A stretch of 64,000 nucleotides of DNA from Arbacia lixula (Eukaryota; Echinodermata; Echinoidea; Arbacioida; Arbaciidae), in contig OZ022593.1 in NCBI GenBank assembly GCA_963669155.1, forward strand, positions 19,821,683 through 19,885,682, written 5' to 3'. A program made the translations under genes and the position numbers. Positions 1 to 64,000 of the stretch are shown one piece after another. Every line of letters starts with the position of its first letter. The stretch's first letter is position 1. The notes beneath the pieces are model-generated. The model saw only the letters and a program-made list of their open reading frames with translations, did not search any database and had not been told where the DNA came from.

Positions 1-156
1 TTAAACTCTTACTGTGCTGTGTATTTTTTTGGCAAGCAATGCGCACAGTCCCATAGAGAAACATTCTACCTGGGACAGAAAGAATTGTAAAGAAGTTGAT
101 GATCAATTTTGTTTCATTAGATTCAAAACAATGTCTTGATGTTTGTCTTTTGCCAG

Positions 157-275
157 GCCCGGGGACCTACGATCCTGCCAAGAAGGATACAGTCAAACTC
201 AGTCTCCTGGTCGGGAAGGACCAACGCTTTAAGGAGCTCCGCAAGAACGAGAATCCAGGCCCAGGAACTTATGAG
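157..275 (+). CDS. STPG-family sperm-tail PG-rich protein, penultimate exon
   Basis: The exon is bounded by a CAG acceptor (ends 156) and a GTAAG donor (starts 276), enters in phase 1 and leaves in phase 0. It encodes two PGPGTY boxes, GPGTYDP and NPGPGTYE, about 30 residues apart. These boxes define the SHIPPO/STPG repeat of axoneme-associated sperm-tail proteins. Together with the exon at 2487 it gives the C-terminus of an STPG1/STPG2-like protein; the upstream exons lie left of the window. Family membership is well supported by the repeat. Which STPG paralogue this is cannot be decided from two exons. Confidence 0.75.
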
Positions 276-2486
276 GTAAGCTTCTGCTTTAGTTCTCATG
301 TCATATTAAGGTCACTCATTTTCTACAAGTGCATATTGCTTCTCATGAATTTCTCCTGATGGTTTCCAGCTGTTTTGTATTTAGCATATTAAAATAATGT
401 TGTTGGCCATTGAATATAGATCATTCTGTTAAAGTTGATATTCATAGAAAATCCAAAAATATAGCGATCCATATATCAATGGAAAGCTGAAAGTGTGTAG
501 AAGTCAAATTTATTCATTATTTTGCTTATAAAATAACACAAAACAAATAAAAACAGTTTTTGTAACGCATCTCATAATGCTACGAACCCTGCCGTTTGCC
601 GTCCGCGAAAAGAGCGATTTATTGTGACGTAAGGTGAATGGGCACGTAAGCCATCTCCAGCCGCTACATTACGTGTTTTATACGTATAGCTCTAGTATAT
701 CGTCCTGACTAAATATACCATTTAAGGCTATATATCACTGTCTTTTAGATTTTTCTTGTTAGTAACATTTGAGTAAGTCTTGCACAAATTTAGAAAAATA
801 ATCTCAGCAATAATAAAGTAAGAAAAATGAAAATATTCTGACCTTTATCGGGAGGTTTTACATCGAAATACGAAGTCGAGTCTATACTGAATTTAATACG
901 AGCTGTCGTTCGGAAAAGTTAGTTTTCTTGCACTTGAACGTTTTGTAGAGGTTATGCCATCTACCGACCTTTCAATTAAGGCTTACAGATATCTCAAATA
1001 AGGTTGATAGAAGACTTGAGATAATATAATCTAGATATCAAACACTCTATAGACCCATTTATATTCTTCTCGAAAGATTTGTTGACGTTCAACGTCATAC
1101 ATACTGCAGTACGATTATGCACGCGCGTACGTCATTATAGCCCATGCACATCGCGACTGCATATTGTACGGTATAGCCTTACTGGTGCATTCGCATTCCA
1201 TGATTACAATGTATGCTCGCGATCGCACGCGTACACATGTATGGGTATTGCGCATTTTCCTTTCATCAACTCTCTGCTCATCGTTCGACATTTCTGCTCG
1301 CAAGGGAAAGACAATCAACTGACAACAACTTATGCATGTATGTACATTGTGTACTGCTATACTTGTGGTCTCTTATTGCGCGAAATACATGTATAAACTG
1401 GTTTGTCAACATGAACGGTATCATAGTACATGTACATGTCTGCATCGTAGTTTTAATCTTATACAATTTCATCAGGATTGTTGACAGAACAATCGAGTCC
1501 TGTTCTTTTTTCTGTTTCGTCCCGGCCGACCGGTAGCTAGCTCGACTTTATCGCTATACTGCTACGGCGACGCTTAGCTACTGCACGGATCGGGCCCACG
1601 GTTATTGCAAACTCGCGCACTAAAAAAAATAAATACCCTTTAGTCTAAATCATTTCAACTACATACCAATTTTCGGTGCTGTTTGGATCAAGCCTGGCAT
1701 GATCCTGGTTGCCCCTTGGCCTAGCATCCCCGTAGTTTTCCATTTATAGATCGAGATCGACATCTTCTTGAAGTTCAGGTTCTGGTTCATGCCGGTAAGC
1801 AATCTCTATAGCGTCCGTAACAATTCGTACTCGCAGCTTGAGCCGGAGGAGCGTTTGATTTATCATCAAAATCTCCCACTTCACCTTCATCGATTTCACT
1901 ATCTGGTCCACTACGAGAGCTAATACTCTCGTCTTCAAGTTATTCTTCGAAATTGTCGATTTCAAAATCTAAATCGAGTCCAACTCATCCATTGTTGAAA
2001 TCTAAAAAATAGTTCAGTTCGCGAAACGCCGGGCGAAACGTAATTGCTGTTCGGCACGTACACGAAAGTTGCACGTGACCGATTGTCAAATGAAATCGTG
2101 GACATTCAGTTACGTCATGCACTGTGGCCTATTTTACGGGACGTAAATTGGGCAGATTTCGAGAGGGAATTTGAGTAGTTTTTGTTTGGATATTTCTACG
2201 CTCCTGGTTTGTTTTAAAGTTTGGGATTAGCGTTATAATGATCATCAAGTCATAAACTTTACAATGATATCAAATTCAACCGTATTTAAAATCAATGAAT
2301 ATCAACTTTAACTTAATGCCTGCTCTGCCAAAAAGTAATAGCAGTATTTTCATATAATGCATATGCAATGCCAAACACATTACAACATGCATATTGTTTA
2401 ATCCTCATTGTCTGTTCATTGTCTGCCAGACACATAACAACATACATATTATGTAATCCTCATTGCCTGTTCATTACTCATTGCAG
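276..2486 (+). other. STPG last intron
   Basis: GTAAG...CAG intron of about 2.2 kb. Most of it is AT-rich and without recognisable genes. About 1740-1990, read on the minus strand, contains an acidic reading frame (LEDESISSRSGPDSEIDEGE) interrupted by stops; its style recalls the acidic N-terminus of piggyBac-like transposases, but no catalytic part is visible. At 2380-2486 the acceptor region is duplicated in tandem, each copy ending in a pyrimidine-rich stretch and CAG. Confidence 0.5.
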
Positions 2487-2624
2487 CTGAGCCCTCTCTT
2501 GCAAGACACTGTCCTGAAAGGTACCTTCAACGCCACTCTCAACAACCCCATCGCCCCTCAGCTAGAGTTGCATAGAGCACCCTCACAGGCAGCGAAACAA
2601 CAGGCCTTTGTGCTCGGAGTCTAG
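2487..2624 (+). CDS. STPG-family sperm-tail PG-rich protein, terminal exon
   Basis: The exon begins after the TTGCAG acceptor in phase 0, matching the donor at 276, and encodes 45 residues before a TAG at 2622-2624. It starts LSPLLQDTVLKGTFNATLNN and ends QQAFVLGV. The 'KGTFNATLNNP' type of motif resembles the C-terminal part of STPG proteins, as best I recall the family. There are no frame lesions, so the gene looks functional. The 3' UTR follows directly. Confidence 0.75.
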   Translation: MSPLLQDTVLKGTFNATLNNPIAPQLELHRAPSQAAKQQAFVLGV

Positions 2625-3890
2625 AACTTTTGTTTTCTTTATGTCAGCTTGTCATTTATATTTATTTCTATCTGTCCCACTTACTGAAAATGGTGTATGC
2701 TGCAGAAGGAGGGATATTTCATTTTGGGATGCCATTTTTAGGTTAGTATAGAAGAGCTATGTTATTCTGTCCTCATACTTTTATTCAAGAGATATTAGGA
2801 ATGGACTTAACATCTAGAGTAGGGGAATCGTCTTTGTACCTTATAAAAAGATAATATGGTGGGAATCTTTTGATGAAAAGCTAAAAAAAAAAGGAAACAT
2901 TTGTGATTGATTTGAAAAATGATTAGGGATGGGCATCATCCTATGAAATAATACTAGATAAAAAAAATAGTAAATATTTATGTTAAATTTGGATGCAATC
3001 TCCTCACATATTTTCATAACTATAAGGAAATTTGTCAGAGAAGTTTGTTATATTTGAGATAGATAGTACACCTGCGATGGCAATCACTTTGTATGTCGTG
3101 AATTTAAAGGTTGTTACAGGGAATCTTTGTTTGGAGAAGCCAGAGGAAGTTGGATAGCCAATTTGTGACAGGATGTCAGTTGAGCGTGTATGAAAGAATG
3201 GCCAGCTTAGGAATACGTGTGGAGTATGTACATCATTTATGATCGGTCTGAATAAAACAGGCTTTTGATTCATCTCATACTTCCTTATCATGTGTTTGCA
3301 TATGTATTATACACAATAAACTGCTTCCATTAGTGCTTTTTCCATTGAATAGGACTAAATCAACAGTTCAATATTATATATCGTATGTCTATGTTCATGT
3401 ATGCGTATGTGTATGACAAGATTTTGGTGCTCTGCAAAACAAAACTCTTTGTGAAAGCTTAGAGCCCAGGTCATAGTTGATGCCTAACCTTCTCACTCAC
3501 ATGGTCACACACACATATGTAACATACAGGGTTTTCATAACTTGATACTGAGAGAGTTAATGTTCAAATTAACAGTGGTGTGTGTGTTATTCTTCCTTCC
3601 TCCATTCACCATTGAAGGGATCAATCCGAGCCAACTTTTTTTTTGTCATGTGAAAGTGCTGACTTTATGAATGATAATGTGAACTGAAAGATTATTAAAT
3701 GTTCTTTGAATGTTGTTTGAGAGATTATTATTATGCACATCAATCTTTTTATCCGTCCATGGATTTCTACCGCCCTACTCATTGACAAAATTTGACATGT
3801 GTGATATTTTCTACAAATATTCTTTGATTTGTCAGTGTATGTTATGTTTAAATATGTATATAATAAAGATTATATGAAATATTGCAAACA
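2625..3890 (+). other. STPG 3' UTR and polyadenylation region
   Basis: AT-rich DNA without coding potential after the STPG stop. An AATAAA hexamer at 3862-3867, in an AT-rich context, is the best poly(A) signal candidate. The 3' end itself is inferred. Confidence 0.45.
3862..3867 (+). terminator. Candidate poly(A) signal of the STPG gene
   Basis: Canonical AATAAA about 1.24 kb downstream of the STPG stop codon. Assignment to this gene rests on position and strand only. Confidence 0.4.
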
Positions 3891-5150
3891 AAGAAGTATT
3901 GCCTTGTTCTCTGTTTATGGTTTCTGTAAATCATTGCCATTATTTATTTCTCAACCATCATAAGCCCCTTTTTAATGACCTTTTAGTGCTTATCATATTT
4001 GAGAAATTAAATGAAAGTAGACATTTCTTGATTTTTAATATGGATATATCTCATAGCATTACAAATGGGAACCAATAATCATCCCAGTTCTGATAATGCC
4101 TTACTTGGACAGATTCACAGTGTGGATTAATTATAAATGAAAGATTGGAAAATACCATCCTTCCGAACTTCTCTGGATCCTGTTGATTTTTATAGTTCAC
4201 AATGGCTGCTGCACTTGATAGTAGCCTGTGGTACAAATGTATATAACATGATTTTAGTCATTGCATAAATACCAAACTTGTACCAATTCTACAACTACTG
4301 CCACCAGACTTATTACCATCCTAAGCTATCGTCCAGTCACACCTACCAATCCTACCACCGGACATACGACTACTTCTACCACCAGCACCACTAGCACCGC
4401 CACCACCAAAACCACCATCACCAACACCACCACCACCACAATTTCCACATATCCTACCAAGCTACCACACATACAACTCCCACCATTTATCCTAATACTC
4501 CCACCACACCTACCTCATATCCTACCTTGGACAGATTAATTTTACTGTACCTGATACATAGTTGTAGCTCTTCAAGTTGATACTTTGATATTAGCTATTG
4601 CAGCATTTTTTTTCTTTTACACATTTTGTCCCTGTCATATGTTTTACATGCAACGGTTCTATTGGGTCTGCATGTCTTTGTGTACAGTTTTGACCTATTG
4701 TTTCCACCTCTTCCCACAAAATGCAAGTTTCTATTAGCCTTCATTTGTTCATCAATATATAAATGTTTGTTACAGAGATGGATCATCCAACAGGTGATTA
4801 TTGATATGCAAGCCTGGCACAGGTCAAAAGCGTTAAGTGCGCATGCTTCGGTTTGCAGGATATGTGCATACGTACGTACATCCCTATTTTTCATGCCTAT
4901 GAAACATGTTTTTATCATTCAGTCAGATATTTATTGTGCGCTACATAGCTTCGAAATGATGTGCACTATATGTTGCAATGGCCTTGATATACATTATGAC
5001 ATCACAGACAGCTGTCACCACATATTGACCTCTTTTCCTTGAGGTAGGCAACATCCTGGCTTCTTCATAGCATCACCATGAAAAGTATTCATTGGCAGTA
5101 GCACCTTCCTGTACCCATTGGCATAATTCACATAAGATAATGCTCTTTAT
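3890..5150. other. Intergenic, with an ACC-rich simple-sequence stretch
   Basis: No gene seen. About 4270-4530 is an imperfect ACC/CCA trinucleotide-rich tract on the + strand that keeps a Thr/Pro-rich frame open. This is simple sequence, with no start context or splice context to suggest coding. A similar tract lies at 52560-52935. Confidence 0.5.
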
Positions 5151-5290
5151 TGACAAATGCCAGCCTGGATGAGAATATCGCATAGGAACTGCATGCTAAT
5201 CATCCAGAGAACCTTCACATCACGATGTTTGCTAGGACAGCAGTGTGGTGTATGCAACCCCGAGCCTCCGTTGTTAATTGAGCTACTTTT

Positions 5291-5333
5291 GGCGACCAAT
5301 AAGACTTCCGGTCCGCGACCATTAAGACTTCCG
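5291..5333 (+). repeat. Left subterminal repeat pair of the foldback element
   Basis: Two direct copies of GCGACCAATAAGACTTCCG-like sequence, at about 5292 and 5315 (the second reads GCGACCATTAAG). The inverted counterpart at 14854-14889 also has two GCGACCAATA copies, 25 bases apart. Similar A-rich sequence continues inward at both ends. Confidence 0.5.
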
Positions 5334-5639
5334 TCGTCTGCTACAAGTGAGAACAATAGAATATGGTGCTACGGTGTCTTCAAAAAAACAAATGAGAATT
5401 TAAAGCGTTAAGTGTAAAAATAAAGAGACAAGAAGTGGAATAAAAATACATTACGTGGCACTTATAAGAAAACGAAGCTGGATCATTTAAAGGATCTATG
5501 TATGTCTTTACTTGATACATAAAAAAAACGTAAAAACAATCTTTTTCTTCCGTAGAGATGATGAACAAATCCAACTTGGAAAACGATACAAGCGGCGTAT
5601 CGGCCATGTCCTAAAGAAAAAGGCGTGTAATCCTTATCA

Positions 5640-7420
5640 TAATCCAGGGCTTTATACCACTTTCATTTGACACTTAAACTAACTAATGATTTATATCGGG
5701 TAAAAGCTGAATAATTGCTCTACACTCTCATATAGGTGGCATGTCGGAATACTTTGACTGGATCTTACTGTTCCAATTTGAAATATGGGCTCAAACCGGC
5801 GTTTCGGCCAATTTATGTGCAGCATTCATAGGATAAACCGAAAATAGTCGTAATTCCTCTAACAATGTTAATACTATCGTATGACACTTAAACTAACTTA
5901 TGATTTATATCACATGAAAGCTAATTAGTTGATCTACAATCTCAAATAGGTGGCATGTCATTTTGAAATCCGGGCTCAAACAGGCATATCACGCACGGTA
6001 TTCCCAAGATTTACTGAAAATGGCCATAACTCTTCCAAAAATGTCGGGGCGTTTAAACCTATCGCATGACACTTTAACTAGCTCAAGAGTTATATGAGGT
6101 AAAAGCTGAATAGTTGCTCTTTACCCCCATATAGGTCCCATGTCGGAACTTTTTGATTCAGTCTTACTGTTTCACTTTGAATAAAGGGCTCAAACCGGCA
6201 TATTACGCACGGTATTCACCAGATTTACCGAAAATGGCCATAACTCTTCCAAAAATGTCAGGGCTTTTAAACCCATCGCATGACACTTTAACTAACTAAT
6301 AAATAGTTTGAGGTAAAGGCTGAATTATTGCTCTTTACCCCCATATAGGTCCCATGTCGGAACTTTTTGATTCAGTCTTACTGTTGCAGTTTGAATATAG
6401 GGCTCACACCGGCATATTACGCACGGTATTCACAAGATTTACCGAAAATGGCCATAACTCTTCCAAAAAAGTAGGGGCTTCTAAACCTATCGCATGACAC
6501 TTTAACTAACTAATAAATAGTATGTGGTCAAAGCTGAATAGTTGCTCTTTATCCCCATATAGGTCCCATGTCGGAACTTTTTGATTCAGTCTTACTGTTT
6601 CACTTTGAATAGAGGGCTCAAACCGGCATATAACGCGCGGTATTCACAAGATTTACCGAAAATTGCCATAACTCTTCCAACAATGTCAGGGCTTTTAAAC
6701 CCATCGCATGACACTTTAACTAACTAATAAATAGTATGAGGTCAAAGCTGAATAGTTGCTCTTTATCCCCATATAGGTCCCATGTCGGAACTTTTTGATT
6801 GGGTCTTACTGTTTCACTTTGAATAGAGGGCTCAAACCGGCATATAACGCGCGGTATTCACAAGATTTACCGAAAATTGCCATAACTCTTCCAAAAAAGT
6901 AGGGGCTTCTAAACCTATCGCATGACACTTTAACTAACTAATAAATAGTATGTGGTCAAAGCTGAATAGTTGCTCTTTATCCCCATATAGGTCCCATGTC
7001 GGAACTTTTTGATTCAGTCTTACTGTTGCAATTTGAATTCAGGGCTCAAACCGGCATATTACGCACCGCATGCGTAGGATTTACCGAAAATGGCCATAAC
7101 TCTTCCAAAAATGTTAGGGCTTTTAAACCCATCGCATGACACTTTAACTAACTAATAAATAGTATGAGGTAAAAGCTGAATAGTTGCTCTTTATCCCCAT
7201 ATAGGTCCCATGTCGGAACTTTTTGATTGGGTCTTACTGTTGCAGTTTTAATATAGGGCTCAAACCGGCATATACGCACGGTATTCACCAGATTTACCGA
7301 AAATGGCCATAACTCTTCCAAAAATGTCGGGGCTTTTAAACCCATCGCATGACACATTAACCAGCTCGTTATTTATATGAGGTCAAAGCTCAAACCGGCA
7401 TTTCGGCCAATTTACGCACT
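5640..7420 (+). repeat. Left foldback arm: about 8 tandem 214-bp units
   Basis: The landmark TGTCGG/TGTCA recurs at 5742, 5956, 6141, 6355, 6569, 6783, 6997 and 7211. Spacing is exactly 214 bases except for one shortened unit (185) between 5956 and 6141. Inner units are much more alike than the outermost two, which have drifted. Each unit includes AAACCGGCATATTACGCAC and CATGACACTTTAACTAAC. The array is the reverse complement of the one at 11010-14700. Confidence 0.95.
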
Positions 7421-8395
7421 GAGAGGAGGACGTCACCGACAGCTCCCCCACCTCTCGAGAGGACTGCGGATTGGCCTTCGTCGTCTCCATCTTCATCGAG
7501 CTCCACTCCGACCACTCCAACTCGACAAACGACTCCACCACGACCAACGGCCTCCACCACTCCAACTCAACCGACGACCTCCACCACTCCAACTCCACCG
7601 AGACCAACGACCTCCACCACTCCAACTCGACAAGCGACTCCACCCAGACCAACGACCTCCACCACTCCAACTCGACAAACGACTCCACCACGACCAACGA
7701 CCTCCACCACTCCAACTCGACAACCGACTTCACCAAGACCAACGACCTCCACCACTCCAACTCCACCTAGACCAACGACCTCCACCACTCCAACTCCACC
7801 TAGACCAACGACCTCCACCACTCCAACTCGACAAGCGACTTCACCAAGACCAACGACCTCCACCACTCCAACTCGACAAACGACTCCACCAAGACCAACG
7901 ACCTCCACCACTCCAACTCGACAAGCGACTCCACCAAGACCAACGACCTCCACCACTCCAACTCGACAAGCGACTCCACCAAGACCAACGACCTCCACCA
8001 CTCCAACTCGACAAGCGACTCCACCAAGACCAACGACCTCCACCACTCCAACTCGACAAGCGACTCCACCCAGACCAACGACCTCCACCACTCCAACTCG
8101 ACAAGCGACTCCACCCAGACCAACGACCTCCACCACTCCAACTCGACAAACGACTCCACCAAGACCAACGACCTCCACCACTCCAACTCGACAAACGACT
8201 CCACCCAGACCAATGACCTCCACCTCCAATGACCTCCACCACTCGACAGATGACTTCACGCAGACCAACGACCTCCACTCCAACTCGACAGACCGCTCGA
8301 CTTGAGAAGACACTCACTCCAGTGACTCGAGGGATGACACCTAGACATAACAGGCTGAACTCGTCGGATGTTTTACTAATACTGGATGAAATCAC
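7361..8395 (+). pseudogene. Foldback-core gene, exon with 45-bp Thr/Pro/Arg repeats
   Basis: The frame that starts open inside the left arm (after a TAA at 7358) reads TPPRPTTSTTPTRQA repeats of 15 residues (45 bp) for roughly 16 units from about 7500 to 8215. It ends with a unique segment, LNSSDVLLILDEIT, before a GTAAG donor at 8396 (phase 2). No ATG is seen in this frame near the start, so an upstream exon or a start inside the arm is needed. A 16-bp duplication near 8210-8240 shifts the frame between the repeats and the unique tail, so this copy looks broken. The repeats are low complexity and give no functional hint. Splice phase agrees with the exon at 8864, which is why I assign it to the same gene. 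Confidence 0.5.
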
Positions 8396-8863
8396 GTAAG
8401 TTTGATCATGACGTGCGTATAAGTCAATATTTAGATTAAAATACGAACGTATTGTGCTAGGCAGCATCAATGAATCATATTCAACTCAATGTTAATGAGC
8501 ACAATTTGGTTTAAGTTGATTAAGTTCGTAAATACTTGTGAGCATCAGCACTCTTATCAATTCAGGCCACTGATTGTTTCACTTTTTAACATTAGAGCTG
8601 AAAAGAGTTCTGTAGGATACAATTTCCGTCTTGATTGTAGATTTTGAATTTGTGTTCCATACAAGTAGCTCTAGTCACCACCCTCTATCTCCCTCTCACT
8701 CTTTCTGTGACTGTCTGTCTTTCTTTCTTCCTGGCCCGTGTCCGATGTCGCTATATTTTGTATGGGGGATGCTTTTTCGCCTCCTGACACATTTGTTTGT
8801 TAATACGGATTTTGTTATTTGATTAACCTTATTACTACCATGTTTCTGTGTGTATGCATATAG

Positions 8864-9089
8864 CGCACCAGACTTTCTCCTTAGTCCATCCGCCTGTGGG
8901 CATGCGGGATGTGAGGTCATCACACTTATTGATAGTCGACATGCGGGGTGGTACTCAAGCGACATCATACTCAACCCAAAGACCAGGAGGGTGTCATCTT
9001 CTACTTCTCGTAAACGGGCCAAGAAGGTGTCGAGGCGCCGCGATACCAATACATCCACCGATCACGCTGACATTGACCAAATCCTAGAG
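8864..9089 (+). pseudogene. Foldback-core gene, second exon (basic region)
   Basis: Bounded by ATATAG (ends 8863) and GAG|GTATGT (9090). It enters in phase 2 as the previous exon requires, leaves in phase 0, and is fully open for 75 codons. The protein starts APDFLLSPSACGHAGCE, has a HAGWYSSDIILNP segment, and then a basic Ser/Arg/Lys run (SRKRAKKVSRRR) that looks like a nuclear-localisation or nucleic-acid-binding patch. No family is recognised. It lies in the core of the foldback element between the arms and is probably part of the element's own gene. Confidence 0.55.
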
Positions 9090-9542
9090 GTATGTAACAC
9101 TGGCTGATAACCTTTGGGTAATATTAAAGTAGACATAAATTCGATGTCTTTTACTATGGCTCCACATTCTCGAGTACAGAAAGTTATTATTTGAGCTAAT
9201 GCCTCGACAAAAAATGAAGAAATGTGATCAACATACCACCTCGTGAGTATCTTACGAGAATACTGTTATGATTTGGGGACCGTAACACCGTTGAGACGGA
9301 TTGATGAGTATATGCATAATGTTATGAATTCTTTATTTAAAGAGGATGAACATGTTTTGATTACAGAAATTGGAAAAAAACTTTCGACGTAGTATATCGT
9401 AGATTTTTATATTAGATATAGTGTCCGCTTCGCCAGACCAAACCTTAATGTCTACTATGTAAATATTTTGAATGCACTGAATGGATATTACTTAACAAAT
9501 CAATATGTGTCTAAATATCTGATGCTTTTTGTACATAATTAG

Positions 9543-11023
9543 GAATTCGAACAAGAGGAATTGATTTCTACTCCTGCACACCGAACAAGATCACGATGTC
9601 GTCGACGCTGCAAAGTTCAAAACAGTTTGGTTGGTATGCACGCTCCAAAGATGTTGGGGGGTTCTCCAGCTTCTAGCAAGCGTTTTGGTCGGCATGGTAG
9701 ACGTAAGTATTCTTCCATTAATCTCAATGAAGTTGCAAGTGCCATAGTTCATACAATCAACGGAGCTGAAATTCCTGCATTTGACTCTATTTTCTATAAA
9801 AAAAAAAGTAGCAACGAAGCTGGAATGGCCAACATCGCGTCATAAAAAATCAGTGATATTGCTTAGGCTGTACTGGAATGAAAATAGGGGTAACATTAGA
9901 GAGCTAGTACAGGAGTTAATTCAATTACAATATCCTACTGCCAGTGAAGTGATGTCAAAGGATCCCGAATCGAGTAATTCCCCAGCATTAGTAAGCCTTT
10001 CGTCCTCTACCGATGGAAAACGCACGAGAAAACGAAAGTGCATGTCAGATAACTGATTAGTCGAAGACACTGCGAAAAGGGGTATTACTCTTTACTGCAT
10101 TTGCCAAACCCCTTTACGACGATAAGTGTCAGTACATGGAATGTGATGGTTGCAGTGAGTGGTATCATAACACTTGCATGAATATTCCTCCTCATATCAA
10201 GAACGGACGAGGTGTTACATTTTACTGTGGGCGAAATGCGTGCAATAACCATGATAACGGGGAAGTAAGACTAACTACAGGTTCAAAATGTACTGCATTC
10301 GGAGGGTTGAATGAACATGTTAAAATCAAAATAGAAAGTGACGGGGTCGAAAACACAAATTCATCTGTTTTTGAAAAAGTAGGAAATATAATAGATGAAG
10401 AAGAGTCTAAAAGTGCAATGCCAAATGAAAATCAAACTCTAACCACACTTTCAGACTGCACGCCATGCTCTGAAGATATTAGATTGTATCCTAATGCTGC
10501 AAAATCGGGCATCGTCTTGGAAACAGAATTGATCATTGATAATGATTTTGATGATGAACGCGAAAAAGATATTCAGGAAAATATGTCAGACATTCAGATT
10601 CAGAATCATAGTTCGCGAACTTGTCACAATGTGATACAAAAAGAGGTTGATCATACAGACTCGCGTGCGCCGCATGATGGCGTTCATTCACACTCTTTGC
10701 CTTGTAATGGATCCAATGACCAGTTAGAAAATGAATGTAATTTTGAATCTGATCGTAAGAGAATACAGAGCGTAAACACTACTGTAGAAGGAAGCGATGC
10801 ATTGAACAATGCAAGCGGACTTACTCGTAATCTAGACGATTATTCCTGTGAAAGCGATTCAAAGAGTGCTCACCCACTTACCACTTATGCTAATGACGTG
10901 ACTATAAACGAGGAACCTGTAACTGATAACTCTTTTGAAGATGCATCATTTAAATATCAGTTACCTGATACCACATCTTTTATTTTCCCAGAAGAAGAAT
11001 GGCGTAATTTATACCGTGCGTAA
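9543..11023 (+). pseudogene. Foldback-core gene, last exon with BPTF-like PHD finger
   Basis: The exon begins after TTAG at 9542 in phase 0 (EFEQEELISTPAHRTRSR), continues with a basic region and a helix-like stretch (LYWNENRGNIRELVQELIQL), and then a PHD finger: CIC at 10096-10104, C and CDGC, then WYHNTC, then FYCGRNAC near 10230. Spacing resembles the BPTF/NURF301 PHD, a reader of methylated histone H3. An acidic Ser/Asp/Glu-rich tail ends at a TAA (11021-11023) already within the right arm. Lesions: a frame change at an A10 run (9798-9807), a TGA at 10054, and a one-base shift at about 10112 inside the PHD finger. It is therefore a decayed copy, unless slippage at the A run is used. No transposase signature was found. 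Confidence 0.6.
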
Positions 11024-14000
11024 TATGCCGGTTTGAGCCCTATATTCAAACTGCAACAGTAAGACTGAATCAAAAAGTTCCGACATGGGACCTATATGGA
11101 GGTAAAGAGCAACTATTCAGCTTTGACCTCATACTATTTATTAGTTAGTTAAAGTGTCATGCGATGGGTTTAGAAGCCCTGACATTTTTGGAAGAGTTAT
11201 GGCCATTTTCGGTAAATCCTACGCATGCGGTGCGTAATATGCCGGTTTGAGCCCTGAATTCAAACTGCAACAGTAAGACTGAATCAAAAAGTTCCGACAT
11301 GGGACCTATATGGGGGTATAGAACAACTATTCAGCTTTGACCTCATACTATTTATTAGTTAGTTAAAGTGTCATGCGATGGGTTTAAAAGCCCTGACATT
11401 TTTGGAAGAGTTATGGCCATTTTCGGTAAATCTGGTGAATACCGTGCGTAATATGTCGGTTTGAGCCCTATATTAAAACTGAAACAGTAAGACCCAATCA
11501 AAAAGTTCCGACATGGGACCTATTTGGGGGTAAAGAGCAACTATTCAGCTTTGACCTCATACTATTTATTAGTTAGTTAAAGTGTCATGCGATGGGTTTA
11601 AAAGCCCTAACATTTTTGGAAGAGTTATGGCCATTTTCGGTAAATCTGGTGAATACCGCGCGTTATATGCCGGTTTGAGCCTTCTATTCAAAGTGAAACA
11701 GTAAGACCCAATCAAAAAGTTCCGACATGGGACCTATATGGGGATAAAGAGCAACTATTCAGCTTTGACCTCATACTATTTATTAGTTAGTTAAAGTGTC
11801 ATGCGATAGGTTTAGAAGCCCCTACTTTTTTGGAAGAGTTATGGCCATTTTCGGTAAATCTGGTGAATACCGTGCGTAATATGCCGGTTTGAGCCCTATA
11901 TTCAAACTGCAACAGTAAGACTGAATCAAAAAGTTCCGACATAAGACCTATATGGGGGTAAAGAGCAACTATTCAGCTTTGACCTCATACTATTTATTAG
12001 TTAGTTAAAGTGTCATGCGATGGGTTTAAAAGCCCTAACATTTTTGGAAGAGTTATGGCCATTTTCGGTAAATCTGGTGAATACCGCGCGTTATATGCCG
12101 GTTTGAGCCCTCTATTCAAAGTGAAACAGTAAGACCCAATCAAAAAGTTCCGACATGGGACCTATATGGGGATAAAGAGCAACTATTCAGCTTTGACCTC
12201 ATACTATTTATTAGTTAGTTAAAGTGTCATGCGATAGGTTTAGAAGCCCCTACTTTTTTGGAAGAGTTATGGCCATTTTCGGTAAATCTGGTGAATACCG
12301 TGCGTAATATGCCGGTTTGAGCCCTATATTCAAACTGCAACAGTAAGACTGAATCAAAAAGTTCCGACATAAGACCTATATGGGGGTAAAGAGCAACTAT
12401 TCAGCTTTGACCTCATACTATTTATTAGTTAGTTAAAGTGTCATGCGATGGGTTTAAAAGCCCTAACATTTTTGGAAGAGTTATGGCCATTTTCGGTAAA
12501 TCTGGTGAATACCGCGCGTTATATGCCGGTTTGAGCCCTCTATTCAAAGTGAAACAGTAAGACCCAATCAAAAAGTTCCGACATGGGACCTATATGGGGA
12601 TAAAGAGCAACTATTCAGCTTTGACCTCATACTATTTATTAGTTAGTTAAAGTGTCATGCGATAGGTTTAGAAGCCCCTACTTTTTTGGAAGAGTTATGG
12701 CCATTTTCGGTAAATCTTGTGAATACCGTGCGTAATATGCCGGTTTGAGCCCTCTATTCAAAGTGAAACAGTAAGACTGAATCAAAAAGTTCCGACATGG
12801 GACCTATATGGGGATAAAGAGCAATTATTCAGCTTTGACCTCATACTATTTATTAGATAGTTAAAGTGTCATGCGATAGGTTTAGAAGCCCCTACTTTTT
12901 TGGAAGAGTTATGGCCATTTTCGGTAAATCCTACGCATGCGGTGCGTAATATGCCGGTTTGAGCCCTGAATTCAAACTGCAACAGTAAGACTGAATCAAA
13001 AAGTTCCGACATGGGACCTATATGGGGGTATAGAGCAACTATTCAGCTTTGACCTCATACTATTTATTAGTTAGTTAAAGTGTCATGCGATGGGTTTAAA
13101 AGCCCTGACATTTTTGGAAGAGTTATGGCCATTTTCGGTAAATCTGGTGAATACCGCGCGTTATATGCCGGTTTGAGCCCTCTATTCAAAGTGAAACAGT
13201 AAGAGTGAATCAAAAAGTTCCGACATGGGACCTATATGGGGATAAAGAGCAACTATTCAGCTTTGACCTCATACTATTTATTAGTTAGTTAAAGTGTCAT
13301 GCGATAGGTTTAGAAGCCCCTACTTTTTTGGAAGAGTTATGGCCATTTTCGGTAAATCCTACGCATGCGGTGCGTAATATGCCGGTTTGAGCCCTGAATT
13401 CAAACTGCAACAGTAAGACTGAATCAAAAAGTTCCGACATGGGACCTATATGGGGGTATAGAGCAACTATTCAGCTTTGACCTCATACTATTTATTAGTT
13501 AGTTAAAGTGTCATGCGATGGGTTTAAAAGCCCTGACATTTTTGGAAGAGTTATGGCCATTTTCGGTAAATCTGGTGAATACCGTGCGTAATATGCCGGT
13601 TTGAGCCCTATATTCAAACTGCAACAGTAAGACTGAATCAAAAAGTTCCGACATGGGACCTATATGGGGATAAAGAGCAACTATTCAGCTTTGACCTCAT
13701 ACTATTTATTAGTTAGTTAAAGTGCCATGCGATAGGTTTAGAAGCCCCTACTTTTTTGGAAGAGTTATGGCAATTTTCGGCAAATCTGGTGAATGCTGTG
13801 CGTAATTCAAACTGCAACAGTAAGATTAAATTAAAAAGTTCCGACATGGGACTTATATGGGGGTAAAGAGCAACTATTCAGCTTTTACCTCATATAAATC
13901 ATGAGCTAGTTAAAGTGTCATGTGATAGTTTTTAAGGCCCCTACATTTATTAAAGAGTTACGGCCATTTTCGGTAAATTCAAAAATTCAAACTGCAACAG

Positions 14001-14700
14001 TAAGATTGAATCAAAAAGTTCCGACATGGGACCTATATGGGGGTAAAGAGCAACTATTTAGCTTTGACTTCATACTATTTATTAGTTAGTTAAAGTGTCA
14101 TGCGATAGTTTTTAAAGCCCCTACATTTTTGGAAGAGTTATGGCCATTTTCGGTAAATCTTGTGAATGCCGTGCGTAATTCAAACTGCAACAGTAAGATT
14201 AAATCAAAAAGTTCCGACATGGGACTTATATGGGGGTAAAGAGCAACTATTCAGCTTTTACCTCATATAAAGCATGAGCTAGTTAAAGTGTTATGCGATA
14301 GTTTTTAAAGCCCCTACATTTTTGGAAGAATTACACGTGTTGCCATTGTCCTTTTATATGTCGCGCGTAAATTGGCCCGGTATACTTGCGAAGACCGTGC
14401 GTAATATGGCGGTATGAGCCCTGGGTTCAAACTGAAGTAATAAGACCCAATAACAAAGTTCCAACATGCCACCTATATGAGAGTAAAGAGTAAATGTTCA
14501 GCTTTCATTTGATATCAGTTGTACATTAGTGAAAGTGTCATTTGATAGTTTTTACAGCCTCGACATCTTTCAAAATGTGGGTCAAATTTACGAACATGCA
14601 CGTCCTACGAATTCCGTGCGTAAATAGACCATTACGCAGGTATCAAATTTGGAACTGTAAGATCTTAACAAAACGTTCTGGCAAGTGATCTATATCAAAA
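11010..14700 (-). repeat. Right foldback arm: about 17 tandem 214-bp units
   Basis: The landmark CCGACA recurs at 11080, 11294, 11508, 11722, 11936, 12150, 12364, 12578, 12792, 13006, 13220, 13434 and 13648, always 214 bases apart. These are followed by about five shorter, diverged units to about 14700. This array is the reverse complement of the left arm but about twice as long. Units at 11722/12150/12578 and at 11936/12364 are nearly identical pairs, giving a 428-bp higher-order period. Confidence 0.95.
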
Positions 14701-14853
14701 TAAAGAGGAAATCCTAAGCTTTCATCTTATATAATTGTTATTCTTTTTACATGCCGTACGATTATCTTACAATCACTTTTATCTCCTTACAGAGATCGTG
14801 AAAATATTTTTTTTCTTTTGTGTTTGACCCTTCGGACACCATAATCCCCCCTT

Positions 14854-14889
14854 ATTGGTCGCGGCTCATTTGCATACTATTGGTCGCCA
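14854..14889 (-). promoter_or_regulatory. Two CCAAT boxes around an octamer at the right foldback end
   Basis: Read on the minus strand, this stretch is GGCGACCAATA, then ATGCAAAT (octamer; ATTTGCAT at 14868-14875), then GCGACCAATAAG. Paired CCAAT boxes plus an octamer are a classical enhancer/promoter arrangement, known for example from sea-urchin H2B genes. Here the stretch is also the subterminal inverted repeat of the foldback element, or U3 of the adjacent gag-bearing element. Function is inferred. Confidence 0.3.
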
Positions 14890-15028
14890 GTTTCAAGGAG
14901 CGCCGTTATTACCATGGAAACACGTTAGTACCCAGTAAACGGCTGAACTGTAAATCACTGCCTAGCGTATGTTGGTAGTCCTGGATGGATGACTGAACTT
15001 GAACGAGGTATGGTCTGAGATATGACAC

Positions 15029-15046
15029 TGGCGACGAGCATGGGAT
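15029..15046 (+). other. Possible primer-binding site of a Ty3-type element
   Basis: TGGCGACGAGCATGGGAT follows a TATGACAC stretch and lies 183 bases before the gag-like start. Its TGG...GGGAT layout resembles the leucine-tRNA primer sites of many Ty3/gypsy elements, with mismatches. If correct, the preceding DNA to about 14820 would be a 5' LTR that overlaps the foldback end. Confidence 0.25.
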
Positions 15047-15228
15047 CGTCCAGGATAATGTACCAGCTTGAAAAACGAGAAATTTCAGGGAGAAACACGA
15101 CGACGTATAGGTTCATTTCATGCGAGGATTGACTGGCAGTCCCACGTACTCGATTCGCGGTTATAACTGATGCATTATTTCGGACACGTTCACGGGTACG
15201 ACGCCTGCATGCACGGAGACGAGTCACG

Positions 15229-15795
15229 ATGGCTTCAGCATCACCACGGTCAGTACTATTTGAGGAGTTCGACAAAGACGGAGATATCGAAGCATATTTG
15301 GACAGGCTTGACCAATATTTCATTGCTTTGGATATCACAACTGAAGCCAAGCACGAAGGTAAACGCAAAGCTATTCTCCTGAGCAGTATTGGTAGTGACA
15401 CATACAAAACGATAAGAGACTTGTCATTCCCAAACAAACCAAGTGACACAACGTACGTTAAACTGTGTGAGACTTTGAGGGGACATTTTCGCCCAAAGCG
15501 TCTGGTAGTGTCTGAAAGGTTCAAGTTTCACAACGCCAAACAGGCACAGGGACAAACGATATCCAGTTACGTCTCACATTTGAAAAAGCTTGCCTCTTCA
15601 TGTGAATTTACAGGTGGAGCACTGGAGGAAGCTCTACGCCTACGGGATCGCTTCATTGCGGGTCTGCACTCGAGCTCTACGCAGAAGAAGCTTTTGACCA
15701 AGAACTACACTTTCAAAGAAGCGGTAGAATCAGCTTTGGCAGAAGAAGCAGCATCGACTAACTCCCTGCACGTACCTTCAAGTTATTTTCCCTAG
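15229..15795 (+). pseudogene. gag: Ty3/gypsy-type gag fragment
   Basis: A 188-residue open frame starts MASASPRSVLFEEFDKDGD. It has the retrotransposon-gag pattern: an early YLDRLDQYFIA segment, then GSDTYKTIRDL, a CETLRGHF block, SSYVSHLKKLA and LRDRFIAGL. This is the capsid-like part of Ty3/gypsy gag. The frame stops at 15795 inside CT-rich simple sequence, and no zinc knuckle, protease or polymerase follows, so the element is truncated. It sits just outside the right end of the foldback element. Confidence 0.75.
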
Positions 15796-16412
15796 CTGGC
15801 CTCATCCAGTCCTCCTCTCTGATCTCTCCACCTCAATCGCTGCACCTTTCACATCAATTGCTCCCAACCCCCTCCTCTCTCAAGCCCCTCCCTTTCCAGG
15901 CAACTTCTTCCCTTCCTATAAGTTCATCACTCTCCACTTCAGATGTCTGCACCTTCAAGTTACTTCTCTCCCCCTTTCCTTTATCTCTCCACATCCTCAC
16001 TGCACCTTCCTCATTTCTCTTTCCATCTCCCTCTTCTCGATCTTTCCAGGCACCTCCATCTCTTCTTTATTCACAGCTCCACTTAAACTGTCTGCACTAC
16101 AAGTTATGTCTCTTCACCTTCCATCTCTCCCCACTCGTCTCATTTCCCTCACTTCCCTGTCCAGTTTCTTCCCTTCTTTCTCTAACTCTCTCTCCCTCCA
16201 ACTCCCTGCACCTTCACTGGCTCGTCTCCCCCTTCTCTTTATCTCTCCACGTCCTCTTTTCACCTTTCTCATTTCTCTCTCCGTCTCCCTCCCATATATT
16301 TTTCATTTCTCTTAAACAGCTTCCAAATTTTCCTTCCCATTCTCTCTCTCCATCTCGATCCTCCCTCATCTTCATTCCAGGGTGCAAAATAATCACACAC
16401 ACACACACACAA
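15796..16412. repeat. CT-rich low-complexity tract ending in (CA)n
   Basis: About 590 bases of imperfect CTCTCC/TTC-rich sequence, then a CA run near 16393-16412. Ser/Leu/Pro-rich frames here are by-products of composition. Confidence 0.8.
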
Positions 16413-17355
16413 AACAGTATAATGTATACATTTTCATAAATTTATATATTTTTTAATCAAAACATTTTTTTGGATCTGACACATATAGCGAAACATACAT
16501 CATAGACTTATATTCTACTTCTACAGGCATAAATATTTGAAAATATTACATGTCTGCTGAAAAGTAAATAATGTAGCATGACATATGATCAAATCACGAC
16601 CTGATCAACATATCAGCTAGCTGTTATTACCAAAACACATCAAATCATTCATACATGTACCGGCATTACAAGTATTTTCCTCTTCGTATGCATATCAAAT
16701 AATCTTTCTTTCTTTCTTTCGTTTATTTCCACAACTTGAATTTAAAAAACAATACAATCAATGCAAGAGATATCACAAAAATACAAGAAGATATCACAAA
16801 AATACAAGAAATACAGTAACGGAGGTACATGTAATACATTATATCAAAATAATATCAAAAAAAAATATCAAAACATTATATCAAAATTATATCAAATAAT
16901 GTTTAGCATCACTGGTTAGATTACTATATGGTTTATCTATCAGCTAGCTAAATTGACTGAAAGATACTAAATTTTGTATACATATATTAAATACAAGTAT
17001 TTTTTAGCACCAAAATAATCTATGGAAGACTTGACCTTACTCTCATGTAAATACATGTATTGCTATCCTAACACACACTTCATTTTCAAGTACACTGTAC
17101 GTCTCTTAATTCATACATAATTTAATACATGTACATGTAAAACCAACGATGATTAATAACATTACCATTTTTTATACATCTGTGTAAGCTTCATATATCT
17201 TGTTTCTTGGTTAAGAATCAGGCTCAGCTGAGTGAAAAGAATAGCATTGCATACTCTTTAATATGTAGTATTGCATTTCACTATTCACTTCTCCAAACCC
17301 TTCTCTCTAAGCTCTATTTCAATTGCAAGGGAACTCTGCACACAAAAAAGATGCT
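16413..17355. other. AT-rich intergenic DNA
   Basis: No gene or clear element seen. There is a CTTT run near 16704-16722 and a short ATATCAAAA repeat near 16840-16900. Confidence 0.5.
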
Positions 17356-17522
17356 GGGGGGTGTTTCACCAAGCTATTCGTAAGTTACAAACAACTTTCC
17401 GAACGACTGTTTATCCCTTCTTGTACTAAATGTGATATCACACTTTGTTCATTGAGAATCTGATTTAGCACAAGAAGGGATCACCAGTTTGTAACTTACG
17501 AACAGCTTGGTGAAACACCCCC
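17356..17522. mobile_element. MITE-like hairpin element, about 167 bp
   Basis: The ends match as inverted repeats: GGGGGTGTTTCACCAAGCT then A/G then TTCGTAAGTTACAAAC on the left, and its complement on the right, about 36 bp with one mismatch. An inner inverted match (ATCCCTTCTTGT, CTAAAT, TGTGATATCAC) extends the palindrome. No coding capacity. Confidence 0.8.
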
Positions 17523-18117
17523 TTCCCCACCCCCTGTATAATTATCAAAGACAGAGCACTAACTATTAGTTTAGGAAATATCACAGTATTCATGTATTGA
17601 CATAGTATCAAAATTACTAAATGGCTACGAAGAGTATTTCACTTGTTTTTTTTTGCTTCCATGTCTTTTTGTCTTTGTCTTTCCCTGCTCCTATGCAAAA
17701 CAACCATCAATCAAATCGGATACTCTTTAGGTCACCCAACATAATAATGCTTTCAAAACAGAAACACATAGAAGATCAACAACAACTCCACAAAATCAGA
17801 TCAGAAACAAGGAAGCCATTGACAAATAAAGGTTTGAGTTAGCGGTGTCATAGGTGAGTATAAGTTACATCAAACCCTCTACATTCAGGAAACCAAAGAG
17901 CTCACCACAGATGTGTAAGTCCAGTGTTACGACCCCTTCCCAACCATCTTGCCAAGAGATCTTGCCAATTTCATATTTTCATGCATCTTCATTACATTAT
18001 TTGTATTCACCATGATAACAGCAAACATAAAGCTGCACATTTTCACTTTCCACCAATTCCAACTTTCCTTTCAAGAAATCAGCAACCCTTTGCGTGCAAC
18101 CTTGTGATTTGATTCCA

Positions 18118-18175
18118 TTTATTTTTGATGACACTGACATGGTTGATACTTTGATTCAAATGCACCCAGTTTATT
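18118..18175 (-). terminator. Candidate serpin poly(A) signals
   Basis: Minus-strand AATAAA hexamers at 18118-18123 and 18170-18175, about 530-590 bases downstream of the serpin stop. If used, the hairpin at 18421-18621 would lie in the serpin 3' UTR. Confidence 0.35.
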
Positions 18176-18420
18176 GAGCTTTTTCATCAAAAAGTTTTTC
18201 CATATTGATATGTAACAGTACTAACACACATTCTACTTCTTGTTACCACACAAAAAAATATTGGATAGCGTAATGTAGATCTGACTTTCATGTATGGACA
18301 TGATGAAAAGAAATATTCATTATCAATGCATCTTCAAATTTCAATATGTTCTACAAAGCTCACTTCTGAGTCTGTACAGCAAAACTCTGAATAGAAAGGG
18401 CAAGTGGCGTAAGCTTTCCG

Positions 18421-18621
18421 GTACACTTCAGCTCAAAGGAATTGGCATAGGGAAAGGGAAAGGGAAGGACGGGCAGTTTTAAACCGTTGTATATTTTGTC
18501 CAGTTCAGCATGAAACAGGATGCTTGTTTCATGCTGAACTGGACAAAATATACAGCGGTTTAAAACTGCGGCTCCTTCCCTTTCCCTTTCCCTATGCCAA
18601 TTCCTTTGAGCTGGAGTGTAC
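18421..18621. repeat. 201-bp near-perfect hairpin in the serpin 3' flank
   Basis: Arms of 97 bases (18421-18517 and 18525-18621) pair without gaps around a 7-base loop (GGATGCT). I count five mismatches, three of them clustered at 18470-18474 and one a potential G-U pair. The arms include GGAAAGGGAAAGGGAAGGA and its complement. It lies 83-283 bases past the serpin stop codon. It could be a MITE or a transcribed inverted duplication. Confidence 0.9.
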
Positions 18622-18703
18622 ATGTATACACAAACGAAAAAGATTAACCAAAAAAAATCTGTAAGTACTGTAGACTGTAGGCACTTAGTTTATGAGGAGC
18701 ACA

Positions 18704-19864
18704 TTATGATGGGTCCAAAACCCGACCCATGAACAAAATGGAGTTACTTGGCCTATGGCGAATCAGGAAGAGGAATGGGTGATCCGCTTGGAAGAGGATA
18801 GGATTTTCTGGAGGTGGACTGGCACATCTAATCATCATGACGTCAGTTGCTGCGGCCGCTTCAGTACCCTCCTCGTTAACGTCAACAAAGGCTTTGTGAA
18901 TCACTGCGGAAACAAATAGGTCTCTGCTTCCGGAGATTCCTTCAAAATCAGCTAACCCCCCATCAAAGGCGTCTGGCATCCCCATGTGGGTCAAAGTCTC
19001 CTTGAGCCGAAAAGTGGCTTCCAGTTTAAATTTTGGCAGCACGATGTTCACTTTCCTTTCCCTCACCAGCTGGGAGTCCCATGTTTCCAGGATCTCACCA
19101 CAGAGCTTAGACTCCAGCTCAGGGAGTCCATCATCTTTTGTAGGGAGGGCAATCAACATGCTGAGGTTTCTACCTTGATAAGGCAACTCAAGCACAAGGC
19201 AATCATTGGTAGAGTCTTGAACCAGAGGAAACTGTCCAAACTGCCTCATGAAATCTCCCTTCACTGTTTTTCTGTCATCAGTTACTTTAAAGATGTCCTT
19301 TGATGTTTCACTCTCACTAAACTTTGAGGCCCAGTTTCCTTTGAAGTAGATGGCATTGATCAAGACAAGTGTTGTGTGTGAACCAAGAATTCCGGCAGGG
19401 ATGAGGTCTTTGATTTTTCCAGCTGTTTGTTCCGAGACCCAGTCGTTGATGGTCTTTCTGATTTCAGGAGGCGCAAAATCTTCAACAGGATGGATAGATG
19501 AACCGTAATACTTCCCAGTTCCTTCAGTAAAGGATTGCACGAACTTAAAGTCAGATTTGCCGTAGAGCTTGTTGGCAGACCTGAGCTGGTAGCCTGGATT
19601 GGGTGTGTATAGAAGCTGATTGAGATCCAGGAAAGCTTTGTGGACTTGGTCATTTCCCACTTGGCTGAACCCAAAGACATCGGCAATTTGCTTTGCAGTA
19701 TTTCCACTCGCTCCGAGATAGGTCATGGCTAGAGCTGTAGAAATGCTGAGCGGGGAGAAGAAGAGGTTCTTGCCCTTTTGTTCATTTCGAATGGTCCCAT
19801 AGAGTTTAACACCAAAGCCGTTGTTAGCGTGTGCAAGTTCAGTGCTATGCTTTGAAGAAGCCAT
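18704..19864 (-). CDS. Serpin, clade-B-like intracellular serine/cysteine protease inhibitor
   Basis: A single open frame of 386 residues from ATG at 19864 (MASSKHSTELAHAN) to the stop at 18704. The frame continues upstream, but this Met fits the usual serpin start and an AG acceptor lies just before it, so the 5' UTR is probably spliced. Serpin landmarks in order: FFSPLSIS, NKLYGK, INDWVSEQTAGKIKDL, LINAIYFKGNWASKF, LPYQGRNLSM, then the hinge EEGTEAAAAT at residues 331-340 and the C-terminal HPFLFLIRH...FMGRVLDPS. The small-residue hinge indicates an inhibitory serpin. Counting from Gly as P15 puts Cys347 at P1 and Arg346 at P2. There is no signal peptide, and the length fits ovalbumin-type intracellular serpins. 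The target protease is unknown; a P2-P1 Arg-Cys pair could give trypsin-like or papain-like specificity. Confidence 0.93.
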   Translation of the reverse strand: MASSKHSTELAHANNGFGVKLYGTIRNEQKGKNLFFSPLSISTALAMTYLGASGNTAKQIADVFGFSQVGNDQVHKAFLDLNQLLYTPNPGYQLRSANKLYGKSDFKFVQSFTEGTGKYYGSSIHPVEDFAPPEIRKTINDWVSEQTAGKIKDLIPAGILGSHTTLVLINAIYFKGNWASKFSESETSKDIFKVTDDRKTVKGDFMRQFGQFPLVQDSTNDCLVLELPYQGRNLSMLIALPTKDDGLPELESKLCGEILETWDSQLVRERKVNIVLPKFKLEATFRLKETLTHMGMPDAFDGGLADFEGISGSRDLFVSAVIHKAFVDVNEEGTEAAAATDVMMIRCASPPPENPILFQADHPFLFLIRHRPSNSILFMGRVLDPS

Positions 19865-21258
19865 ATTTGTTTTCTGCATACATGTAAATGTAGAAAAAGA
19901 GAGAAATAAAGATAAGAATTGTAAGAAAAAATGGGGATGTATGAGGAACGTCAAGTAAAATGCATTACAGAGAAGTGACAAGAATTTTTTTTCTTCACAA
20001 AAATAAATGGTTTTTGAAAGTTTCAAAGTCAAGAGGGATGAGTATTTGTTAAACGGTGCTCACTCAACCAGAACAATGGGTTAATTGTTGGGATAGGTAT
20101 AGTGCATCGAGAGATGAATGATAAACAATGAAAGGAAATGAATTGTGTACCAGAAATGGAATTCATTAAAAATGCATGGCAAGCCAATGATGGCAGAATC
20201 CTCAAGTTACCCTTGTGACTTCTGAAAAGTTTTGTTTTTGCCTTTAAAATTTGCCCATCACTCATGCATGACTAATTGGATCAATGTGCCTTTCACACAG
20301 AAGTTAATCAATAAGTTAAAGAAACCTGTAAAATAATTTTGCCCAAAACTTCTTTGATTATTGGGGGGGGGGGGGGGGGGGACTTACTTTTTTGTTGTGT
20401 TCATATACTGTATACAGAGCGTATAAAAAGGTAATATATGTTCAGATGATAATTCAAAAAGCATGTTTTCAAAGTAACTAGATATACATGTATGCATACA
20501 ATATAGACATTCAGATGCTAGAAGTTTTCACACTTATTTTAGATATGAAGTGCAACAAAAGTTAACATATTTCAATTGGTATGTTTCCCAAATCAGTAAT
20601 ATCACGCATCGATGAGTTCTTTGTCTTTGGAGATGACAGGTGCAAAACCCTTTTGGCAACTTTGGGCTAATGAATGAATTCCACAAGCACACAGCTAGTT
20701 TTCATCAGAAATGTGTGTTGATTCAGCTCAGGCTGATGGTTTCATTGATCACACATGAATGAATACATTGTTTACAACGGATCGACTACATGACCCATTC
20801 TTGGAAAGGGTAGTTTCACTAAATCCCAAAGTAGAATGGTATCCTAGCCCAAGTACCTTGACTTGACACCTTGTGATTCCTTCATGTGGGAACACTGAAT
20901 TAAACTAAATACATGTAATAAGTGAGACTCAAGTCAATGCCCCGCATAAACGGGGCCAACGAGGAAGTGCCTCGATCGCAACTGAAGTTACGTGCTCGGA
21001 CATTTTCCGGTAACTATCATAAAATTAGTTCAGCCTAATAATTTGATTACTCATTATAACGGTGAAATTCTGCTGACCATTTCGGTTTTAATAGATTTAC
21101 TAATTACTTGCCTGCTTCTTTTTCCCTGGCTGTTTCTTGAATTGTTCGTACCGGACTGGCCGTATAGTATCTGAGCTGCGCATACGTACTACGTACACTT
21201 GTGTGCAGGACGGGAGTGGTATACGGACTAATATAAGTACTACACAGTACATGTACTG
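19865..21258. other. Serpin 5' flank and intergenic DNA
   Basis: No further coding exon recognised. Contains a poly(G) run near 20364-20381 and, near 20940, a small stem GCCCCG/CGGGGC. The serpin promoter and 5' UTR exon should lie here, but no specific motif can be defended. Confidence 0.4.
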
Positions 21259-21355
21259 ACTTGTCGGACGTTTTATCCGACAAACTGTTACAAGCTACTG
21301 AAATGCTTGCATCTTATTGGCCGAGAGCATACTTGTCGGATATTATCCGACAAGT
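21259..21355. repeat. Pair of TTGTCGGA...TCCGACAA palindromes
   Basis: Two short palindromes, 21259-21286 and 21331-21355. The second is a perfect 12-bp arm (ACTTGTCGGATA) around one central base. Probably the ends of a short inverted-repeat element. Confidence 0.6.
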
Positions 21356-21718
21356 CCTTCGATGAATTTCCCCCTGAATTTCGTAATGCCTATCTTTGGA
21401 AACTACGATGAGATTGCGACATGCCAGTTTTCACCGTCAACTCGGGGTTTCGTCGCGGCCTCGGAGTCGTGCACTGTGCTCGTGATAGCGGGGCTAGATC
21501 ATTAGTGGGAAGATCAGTGGGCTAGATTGGAGAGTGAAAATATTGGGTCACAGTAGTACGCCAACTCTGGGTCATTTTCTTTGTTTGAAGTTTAATTTGA
21601 GTATTTATCTACCGTAAGAGTAATTTCTGGGCATTTGAATATATTAAAACAACTAGAATACATATTTCCTAGTTCCCATTTCTTTTCAGGTACATGTGGC
21701 GTAGACTGCTTCGTACAC

Positions 21719-21763
21719 CTGGGGGGGGGGGGGGGGGGGGGGGGGGAAGGGGGGGGGGGGGAT
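21719..21763 (+). repeat. Poly(G) tract
   Basis: About 40 bases of nearly pure G, interrupted by AA, followed by GATGACCGGG. Any Gly- or Pro-rich frame here is compositional. Confidence 0.95.
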
Positions 21764-22060
21764 GACCGGGCTGCCAACGCTCGCTCGGGCGCGAAGCGAC
21801 CGAGCCGGTGTCACCGCGTCAGATGACTGCCGCGTCAGATGTCCAAATTTTTTATGGTGTCGCTGAAGAGACCCACAGATGGAAAAAAAGGCATCATGCT
21901 AACGCTATTGTTTGTAGATATCCGATGACTAGAAGACACCATAACAATTTTTTTATTTATCTCCTACATTCATTTTTGTATTGTATCCTCAAATGTTCGG
22001 ATGAATTTTACGCTGACCGTATTTCAGATTGACCTGGACATCTGACGCGGGATGAAGCAA
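21764..22060 (-). repeat. Dispersed repeat sharing the CTGACGCGG module with 41.3-41.4 kb
   Basis: CCGGTGTCACCGCGTCAGATGAC at 21804-21826 (given here in parts: GGTGTCACCGCGTCAG then ATGAC), with further CCGCGTCAGATG and CATCTGACGCGGG copies to about 22050. It matches, in reverse complement, the end of the tandem array at 41270-41420. So the two loci carry inverted copies of one repeat family. Confidence 0.6.
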
Positions 22061-22341
22061 AATCGCAGCGTAGCGAACTCGAAATTCGCGTGCGCGTGCA
22101 TGCTTTTTGAGGGCCATAGTATGTAGGATTGTTAGTACATTATGTATACCCCATAGCTAGCTGCAGCTAGCTGCACGTACGTACGTCTGAGTGAGTGGTT
22201 TTATGTACCACGTTAATTTTTTGGGGGGCGTCTGCGTGCTTAGATCGTTTTACTCTTTATCTTCAACGGGATGAAGATGATCATGTTTCATGGCCCTGGG
22301 CTACTCCAGCTATAGCCTATGACCAGCTTGGAATACAGTAT

Positions 22342-22506
22342 ACAAATATTGACTGCTATGAGGGGCACAGTTAAAATTATAAGCCCAAGATGATGTCAAA
22401 ACCATGACTATGCCCGAAGCGAAGCTGAGGGCATAGTCATGGTTTTGACATCACCGAGGGCCTATGATTTTAACTGTGCCCCGAATATTAAGCAGTCAAT
22501 ATTTGT
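22342..22506. mobile_element. MITE-like palindrome, 165 bp
   Basis: Begins ACAAATATTGACTGCT and ends with its exact complement. The inner arms (GGGGCACAGTTAAAAT, GATGTCAAAACCATGACTAT, GCCC) also pair, meeting near GAAGCGAAGCTGAG. A few small indels separate the arms. A partial relative (GGGCACAGTTAATTTTGACG) lies at 22697-22717. Confidence 0.85.
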
Positions 22507-23993
22507 TTTATAAACCGAATGTATAGATTCTTCTCATCGATTGGTTAAAAGATTTCCTGAACTGACAAGGCCTACAAGATAGCATGTAATAGGCATGTAA
22601 ATCAACACTCATTGCGCGTACAGGGATTGCGCACACACGAGCGATATCGCGCGGTGTTGAGGTTATTATTTTCCGGGCACAGTCGATTGCCATGCCCCGG
22701 GCACAGTTAATTTTGACGTCATCTTGTTAAAAACGGGGGCACAGCTATTTCGATGACTCTACTTTTAACCAATCAGATGAGAGGAATCTATGTATGAGGT
22801 TTATAATTGACTCTGAAAGTGATCTGCGAGGTTGGTTAGCAGATTTTGACGAGACTTCATATGTTCTGTAACTTCTGTTGTAATTTTTCGAGTCTGCAAA
22901 GTCATCATTGCACTTTATTGTTGCCATGTTGGCTATCGGAAGACGCCTCACTTTTACAGGAGCAAGTGCAACAACACAACAGCACTCAGCACTGCACTTA
23001 CGTGCAGCTGAAACTAGTGACATCAAGCATGTCAGGTAAGTAATCTGTTAGTATTACTATTAATTAGTAACGTGGGGCCTGTTTCTGCATTAGAATGCCA
23101 GCGGCATCTGATTTGGAACTCACGTTAGCGCCAATAATGCTAAACCGATTCTCGAAGAGAATGCTAAGTCGGATATCAGTGACAGTGACATCTCGTATAC
23201 TGGATCAGAATTTTCAGACAAATTGATAGCCTTTCTCTCTAAACTCTGCAATAATTAATAAAATATCAGGTTGAAATGATTGTGATTTTTTTAAATACGG
23301 GGCGAAGTATTGTTTAAAACGTTGATTAATCTATGGCGTGATGTATAACGCATCATTTTCACGAAGATTGGTGTGCCATAACTGCCATCATCTCATTTTC
23401 TTCTGTTAAATCAATTCATCGATTTTCTTTAATGCTTTTCATTTTGGTCATATTTGTGTTGAAAGATACCATGTAAATGCAAACATGCCATTCTTAAAAT
23501 GTCTGAATATTGAAGAAAGGGGTTATCACATGTGTTGATATTCACAACTGATGCAAAAAGCTTAATCACACATAGTCTAGACTTCATCATTCAAAAATAA
23601 ATAAGCGAACACGAGTGAATTTTCAACATTAAACAGTGTTAAAAATGTTGGATTGCTTAGACTAGCCCTCTGATCTACGGAATGCTCTAATCATAGTCAA
23701 CATTTTGAAATATTTGTTATCCTTTTCATGAATCTCGCCTTCAATGGAGTGATATTAAACAAGCAAACCTCTTTCCCCACCACAGCTGATTTTATGTTTA
23801 GCGAATTTTGACAAAATGCAGCAGAAATGTTATCATAGAACGTCCGATCGAGAACAATAGATACAACAGGGTCCGAGCAGTTCCAGCATTTAGAGCTGAG
23901 GGTACAGTTCGAGAATCACCTCAGTGCTACATGTAACTATCAGAGTTAGAGCTAAGGTTAGAGTTGTCATCGTGTCGAGAAACGCGCCCATGG

Positions 23994-24950
23994 TTGTAAC
24001 TTTATGACTCTGTTTAATCATAACATACTGAATGGAAACTTCTACTTTTGGCTTTCTCTCTATTCAAATAGTTCTATTTTGTCAAAATCATGACAAAATA
24101 ATGATAAAGTAGCAACCTTATTCAGTTGTTGAGAGTTGATTTCAAATTCTATCGATCATTTTAACACATGTACCAGAGACTGTACCAGACTGTGTAATCA
24201 TAACATACTGAATGGAACCCTCCAATTTTCTGCACTTTCCTTTTTAATGAGTCCTACTTTGTCAAAATCATGACAAAAATAATGATAACGCAGTACTTCC
24301 CATAATCAAATTGACTTGATATTCTATCAGTGTAACATATGACAGGCGTCAGTCCGGTACCATGAGCGTTAATCCAGTACCAGACTGTTTAACAACATAC
24401 TGAATGGAGGCTTCTATACGTTTCGCTTTCTCTCCGTTCAAATAAGTCAAATTTTGTGAAAATCAAGACAAAAGAATGATTGATATAGTAGCAGAGTTGA
24501 TTTCGTATCCTATCAGTTTAACACATGATGAGCGTCAATCCGGTGCCACGAGCTTTAATCCAAGATCACACTTTTAATCATAACACACTGATTTGAAACC
24601 TCTAATTTTTGCTTTATCTCTTTTGTATGAGTGCAATTTGTCAAAATCATGATAAAAGATAAAGATAAAGTAGCACCCTTATCGAGTTGATTTTGTATTC
24701 TTTCATTTTGATCATGAGCGTCATTTCAGTACCAGACTGTTTTATATAATCATAACATACTGAACAGAAACTTCAAATTTTTGCTTTCTCTCCTTTCCAA
24801 TGAGTCTAATTTCTCAAATTTATGACAAATTAAAGATAAAGTAGCACCCTTATCAGGTTGATTATGTATTCTTTCATTTTAACATATCATGAGCGTTAAT
24901 CCAGTACCAAACTGTTTAATCATATCATACTGAATGGAAACTTCTATTGT
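23994..24950 (+). repeat. Left arm of second inverted structure: about 5 tandem units of about 185 bp
   Basis: The landmark TAATCATAACATACTGAATGG (or close variants) recurs near 24017, 24197, 24384, 24575, 24755 and 24918. Each is followed by a TTTGTCAAAATCATGACAAAA-like stretch and CAGTACCAGACTGT. Units differ by 10-20 %. The same unit occurs in reverse complement at 32770-33095. Confidence 0.85.
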
Positions 24951-25110
24951 CCATTGATTGTAACTCCTGTGGGATGACAGCCAATGAAGTCATAGGATTG
25001 TAGCTGTTGCCATGGTTCCCTTGACCAGTGATTGTAACTACTCTGGGATGACAGCCAATGGACTCAAACGATTGTAGCTGTCACCATGGCACATGAACAT
25101 AGGGAACTCC
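24951..25110 (+). repeat. Tandem duplication, two copies of about 78 bp
   Basis: ATTGATTGTAACT...GGGATGACAGCCAATG...ATTGTAGCTG...CCATGG occurs twice in a row, just inside the left arm. No coding meaning seen. Confidence 0.75.
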
Positions 25111-25293
25111 ATAGAAACCACTTGGTTATTGTAAGCAGCAGGTTAAACACTCCGTCCTTCTGGCCCCTCACTGCTAAACTCTTTATTTAACAAATGAACA
25201 CGAACTAACAAGAACCAATTAGCCTCTTTTTTGTACGATTTAATAGTAAAGTACATGATCATATGGCTTTTCTCATCAAAATAAAGGAAATAA

Positions 25294-25608
<315 letters not shown>

Positions 25609-25620
25609 TGATACATGTAC

Positions 25621-25681
25621 TGTGACTGTTGCCGAGGCGTTTTAAATGAAGACAGAAGTCTCGACAGGAATTTGCTGTTTG
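25621..25681 (-). repeat. LTR segment of BEL/Pao element (left, 3' LTR outer end)
   Basis: Starts TGTGACTG directly after ATACATGTAC and is identical over about 61 bases to 28928-28988. The LTR continues to the right by an undetermined length. Confidence 0.7.
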
Positions 25682-26895
25682 GTTGGTCTTTTATTTCGTG
25701 TAGAAATTCCGTGAAAACTGAAATAAACAGAGATGAACAAAGGAAACATAATAAGTACATGTACAAAAATATTAAGCCAACATCAATACATCTTGTCGAT
25801 CACAATACATGATTAAGGTAACTTAAACACCACAACATTTCAACATATATATCAAACTTAGACACTACAGAGTTGAACATCTCAGATAGAGAAAAGCAGT
25901 ATGTATCACTGACACCCTTTTTACTTACGTGTGCACTATACATTGTGTACATTATACATGGTGTACATTAAACATGCATACAGCTAATAGTGTACATTCA
26001 CTTTCACAAATAAACCTATCAGAATTAACTTTATCCTACAATATAATTCCAACATAAAATAATCAATAGTTTTACTAACCTCTTTGCCTCCTTATGTTAG
26101 AAAATGCTTCATCTTGGGCCTTGGATGTAATAGATGGAAGCAAATTCTGTCCTCAACAACAGTTCATTACTTGCTGCCATGTCAGTCATATCTTGTGCAA
26201 GTACTGGCCACAAGAGGGCGCTATTTACTCAAAACCAAAATAACAGCAATAATAATGAAAGTTTTGAAACTGTGATTCAACTTTCACTACATGGCTCCTT
26301 TAAATTAGCAATATGCTAATTTACCCAATTAACGCGTTGAATACAAGTAATGGAACCCCATTTAAAAACGTATCAGACATCTAAATGCAACCACATGTTA
26401 TCAAAAGTATGAAGTCGTATTCCATGGAATACAACAGAATACAAGCATATTAACCTGAACACACCTAGATTTGATCATTGGAAATTCAACACACAACTTT
26501 CAATACTTTAGCCTGAGTGACTTTGCAGAAAAATAGCTCAATTACTCTTTCTACCGATTATCCTTTCTACTTGAAAATTCACGACTATCCTTGCTAATCA
26601 CCAAAAAGAATAATACTGAAAATCTAGTTTAGTACATGATCACTCGTACATATACATTTGCTGAACAGAACACCTGTTCAAAGCTTAGTTTCACAAGACT
26701 GAAAACTTAATGGGCTTCAGGCTCTGAGGAGAGCACCATAAAGCCTGCACAGCTAGCAAATGCTGTATTGCAACATAATACTTCATACGGTACTTCCTCT
26801 TTTGTTTACTTCGTGCAACCACCATTACACCTTACAATGGAGATCAGAAACATGGTACCGATGCTATACATACATGTACAGGAACATTGCATGTT

Positions 26896-28899
26896 TTAGC
26901 TTCCTTTCATGACCAATGCTATCTCGCAGTCCAAGATCGGCGACAGAAGCGGAGCTATTTGTTCCAAGTGCGGCAAGTTCTTCACGACTTCAGGTGTTGG
27001 GATGTGGCTCCTGTTGGTTGGCATAATGTCACAAGTGTATGTTGTGGGCAGGGCGATTTCCTTGTCACTGTTCAAAGCTCTCACTCTGAAACATTTTATC
27101 CTTTCGCTCGCCACCTTCTCCGCAGCTGTTGTCATTGTTGACAAAAGTAAGTTGACCTCAGTTCTGGTGATCCCCATTTCCTCCTTTGTGTGGCGTTAGA
27201 CGAACGTCGTATCTGACTGAGTATCCAGCATCGCATATACCAGTCGTTCCTTGGGGGTCGATGCGTGAGATAGCCATACTGGTACGATCGTTGAGGTTTT
27301 CGATGCATGGGGTTTATCTCTGTTTCTTGACTCATGCGACAAGTGTGGTTCTTCTAGTTCTCGCTGAGTGTCAACCCTTCTTGATGACCTTTTGTCCTTC
27401 CAGTTATCATCATGAAGAATGGTGGGATGCCTTTTCTTGCATGAAGAACAAGTATTCCTATTCCGACAGTCCTTGGATCTGTGGCCTGGCTTGAGGCATC
27501 CAAAGCACAAGTTGCCGTTGCGGATGAAGTCTCTCTTCTCTTCCATTGACCGTGCCGCAAAGGAAGAGCAGTCTTCCAGGCGGTGCTGCGCTTTGCAGAA
27601 CTGGCAGAGTGTCTCTCTCGTTCGTCCGTCCCCGTTCTGCACGCCGGTTGAGAGAGACCTTGCATTCGACGGTGGACTCTTCTCCTTTGATGGCGTCATC
27701 AAAGCGCATGCTACTTCCGCTTCACTGACAACAAAATCGACGAAGACCGTGAACGGAGGGAAGGCGCCGGTATCCCGTGACCATTGAACGACTATCCTTC
27801 CACATCTGGTGGTGAGCCAGTCTGGCATATTTCAGCAGTAGTCGCCTGTTCTCTCTTTCATCATCCAGATGTTTCAGGTGGTGAACAAATTGGGATGCGG
27901 CGTTGCATTGTTGGAGGAAATCACTGTATTTACGAAGTCCCTCCGCATCCTTCGAGCCTATCTTTGGCCAGGCGTCCAGTTTGTCTCTGCGTTAGACAAA
28001 ACAAACGTATTCCCGTAACGCTTGTCCAGTTGCCGCTTCGCAAGGGTGTAGGCGTGGTCATTGCTTAGAAGTGAGTAGCCTTGCACTAAGTTCAATGGCT
28101 GCCCCTGCAAATACTTGAGCAAGTAGTAGAACTTGTCTTCTGGTGGAATCCCCTTCTTCTCAATTAGCATGTCATATGCCCTTTTCCATGCTGGGTATCG
28201 AAGAGGGTCTCCGTCGAACACCGGTGGCTCAGGTGAGGGCAGCCTATTGAGGCGGAGCTGATCCAATAGGCAATCTATGAGTAGCTTATCCCGATCTTGG
28301 TTTGGCTGTGGTGCTGGCACCCGTTGTTCAAAGGCTTGTCGCTGCCTCGATGATCCAAGAACTTCCTCCGGCGCTTGCTCAACACCACAGTCTCTATCGT
28401 TCAGCATATTATCAGCTTGTAGGCAGTTGTTCTGTTCGTCACTGACCTTGAGCTGTAGCTGCTGATCAAGCCATTGTTGGCATCGGTGTTTCGAAGAGGA
28501 ACCAGCTGTTGAGAGTTTAATGCTTCCTTGAAGCGATCTCACCCTTCCGAATGTCTCCTTCATAAGGAGCGAGTGTTCCTCCTCTATGGCTTCGAGCCTT
28601 GCCTCGCTTTCAGTGTCGGTCGGTGCCGCATCTGCAAGGGCTGCCTGCGCCGTGATGGCCGTGTCCATGGCAGATTGGAGGTCATCTCGTTTGGATTTTA
28701 TTGCATCGATTTCAGCATGATTATCTGTCAAGATATGTCTCAGTTTGTCAGATGTCCTTCGCCAAGCTGTGACAGCCTTTCTCCAATCTTTCTCCTTCAT
28801 GCCCAACTGCCATTGGACACCCTTTTCTGTGGGCTGCCGTGGACACGGAGTTGCCCTGTTACCTTGCTCTGACGAATGATCGCCTCCTTCTGTTGCCAT
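26896..28899 (-). pseudogene. gag: BEL/Pao gag, CCHC knuckles and retropepsin fragment
   Basis: From ATG at 28899, a 313-residue frame carries coiled-coil-like N-terminal sequence and the BEL gag block PPVFDGDPLRYPAWKRAYDM at about residue 226. The coding sense continues in other frames: zinc knuckles CQFCKAQHRLEDC and CFGCLKPGHRSKDC, then CSSCKKRH, then the aspartic protease motif AMLDTQSDTTFV near 27200. The protease C-terminal part (IPTPEVVKNLPHLEQIAPLL) is at about 26930-27000. At least two frameshifts break the reading frame, and everything 3' of the protease is deleted. The element is dead and could only move in trans. Confidence 0.8.
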
Positions 28900-28927
28900 G
28901 TCGAATGTCGATAGCCAGAGTTTTCAC

Positions 28928-28988
28928 TGTGACTGTTGCCGAGGCGTTTTAAATGAAGACAGAAGTCTCGACAGGAATTTGCTGTTTG
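28928..28988 (-). repeat. Truncated 5' LTR of BEL/Pao element
   Basis: Only 61 bases match the other LTR before unrelated T-rich intron sequence begins. It lies 28 bases upstream of the gag ATG in the element's orientation. Confidence 0.65.
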
Positions 28989-29111
28989 TTTTTGCCATCT
29001 TTCTCTTGATTTTTAAAAAAAATTTTTTTGCTCCAGTTTCCTTTCCTTTCCCTCTCATATATATCTGATATGAATACTTTGTTGCCATTACTTTGATGTT
29101 GACGTTAGTAG

Positions 29112-29339
<228 letters not shown>

Positions 29340-29576
29340 TAAAATTTTCAAAATGCATAGCTCATGCTCTCTCTGTATCTATGTGGTTCTCTCTCCTGTT
29401 CCCTCTCTGTTTCTCTTTTGCTTTATTTCACTCTGTCTCTCTCTCTCTACTTTTCTGTTTCTGTATCTATCTCTCTCTGTCTCTTTCTCTCTCTCTGTCC
29501 GGTGATAGCTTTATTTATAGAAAATCTCTTCTCTGATGGTGCATTTTAAATATAATACAGAGAGCTTAAATAATGA

Positions 29577-29705
<129 letters not shown>

Positions 29706-29744
29706 TAAGTTAACCCTTGCAGGGAAGGGATAAGAAAGTTATCA

Positions 29745-30365
29745 TTTTTGTCTCGCCCACCGGAGGTGAAGGCGAGACTAAGGGATCCAAATGGCGTCCG
29801 TCCGTCGTCCGTCCGTCGTCCGTCCGTCGTCCGCCGTCCGTCCGTCGTCCGTCGTCCGTCACAAATGTTAAAGTTTACCTGCAAGACTCTCTTATGACAA
29901 ATAACTTCATATAATTTGCTTGGATTACAACCTAACTTGGGTCATAGATGCACGGGGGTACCTTCATGTTATGGTACCGTTGGAGGTCACAGGATAAGGT
30001 CAAAGGTCATTTGAGGTCATACGTTAAAGTTTACCTGCAAGACTCTCTTTTGACAAATAACTTCACATGGGTTGCTTGGATTACAACCTAACTTGGGTCA
30101 TAGATGCACTGGGGGTACCTTCATGTTATGGTACCGTTGGAGGTCACAGGATAAGGTCAAAGGTCATTTGATGTCATACGTTAAAGTTTACTTGCAAGAC
30201 TCTCTTATCACACATAACTCATCACACGTTGCTACAATGGCAATCAAACTTGGATGATGGATGCACTGGGGGCACCTGCATGTTATTGTGCTGTAAGAGG
30301 TCACATGATACGGTCAAAGGTCATTTGAGGTCATACATTAAAGTTTACTTGCAAGACTCTTGCTG
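29745..30365 (+). repeat. Dispersed repeat, GTCTCGCC family (copy 1)
   Basis: Begins TTTTTGTCTCGCCCACCGGAGGTGAAGGCGAGAC (a self-complementary head: GTCTCGCC...GGCGAGAC), then a (GTCCGTC)n run, then about 160-bp internal units with CAAGACTCTCTTATGACAAA and AGGTCACAGGATAAGGTCAA. It is a relative of the copy at 34765-35250. Probably a non-autonomous mobile repeat. Confidence 0.7.
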
Positions 30366-30589
30366 AAGGCTTCCTAACTTGTACACAGAATTGTGTGAGC
30401 ATGTGTGAGCATTACTGATGTAGATTTAGGCAAACATTACTCATGCACATTTATGCAAATTTATTCAAAGTCACTATTTTGCACCTGATTTTGATGTTGT
30501 CTGTTTAAAGTTGCTTATTTGTTTGTTTCAGTTTTTCACAGGTTTTACAGGCAGGCACTACCTCTTAGGCAACAAAGGAGCCCATTTAT

Positions 30590-30920
30590 TTTATGGCAAC
30601 ATGGCGTATACATGTAATAGATGTGGAAAGTCATTCCAGGAAACAAGTGTTGCATTCACATTCTTATATAGGTTCTTTTTCATGTCAGTATTGCAACAAA
30701 ATATATTGCTCTGAAGTCAGACTTAAAAGTCATTCTTGTACATTTTGTACAAAGTGTAAAAAGCAATTTAGTTCATTTCAAAGAAAGGAAGGTCATGTAT
30801 GCGATAATATGAAAGCAAGCACAAGTGCTAATCGAGATGCCCATGACCAGTGTGAACAAGCTTCAAATGCACTTATTCTACTTTGTTCACTTTACATGCA
30901 TGCCTTATTACAATCATAAT
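30590..30920 (+). pseudogene. C2H2 zinc-finger relic
   Basis: Two overlapping frames together give a finger-like CNRCGKSF...LHSHS, then CQYCNKIYCSEVRLKSHSC, then CTKCKKQFSSFQRKEGHVC. The first finger is split by a +1/-1 shift near 30640. It ends with a stop at 30917-30919 and AT-rich DNA. It lies within the second inverted structure and is probably a transposon-derived or captured zinc-finger exon. The family is not identified. Confidence 0.5.
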
Positions 30921-31746
30921 GTTCAGCATTATTCATGTCTGTTGACAAACTTTCTCATATAAACGTATCAATTTTAGAAACTTTATTCCATGTTCAGTTT
31001 TCAACTGCAGCATTAATTTTAACCTTTTTACATGTCTATGCCTCCCAGAGACAAAGTTTACTTCGCCTCTATTGTGCAACTGATTATCATCCTGTTTTGT
31101 CTTTGTCTAATCTAATAGAACTTGGTGGAGGCTTTTTATTTCATCTCAAAGAAGGGGGAAGGTGGGGGAGGGGGAGTAGATAGAGGAAGTAGCATTGCGT
31201 GAAATAGCCCTTCTCATTTATGGAATGTTACATTCTATGGCAGATATTATATTTCACAATCAGCCAGGGATACAATTCTTTTGCGTAGCAACGGAGATCG
31301 CGATATTTCTGGTTATTTTCGCAAGTGGGCGAGACACAATATTGCTAAATGCCTTGTTTAAAATTCTGATTTTGTGATGTCATTTGCGAGGTGCTCTCCC
31401 ATGTGTGCCGCATTGTTTCATAATTTTTTGTCTTTTGTTTTTAATGAAGGAATCATTGTTTTTCATAGAGGTTTGTCTGTTAAATGTGTTTCAAATGATG
31501 TATCAACTGCACATGTAAAATGTATAAATAAATCTTGTTTTCAGCCTTCCTATAAGTTTGTCATGGAATAATATGCGGAAAAAAATCTGTTTCCATTTAG
31601 TAGCTATTTGATAGCCATTTTTAGGGAATTTTGATAGCTGTAGTTGAGGCATCTAAGAATAATTAGTGCACAATATGTGTTGCATGTTTTTCAGTTGATA
31701 TTGTAATGCAATGTTTGTTCTAAATATATTCCTTTTCTATATTTAG
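30921..31746. other. AT-rich DNA inside the second inverted structure
   Basis: No firm gene seen. It ends in TATATTTAG, a plausible 3' splice site for the PHD-like exon that follows. Confidence 0.4.
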
Positions 31747-32429
31747 AATGCACTAGCTGTTACCCACGGTTTTGTATTAACCCAGCCATCATCGGACAAC
31801 ATGTCAGCAAAATGCGAAAATTTGTTCACTGCGAATTATTTGCTAACTCTTCGGAAGTGCCATCCCACAGAAAGGTATTTGACATGCCACGTTGTTCATC
31901 GAGGAAAGACACATGGGTGAGATGCGAGGTGTGCGGCAGATGGATGCATCTCCGGTGTGCACACCTAGGTTGCGTTCGTGCGACCATCACCATAATCACG
32001 TTTTGAATCATGATTGAAAACGTTATTCAAAATGCAAACATGAATCACGATAATGACAGAATCAGCATTCAGACGACTTCTCTCCAATAACGTTTCTACT
32101 CGGATTCGGGCCGATCCAGTGTGCATCCCATTGCGCGGTTTGACCCAGGAAGTATAGGTCAGCTTTTACGCGCGTGTTTTCTGACTTCCACGTGGGCTGC
32201 TTGACTAGCACCGGAAATAGGCCGACACAATGATGTCATGTAATCATGATTCAAAACGCGGTTGCGTTCAAGCACAAACGCAATCGTGATTCTGCAGAAA
32301 CGAATTTTGAAGCACAATTCTAATCATGATTCTAGGGCAAAAAAGTGTCGCATGAACGCAACCCCAGATTGCCATCCCTCCACAGACGAAGAGTATATTT
32401 GCCAAGTCTGTTGCTGCCAGTACAACTAG
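31747..32429 (+). pseudogene. PHD-like last exon, interrupted by a MITE
   Basis: After a TTTAG acceptor the frame reads CTSCYPRFCINPAIIGQH, then a segment to DTWVRCEVCGRWMHLRCAHL. It is interrupted at 31970 by a MITE and resumes at 32363 in the same frame as PDCHPSTDEEYICQVCCCQY before TAG at 32427-32429. Removing 31970-32362 restores one uninterrupted frame across the join. The WVRCEVCGRW...H..C...CQVC pattern is PHD-like. No function can be named. It sits immediately before the right arm of the second inverted structure, as the PHD exon of the first element does. Confidence 0.6.
31970..32362. mobile_element. MITE with GGTTGCGTTC termini, 393 bp
   Basis: Starts GGTTGCGTTCGTGCGAC and ends with the complement of GGTTGCGTTCATGCGAC. 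Inside are several inverted copies of TGAATCATGATT-like sequence and a second GGTTGCGTTC near 32261. No obvious target-site duplication. It splits the PHD-like exon. Confidence 0.8.
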
Positions 32430-32769
32430 GTGAAGATTTGTTTAAGGTTCTTTATGCCTTTCCTGAAGCAGTTGGGTTGTGTCAAGTATAAAAAATGTCA
32501 TTGCTGATATGATTGCATATCTTCTTGTCAATTCCATACTTTAAATTCAGACCTAATTTGTAGCCTATTTCAGTGTTTGAATGGCAAAGGTAAGGCATTT
32601 ACTGTGGGAAGTGAGAAGGTTGTATTGAGACTTTTAACGTATCAAGCATTAAGGTAAATCATGTCATTTATGGAAGATCTAATGCTCACGTGGTGCTCAT
32701 TCTGATGAAATGTTAATATGGGGAAAATAATAGCTGAGGGGCAGTATTATACATGACTTTGACAGAATT

Positions 32770-33095
32770 AAAGGTTTACATACAGTATGTTATGATTAAA
32801 CAGTCTGGTACATGTACTGGATTAATGCTTGTGGTACTGGATTGACGTTCATCATGTGTTAAAAATTATAGAATACAAAACCAACTCCATAAGGGTGCTA
32901 CTTCATCATTTTTTTTATCTTGCTTTTCACAAAATTTGACTTTATTGAATGGAGAGAATGCAAAGAGTAGAAGTTTTCATTCAGTATGTTATGATTAAAC
33001 AGTCTGGTACATGTACTTGATTGATGCTCATGGTACCGGAATAGCGCTCGTGATATGATAAAATGAAAGAATACGAAATCAGCTCAATATAGATA
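32770..33095 (-). repeat. Right arm of second inverted structure, about 1.7 units
   Basis: CAGTATGTTATGATTAAACAG-CTGGTACATG motifs at about 32786 and 32982, with GGTGCTACTTCATCATTTTT between, are the reverse complement of the 24.0-24.95 kb units. Confidence 0.8.
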
Positions 33096-33518
33096 TAGGT
33101 TAAAGCAAGTTTGTGGGCAACATGGGAGTGTTGAATTTAAGATGAAAAAAAATTGAGTTTGATATAGCAAAAAACTGAAATTGAGGGGAAATTAATTCCA
33201 ATAGAAAGTGATACAATTTAAAATTAATACAGAAACTCCACACAAAGTGTTCAAAGAGATTTTTCCAGATATAGAGAGTAATAATGGTTACCATTGATTG
33301 TATTTTGAGGGGAAATAAAGGAAAAATAAATAGAATTCGGATTAAGCCTTGTTGTATCATGTGTATGTATGTAGGCCTATTGCATATGATTGTAATGTGT
33401 AATAAAGGATTATTATATTTATATTTTCATCATAAATTGACTGGTTTCAAGGGAAAGTAAGGCTGACCTTCCAGCTTTTATTTCAATTTTAGTTGTTATT
33501 CATTATTGGAAATAATAG

Positions 33519-33660
33519 TGCCATTCTCATTGTGCTTAAAAAATTGCGATGTTAGAAAAATCGCGAAGTTAGGGGACAATAGGGACAATTGGTACGGTTG
33601 ATAGGCAACTTTCACCCTAACTTCGCGATTTTTTAACATCACGATGAGAATGGCACTACT
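33519..33660. mobile_element. MITE-like inverted repeat, about 140 bp
   Basis: AGTGCCATTCTCAT at the left and ATGAGAATGGCACT at the right, with inner arms AAATCGCGAAGTTAGGG and CCCTAACTTCGCGATTT. A 10-12 base indel separates the two arms. Confidence 0.75.
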
Positions 33661-34555
33661 TTTTCTATCTTATTTTTGAGCAAAATCATCCCTAATTTTT
33701 CGGTCAGAAATTGTGGGAGATCTGGGAAGAAGAAATAAATCTTACGATGTTACATACATGCATTGCTTTGTTGGAATGTTTCATAAACTTGATAAGGGTG
33801 TTGTTATCAACATTATAAAAAGTAACTATATTCTTGTCTTATTCATTAAGACTCTGGTGCAAAATTCATGCCTGTCATATAATGGGATCTACGATCGTCT
33901 TAATCAAATACAGATTCATTGTTTCATGTACTGTTACTGGTATTGGTTCTTGTGTTACCATTATCACCAGCTGAATAAGCATGTTTTCATTAAATTACTG
34001 TGGATCATGTAGACCTCACCACACAAAAAAATAAAGTGAATTGTCGTTTGTGTGTCTCACAAGTTTTCTGAGAGATGTGACTTCTCCCTGCTCTTTTTCA
34101 AAGTTGCTTTACAAGAATCATTTTTTTTTTCTTTTTTCTTGTCATGTATAAAACAACAAAGGAATACATTATACATAACAGAAGAAATATCAGTACAATA
34201 CTTTTCACAATAGAATGCCCAGGACGACGTAGTAATGAACATGCAGGGCAAATATAACACAAAAAGTACAAATAATCAAAGTTCATAAAATCATATAAAT
34301 TAAAATTGTATTAGAGTGAGAAGATGAATGAATTAAGATTTCAACAATAACAAGAAATAGTTAAAAAAAAATTGTCAGTTTCATTCAATTCATTGTAACA
34401 TTTTTTTTAATGATACAACAAACTGGCTGACTTAATAAATGTAGTGGAAATTCATATCGATATTGACTTGTAAAAGGGACGTAATGTAATTATGCATGTA
34501 CACCGTGTGTTAGATAGTTATGTAGTGTGTGAGCGTAAGTCAATTCTGTATGTAA

Positions 34556-34556
34556 T

Positions 34557-34593
<37 letters not shown>
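34556..34593 (+). repeat. (TG)n microsatellite
   Basis: About 18 TG dinucleotides after GTATGTG. Confidence 0.95.
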
Positions 34594-34596
<3 letters not shown>

Positions 34597-34764
34597 GCAA
34601 GTGCAAAATTGTGTGCGTACAGTGTTTACACTGTATTATTTGTATAATAATACAATGCCGACTAAGTAGGTATGACTTCACGTGATAAAGCGTAGTTTTG
34701 CCCATGTGATCACCTGCGAAGAAGAAAAGTTCGTTACACTCTAGGGGTTACATCTGGTTAGTAC

Positions 34765-35250
34765 TTTTTGTCTCGCCTGAACGAAGTTCGGTAGAGACCT
34801 AGTGATCACTTTTCCTGTTAGTCTGTTGGTCTGTTAGTACAGTCTGTTGGTATGTTGGTCTGTTACAAAAATGTTAGTTTTATTTCTGCATCAATTGTGA
34901 TAAAACTTGGTAAAATGATCCTTGGGTAATACCACATGTGTCGTCATGAGGTTGATGGGGGTGAAAGGTCATCTAGGGGTCAAAAGGTCAAATGACATGA
35001 GGCCACATGTGCATCATTTTTCTCAAAGCTTTCGTTTGACTTGCTCTCTTCTCTTTTTCTGCATCAATTGTGATCACACTTGGTACAAATGATCTTTACG
35101 TAATACCATATGTGTCTCTTCATGAGGCTGATGGGGTCAAAGGTCATCTACGGGTCAAAAGTTTTGAAAAAATATTTGAAAAAAAACCTTAGCACTGTTT
35201 ATCAATTGCGAAATCAGGCGAGACTCGTGGTTCGCGAACCACCTTGCTTG
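34765..35250 (+). repeat. Dispersed repeat, GTCTCGCC family (copy 2)
   Basis: Head TTTTTGTCTCGCCTGAAC-GAAGTTCGGTAGAGAC. Body with AAAGGTCAT and GGTGAAAGGTCATCTA units. Tail CAGGCGAGACTCGTGGTTCGCGAACCACC, which contains the palindrome GGTTCGCGAACC. AAAGTTCGTTACACTC occurs on both sides (near 34727 and 35311), perhaps from an older duplication. Confidence 0.65.
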
Positions 35251-35559
35251 TTTCACTGATCTCTTCACTCCTCACAGTCCTAACACGTGATCAATATTTT
35301 CAGTACGTGGGAAATAAAAGTTCGTTACACTCGGACTATCAATTGACTAACAGTAGACTAACAGGAGCTCGGCGCCGCGGTACATGGTAACAAATTTGTG
35401 GTCATTGTTAGTTACGTCTACGGCTTGGGGTTAGGTAGAGAAATAAACATTGTTTTTGTACCTCAAATATCATATTTGGTACAGATAGTTAGTTTGAGAT
35501 GTGGAATATAAAGCAAATAATAAATTTTGGTTTCAGGCAATGAGACGACCTATCACTTC

Positions 35560-37090
35560 CTCGGTCATCTGAATGTATACGCTATCATTCCTCAGCTGCA
35601 CTTTGGAAGGAAAGCTACATTTATTTATTTATTTATTCATTCATTCATTAATTCCTGCATTGCAATAACAAACCATGTGATACGACCAATGACATATAAA
35701 GTATACATGTGACAAATAGCAATCTATTAAAGATACATACAAAGTATTAAGACATACATATACTTGTACACAGCGGAACATACAGAGGTCTGACAATATA
35801 AGCTTGTAGCTTTAAGGGTTGCTTGTTTTCATATATAACCCTTACCTACACTATACAGAAATGTTACAACGAAAATACAAGCGAAAATCGGAAGAGATGG
35901 GGGGGGGGGGCAGAAAGGAGGAGGGGTTGTCCAATTAACCACATTAATAGGGAGTTGTCACATTCATATCAAAATATACACGCCAATGATATGAATAATA
36001 CAAGAAACAGATACAAAACAAAACAAAAATGTGAGGTAGGTGTCGATTAATAAACTAAAAAATTAAGAACATTAACTAGTCATAGAATCTATGGTCCACA
36101 TAATGTAAGATAATCTGACATCAAGTTAACAAAACTCAGACTTACTCAGACTTCATCGTCTACAGAAAAGACTCCTCCGATATATGTGCCAATTCTCATT
36201 ACCTTGAACCTTCTTTACCCAACCGTTTTCATATCCTTCATGTTTGTTATATAAATACGATGCAAATTGGCTGTTCAATGCGCAGATTCTTTTCAAACTC
36301 GCTACCTTCTTATATCGTGCACATGCTTTCATTGAATGCAGAAATTCATCAACACAATACCCGTCAGTCTGTTAAATTCCACATGAGGGAAGTACATGTA
36401 ATAAAAATGCTCCAGTAACATGTAGATTTTGAAAACATGTTCTTGTGTTGACACAAAATGTATTATAAGAACCATAACTTTTTGGTTGGAATTAACTTCC
36501 AAAGTATTCAAGCAACGAAAGGTCAAGATGTGATCATCAAAAGGTTAACTTAAACAAGACACGATTGTCTGAAGGAAAACATGTTGCCATGGTAACCACA
36601 TTTCTCTCAAATCTCGCCATCGACTATGAATGTAAATTTATAATCGCTGTGGATGTTATACATTTTTCACCGTAAACAACTTGTCCGAGCTGGAGAGCTC
36701 ACTTACGGTTATAGACTTACGCACATGTGTGGATATGTCGCTAGCTTTCACAGGACAAATCATGTTTATTTTTAATTTGACTTTATATTTTCCGATATCA
36801 ACTATCATTAATTACCACGGGTTGTTCCTGTATAGTACCTTCTATGATGTTAAAAGGGAGAAATCCAGGCAATTACTGGTAAATGGGAGATGTTGCATGT
36901 ATATGGTTTCAAAAACAGAAAGTTATTTCATCAGCGGAAACAGATCAATATCGACGGTATCTTGAGATATCGTTTGATATTGCCTATAGTCTGTTGAGAG
37001 AATTATTAATGAAGCATTTAACACATTCAGGACAGGACTCGTTCCACAGCAACCCACATTTCTACCTCAGATTAGGAACACTAGAAATTG
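35560..37090. other. AT-rich intergenic DNA
   Basis: No gene recognised. (ATTT)n/(ATTC)n near 35620-35650 looks like a retroposon tail. Short poly(G) near 35901. Confidence 0.45.
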
Positions 37091-37770
37091 CTATGCCTTC
37101 GCCACGAAGTGGCCAGAGGCATTATGTTTTCGGGTTGTCCGTCCGTCCATTCGTACTAAGTCTGTCCGTCCGTTACGAATCCGTTTAGGCAATATCTTGA
37201 GAACCGTTAACCAGATTCGCTCCAAACTTGGTACATGTGTGCATTGCATGAAACCAATGAGGTGTGTAAAATAAGGGTCAATTCTGATTGAGGTCAAATA
37301 TGTCAAAGGTCAGAGAAATTTGCCAAAACTGCATGGCAAAAAATTGCCCCAAAATAGATATTTGTCACATTGAATCCAAATATAATGATTGAATGAAACC
37401 AAACATAGCACAGAGATGCATCACTTCATGGAGATAGACTGGTGAAGTTTGGGTAAAATTCCTGAAAGGTCAAAGGTCTATGCACTTCACCCCAAATTGG
37501 CTAATTTAAAACAGACTTGATACAAGGATGGATTTACACGGACTGGTTCGATTGTAAGTCAAAAATGTAAGAGGTCAAAGGTCAATGAACATTGCCAAAC
37601 TTTGCTAACTATGGAAAAACAGAATAAGATATTTTCATTTCACATAGGAATTCATTAGTAGGGCTACATTGCCAACAAAACATACACGTTTTCTGACAAT
37701 AAATCTAAAAAGAGCTAGCAAAGAGGCGGGCTCATATCTATCAAGTGTGTGGCAGTCGAATTGCTCTAGT
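37091..37770 (+). repeat. Dispersed repeat, ATGCCTCCGCCACGAAGTGG family (copy 1)
   Basis: Head ATGCCTTCGCCACGAAGTGG-CCAGAGGCATTATG (self-complementary around CACGAAGTG), a short GTCCGTCC run, several AGGTCAAAGGTC units, and tail GGCAGTCGAATTGCTCTAG. The same head and tail bound the longer copy at 61470-63042. Confidence 0.8.
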
Positions 37771-38162
37771 TTAGTATATTTTTATAATACTTCAAACAAA
37801 AACATGTGTAATGTTACCAAATATTTTTGACTAATGTGCTTACAAGTCAAGTTACATGGAAAATAATGATTTTGCACTATTTATTATGTTGCTAATTTAG
37901 GTAGTTATGACAATACAGGTTTAAGCAAAATAGTTTGGCAGGGGTGTTCTCATAGTGATTATCTTCCTTTTGAAAATGTTCTACGTCAAACAAAATGGTC
38001 AGGATGTTTCTTTTTCTGCTAATCCCTCTGGAATAATTTTAGTGCCCTGAATCGAAAGTTAACAAAAACACAAAATCTGTTCAGTAATTTCCTGAAAGGG
38101 TGAAACAATGAAAGTGGTTGTTAAGGTGTTCCATCACTCTTACGGCATCACACACTATAAAA

Positions 38163-38551
38163 GGCCATTCTCTGTGACATGTGTGACCCAAAAATTTGCG
38201 TTTTTTAGTACATGATGTAATTGTGAGGTATGAGGCATGACATTTTATTTTTATTTTGCTCAATAATCATGAAGAGTAAATCATTGGCTTCAAAATGAGC
38301 CATGCAGCATCAAGTTTGGTCATCACGTCACAGATCAATATGGGCATGGATTTCGTATTACTTGTGTGAAGTATATGTCACACAAATAACGTAATCTTGA
38401 TGATATGTATGCCATTTTGAAGCCAATGATTTACTCTTTCAATATGGAGCAAAAATAAATAAAATGCATGTACCATGCCCAATATCTTAAAATAAGGAAG
38501 AGTACGGACAAGAAAGTCATTTTGGGGGGTCACACACATCAGAGAATGGCC
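38163..38551. mobile_element. MITE-like inverted repeat, 389 bp
   Basis: GGCCATTCTCTGTGACATGT at the left pairs with ACACATCAGAGAATGGCC at the right. Inner arms GAGTAAATCATTGGCTTCAAAATG-like and their complement surround a short centre with TATGTCACACAAATAACG. Non-coding. Confidence 0.85.
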
Positions 38552-39509
38552 AAGAAAATGATGGAGATGCAGGTGTTAATCACATTCAGTGATATTTCTA
38601 GTTATATGTGGGTTGCACCATTACATTAAAAGAAACTTTCTTCGCTTTTTGTGTTTAGTTTGATTGTTATAGAAATATCTAAAATCATGTTATACAACAT
38701 TCATGTATGCTCCAGCAGTCAAAGACAAATGTTTTGATGCATCTTTAGTATTTTATTGCAAAATCATGTTTTAATGGTCGAGGTGATTTACTTTACGAAT
38801 GATGTTCTCTTGCCAAAAGGAAGCAATATTAATTTGTAAAGTCCCATCATTCTCTTGATGGAACTACTTGATGCTGATACACAGTTTGTCTTTGTCTTTA
38901 CCGGTAGGGGAGGGGTATTGTGGGGTCAAGGTTCAACATGTTCAAAGTGATTCATGGAGTGTGCATGGCATCATTGAATTCCTGTATTCAATCAATGGTA
39001 TAGGACAATCCCCTTCTTTTATTTACATATGTTTCGGACTTTATAATACGGTCAGTCCATTGCCCAACATATGGAGCAGCTTACCCGTTTTACGTTGTTG
39101 TTTTTTTTCTGGGAAAGGGTATGTGCAAGTCATCAATGGCGTTAAAAACATTTGTTATCCATCAGATAAATATTGTAGTTCAAATGCATCTTTCATCGAA
39201 TGAAGGGTTTTTTTAAGTGTAGCTCACACCTTGAGGCAGAAGTGTCACTGTCACCATATATGTAATACATGTACATGATAATAAGCTTTAAAATAAACTT
39301 GCCACATATTTAATTCAATACTTTGACATTTGCGTTTGCGTTGTTTTTTGTCACTCTAGATTGTTTTGTCGACTGTACTTCCCCAGTTACAATAAATCTT
39401 TGATTGATTTACAACTACCAACCTTCATGAACCTTAAGATCCTCCACATCCGGTCTTTTGCAACTTCCGGTTTCAAAGAAATCGTGGGAAGAACGGGCCT
39501 TTGCACATG

Positions 39510-39775
39510 TAGGATCAATATTCTCTTCCACAGGGTTTGAAAACCCTGAAGTCAGTGGCCATCTTCAAGGGCAACCTAAAGACATACCTATGGTGCTTTT
39601 TTACACACAACCATAATTTTTTTAACTTGTAAAGTTGGTACCTGTATTGTATTTTTTCTTCTTTTCTTTCTCTTTAATTTGCTCTGAAGCACCTGAGCAT
39701 CTAAGCAGGAGAGTGCCCTATATAAGCTCTGTGTATGTATTATTACTTTTATTAATATTATTATTATCATTACTA
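39510..39775 (+). pseudogene. 3' end of a LINE (non-LTR retrotransposon)
   Basis: The stretch TTGAAAACCCTGAAGTCAGT onward reads LKTLKSVAIFKGNLKTYLWC, the usual C-terminal 'FK..LKTYL' end of CR1/L2-like reverse transcriptases. It is followed by a 3' UTR and an (ATT)n-type tail near 39735-39770. Everything 5' is missing. Confidence 0.6.
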
Positions 39776-39789
39776 TCTTTTCATCTGAT

Positions 39790-41300
39790 CCGCAGTCAGT
39801 CCTATATTAAATGAACCAGTGTCTGAAAAATAGACTACAAGTATAAACATGTAGAGTTCTTTATCATTTTAATTAAAAATTGAGTTTGTGGAATAGACTA
39901 CGTTACGTACAAAAATCTGGGTCATCTGATTCGGGCGGTCTAACATTGAATGAAACAGTGTCTGAAAAACTAGAGAAGTATATACATGTAGATTTCTTTA
40001 TAATTTCAAATTAAAAATGAGTCTGTGGAATAGACTACGTTACGTACAAAAATATGCGTCATCTGATGCGGGCGGTCTCACATTGAATGAAACAGTGTCT
40101 GAAAAAATAGACTACAAGTATTTGCATGTAGATTTCTTTATAATTTCAATCTGTCTGTGGAGTAGACTACGTTACGTACATAATGTCATCTGACGCTGTC
40201 AGTCTGACATTAAATGAAGCAGTGTCTGATAAAAGACTACAAGTACATACATGTAGATTTCTTTATAATTTCAATCATAATGAGTCTGCGGAGTAAACTA
40301 TGTTACGTACAAAAATCTGGTCATCTGACGCTGTCGGTCCTAGAATGAAACAGTGTCTGAAAAAATAGACTACAAATATATGTAGATTTCTTTATAATTT
40401 CAGTCTTATGATGGGTCTGCGGAATAGACTACTTTACGTACAAAAATCTGGTCATCTGACACGGTTGGTCCTGCATTGAATGAAACAGTGTCTGAAAAAA
40501 TAGACTACAAGTATATGTAGATTTCTTTATAATTCCAGTCTTATGATGGGTCTGCGGAATAGACTACTTAACGTACAAAAATCTGGTCATCTGACGCGGT
40601 TGGTCCCACATTGAATGAAACAGTGTCTGAAAAAATAGACGACAAGTATATGTAGATTTCTTTATAATTTCAGTCTTATGATGGGTCTGCGGAATAGACT
40701 ACTTAACGTACAAAAATCTGGTCATCTGACGCGGTTGGTCCTACATTGAATGAAACAGTGTCTGAAAAAATAGACGACAAGTATATGTAGATTTCTTTAT
40801 AATTTCAGTCTTATGATGGGTCTGCGTAATAGACTACTTTACGTAAAAAAATCTGGTCATCTGACACGGTTGGTCCTGCATTGAATGAAACAGTGTCTGA
40901 AAAAATAGACTACAAGTATATGTAGATTTCTTTATAATTTCAGTCTTATGATGGGTCTGCGGAATAGACTACTTAACGTACAAAAATCTGGTCATCTGAC
41001 GCGGTTGGTCCTACATTGAATGAAACAGTGTCTGAAAAAATAGACGACAAGTATATGTAGATTTCTTTATAATTTCAGTCTTATGATGGGTCTGCGTAAT
41101 AGACTACTTTACGTACAAAAATCTGGTCATCTGATGCGGTTGGTCCTGCATTGAATGAAACAGTGTCTGAAAAAAGAGACTACAAGTGTTTGTAGATTTC
41201 TTTATAATTTCAGTCTTATGATGGGTCTGCGGAATAGACTACGTTACGTACAAAAATCTGGTCATCTGACGCGGTCGGTCATCTGACGCGGTGACGTCTG
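39790..41300 (+). repeat. Tandem array of about 11 units, period 135 bp
   Basis: CAGTGTCTGAAAAA recurs at 39817, 39956, 40093, 40220, 40351, 40486, 40621, 40756, 40891, 41026 and 41161. The first units vary (127-139 bp), the last seven are exactly 135 bp. Each contains GTAGATTTCTTTATAATTTC, ACTACGTTACGTACAAAAAT and CATCTGACGCGGT. Homogeneity rises toward the right. Confidence 0.95.
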
Positions 41301-41930
41301 GACATCTGACGCGGTAACGACAATCTGTACGTGTTCCTAGATTTTACTCAGACTATTTGACGATACCGTAGAAAAATCTGGTCATCTGACGCGGGTGGTC
41401 ACCTGACGCGGTGACACCGGCCCGGGGGAGGGTGTGGGAGGGGGTGTCCCCCCTACTCCCACGGTAGGGAGCTTTTGCAATTTTGAACTTGAAATCGTGC
41501 AATCTGATGCATACTTAATGAGGCAAAATAACACGTATATCGTGAATACCAGAGATATGTCCGGTGGCAAGGGAGCCGGAGAGAGGGTAAACAAGGTGAC
41601 ACACACAAGACGGAAGGATGCTAATGCTAATACGGTTTTCAAAGTACCACGCCAAGCATCTCTTGGCGGCCTCACCCATGGGCAGGGCGGTAGTCCGATG
41701 GTACATAGATTATCACTGTCTAGTTCTCCTCCTGGTGACCCCAATAACATGCTCCTCCATCAGTAACCTCTATGTTTTGCAGCTCGTGTTAGTTGGTAGA
41801 TTGGCTGCCCCTTCTATTGCTTTCGTGGTAGGGTCCATGATTCTGTTAACTGTCGTCGTGGCCTGCCCTTCCTTTTCTTGGCCGGCATATAGTAGCCAGC
41901 ATGGTAGTTCTTTCGGGGGACGTTGATTAA
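41270..41930 (+). repeat. Terminal module of the 135-bp array plus GC-rich repeat
   Basis: After the array, CATCTGACGCGGT is repeated four times (41279-41415), followed by GTGACACCGGCCC and a G-rich stretch. This module matches in reverse complement 21804-22050. The rest to 41930 has no recognised gene. Confidence 0.55.
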
Positions 41931-42002
41931 GTCACACAAGTATATCTGCAATTATATTGCAGATATGATTAAGTCACATAAGTATATCTGCAATTATATT
42001 GG
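41925..42002 (+). repeat. Tandem duplication of GATTAAGTCACA-AAGTATATCT
   Basis: Two near-identical copies of about 42 bp with internal TCTGCAATTATATTG. Confidence 0.8.
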
Positions 42003-42337
42003 CTGGATGCCTCAATTTCAGGCTTTTAACAAAGAATTGTGAAGGAGACTAACTTGGTATTCATATTTTCATAAGTCGAAGATAAACGATTAGATACTTC
42101 ATTTTTTTTAGTTCTCATGTTTAACACAAAACCCTATATGGAAATAATTGCAGGTGCGTGGCCTAAAGCATAGCTACACACGCGTAATGTTTGTCATTCG
42201 TGCACTACTACTGTCGTCGCCATATGCATATGGATCTAGGAGATATCTCGCTGTCTAAAAGTTAGACATTAGAGGAACACAACATGGTAGGCTACATGCA
42301 CATGTTTTATCACTGGTTTTTATTGAGAATAAAGATT

Positions 42338-43080
42338 GACATGAGGGTAGAGGGTGAAAGATAGATATAGACATAAAGGGGGCGTATTGTGAGACTGAAT
42401 TAAGCCTCGATCACCTTTGGCGACAAAACGAAGGAAATATCCCAACACATCATGAGATGAGTTAGTAAAGCAAGGGAGGGGATCTTGGGAGGAGGGGATC
42501 ACCTTGTTCACACATTACACGCGTATATGCATGTTAATAGGGAGCTTTCGTTATAGCCCCGCGGACGGAGACAAGATCAGTGAGCAATCTGTTCTCGCCG
42601 TCCGTCCTCGGCAATTCACATGCAGTTTCGCTAAAAGACAGAGAACGCGAACGACGGTGCGTGTGGCGTCATCTGGCACACCCCCTACCGAGCTTGTCTA
42701 CAAAACAGCCGGTCGCACGTGCGATTTGCATTACATCATCTGTACGGGCGCTGATTGGCTGCTGTCATCTACTCGTCGAGGACGAGAAATCTCAGAATTC
42801 ACGTTCTCGATTCCCCGCGCGGATTCCAGAGCGGGCGGTGGCGCATGCGCAGATCGATCTTGGTGTCGGATTACCGCACTGGAGCCCGTCCGTCCTCATA
42901 ACGAAAGCTCACTAATAGCTCTATAGCGCCACCAGTTGAGTAAAATACATGTACATATATATATGGAGCATGGATATTGACATGGGGGTAGAGGGTGAAA
43001 TAAAGATAGACAGAAGGGTGGGGGAAGATTGAGACACGAAAGCCTCACCTTTGACGACAAAGGAAATACTTACCAAATTT
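42338..43080. repeat. Direct duplication flanking a GC-rich MITE
   Basis: GACATGAGGGTAGAGGGTGA...CACCTTTGGCGACAAA at 42338-42450 recurs with changes at 42978-43075. The MITE at 42541-42912 lies between them. Confidence 0.6.
42541..42912. mobile_element. GC-rich MITE with TAATAG target duplication, 372 bp
   Basis: GGAGCTTTCGTTAT at the left end and ATAACGAAAGCTCAC at the right end are inverted repeats, with inner GGACGGA/TCCGTCC also paired. TAATAG occurs directly on both sides (42535-42540 and 42913-42918). The interior is CpG-rich and includes GATTGGCTG (inverted CCAAT). Open frames inside are a consequence of GC content. Confidence 0.8.
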
Positions 43081-43147
43081 AATAATGAAGTTGTTGTCGG
43101 CCTACGCGCTACCCAAACACTTGAGAAGATGAGTGACTTTATAGAGG

Positions 43148-43172
43148 GGGTAGGAAGAGAGAGGGAGAGGGG

Positions 43173-43242
<70 letters not shown>

Positions 43243-43262
43243 AAGAGAGAGAGAGAGAGATG
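43148..43262 (+). repeat. (GA)n microsatellite
   Basis: About 115 bases of GA/GGGA/GAAA repeats. Confidence 0.95.
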
Positions 43263-44207
43263 GAGGAGGGGTCAGACCGGGTCGGAACCAAAAACTAATG
43301 AGGGAAAGGGGGAGATAAAATGGTGCCTCACTACTATACAAAGCAGAACAATTTATTAGAATATAAAGGTAGAATATCTTATGTACAAAATATTATTGGT
43401 ACATATAGCTGGCAACTTCCACTCCATCCCAACACATACGCACCACGACAAAGACACACACGATATATGCTTCAAAAAATGAAAAGAGGAAACGCAGGGT
43501 TAATGCGTTGTCACGGAGCAATTGGTTTATTGCCAGTTCTTTGTACTGCACCGCATTCCTGCTACATGTACTCAGCATACAGAAGATAATCGTTATAGGA
43601 TTGTGTTTTCGCTTTAAAAAAAGTTGAATAAGATAAATTATAATGATATAAGTCCGCATTATTGTCATAGACCGCCATGACCCTATCTGAAATTAAGATG
43701 AACATGATTATATTTCAACCTAATTCAGAATGTCGAGTGCATTCTATGAAGCAGTCACCATCTGACCATGGTCACAACATGGGTCACAGTGCTTCTCCTA
43801 GTCTGTCTCGTTAAACTATTAAAGTACACAAATTTATGTATACATCTAAGTCTATTTATTGATCATGTTTGTACTCGGACGGATACACGTTTACAAAACA
43901 TAATAAACGCACTGATAGAAACATAATACCATGAATACTCTGTCTTAACATGCAATAAAAATAAATAAAATACGAAAATGCATCCTCACTTTTTTTTTTA
44001 AATCTATACTTAGAGAAATTCGTCTGCGCGCAGTCAACTGGTGTGCCTATACACTCTCTCGCTCAATGAAGTATTGCCTTAAACTTGTGGCCATACATGT
44101 TAGTTCAACACTTAAAGATGTCATTAAATAATTACTCATTAATTTCTTCGTATGTGTTGTCTGCAGGTGGAAAATATAAACGTGTCCATACAGTTGTCAG
44201 CCCCGTG

Positions 44208-44233
44208 TACAATACCATCAAGATGGTATTGTA
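44208..44233. repeat. 26-bp perfect palindrome
   Basis: TACAATACCATC-AA-GATGGTATTGTA. No neighbouring element ends recognised. Confidence 0.8.
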
Positions 44234-44528
44234 GTGCATTCTTTCAAGTACTTCTCCCAACTTCTAACTATTGTTTATTATTTTGTTTGCAATGATGAAG
44301 CATTAATGTATGATTTTGCTTCTTTTATAACCACTATGTTACAAGTTACATATATAGAAGTGAACTGTTCTTCCGCTGGAGTATGATGATGGGTTCAGTA
44401 GGCCTATGTACCGTTAATAAGGTATGAGATGATTTGTCTCGCTATGAAATAAAAATGTTACTAAAATGTTGTATTCCTTGGGCTATTTCAAACTATTAAC
44501 ACAATCGTCTTCCCGTTAATATGCATTA

Positions 44529-44545
44529 CCCCCCCCCCCCCCCCG
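44529..44545 (+). repeat. Poly(C) run
   Basis: About 16 consecutive C. CT-rich simple sequence also occurs at about 44865-44985. Confidence 0.9.
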
Positions 44546-45602
44546 TTACCCCCATTAGCAATGTCAATGTTTACAAATGAAGAACTTTCGAACTGTTGTC
44601 ATGGTTATTTCCGCATAGGGGGTGGTCAGCAACCTGTTCGTAGATTCTCAATGATTCTCAATGATCAGCTAAAGTTGAAATCTGATCTTTGTAAATTAAG
44701 ATTGTTGTTAACAAACATCTTAATAAAATGTTATGAGTATGTACTCACTCATTTCATGACGTGTCGGGGATAGTCTACGTCAAAAATGAACTTCGTAATA
44801 GTCAATTGTGATTCTTCTTCGTGCTGTTTTCATGGGCGATGTTCCACGCCACAATCCCATTCTGTCTGTCTCTCCCTGGGGTCTCTCCATCTCTCTCTCC
44901 CCCCTCTCCCCCCTCTCCCCCCCTCTCTCTCTCCCCATCTCTCTGTCTCTGTCTCTTTCCCTTTCTTCCTCTTCCTTCATGCCACACCCCTCTATCCTCT
45001 ACCCCTCTCTATATGCTACGTGTACATACGCACGTCGTAATGTGTAAACCATAGAGTTTTTCGGGTGTACGTATATAACTCTTTGGTACACGCATAAACA
45101 GAATGCAGTGTTTCCAATGTATGTCTCTCAGTAGCGCGCGAGCACCGTGGAGTGGAGAGTGTGTGTACTCAATGTATGGTGCGTTGTGGTACTACACAAA
45201 TCGCCATTACGGTTAAAATAAACCCATCTGACACGTTTACAGTTCCGCAAAAAATGCTGCCGGGGATTCCCCGCAACACAGACTAGTCTTTGCGGTTCAG
45301 TCTCTTATAGTTGGCCAATCAAATATGAATTATGAACATAAGTGAAAAATCCTACACTATTTTGATGAAAAACTGTCGTATTTCAAAGAATACAACTGGT
45401 TAAAGAAATACACAGAAGTTTCATACCTCAATAATAAAAGAAAGAGCATTGAATTTGAAAGTGGTTTGTAAACAGAACAGTATGTAAAGACTACGGGTAT
45501 CTAAATAAGCTTGAAAACCCCCAGAATGTGGAGCTAATTGAGATACGTGCCGTGTGTTCGTATGTACGCGTGGATATTGAACAATTTAACATTGCATTTC
45601 AG

Positions 45603-45768
45603 TATGATGGAGGCATAATTAGGGCGTGGCACGTTTCATCATATTTCCCAGGATTACGTTTAGTTTTAGGTGGAGTCAGGGTTCAGGGACTGTCTCGTCA
45701 TCACTTATTACGCTGGTTGTCTCATCATAATTTATTCACCGTCACAGGCCAGGCTAGCGGAGCCGTCG
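45603..45768 (+). other. Possible non-coding 5' exon of the MIB gene
   Basis: TTGCATTTCAG (ends 45602) and GTCG|GTAAGT (45769) bracket 166 bases with richer base composition than the surroundings. The next acceptor downstream on this strand belongs to the MIB start exon. If real this would be 5' UTR. It rests on splice-site appearance only. Confidence 0.25.
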
Positions 45769-45998
45769 GTAAGTAAACTCTAGTGTCAATATATCTTCTT
45801 ATTATCTTATTCCTTATTTGGATTTTTTTTCATAAATACAGATTCACTTACTTAATAATACATGCATTCGAGTACAGCTCGGCTGATGGGACAATCTTCT
45901 ATCGAACAAATTTTCAATGTACTATTGATAAAACCTTTGAATGTCCAGAGACATGATGGTGTGGACCCACCGGCCATATACAGGCGTATAACTTTTTG

Positions 45999-46001
45999 TT
46001 G

Positions 46002-46048
<47 letters not shown>

Positions 46049-46055
46049 TGTGTGT
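45999..46055 (+). repeat. (TG)n microsatellite
   Basis: TG run interrupted once by TA, followed by a short G run. A second poly(G) is at about 46195-46210. Confidence 0.95.
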
Positions 46056-46264
46056 ATAAGGGAGGGGGGGGGGTTGTCAGAGATGACAAGGTGCATGCAG
46101 AAACCAGCTAGGCATGAGATTTTGCGCATGGGTCTTCGACCGTACAACAAAACTGACCCTTTTCAAAACCGCACAGACTCGCTAAGCTGCGGAAGGGGGG
46201 GGGGGGGGGGTGGTTAACCTGCCTAAACCAAATCATATGTATTATCAGCTCATCTTTCCATGCC

Positions 46265-46537
46265 TCTTATGATACCTGTTTCCCCTCAGGGCTGCTGACA
46301 GACAAATGAATGTTGGTCACCTGCTTTGTCACTTATGTACCTATCATTTGTATTTTCAACTTATCTATCAATCAATCCGTTTAATACCTCTTTCTCCTCA
46401 TAGGCCCGGCTGCTTACAGACAAAAATGAAAGTTGGTCTTCTGCTATGTCACTTTTGTACTTATCATTTGCATTATTAGCTCACCTTTCAATGGCTCCTT
46501 TGATATCTGTTCCATTCAGGACTGCTGACAGACAAAC
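46265..46537 (+). repeat. Three tandem copies of the MIB acceptor/start region
   Basis: A unit of 112-120 bp with a pyrimidine-rich AG acceptor, then CTGCTGACAGACAAA and an ATG followed by GTTGG-CTTCTG, occurs with ATGs at 46306, 46426 and 46538. Only the third runs into MIB coding sequence. Confidence 0.8.
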
Positions 46538-46760
46538 ATGGAAGTTGGGCTTCTGGTCATCCGGGGCCCTGACTGGGCCTACAAGAACCAAGATGGGGGC
46601 CGGGGTCATGTGGGTACCGTGATCAGCTTGGTCAAGGGTCCACACCCTCGTCCTCCTGATCGTACTGTCATGGTGCAGTGGGATGACGGGGGGAAGGGCC
46701 TCTACCGCACTGGACACGACAACACCTATGACCTCCGAATCCTCAGTAGTGCAGAATCAG
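46538..46760 (+). CDS. MIB gene exon 1 (coding): first MIB/HERC2 domain
   Basis: Starts MEVGLLVIRGPDWAYKNQDG, continues GHVGTVISL, RTVMVQWDDGGKGLYRTGHD and YDLRIL. This is a complete MIB/HERC2 domain. The ATG at 46538 lies 18 bases after a CATTCAG acceptor. Ends in phase 1 at GTACAA. Confidence 0.88.
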
Positions 46761-49700
46761 GTACAATGGCCTTGCATACATCCCCTTTCCAAATCTAAAT
46801 ATAGTCAAATAATCAATTCAATTTCAACTTTATTCAACCATTATTATCAAAAATAAAAAAAGCAAACAAAACATTTTCAACATAACATATACAAAAAGTA
46901 ATGGTTTGGACCCTTGTAAAGCAGTGTTCTGCTTATAAATCAGGGCCCTATTACAGACAAACAATAACTACATATACACATTTTTAAAAATAACAAACAT
47001 TAATAGTCTAAACATGCATACATATACACACACAGACATACACACGCAGACAGGCAGACACACACACACATACACATGAGGATACACACAGTGGTAGATT
47101 AGAAATCAAGATGATATAGAGAAAAGGGGAAAAGAGAAGGGGGAAAGGGATTCAAGCAGGAAGATGAAAGAAGATTTCCTACTCAGTTGAGGATGTCATT
47201 CTTTGAAATATACATTTTTATACATAGATTTAAATCTGGTAATTGTGGAACTGGATCTTATGTCATGATCAAGTGAATTCCATTCACGAACCCCAACAAA
47301 CAATAACGAATTATGCAAAAAAGTTGAACGAGAAAGGGGATGATGTAAGTTGCTACTTTGACGAGTTGGGTAATTGTGAACCGAAGAATTGGTTTGGAAC
47401 ATATTAATGAATACAGATGGTAATAATAAACATAAATATTGATGTATTTAATTTAATCAAATCAAAGACAGGAATAATTCGTAATTTAATAAATAATGGT
47501 ATACTAGGGGCCAAATTATGACTATTAGTAATAAAACGAGCAGCACGTTTTTGTAATTTATAAATTTTGATCAGTTTTGTTTTGTAAGTATTGCCCCAGG
47601 TGATATTGCAGTAATTTAGATAGGGAAGAATTGTTGCATTATAAATATTCATAAGTATGTTCCTCGGAAGAAATTTTTTCAGTTTAGACAAAATACCGGT
47701 AGTTTTAGAAATTTTAGAACAAACATAATCAATATAACATTTCCAATTCTTCAATATGAGTACCTAAAAAGAATACACTTTGTTCTCGTTCAATAGTTAC
47801 ATTGGCTATTTTAACTGGATCAATAGAATTAGGAATTTTCTTTTTCTTTGTGTGAAAAATTACATATTTTGTTTTGTCATAGTTTAAGAATGATTTATTA
47901 CATTTAAACCAAATATTCAATTTTACTAATTCTTCATTTAAAATAGATACTAACTGTGATATATCAGAATGAGAAAAACACACAACCGTATCATCAGCAA
48001 ATAATGAAAACATGAGCAATTTGGATGAGCTTATAATGTCATTAACATAAATAATAAATAACAGCGGACCGAGGACAGATCCCTGAGGAACTCCGATATT
48101 TACATTCAAATAATCAGATTCAACACCATCGACCACCACATACTGTTTTCTATTACATAAATAATTTGAAAACCATTGATGAGGAATACCTCTTACACCA
48201 TGATAATATAATTTTTTAAGTAAAATATGGTGGTCGATGGTGTCGAATGCTTTAGATAAGTCCATAAATACACCATAACAAAACATTTTATTATTAATTT
48301 CATTTAGAACATCACTTGTAAAATTTGCTACACTTAAATCAGTACTGTGTTTTTCACGGAAACCAAACTGTTTTGAAGTGATACAATTAAATTTGAGTAA
48401 ATAATCATACAATCTTTTATGCATTATCTTTTCTAATAATTTAGCAAAAATGGAAAGTAAAGCAATGGGTCTGTAATTTTCTACATTTTTAATATCATTC
48501 TTCTTGTAAACAGGTACAATCTTAGCAACTTTAAGTTTATCTGGGACTATTCCAGTGTTCAAAGATTTATTAAATACGTCACACAATGGATTAACGAAAT
48601 ATTGAATACAATTTTTTATAACTTTGGGTGAAATAGAGTCGGGCCCATTTGATTTTTCTGCTTTTAACAAAGTTGACAATTTAATTATTTCTTGAATATT
48701 TGTTGATTTAACATAAAATGAACTTATATTTGGGTTTAAAAGATATTCATCAAATGAGTGATTTTGAGTTTGGAATGATGTTGAAAGGTTTTTTCACCAG
48801 TGTTTGATGACATATTGTGTGTAATCAAATAAAGTTTTTACATCAAACTTGCTACCTCAATATCAATCACGGAATTATAATGATTAAGCTGATAATTTTT
48901 GGAGTTAAATCTATGAAGGATCGTATTAGTCATTGGTCATGTACAAACTTTTGTCTCTACTTATGGGTTGATCCGTTATGAGATACTATAGATTTACTTG
49001 TTGAATACTAAGTGTGCGCATGCTGGCAAACAGGAGAACAAACTCAATTTTGGTGTACACCTGCCACAGGTTCTGCTAAAAGATTCGAAAGGTAGAAGGG
49101 CCATGAATTAATTAAGATAACTGTCATAATTGATTTAGAGCAATGGAATCCATGTTTTGATTTGGGGTGGTACTTTTATAACATCTATAATGTAGAAATA
49201 TAATTAATCTGCTTCTTGAAATTCCTTCCTCATGCAGGGGTGCTGCATGTCAAAATCTGGTGCGATGGTTGCGATAAGAATGAGATTGCGGGGATCCGAT
49301 GGAGATGCACAGAATGTACAGCCATTGACCTCTGTACAGACTGCTACATGAATAACAAACATGATGTCTACCATGTCTTCATGAGGGTTGAAAGTTCAGA
49401 ATTAACATCTATGGGGTAGGTCCAAGATAAAAGTCATTAAAGAACATCATTGGGGTGATTCCTGGATAAAGAGAAGTAGAGGCATCTATGGGGAAGGTCC
49501 AAGATAAAAGTCATTAAAGAACATCATTGGGGTGATTCCTGGATAAAGAGAAGTAGGCATCTATGGGGAAGGTCCAAGATAAAAGTCATTAAAGAACATC
49601 ATTGGGGTGACTCCTAGATAAAGAGAAGTGGAGGCATCCATGGGGAAGGTCGAATAGAAGTAGCAATACAGAGCATATTATGTGAAGTAGGTCCGAGAGA

Positions 49701-52700
49701 AAGGGAAGTACATAACTTCTATGTGGTAGGTCCAAGAGAAATGAAAGTAGAGAACATCTATGGGGTGAGTCCTGAAGTAATTGTGTTAGAGAACATCTAT
49801 GTAAGTTCAAAGATAAAGGATAATAGAAACATCTATGAGCTGGTAGGTCCAAGAGAAATGGTACTAGATAACATCTATAAGGTAGGTCTTCGAAAAAGAG
49901 TATTACATAACATATATGATATAAGTGCAACAGAAAGGGTAGTAGATGACATATACGGGGTGTAATTCCAAGACAAGGGGTAGGATATAGCATCTATGTG
50001 GAAGCTAAAAGAGAAAGAAATGTTGTAGAGGACATATATGGGGTAGGTCCAAGAGAACACATAGTAGAAATCATATATGTGGTAGGTGGAGGAGAAACTG
50101 TAGGAGAGAACATCTATGTGAGGTCCAAGAGAAATGGTAGTAGAGGACATCTTTTAGGTAGCTTAAAGAGTTATAGAAGTAGAGAACATCTGTGTGGTAG
50201 ATCCAAGAGAAATGGTAGTAGAGGACATCTATGTGATAGATCCAAGAGAAATGGTAGTAGAGGACATATTTAAGGTAGCTTAAAAAGATATAGAAGTAGA
50301 AAACATCTATGTGGTAGGTCCAAGAGAAATGGTTGTAGAGAACATCTATGTGATAGATCCAAGAGAAATGGTACATGTAGTAGAGAACATCTTTTAGGTA
50401 GCTTAAAGAGATATAGAAGTAGAGAACATCTACGGGAGGTCCAAGAGAAAGGGTAGTAGAGAACATCTATGTGATAGATCCAAGAGAAATGGTAGTAGAG
50501 AACATCTTTTAGGTAGCTTAAAGAGATATAGAAGTAGAGAACATCTATGTGGTAAGTCCAAGAGAAAGGGTAGTAGAGAACATCTACGTAGTAGATCCAA
50601 GAGAAATGGTAGTAGAGAACATCTATGTGATAGATCCAAGAGAAATGGTAGTAGAGAACATCTTTTAGGTAGCTTAAAGAGATATAGAAGTAGAGAACAT
50701 CTATGTGGTAAGTCCAAGAGAAAGGGTAGTAGAGAACATCTACGTAGTAGATCCAAGAGAAATGGTAGTAGAGAACATCTATGTGATAGATCCAAGAGAA
50801 ATGGTAGTAGAGAACATCTTTTAGGTAGCTTAAAGAGATAAAGAAGGAGAGAACATCTATGTGGTAAGTCCAAGAGAAAGGGTAGTAGAGAACATCTACG
50901 TAGTAGATCCAAGAGAAATGGTAGTAGAGAACATCTATGTGATAGATCCAAGAGAAATGGTAGTAGAGAACATCTTTTAGGTAGCTTAAAGAGATATAGA
51001 AGTAGAGAACATCTATGTGGTAGATCCAAGAGAAATGGTGGTAGAGAAAATCTTAAAGGTAGCTTAAAGAGAAATAAAAGTAGAAAACATCTATGGGAGG
51101 TCCAAAAGAAAGGGTAGTAGAAAACATCTACGTGGTAGATCCAAGAGAAAGGGTAGTAGAGAACATCTATGTGATAGATCCAAGAGAAATGATAGTAGAG
51201 GACATCTTTTAGGTAGCTTAAAGAGATATAGAAGTAGAGAACATCTATGTGGTAGGTCCAAGAGAAATGGTAGTAGAGGACATCTTTAACGTAGCTTAAA
51301 GATAAATAGAAGTAGAGAACATCTATGGGAGGTCGAATAGAAAAGGTAGTAGAGAACATCTATGTGGTAAATCCAAGAGAAATGGTGGTAGAGAAAATCT
51401 TAAAGATAGAGATATAGAAGTAGAGAACATCTATGTGGTAGGTCCAATAGAAATAATATAAGATAACATCTTAATATAGGTAGTTCTAAGAGAAAGGGTA
51501 GTCATGATCTAGGGTTTAGGTTAGGGTCTATGTGACAGATGCAAGAGAACTTGTAGCAGAAAACATTAATGGTGTATGTCGAGACTCTGAATGAAGCATA
51601 GATGTATGTGCAAAATTGTTACACACTCTGCTGTTTTGTTATTTTCCACATTTTTCTGCTGCAGTCCAAAGATGCACCCAAGGCGTATCTCTCCTTTCCG
51701 ACTGATTCATGGAATCTTCCCAGGAGCGAAGGTCGTCAACTTTCCAGCTTGGTTCAAGAAAGGGCATGATGGTAAGGCAATCAGAAATATTTATAAGACC
51801 TTGTCAGTATGGCAAAAAAAATGTCATAAAAGCGGAGAGAGGTAGTTAGAATTTACCTTTGAGGAGCTTTTAAAAACCTGTTTGAAATGTAAAGTCCTAA
51901 TACATTTTCTTTATGTTGTAATTTTGTTGCCCAAGTATGAGCCATTGACTTGCTTGGGCGTCAACACTTGTGCCCGCGTATATCTTTTTTTAAAAAACAA
52001 ATTTTGTCCGTGGTAATACCTGTCCTTGATGTTCTTTTCTCGCTGACCAGGTCAGGGCAGGAACAGTCAGAAAACAGTGACAGAAGTGGTTCAGGGAGAG
52101 ACCAGTCCACTGCGAAAGCTGTCTGAGACAGGACACGTTCCCATAGCCTGCATTGTACCTGCATCAGGTGGTTGCGTGTACGAGGGCCACTTGCCAGTCC
52201 TTGGTAAGAATTCAGCACACTGCTCGTATTCGAGGGCAGGGGATGGGAGGTTGGGGCATGGGTTACCACTGGTGGCGATTGACATTTCCTGATATAGCAG
52301 CAGGGAGAGGGATAGGATTAGGGGCAAATATGCCCCCTCCTTGTGGCTGTCTGCCCAGATGAAGGCTGACCAAAGTAGTGTAAGCTCTGTTTATGACCCC
52401 CTTGTGTGTGATTCTGTGGACTAACATTCCAAAAGACAGCACACAATGTGTGTATTTAACAGTCAGTTTGTGGGCAGCTCCACATATTCTCAAACATAAA
52501 TACATGTTTAAGCAATAGGCCGGCCTAGAGAAAGAAATCAGGAAAGGACAATTTCATGCAGACATGGGGTTACAACACCCCACCACTACACCATACCAAC
52601 AGCATAACCATCACCAAACCATTACTCCCATCACAAGACCACCACCACACCACTACCACCACCACCACCATAACTACCACATTTCACGAGACCACCACTA

Positions 52701-55700
52701 TGTACGTGTGCACATTACAACACCACAACCAACTCCACACCACACACCATCAAAAACCCACCACACCACCGCTACCACCACCACCATCCTCATAAAACAC
52801 CACTACCACGACTATATATACTACCAGGTACCTCCACCACACCACCACCACCACCACAACAACAACAACCGCCACCACCGCACAACCACCACCACCAAAC
52901 CATCACCTCCAGTGCCACCACTTCCACACTAGTTCCCACACATGTTCACATTTTAATTGAAACATGATTGTATGGAAGGTGGAGTTCAGAATTTGAAAAC
53001 ACTAAGATTGTTTACTGGTATCATTTTCCTCCACACTCACAGGCTACGAACCAACGATCAATGACGGTGAAAAAGTGTTAGTATCAGCATCCGTCACAGA
53101 GCTGAAAAAGCTCCAAACGCGCAGAGGCCTCTGGGAACCGCACATGGAAAAGGTACATATATTGGCTATATCAGCTCTCAGCTCCAGGTTTTTGCATTTA
53201 TTCCTTACATTAGTGCAGCAATTTCAGTGCAAGAGAACCCAAAGTTGCACAAAATATATAACTGGTCGAAGGATACAGGGGGTAATACCTCTCCCTGAAG
53301 GAGATATGGCAGGAACCGATTCATCATTGTGGTATAAATAGAACAAGTTCATGTGCATTTGTCGATGATGGACATATGAATAGATACGCCTACTACCTTA
53401 AGAACTTGCATTGACATTTTTTTCTGTGATTAGAGACTTGCCTTATAAATATTCCCTCAGGAAAGTAAATCGGACGATGAACAATGATGGTTATTTTACA
53501 TTGATTTCATCAACGTATTGTGTATAATAATTTAATGGAGAACACTTTATCCCATTATTGTGTACGATCAGAATGTTTTGTTTATGTTGCTCTCTCCTTA
53601 TTCTTCAGATTGTTGGGAAACAGGGTGTGGTCAGTGGAAAGACTGATCTTGGTGACCTTGTGGTAACCTTCAAAGGTTCTGAGAGAGCACATCCTGTTCA
53701 CCCTTGCGCTCTGAGAAAGGTGATGTATACCAGTCATAATGTACACTGCAATAGTGTGGTGAAAATTATTAGTTTGTAGGATGTCATAACAGGAGAAACA
53801 AACTGCACGACAAAGATATAGTATACAAAAAAGGGATTGTTCAGAGGTACATGGGTTAAAAGTATAGGCATAAGTTAATCTCAAAACAATACTTTTATCA
53901 CGAGGTGGCTAGCTAGCCGAGGAATGATAGTATTGTTTTGAGATGTTTGACATGTCTGTGAGGGTTGCATGTTGGGTTCAGCATTGATTGCACTTAGCTA
54001 TGACTTAACAGGCACCAGTGAATTGCTGTTTGGTTGATCCCATATTCATTTTCAACCACAAGTAAATATCTAGGATGTAGAATGGAGGATGAAGGGCAAC
54101 AATATAAGATTAATAAGGATGATGGTACGGTGCTTCCATTTGTCGATGCTGGTATTGTACGACCCCAATGTTTCCTGATAAACACTTCAGCATAAAGCCA
54201 GCTAGCCTCTGAATCTAGGACTGTATTTTACTAAAAGTATAAAACATTACAGTTTTACCCATGATGATATTGTGATGGAAAATTAAAGTTGTCGTAGTCT
54301 ATGCCGTGCAAGCAAATAAAAAATAAGGATGATTCAAGTTCACATCACTTTTGAATACTTTGGCATTGTGTGATGCAGTAATGCAGTGCATGATAACCAT
54401 AAGCTATAATTGGGCCTGGGAAGTCTGTAATAAATGTCCGACTCCTCGACTATCATCTCCATAGGGATCAGGTGGAGGACCGAGTGGGTCGGATTAGGAC
54501 CTCGCATAAAATCTTGCAGGAATAGTCGGCAAGACTACATCTTTCCCCTCCCCTTTCCATGACTTGAACTACTCCTTGCACATAGCCTTACCAGGATAAG
54601 ACAATCTAATATTTCCACTTTGATCTCCTGCCCTCCTGCCTGTTGCATGCATGCCTAGCTTCATCGGTTTGTGTTGTGTCAGCCGGTGCGCGTGAGTGAG
54701 GATGTGGAGATGGTCAAGAGGTTGCAGACTGGACACGGAGGATGGCCAGCCAACATGAAACATGTGAGAAAGCAACCGTAATCTGACCACAGTTGACCTC
54801 TCACTTGTAACTATATAGCCAGCATCATAGAGTCTGTATGAAGTCACACAGAATTTCAGTTTGTATTTTAAAACTCAAAGTAAAAAAATAAAAAATGAAA
54901 TATCTCAAAATGTTATAAAAACACTATGTGACTTTGATGTTTATTACAAGACCATCTGAAGGGTCAGAGAGGGTTTTTACATTGATACACTTGTAAAAAT
55001 GGTTGAGAAAATTTATTATACATATGTATATATTTCTACTTACATATGATGTGTCACGGTGCTGATGAGGCTTGGATCGGCGCTGTTCTCGGGCAAATAC
55101 TGATGCAGTTCATCCGTATCCAGGATATGGTCAAGAAGCAGATATGATATGCTAAATGTTTATAGGCAGTTAGGCACACTATTTATACAAATAGTTGTTG
55201 TATCCGCGAGAGCGATGGTTAAATATATATAAAATACGGAAACAAAAAGGGTGGAATGATTTAACTTACGCGATTTACTTCCTTTGCGAAAAGGCATCGC
55301 GTAGTAGAGATGTATGGGTTTCAGGTTAGAAAAGTCTTGTTTCCGCTGGAGAGTTTGCGTTGAGGATGTCCGAGTGGTTCGGTGGTTGTGAGGAGAAGTG
55401 ATGCGGAGATGCAAGGTGATGAGGAGATGCCCCAACATCTCAAGAAATCCACGTGGCGATTATGAATCCTGATTGGTCAGAAATTCCCGCCGTTCTCGCA
55501 TAACAAATAAATAAAACACAACAAATCACCGGAAATGAGGTTTTCCGGACTCTTGCCACAAGATCAGATAAAGTTTGTTATCAAGGGTGTTATAAGTATC
55601 ACCCGTGCAATGAGCCGCTACACACTAGATGTGAATGTCTGCCTCAGTAACTCGAGTCTTTGTATCTTTCATTTTCTTCCCAAGGCCACCGGAAGGATGG

Positions 55701-58700
55701 ACATAAAAATGTACACATTGGTGGGCTAGATATGTGATAATTTGTCTCTGTTATTTTTTTCACATTGACTCTTAATTCCAAGGCAATCGGAAAAGTTGGT
55801 AAGGTTGTTCACGTTGATGGGCTAGATGTCAAAGTGAAGCTTGCTGATGGAAAAGAATTCATCTTCAATGCTGCCAGCCTGATGCCTGAAAAGATTGACG
55901 CTATGAAAAAACGTGCAGAAAAACGCTTATCTGATTTAGGTAACACATTCTTTATATCTCCCTTTTTCAACGCAGTTTTACCTTAGTTAAGAGGAAACTA
56001 AACGGTTCTGTGCTCATCTTTTCCCCCCCTAAATCCAACCCAAAGTGGAACAATGATGGATCACTGCATGGAGAGAGATTAATGAGATTTGAAGTCAAAG
56101 TTCAATGGTTTATTTTCAACTCAAAATAGTACTACACAATGAAAGATCGTTAAACCTAGATAGATCAAAGGTAATTTCTCAGGTAATATTCTTTTTGTCT
56201 ATCATGTTCAAAGGAGTTTTTACCGTGGTTAAGTGTAAACTAAAGGGTTCTGTGCTAAACTATCATTTCCCCTCAAATTTCACCTCCAAGCAGCGCAATG
56301 ATGTTTCATACATGAGATTTGAGGTCAAAGGTCAATAAATTTTGCCAAAATTGGCCAAATATCGCTAAAAGAGAAATTCACCATGAATGATCTTCATACC
56401 GAGGTCAGAAATGTAATACATTTCCCTCTCAGATATTTGTTTGCAATAACTATAGGCATGTTGTGGTCTAATTTCAACCAAATGTCCAAGTTCTCTGAAC
56501 ATAGGAGAATTTCATTTCAAACCAGATGAAGCTAACTTAGAGATGAAGGCATATTTATTGATTGTATATGGTAGTATACGGTAGTATATGGTATGTGGCA
56601 GTCGAATTGCTCTAGTTTTGCCTAGTGGAATGAAGTTTGAGAATGTTATGAATTTAAGTAAGATTTTCTAGTATATTCATGTTTTGCATGGACATACAAA
56701 GCCTTTATTCTCTGCCATTTTTATTTCCTCTTTATTTTCTGCCATTTTTATTTCACTTCTTTATTTTATATTCCATGCAGAAAGAATGGTTCACATAGTA
56801 CAAAGCCGGAAGAGTTTTTTTTATTATGCTGCTACGCTTATGGAAGACGTTCAAAGAACGAAGGAGTATTTAGACGTACATCCAGAATGGGTAAGCACAA
56901 TATCGGAGCCAGGAAAGGGCGATCGGGGGAATCATGTATATGTTTTGATGTTACTAAAAATATGAAATTGTCCAAATTGTCATGACGCCTACTTTGCGTG
57001 GCAGACAAACGGATGCTATATTGGAATTGTGTGTGTACTTATCAAACAAATACACACATGGCACATTAAGAGTTTACATGCATGTTGGTGGAGAGGGGAT
57101 TGTCTGACGCTCCAAGAATAATGTAAGTTGAAATATCTACCACCGTGTACAAACAGCTAGACTATAGATTCTTGCTACATCTGTCCTGATGAAGAGTAAA
57201 GGACTAGGCAAAGAATAATTGTCTGTGTAAAACATGCCAGCTTCACGTACGTCTCACTTCAATCCTTGTAGCAAGGCTGTCTGGATTGACAAAAATATGA
57301 ATGCTCCGAGTACATGCAGATGACATGCGTTCTTTATGTTTGATGTGATGCAGGTTAATGAAGAAATTAGCCCTGGCCTATCTAGTCTGTTGGCAATACA
57401 TGTGGAGAAAAATAATGTTGAGATGGTGCACCTGTTTCTTGAACGAGGGGCGTTTACAGAAAGTCTGAGCAGTGACGGTCATTCACCTCTGCTCTTTGCA
57501 ACCCTCTTGTAAGTTATAAAGCAATAAAGCTTATGAATTGTTAACGAAAGGCTGATTTGTTTTGCAAAGCGCGCCCCTAAAAAGGACATAGCTCTTTTGT
57601 TGCTGATGAAGTAATCACATTGTTGACAAATTCATGGTAAGGGGGCTGAGGGTGGGATGAAATGATCCAACAGTAATACTAATGTGCATACTTACCTGCA
57701 TTACTTTTGCTACGGGATTGTGTCACCTTCAACTGACCGTTATGAGTTGAAAGGGAAGAGTACCTATGTTAATATGTGTAATATGTGTATCATGGTAACT
57801 TTGTCAAGCACTAATGAGAAATATTATACAATCCGTCTGAAAACTTCCTCTCTTAACCAATTGTATTTATGTATTTCTGAGATATTAGCTACCTCAGTAT
57901 TTCATTGGGCTCATGTTTTTTTCTGTTTAAAAGGGTGGCATATGGTTTTGGTAAAAATGGAAGGGGATAAATAATTCATAAAATATTAATTCAGTTCAGG
58001 TTTTAATTTATCATAAAAATAAGCATTCTGTTTTCAACACTCAATAATGTTCTGTATGTTTGTGCCTTGAACTGATCTAGCAACCACCACAGCATTGTGG
58101 AGTTGCTTCTGAACTATGGAGCGGATGTTGACGCTGTTTCTCCCGAGGGGTTCACCAGTCTGGATATAGCTTGCACTATGGGCCACAAAGAGTGTGCCAG
58201 ACATCTACTTCAGCATGGTGCTGATGTCAACTTGAAGGTAAGAGCCATTGTTTGTTTCCAAATAGAAAGACTATTGACCAAGTAATGAGAACAAAGGTTG
58301 ATATCTAAAGAAGATGGTAGACGTTGACTTTGAAATGGAACCAAAGAAGAAATGTTGACTATGTGATAGGAGTCAGGGCTTGTATCCAAACAGAACGAGA
58401 GACTGATTTTTTTTATGGGAACTTTGGCTCGTATCCAAAGAGTTTATAGGAATACTGGACTACGTAATGGGAACCAGGCCTGGTAATGAAAATAATAAGA
58501 AGGCTGTGTACTATATAATGGGAACCAGGGCTTGTATCTAACTGGAAAGAGACTGTACTATAGGCATATGATAGGATCGGAACAAGTGCTGATATCCAAA
58601 GTGACAAGAATGCAGGATTAAGTGATGGGAACCAGTGTTTGTATCCAGAGACAAAGATAGAATGTGGACTATGTGATCAGAGATGCCAAGTTCGGAGAAC

Positions 58701-61183
58701 CAAAGTAAACCAAAATTAAAGACTGAAGAAAGTTGACTATGTGAATAGGGCTAGTGACCAAAAACAAGGAAGGCTTGTGGGCTCTTTGATGGACCCTAAG
58801 GTTGGTTTGCAACTTAAAAGGCGTGTTGACTATGTGATAGGGTCCAGGGCTCGTACCTAAAGTCATAGGAATACTGTGGACTACATATCATGAGGACCAG
58901 GGTTTATATGTAAAGAGAAAGAAAGACATTGGGATATGTGATGGGATCCAGGGGTTACATCCAATGTAATAGGAAGACTGTGTACCATGCAAAATGATAG
59001 GAAGACGGTGGACTATGTAATAGAAACCATGGCTGGTATAGAAATGTGATAGGAAGACTGTGTGCCATGCAGTGGGCTCCAGGGCTTCTATTCATAGTGA
59101 TGGAAAGACTGCTAAACGATGAAAACCAGAGCGACAGAAAAACTGTGGACTATGTGATGGATCCAAAGTGTTAAGAGACTGGACAAGTTTTATTGGAATC
59201 AGGGCTTGTATCCGAAGTGATTGATAGAGAGGACTGTGTACTAGAAACCAGTGCTTATCCAAAGTGGTAGGATTAAGACTGGACTATGTGACGAGAATCA
59301 GGGTTGGTAATAAAAGTGATAAGAAACAAATTTCAAAAATTGAAAAATTGAAAGTTTGTTTTTCTTGTATTTTGTTGGTGATATCATTTCTAGTGCAAGG
59401 CTAGCTCCATGTACACTCCTCTGATGATGGCAGCCGTCAGACCATATTGTGTGACTCCAGCCATGTTTGATCTGCTTATGGGAGGAAGCTGTGCTGATCC
59501 CAAAGCTGTCAATACAGCTCAGAGATCCGTGATGGCACTGGCTGCAGCAGCTGAAAATACACAGTGAGTAAAGTTATCCGGGCTTTTCTTTAAGTGGTGC
59601 TTCTGTGAGAGTGGTGATGTATTATGATAATAATACTTAAAGCTTATATAGCGCATTATAACCATGACGGTTCTCTACGCACTTCACATTAATATGTACA
59701 GAATATACAAAAGGCATATATCTAACATTCTTACATTAATGGTATTACAGTAACAGAAACACGAAACTAATAAGTGAACAAGTAGGTCTTAAGTACAGCT
59801 TTAAAAGAAGATAATGATGGTGCTTTCCGGATGTGCAGTGGGAGGTTGTTCCAGAGGCTTGAAGCAATAAATGAAAAAGATCTGTGTCCATATGTCTGGG
59901 TGCGGGTACGAGGTGTGTGCAGGAGATGTTGGTTCTGGGAGCGGAGGGTACGACGTGGAGTGTATGGAACTAGAAGATGTGCGATGTAGGAAGGTGCAAG
60001 TCCGTGAAGAGCTTTATAGGTCATAAGAAGGATTTTGAACTGTGTACGTTTGTCCATTGGTAGCCAGTGCAGATTGTGCAGAATTGGTGTGATGGGGGAT
60101 GTGCGTCTAGTCCTTTCGATGATTCTTGCAGATATGTTTTGAATTCTCTGGAGATGTTTAATGTCTTGGTCCGGGATGTTTGCGAACGGTGCGTTTCCTG
60201 AGTCTAGGCGTGAGGTGACAAAAGCGTGAATGAGTTTATGGTGGTCTGTTTGTCAAGCTGGTTTCGAATGCGTCCTATTATGTGGATGGCTGCTGTAGCG
60301 GTGCGGGAGATCTTCCTAACATGAGGTCGCATTGTCATGTGCTCGTCGAATATGGCCCCGAGGCTCCTAACTTCCGGTGATGGCCGGACGAGTGAATCAC
60401 TAACTGTGATCAGCGTCGGAGTCGGAGCGTTGAGACAGAAACGTGAAGATAGATGCATCACTTCAGTTTTGTTGTCATTGAGGGCAAGTTTGTTTTTGGT
60501 AGACCACATCTTGATGTCGCGTTCAGAGTTCCATAATGGCACTGGCTGCAGCAGCTGAAAATACACAGTTACAAAGTTATCCGGACTTTTCTTTAAGTGG
60601 TGCTTCTGTGAGAGTGGTGATGTATTATGGTTACAGCACTTAAATGTTCTGAACTCATAACCAGGGCTACACATTCAATCCTCCTCTAATCGATACTCAC
60701 AAACATATTCTGCAAGTCCTGTTTCTGAATCTCTTGGAGTACAATGAGGAACCTATAAGTAAATCAAATTGCTTATTACCTGTGATATGACTGGGTAACT
60801 TTCAAGGGATTGGGGTAGCTTACTTTACATAACTTTACTTTAAACAGAAGAAGGCACTATAGGGAGCTCGGTCTGTAACAACATGGAGTGAGATGAACAT
60901 TTTAACTAAGTTTGCAATTGAAAAACTTACCATGCACAGTATTAATACTCCAATGTGTGTCAGTCACCTCTGTATAACACCCTATCATCCTCCTCCCCTC
61001 TTCCCTTACGCACTGTTCTCCACCCTCCCATACCGCATCCCATTCAACTTGCCTAGTGCTGTATCCGTACTGATAGAGAAATGTCCTAGACTGGTGGAGG
61101 CAAGGTGTTGTGAAGGATTCACTCCGCTTATGAGTGTGGCAAGGTGGATTGGCTGTAAAACAGCAGAAATACTGATCAGAAAG
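46538..61183 (+). CDS. MIB-type RING E3 ubiquitin ligase gene, 13 coding exons (3' end outside window)
   Basis: Joining 46538-46760, 49238-49415, 51665-51771, 52051-52203, 53043-53152, 53609-53719, 54683-54763, 55783-55939, 56781-56890, 57354-57508, 58081-58237, 59394-59563 and 61057-61183 gives 613 codons with every splice phase consistent. Domain order: MIB/HERC2 (residues 1-70), ZZ zinc finger (about 78-130), a divergent second MIB/HERC2 (about 138-220), two MIB SH3-like repeats (about 225-370), then ankyrin repeats (about 380 to the end). This is the Mind bomb architecture (MIB1/MIB2); in known members C-terminal RINGs ubiquitinate Notch ligands or other targets. The RING exons are not in the window. 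Similarity looks closer to MIB2, with relaxed conservation in MIB domain 2, so it could be a divergent lineage-specific paralogue. Introns carry antisense LINEs and minisatellites. Confidence 0.88.
46800..48790 (-). mobile_element. LINE (non-LTR retrotransposon) inserted antisense in MIB intron
   Basis: Minus-strand reverse transcriptase reading from about 48780: an endonuclease-to-RT linker, SNGPDSISPKVIK, VENYRPIALLSIFAK, FGFREKHST, MDLSKAFDTIDHHILL, GVPQGSVLGPLLFIIYVND, the catalytic FADDTVV, then RT thumb and the C-terminal WNSLDHDI...FK segment ending near 47200. Frame breaks near 47740 and 47400 inactivate it. The 5' part (endonuclease) is absent, so it is 5'-truncated. The 3' UTR lies at 46800-47195. 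It belongs to the Jockey/CR1/L2 group; the clade is not decided. Confidence 0.85.
49238..49415 (+). CDS. MIB gene exon 2: ZZ zinc finger
   Basis: Completes a Gly codon, then VLHVKIWCDGCDKNEIAGI, RWRCTEC, DLCTDCYMNN and two His near HDVYH. All ZZ zinc ligands are present. Leaves in phase 2 at GTAGGT. Confidence 0.88.
49416..51480 (+). repeat. Minisatellite, 39-bp units with a 156-bp higher-order period
   Basis: It starts as three 73-76 bp units (GGTCCAAGATAAAAGTCATT...). From about 49690 it becomes GAGAACATCTATGTGGTAGG-TCCAAGAGAAATGGTAGTA units of about 39 bp. AACATCTTTT recurs at 50501, 50657, 50813 and 50969, exactly 156 bases (four units) apart. It occupies the intron between MIB exons 2 and 3. 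Confidence 0.92.
51665..51771 (+). CDS. MIB gene exon 3: start of second MIB/HERC2
   Basis: Encodes PKMHPRRISPFRLIHGIFPG, AKVVNFPAWFKKGHDG. The usual VRG.DW core is replaced by VNFPAW. Phase 1 exit at GTAAGG. Confidence 0.85.
52051..52203 (+). CDS. MIB gene exon 4: remainder of divergent second MIB domain
   Basis: GQGRNSQKTVTEVVQGETSP through GGCVYEGHLPVLG. The W.DG..N.YR core expected here is absent. The HLPVLG end is typical of MIB proteins. Phase 1 exit at GTAAGA. Confidence 0.8.
52560..52935 (+). repeat. ACC-rich simple sequence in MIB intron
   Basis: Imperfect (CAC/ACC)n; His/Thr/Pro-rich frames here are compositional. Similar to 4270-4530. Confidence 0.85.
53043..53152 (+). CDS. MIB gene exon 5: first MIB repeat, part 1
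   Basis: GYEPTINDGEKVLVSASVTE, LKKLQTRRGLWEPHMEK, the SH3-like repeat found between MIB2 and the ankyrins in MIB proteins. Phase 0 exit at GTACAT. Confidence 0.85.
53609..53719 (+). CDS. MIB gene exon 6: first MIB repeat, part 2
   Basis: IVGKQGVVSGKTDLGDLVVT then FKGSERAHPVHPCALRK. Flanked by TTCAG and GTGATG, phase 0 both sides. Confidence 0.85.
53878..53944. repeat. 67-bp hairpin in MIB intron
   Basis: ATCTCAAAACAATACT at the left and its complement at the right, with GGCTAGCTAGCC at the centre and partly paired TATCACGAGG/CCGAGGAATGATA between. Confidence 0.75.
54683..54763 (+). CDS. MIB gene exon 7: second MIB repeat, part 1
   Basis: PVRVSEDVEMVKRLQTGHGG WPANMKH; the VKRLQ.GHG.W motif is diagnostic for the MIB repeat. 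GTGTCAG acceptor, GTGAGA donor, 81 bases, phase 0. Confidence 0.85.
55682..55740 (+). pseudogene. Degraded duplicate of MIB exon 8 start
   Basis: CCAAG then GCCACCGGAAGGATGG and TTGGTGGGCTAGATATGTG lines up with CCAAG|GCAATCGGAAAAGTTGG and TTGATGGGCTAGATGTCAAA of exon 8 at 55783. It keeps the splice-acceptor context but has indels and an in-frame TAG. A non-functional partial exon duplication is the simplest reading. Confidence 0.5.
55783..55939 (+). CDS. MIB gene exon 8: second MIB repeat, part 2
   Basis: AIGKVGKVVHVDGLDVKVKL, ADGKEFIFNAASLMP and a charged helix. Phase 1 exit at GTAACA. A degraded copy of its start lies at 55682-55740. Confidence 0.85.
56040..56615 (+). repeat. Dispersed repeat, ATGCCTCCGCC family (truncated copy)
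   Basis: AGGTCAAAGGTCAATAAATT and related units, ending ATGTGGCAGTCGAATTGCTCTAG (in parts: GGCAGTCGAATTGCTCTAG). The head is missing. Confidence 0.65.
56781..56890 (+). CDS. MIB gene exon 9: linker to ankyrin region
   Basis: RMVHIVQSRKSFFYYAATLM, EDVQRTKEYLDVHPEW. CATGCAG acceptor, GTAAGC donor, phase 0 exit. Confidence 0.8.
57354..57508 (+). CDS. MIB gene exon 10: ankyrin repeats
   Basis: LSSLLAIHVEKNNVEMVHLF LERGAF and GHSPLLFATLL, ankyrin-type helix pairs. Phase 2 exit at GTAAGT. Confidence 0.85.
58081..58237 (+). CDS. MIB gene exon 11: ankyrin repeats
   Basis: HHSIVELLLNYGADVDAVSP, EGFTSLDIACTMGHKECARH, LLQHGADVNLK; strong ankyrin consensus. Phase 0 exit. Confidence 0.88.
58290..59330 (+). 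repeat. Degenerate tandem repeat in MIB intron
   Basis: Variants of GGACTATGTGATGGGAACCA then GGGCTTGTATCCAAAGTGAT-AGGAAGAC follow each other at irregular 50-70 base spacing for about 1 kb. Strongly diverged minisatellite. Confidence 0.7.
59394..59563 (+). CDS. MIB gene exon 12: ankyrin region
   Basis: CKASSMYTPLMMAAVRPYCV, TPAMFDLLMGGSCADPKAVN, ALAAAAENT. TTTCTAG acceptor, GTGAGTA donor, phase 2. Its last 32 coding bases and the donor region are part of the LINE target duplication. Confidence 0.85.
59532..59626 (+). repeat. Long target-site duplication, left copy
   Basis: ATGGCACTGGCTGCAGCAGC ... GAGAGTGGTGATGTATTATG, 95 bases, repeated at 60536-60629. It includes the last 32 bases of MIB exon 12 and its donor. 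Confidence 0.85.
59627..60535 (-). mobile_element. 5'-truncated CR1/L2-like LINE in MIB intron 12
   Basis: Minus strand: WSTKNKLALNDNKTEVMHLS, LGAIFDEHMTMRPHVRKISR, then after frame breaks FKILLMTYKALHGLAPSYIA, TYGHRSFSFIASSLWNNLPL and the C-terminal SSFKAVLKTYLFTY near 59770. This is the RT thumb and C-terminus of a CR1/L2-type LINE. The 3' end (ATAATAATA tail) is at the left. The element is flanked by a 95-bp direct duplication. Confidence 0.85.
60536..60629 (+). repeat. Long target-site duplication, right copy
   Basis: About 94 bases nearly identical to 59532-59626. The GTGAGTAAAG donor of the left copy reads GTTACAAAG here, so the splice donor is lost in this copy. Confidence 0.85.
61057..61183 (+). 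CDS. MIB gene exon 13: ankyrin region, last in window
   Basis: AVSVLIEKCPRLVEARCCEG, FTPLMSVARWIGCKTAEILI RK, then GTAAGC. Phase 0 exit; the gene continues past the window. Confidence 0.83.
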
Positions 61184-61469
61184 GTAAGCTGGACATTTTT
61201 ATAATATGTATTCTTCATCTTTTTTCGTCACTGTATTTGCTTTGACACCCTCCCATGTTTTGTGTCCTCACCACTTTAACCATCTCTCAGTTTGTTATTT
61301 CTCTCTCCCGTCGCTATCTCCTCTTTGCTCCATTGCTACTTTTCCTCATCTTCTTGGTTTTCTCCTCCTCTGATTCCTTTCTCATATTTCCTCCTTTTTC
61401 TTTCTGTATCTTGCCTTTTTCATTTTGTCAATTTTCACTATCATTAATTTATTGCTTATATGAGCTTTT

Positions 61470-63042
61470 TATGCCTCCGCCACGAAGTGGCTGGAGGCAT
61501 TATGTTTTCGGGTTGTCCGTCCGTCCGTCCGTCCGTCCGTACGTCCGTCCGTCCGTCCGTCCGTCCGTCCGTACGTCCGTCCGTCCGTCCGTCCGTACGT
61601 CCGTCCGTCCGTACGTCCGTCCGTCCGTACGTCCGTCCGTCTGTACGTCCGTCCGTCCGTCCGTCCGTCCCGAATCCGTTTAGGCAATATCTTGAGAACC
61701 GTTGAGCAGATTCGCTTCAAACTTAGTACATGTATGTATTGCATGAAACTAATGAAGTGTGTAAAATTGGGGTCAAATCTGATTGAGGTCAAAGGTCAAA
61801 GGTCAATGAACTTTGTAAAAGTTGCCCCAAATTGACCTTTTCCACAATAAATCTAAATCCAAGGCTGCAATTCTCATTAAACATGGTACAAAGATGTATC
61901 ACTTCTTGGGGATAGACTGGTGACATTTTTGGTAAAATTCCTGAAAGGTCAGAGGTCAAAGGTCAATGAAATTTGTGAAAATTTGCCAAGAATTGACCTT
62001 TTTCACAATAAATCCAAATCCAAGGATGCAATTCTCATTAAACATGGTACAAAGATAGATTACTACTTGGGGATAGACTGGTGACATTTTTGGTAAAATT
62101 CCTGAAAGTTCAGAGGTCAAAGGTCAATGAACTTTGCCAAAATTGGCTAGAAATTGCCCCAAACTTTCAATTTTTCACAATAAATCCAAACCCAATGGTG
62201 CAATTCCAACCAAACATAGTGAAACGATGGATCACTACTTTTGGGTAGACTGGTGACATTGTTGGTGAAATTGCTGGAAGGTCAGAGGTCAAAGGTCAAT
62301 GAACTTTGCAAAATTGATATTTTTCACAATAAACCTAAATCCAAATCCAATGGCGCAATTCTAACCAAATATGATACAGAGATGTATCACTTCATGGAGG
62401 TAGACTGGTGAAAGCTTGGGTAAAACTCCTGAGAGTTCAAAGGTCAAAGGTCAATGAACTTTGCCAAAAATTGACTAAAAATTGCCCCCAAAGTGAAAAT
62501 TTTCAAAATATATCCAAATCCAATGGAGCAATACGAACCAAACATGGTGCAAAGATGGATCACTACTAGACTGATGACATTTTTGGTGAAATTTCTCAAA
62601 GGTCAGGGATCAAAGGTTAATGAACTTTGCCAAAATTGGCTAAAAATTGCCCCCAAATAGATATTTTTCACATTGAATCCAATACTAATGATTCAATTCA
62701 AACCAAAGATAGTACAGAGATGAATCACTTCATGGAGGTAGACTGGTGAAGTTTGGGTAAAATTCCTGAAAGGTCAAAGATCAATAAACTTCACCCAAAA
62801 TTGGCTAATTTTAAACAAACTTGATACAAGGATGGATTTAGACAGACTGGTTAGATTGGAAGTCAAAGAGGTCAAAAGTCAATGAACATTGCCAAACTTG
62901 GCTAAACTTGAAAAAACAGAATGCGATATTTTTATTTCACATAGGAGCAATGGTACATTGCCCACCAAACATGCACATTTTCTGAGAATAGCAAAGAGGC
63001 GGAGGCATATTTATCGACTGCGGGGCAGTCGAATTGCTCTAG
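61470..63042 (+). repeat. Dispersed repeat, ATGCCTCCGCCACGAAGTGG family (full-length copy)
   Basis: Self-complementary head ATGCCTCCGCCACGAAGTGG-CTGGAGGCAT, a (GTCCGTCC)n run with GTAC interruptions (61514-61668), about eight diverged internal units of about 150 bp each with AGGTCAAAGGTCAATGAACT, and the tail GAGGCGGAGGCATA...GGCAGTCGAATTGCTCTAG. It has no coding capacity and shares head and tail with 37091-37770. Confidence 0.85.
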
Positions 63043-63084
63043 TTTTTTTATTTATTAAGATTTTTATAACTGATCAAACACAAA

Positions 63085-63115
63085 ACACCTAAATTTCATT
63101 TCATTTCATTTCATT
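63085..63115 (+). repeat. (ATTTC)n run
   Basis: Six or so ATTTC units just before the small foldback. Confidence 0.9.
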
Positions 63116-63149
63116 TCTTTCCACACCTTGGATCATAAAAACGGTTACA

Positions 63150-63476
63150 GTTCGATATTCCGAAGGTTCATTATTCCGAAGGTTCGTTATTCCGAAGGTT
63201 CGTTATTCCGAAGGTTCGTAATTTCCGAAACACGTAAATTGCCTATACCTCGATGCTCGTTAGTACGAAATCGAAAAAGGGGGCGTTAATCCGAGCATTT
63301 GTGGCGTAATTCCAAAGGTTCATTAATCCGAAAATAAAATAGGGTTCGTTACGAACGAACCTTCGGAATAACGAACCTTATTTCTTTCTCGGACGAACGA
63401 ACCTTATTTTGTTTTCGAACTAACGAACCTTCGGTATAACGAACCTTCGGAATAGCGAACCTTCGGACTAACGAGT
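63150..63476. repeat. Small foldback of 16-bp tandem repeats
   Basis: Direct copies of GTTCGTTATTCCGAAG (four, 63153-63230) face inverted copies, CTTCGGAATAACGAAC variants (about six, 63355-63470), around a 120-base centre. The layout is that of a miniature foldback element. Confidence 0.85.
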
Positions 63477-64000
63477 GCTTCTCATAAAAACAACATAAAA
63501 TCCAAATAGAAATATATAAATACATGAATGCAAAGTACAATAAAACAGTATGGTAATGAAAAAATATCAAGTAAAAATAATAAGTGTGGAGGGAGAAGCA
63601 AAGGCCATTGACCTGTTTGAGGCTTCTCCCCAGTACTTAGTATATAGTTGTCAATACTATTATATTTAAAAACCAACAACCATCAAACACTGAAGGTAAA
63701 AAATCTTTTAAAAAAGGCCAAAAAAATATTATTTGTGATTTTTTAGGATGACGGGAAGGCAATACTATGTGATATATATTCTTTATGTTTACTTTTGTAT
63801 ATTGGCAAGGATGTGGATTGGTTTTTTTAACATTTTGCAAACCAATCCATAATTTTGGACCAAAATATTACATGGTGGTTCATGAAAGTTAATATCTAAC
63901 ACGAGCTAACGTAAGATTAGTTGACTGCCTGGTGGTGTACGTGATTAGATCTTTATTTTGTATAAAATGTACATGTAAAGACCAGGACAACTGTTTTTTT
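63477..64000. other. AT-rich DNA at the right edge
   Basis: No gene or element recognised. It should be intron of the MIB gene. Confidence 0.5.

Follow-up and report, generated by a model that had tools for sequence, protein, structure and literature searches.

A probable internally deleted member of a Rehavkus/Mutator-type transposon family with foldback ends in the sea urchin Arbacia lixula

In a 64,000-nucleotide stretch of Arbacia lixula contig OZ022593.1 (positions 19,821,683 to 19,885,682, hereafter the window), two arrays of tandem repeats enclose exons that encode a PHD finger. The locus raises the question of whether a gene of the host has been picked up by a mobile element, whether it simply lies beside a satellite, or whether it is part of the element's own machinery. 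The first-pass annotation favored a foldback-like mobile unit with a chromatin-reader gene as cargo. The mobile unit is borne out by the presence of dispersed copies, by the pairing of the ends and by target duplications of 9 bp. The cargo is not, since two copies elsewhere in the genome have the PHD finger and a transposase-like region in one open frame. Very probably, the window copy is internally deleted and non-autonomous, and belongs to a large family of cut-and-paste transposons with foldback ends, of the Rehavkus/Mutator type. Judging from the open frame that it shares with the transposase-like region, the PHD "gene" reads as the middle of a transposase gene.

Comparison with other copies sets the limits of the window element at 5277 and 14902 (9,626 bp), and the earlier limits of 5151 to 15027 were thus too wide. 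The features of the two ends are as follows:

5268-5276, no strand: left target site duplication, 9 bp, CCGTTGTTA, 8/9 identical to 14903-14911
5277-5640, + strand: left terminal domain, with no repeat at the right end apart from the subterminal motifs
5290-5301, + strand: TGGCGACCAATA, a subterminal motif at bases 14-25 counted from the left end
5313-5326, + strand: second, related motif CCGCGACCATTAAG, starting at 37 from the left end
14334-14902, - strand: right terminal domain, from copy comparison, ending in TTTCAAGGAGCG
14851-14864, - strand: second motif CCGCGACCAATAAG, starting at 39 from the right end
14878-14889, - strand: TGGCGACCAATA, a subterminal motif at bases 14-25 counted from the right end
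14903-14911, no strand: right target site duplication, 9 bp, CCGTTATTA, flanking 14902

The element begins at 5277 with ATTGAGCTAC and closes at 14902 with TTTCAAGGAGCG; directly outside these positions, eight of the nine bases agree between CCGTTGTTA and CCGTTATTA. At both true ends, the matching 12-mer TGGCGACCAATA that had been recognized earlier occupies bases 14-25. In a plain local alignment, the terminal 90 bases of the two sides scored 24, compared to a 95% level of 18 and a maximum of 28 in 2,000 shuffles, a control that ignores the equal distance of the motif from both ends. The outermost 13 bases contain no inverted repeat between the two element ends.

Inside the terminal domains lie the arms, as defined by repeat and self-alignment analysis:

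5646-7361, + strand: left arm, about 2 degenerate and 6.5 regular 214-bp units
11011-14333, - strand: right arm, 13.1 regular and further degenerate 214-bp units

The regular arrays occupy 5972-7361 (6.5 copies) and 11011-13806 (13.1 copies) with 91-92% matches, and the arms are 92-94% complementary over approximately 1.3 kb. Both results agree with the initial description of a 214-bp unit that flanks a 3.6-kb core in opposite orientation. The foldback structural class, in terms of long inverted tandem-repeat arms around a variable core, is present in the window and in the mapped copies.

A search of the 607-Mb genome (590 contigs, window included) led to 23 mapped copies, the window among them, which were drawn from the best matches with 26 of 214 candidates scored. 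Gene sequence is retained in five, the arms of 16 meet at a loop of 3-61 bp, and two consist of a left arm only, one reaching an N gap and the other passing into different sequence. Apart from these two, every mapped copy (21 of 23) has 214-bp units in both arms, with a single unit in the right arm of copy L029. With up to three mismatches allowed, the first 33 bases of the left end matched the genome 145 times and the last 40 bases of the right end 58 times; the reversed-pattern control for each gave 0. The canonical left end ATTGAGCTAC was observed in 16 of the 18 mapped two-ended copies, window included, and both canonical ends in 15. Ten of the 18 are flanked by a 9-bp duplication (eight perfect, two with 8/9), while the other eight match at no more than 4/9 positions, that is, they have no duplication; three of those eight have a non-canonical end. 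The maximum among 306 swapped pairs was 6/9, and duplication lengths of 5-8 and 10-12 gave no perfect match among the 18 two-ended copies.

The ends also pair. When compared with the left ends among the matches listed (100 of 145), 38 of the 58 right ends have a correctly oriented partner within 20 kb, a raw count that includes two pairs of 144 and 311 bp, below whole-element size, and 20 are unpaired. Among the same 100 of 145 left ends, 17 pairs face each other within 6 kb and 28 ends are without a partner. Stretches of the core of more than 60 bases at 97% identity or better were found at 10 places in the genome, window included.

These observations bear on the possibility that a satellite array is split by, or flanks, an ordinary single-copy gene with no mobile element involved. 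The arrays are indeed long, and the similarity of their 214-bp units is about 89%, whether these come from one copy or from different copies: mean identity is 0.894 for units of one arm, 0.889 for units in opposite arms of a copy, and 0.890 and 0.888 for units of different copies. No within-copy homogenisation was found in this comparison, which covered 400 units from 23 copies after units aligned over less than 205 bases were dropped. The satellite explanation is nevertheless opposed by the fixed ends, the 9-bp duplications, the paired ends and the multi-copy core, leaving it a negligible probability, and it was rejected on the multi-copy core and the end pairing. The first-pass annotation had itself raised the prospect of a single-copy core among satellite blocks; on checking, the core proved to be multi-copy, and the arrays that were studied turned out to be parts of elements whose ends are fixed.

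The core of the window element holds the remains of a gene, with these features:

7421-8395, + strand: remnant exon, whose 5' part (the end of an SGNH hydrolase) is absent here and present in copies L015 and L031
about 7505-8224, + strand: 45-bp minisatellite inside the remnant exon, coding a Ser/Thr/Pro-rich repeat
8864-9089, + strand: second exon, from AG/GT borders and phase, with 1 base different in L015
9543-10995, + strand: 5' part of the third exon, truncated at 10995 where the arm starts
10093-10250, + strand: PHD finger, BPTF/SPP1 type, frameshifted in the window copy

The three exons proposed previously have GT/AG borders and compatible phases when read by eye. As a description of a spliced PHD gene, the proposal holds for the exons and the PHD finger; it does not hold for an intact gene. 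Near 9797, at a poly-A tract, the third exon goes out of frame, and a stop follows at 10054-10056. In comparison with copy L011, an in-frame stop lies immediately ahead of the PHD finger, and a one-base frameshift within it. The window copy begins inside the minisatellite exon, stops at 10995, and is without the transposase region, the ubiquitin-specific protease (USP) and the Ulp1 protease found in its relatives. It is a non-autonomous relic that has lost both ends of the gene and is frameshifted. The junction at 10995 is common to the window, L011 and L031. Since L011 and L031 share it, the deletion form has itself been copied; both are flanked by perfect 9-bp duplications of different sequence, which suggests that this form was spread by a transposase supplied in trans. 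A separate stop follows the PHD finger in L011.

The missing parts can be read from other copies. The C82 copy (L009 plus L010) contains an open frame of 1,633 codons that starts at the equivalent of window position 10284, without the PHD finger; over the first 170 residues, the match to the window is 98%. In a genome search, its first 1,055 residues had 99% identical matches within 1,948-codon frames at C16 and C18:7.47 Mb. The PHD query falls within the same two frames, and the third-exon stretch of the window corresponds to part of them. The 1,948-codon frames combine the PHD finger, a region with the residue series D-D-CxxH-W-E and the start of the USP; the C82 frame combines this region with the whole USP and Ulp1. 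The protein past residue 1055 was read in C82 only, and the length of the 1,948-codon frames suggests that they end at the same stop. At C16, the left end (15675181) and the right end (near 15650933) both lie on the minus strand approximately 24.2 kb apart and enclose the open frame. For the C18:7.47-Mb copy, neither the genome right-end search nor a further search scoring 40 of 129 candidates gave a right end. Upstream, L015 and L031 reach beyond window position 7421 and encode pieces of the SGNH hydrolase; in L015 the hydrolase continues in frame into a 15-residue repeat coded by the 45-bp minisatellite.

Domain assignments were made with Pfam and with solved structures. The PHD finger matches PF00628 (E = 4.8e-6 in the window frame), and the best solved relative of the L011 PHD finger is BPTF (E = 1.6e-7), with the tyrosines and the tryptophan of the aligned part common to both; the BPTF-like character noted at the outset is thereby confirmed. 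PHD fingers of the BPTF type read H3K4 methylation. The USP matches PF00443 in two parts (E = 2.4e-15 and 1.1e-7) and its solved relatives are USP proteins, while Ulp1 matches PF02902 (E = 3.4e-17) with SENP2 and SENP1 as the best solved relatives. Motifs spotted by eye are what we take to be the Cys and His boxes of the USP and the H, D, Q and C of Ulp1. Two joined L015 exons give an SGNH match (PF13472) of 44.3 bits over a cut-off of 32.9; the L031 exons taken singly score 18.0 and 20.4 bits, under that cut-off.

The approximately 600 residues between the PHD finger and the USP have no Pfam match up to E = 10 in a scan that filters out most weak matches, and a PDB search up to E = 10 gave no solved relative. 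A two-row profile search matched USP chains only, and patterns from L010 residues 171-1055 gave no match in viral contigs. The same genome contains a second family, with a 33% match, represented by frames of 2,317 codons at C1:30.24 Mb and 1,433 codons at C10:12.13 Mb. Both members have the USP and a PHD finger in the same frame, and the one member that was aligned (31%) keeps D387, D463, C510xxH513, W680 and E718. In active Muta1, the catalytic and essential residues come in the order D214, D283, CxxH, W401 and E419 (PMC5225508), and D, D, CxxH, W and E follow in the same order here. From this order and the conservation in one other family, the region is a putative Mutator-like DDE-type transposase core.

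Two further explanations can be weighed at this point. A foldback transposon could have captured a host PHD gene in the manner of a Pack-MULE. The window copy alone would suggest as much, with PHD exons between its arms and no transposase. Two other copies, however, have the PHD finger and the transposase-like region in one 1,948-codon frame, and the second family (31-33% identity) also has a PHD finger in the same frame. Capture is therefore very unlikely, and the cargo explanation was rejected on the shared frames and the multi-copy core. Somewhat less remote, though still improbable, is a foldback element of another superfamily, either hAT, which has the CxxH and W features in common (PMC5225508), or P, where Galileo demonstrates that foldback ends can arise (PMC4079207, PMC3169594). 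The duplications here are 9 bp with no perfect 8-bp one in 18 copies, no THAP or hAT domain appears in the Pfam-scanned segments, which include the first gene exons in part, and the PHD finger and tandem arrays are as described for Rehavkus (PMC6446971, PMC10218199).

The orientation of loop and core varies among the copies. In 11 of the 16 coreless copies the loop is one 50-bp sequence, in one orientation in nine and inverted in two (L013 and L023); the loops of the other five differ. Both ends and a core match could be located at 12 places, and at two of these the core is opposite to the ends, one a transposase match (C4:22.99 Mb) and the other a minisatellite match (C4:1.37 Mb). The inverted loops and opposite cores fit an exchange between inverted arms.

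In the mechanism that we propose, the transposase of intact copies would bind the element at its paired subterminal motifs, and perhaps also along the 214-bp units, cut both ends and insert it with a stagger of 9 bp. The PHD finger may tether the transposase to H3K4-methylated chromatin, and the proteases could deubiquitinate or deSUMOylate host factors or the transposase itself. The window copy would be mobile in trans only, having probably lost its gene by internal deletion, for example through interrupted gap repair. Core flipping would occur by exchange between the inverted arms and array lengthening by unequal exchange. More tentatively, and with a confidence that falls a little short of even, a single polypeptide may unite a PHD finger that reads H3K4me, a catalytic core of the Mutator type, a deubiquitinase and a SUMO protease, and have the SGNH hydrolase and a minisatellite-coded linker upstream. 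The foldback transposon would then target active chromatin and edit ubiquitin and SUMO there, and its inverted arrays would keep yielding flipped-core and two-left-ended derivatives. Foldback ends made of long tandem units are hereby linked to long open transposase frames in one genome. It also becomes testable why transposases recruit histone readers along with ubiquitin and SUMO proteases, and by what process foldback arms and satellites expand.

The first-pass annotation could not match the element to a described family. The Rehavkus group, which is Mutator-related, provides the best fit, and the window family most likely belongs with it as far as descriptions can be compared. Rehavkus elements are described from Arthropoda and Annelida, with TIRs of 26-400 bp, a minisatellite that precedes the 3' TIR, a PHD finger and a duplication of 9 bp (PMC6446971), and Rehavkus-1_TC of Tribolium as a 9.5-kb element whose inverted termini contain arrays of a 164-bp unit (PMC10218199). 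The likeness to the Repbase entries (Rehavkus-1_TC, Rehavkus-1_HR) thus extends to the 9-bp duplication, the PHD finger in the transposase and the minisatellite or tandem terminal arrays. In contrast to TIRs of 26-400 bp, the inverted arrays here are kilobases long, and the inversion does not include the outermost 13 bases. The USP, Ulp1 and SGNH domains go unmentioned in the Rehavkus descriptions consulted, and a copy of about 24 kb sets the family apart from them.

Short units had been taken as the norm for foldback elements; however, long ones are known from Rehavkus-1_TC (164 bp, PMC10218199) and from TIR-220 of Tetris (PMC4079207). Tetris, a Drosophila virilis foldback, shares a terminal domain followed by inverted arms of tandem 220-bp units, a variable core and 8-10-bp duplications, but its authors are described as having found no transposase-encoding copy, whereas long open frames exist here (PMC4079207). 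The root-knot nematode Mutator/Foldback element Tm1 has asymmetric terminal bases outside its inverted repeats, tandem repeats in its arms, 9-bp duplications and transposase-less derivatives, and differs in its units of about 14 bp and its FLYWCH-type transposase of 496 residues (PMC3169594). Ginger1 and Ulp1-bearing Mutator elements have Ulp1 fused to the transposase, and one Ginger1 also has a PHD finger; Ginger1 differs in its Gypsy-type integrase, and USP and Ulp1 together are undescribed in the parts of that source consulted (PMC2836005). It also mentions a Trichomonas transposase with a C19 peptidase. PHD, Ulp1 and C19 are known singly in other transposons, and PHD with Ulp1 once (PMC2836005). 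A DNA transposon with USP, Ulp1 and PHD was not found in the portion of the full-text literature searched, Repbase excluded. As far as this search extends, what is new compared to these systems is the combination of domains, the size of approximately 24 kb between the C16 ends, and the flipped and two-left-ended derivatives.

Among the 100 left ends of the element that were listed, out of 145 matches in the genome (G000), facing pairs 2–5.8 kb apart were found in at least 17 places (for example, contig C2:24967578-24970146), five of which share a spacing of 2.56–2.57 kb. These pairs probably represent non-autonomous derivatives that carry a left end on each side.

At L015/L034, of which L015 is another copy of the element, the intron that matches window position 9448 contains a copy-specific insertion of approximately 0.5 kb which is flanked on both sides by TTAA and looks like a small non-autonomous transposon. 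Within a coding exon, a poly-A tract differs by 4 bases between the window copy (position 9797) and the equivalent site in L011, a further copy, and the reading frame is lost at this tract in both. Slippage at the tract could be either mutational or used in expression.

The window contains the following additional features:

15133-15795, + strand: 220-residue frame a short way to the right of the element
18704-20059, - strand: 451-residue open frame with a full serpin domain (Pfam PF00079, E = 4.9e-122)
39799-41280: tandem array, unit ~135 bp
49404-51502: tandem array, unit ~39/78 bp
61816-62784: tandem array, unit ~161 bp

The 220-residue frame resembles a retrotransposon gag by eye; a Pfam scan of it at E 0.01 returned no match.

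A second family in G000 is 31–33% identical to that of the element and carries the PHD finger, DDE-like region, and USP within one long frame. Its members include C1:30240149-30244159 and C10:12131548-12135399, of which loci L037 and L038 are parts.
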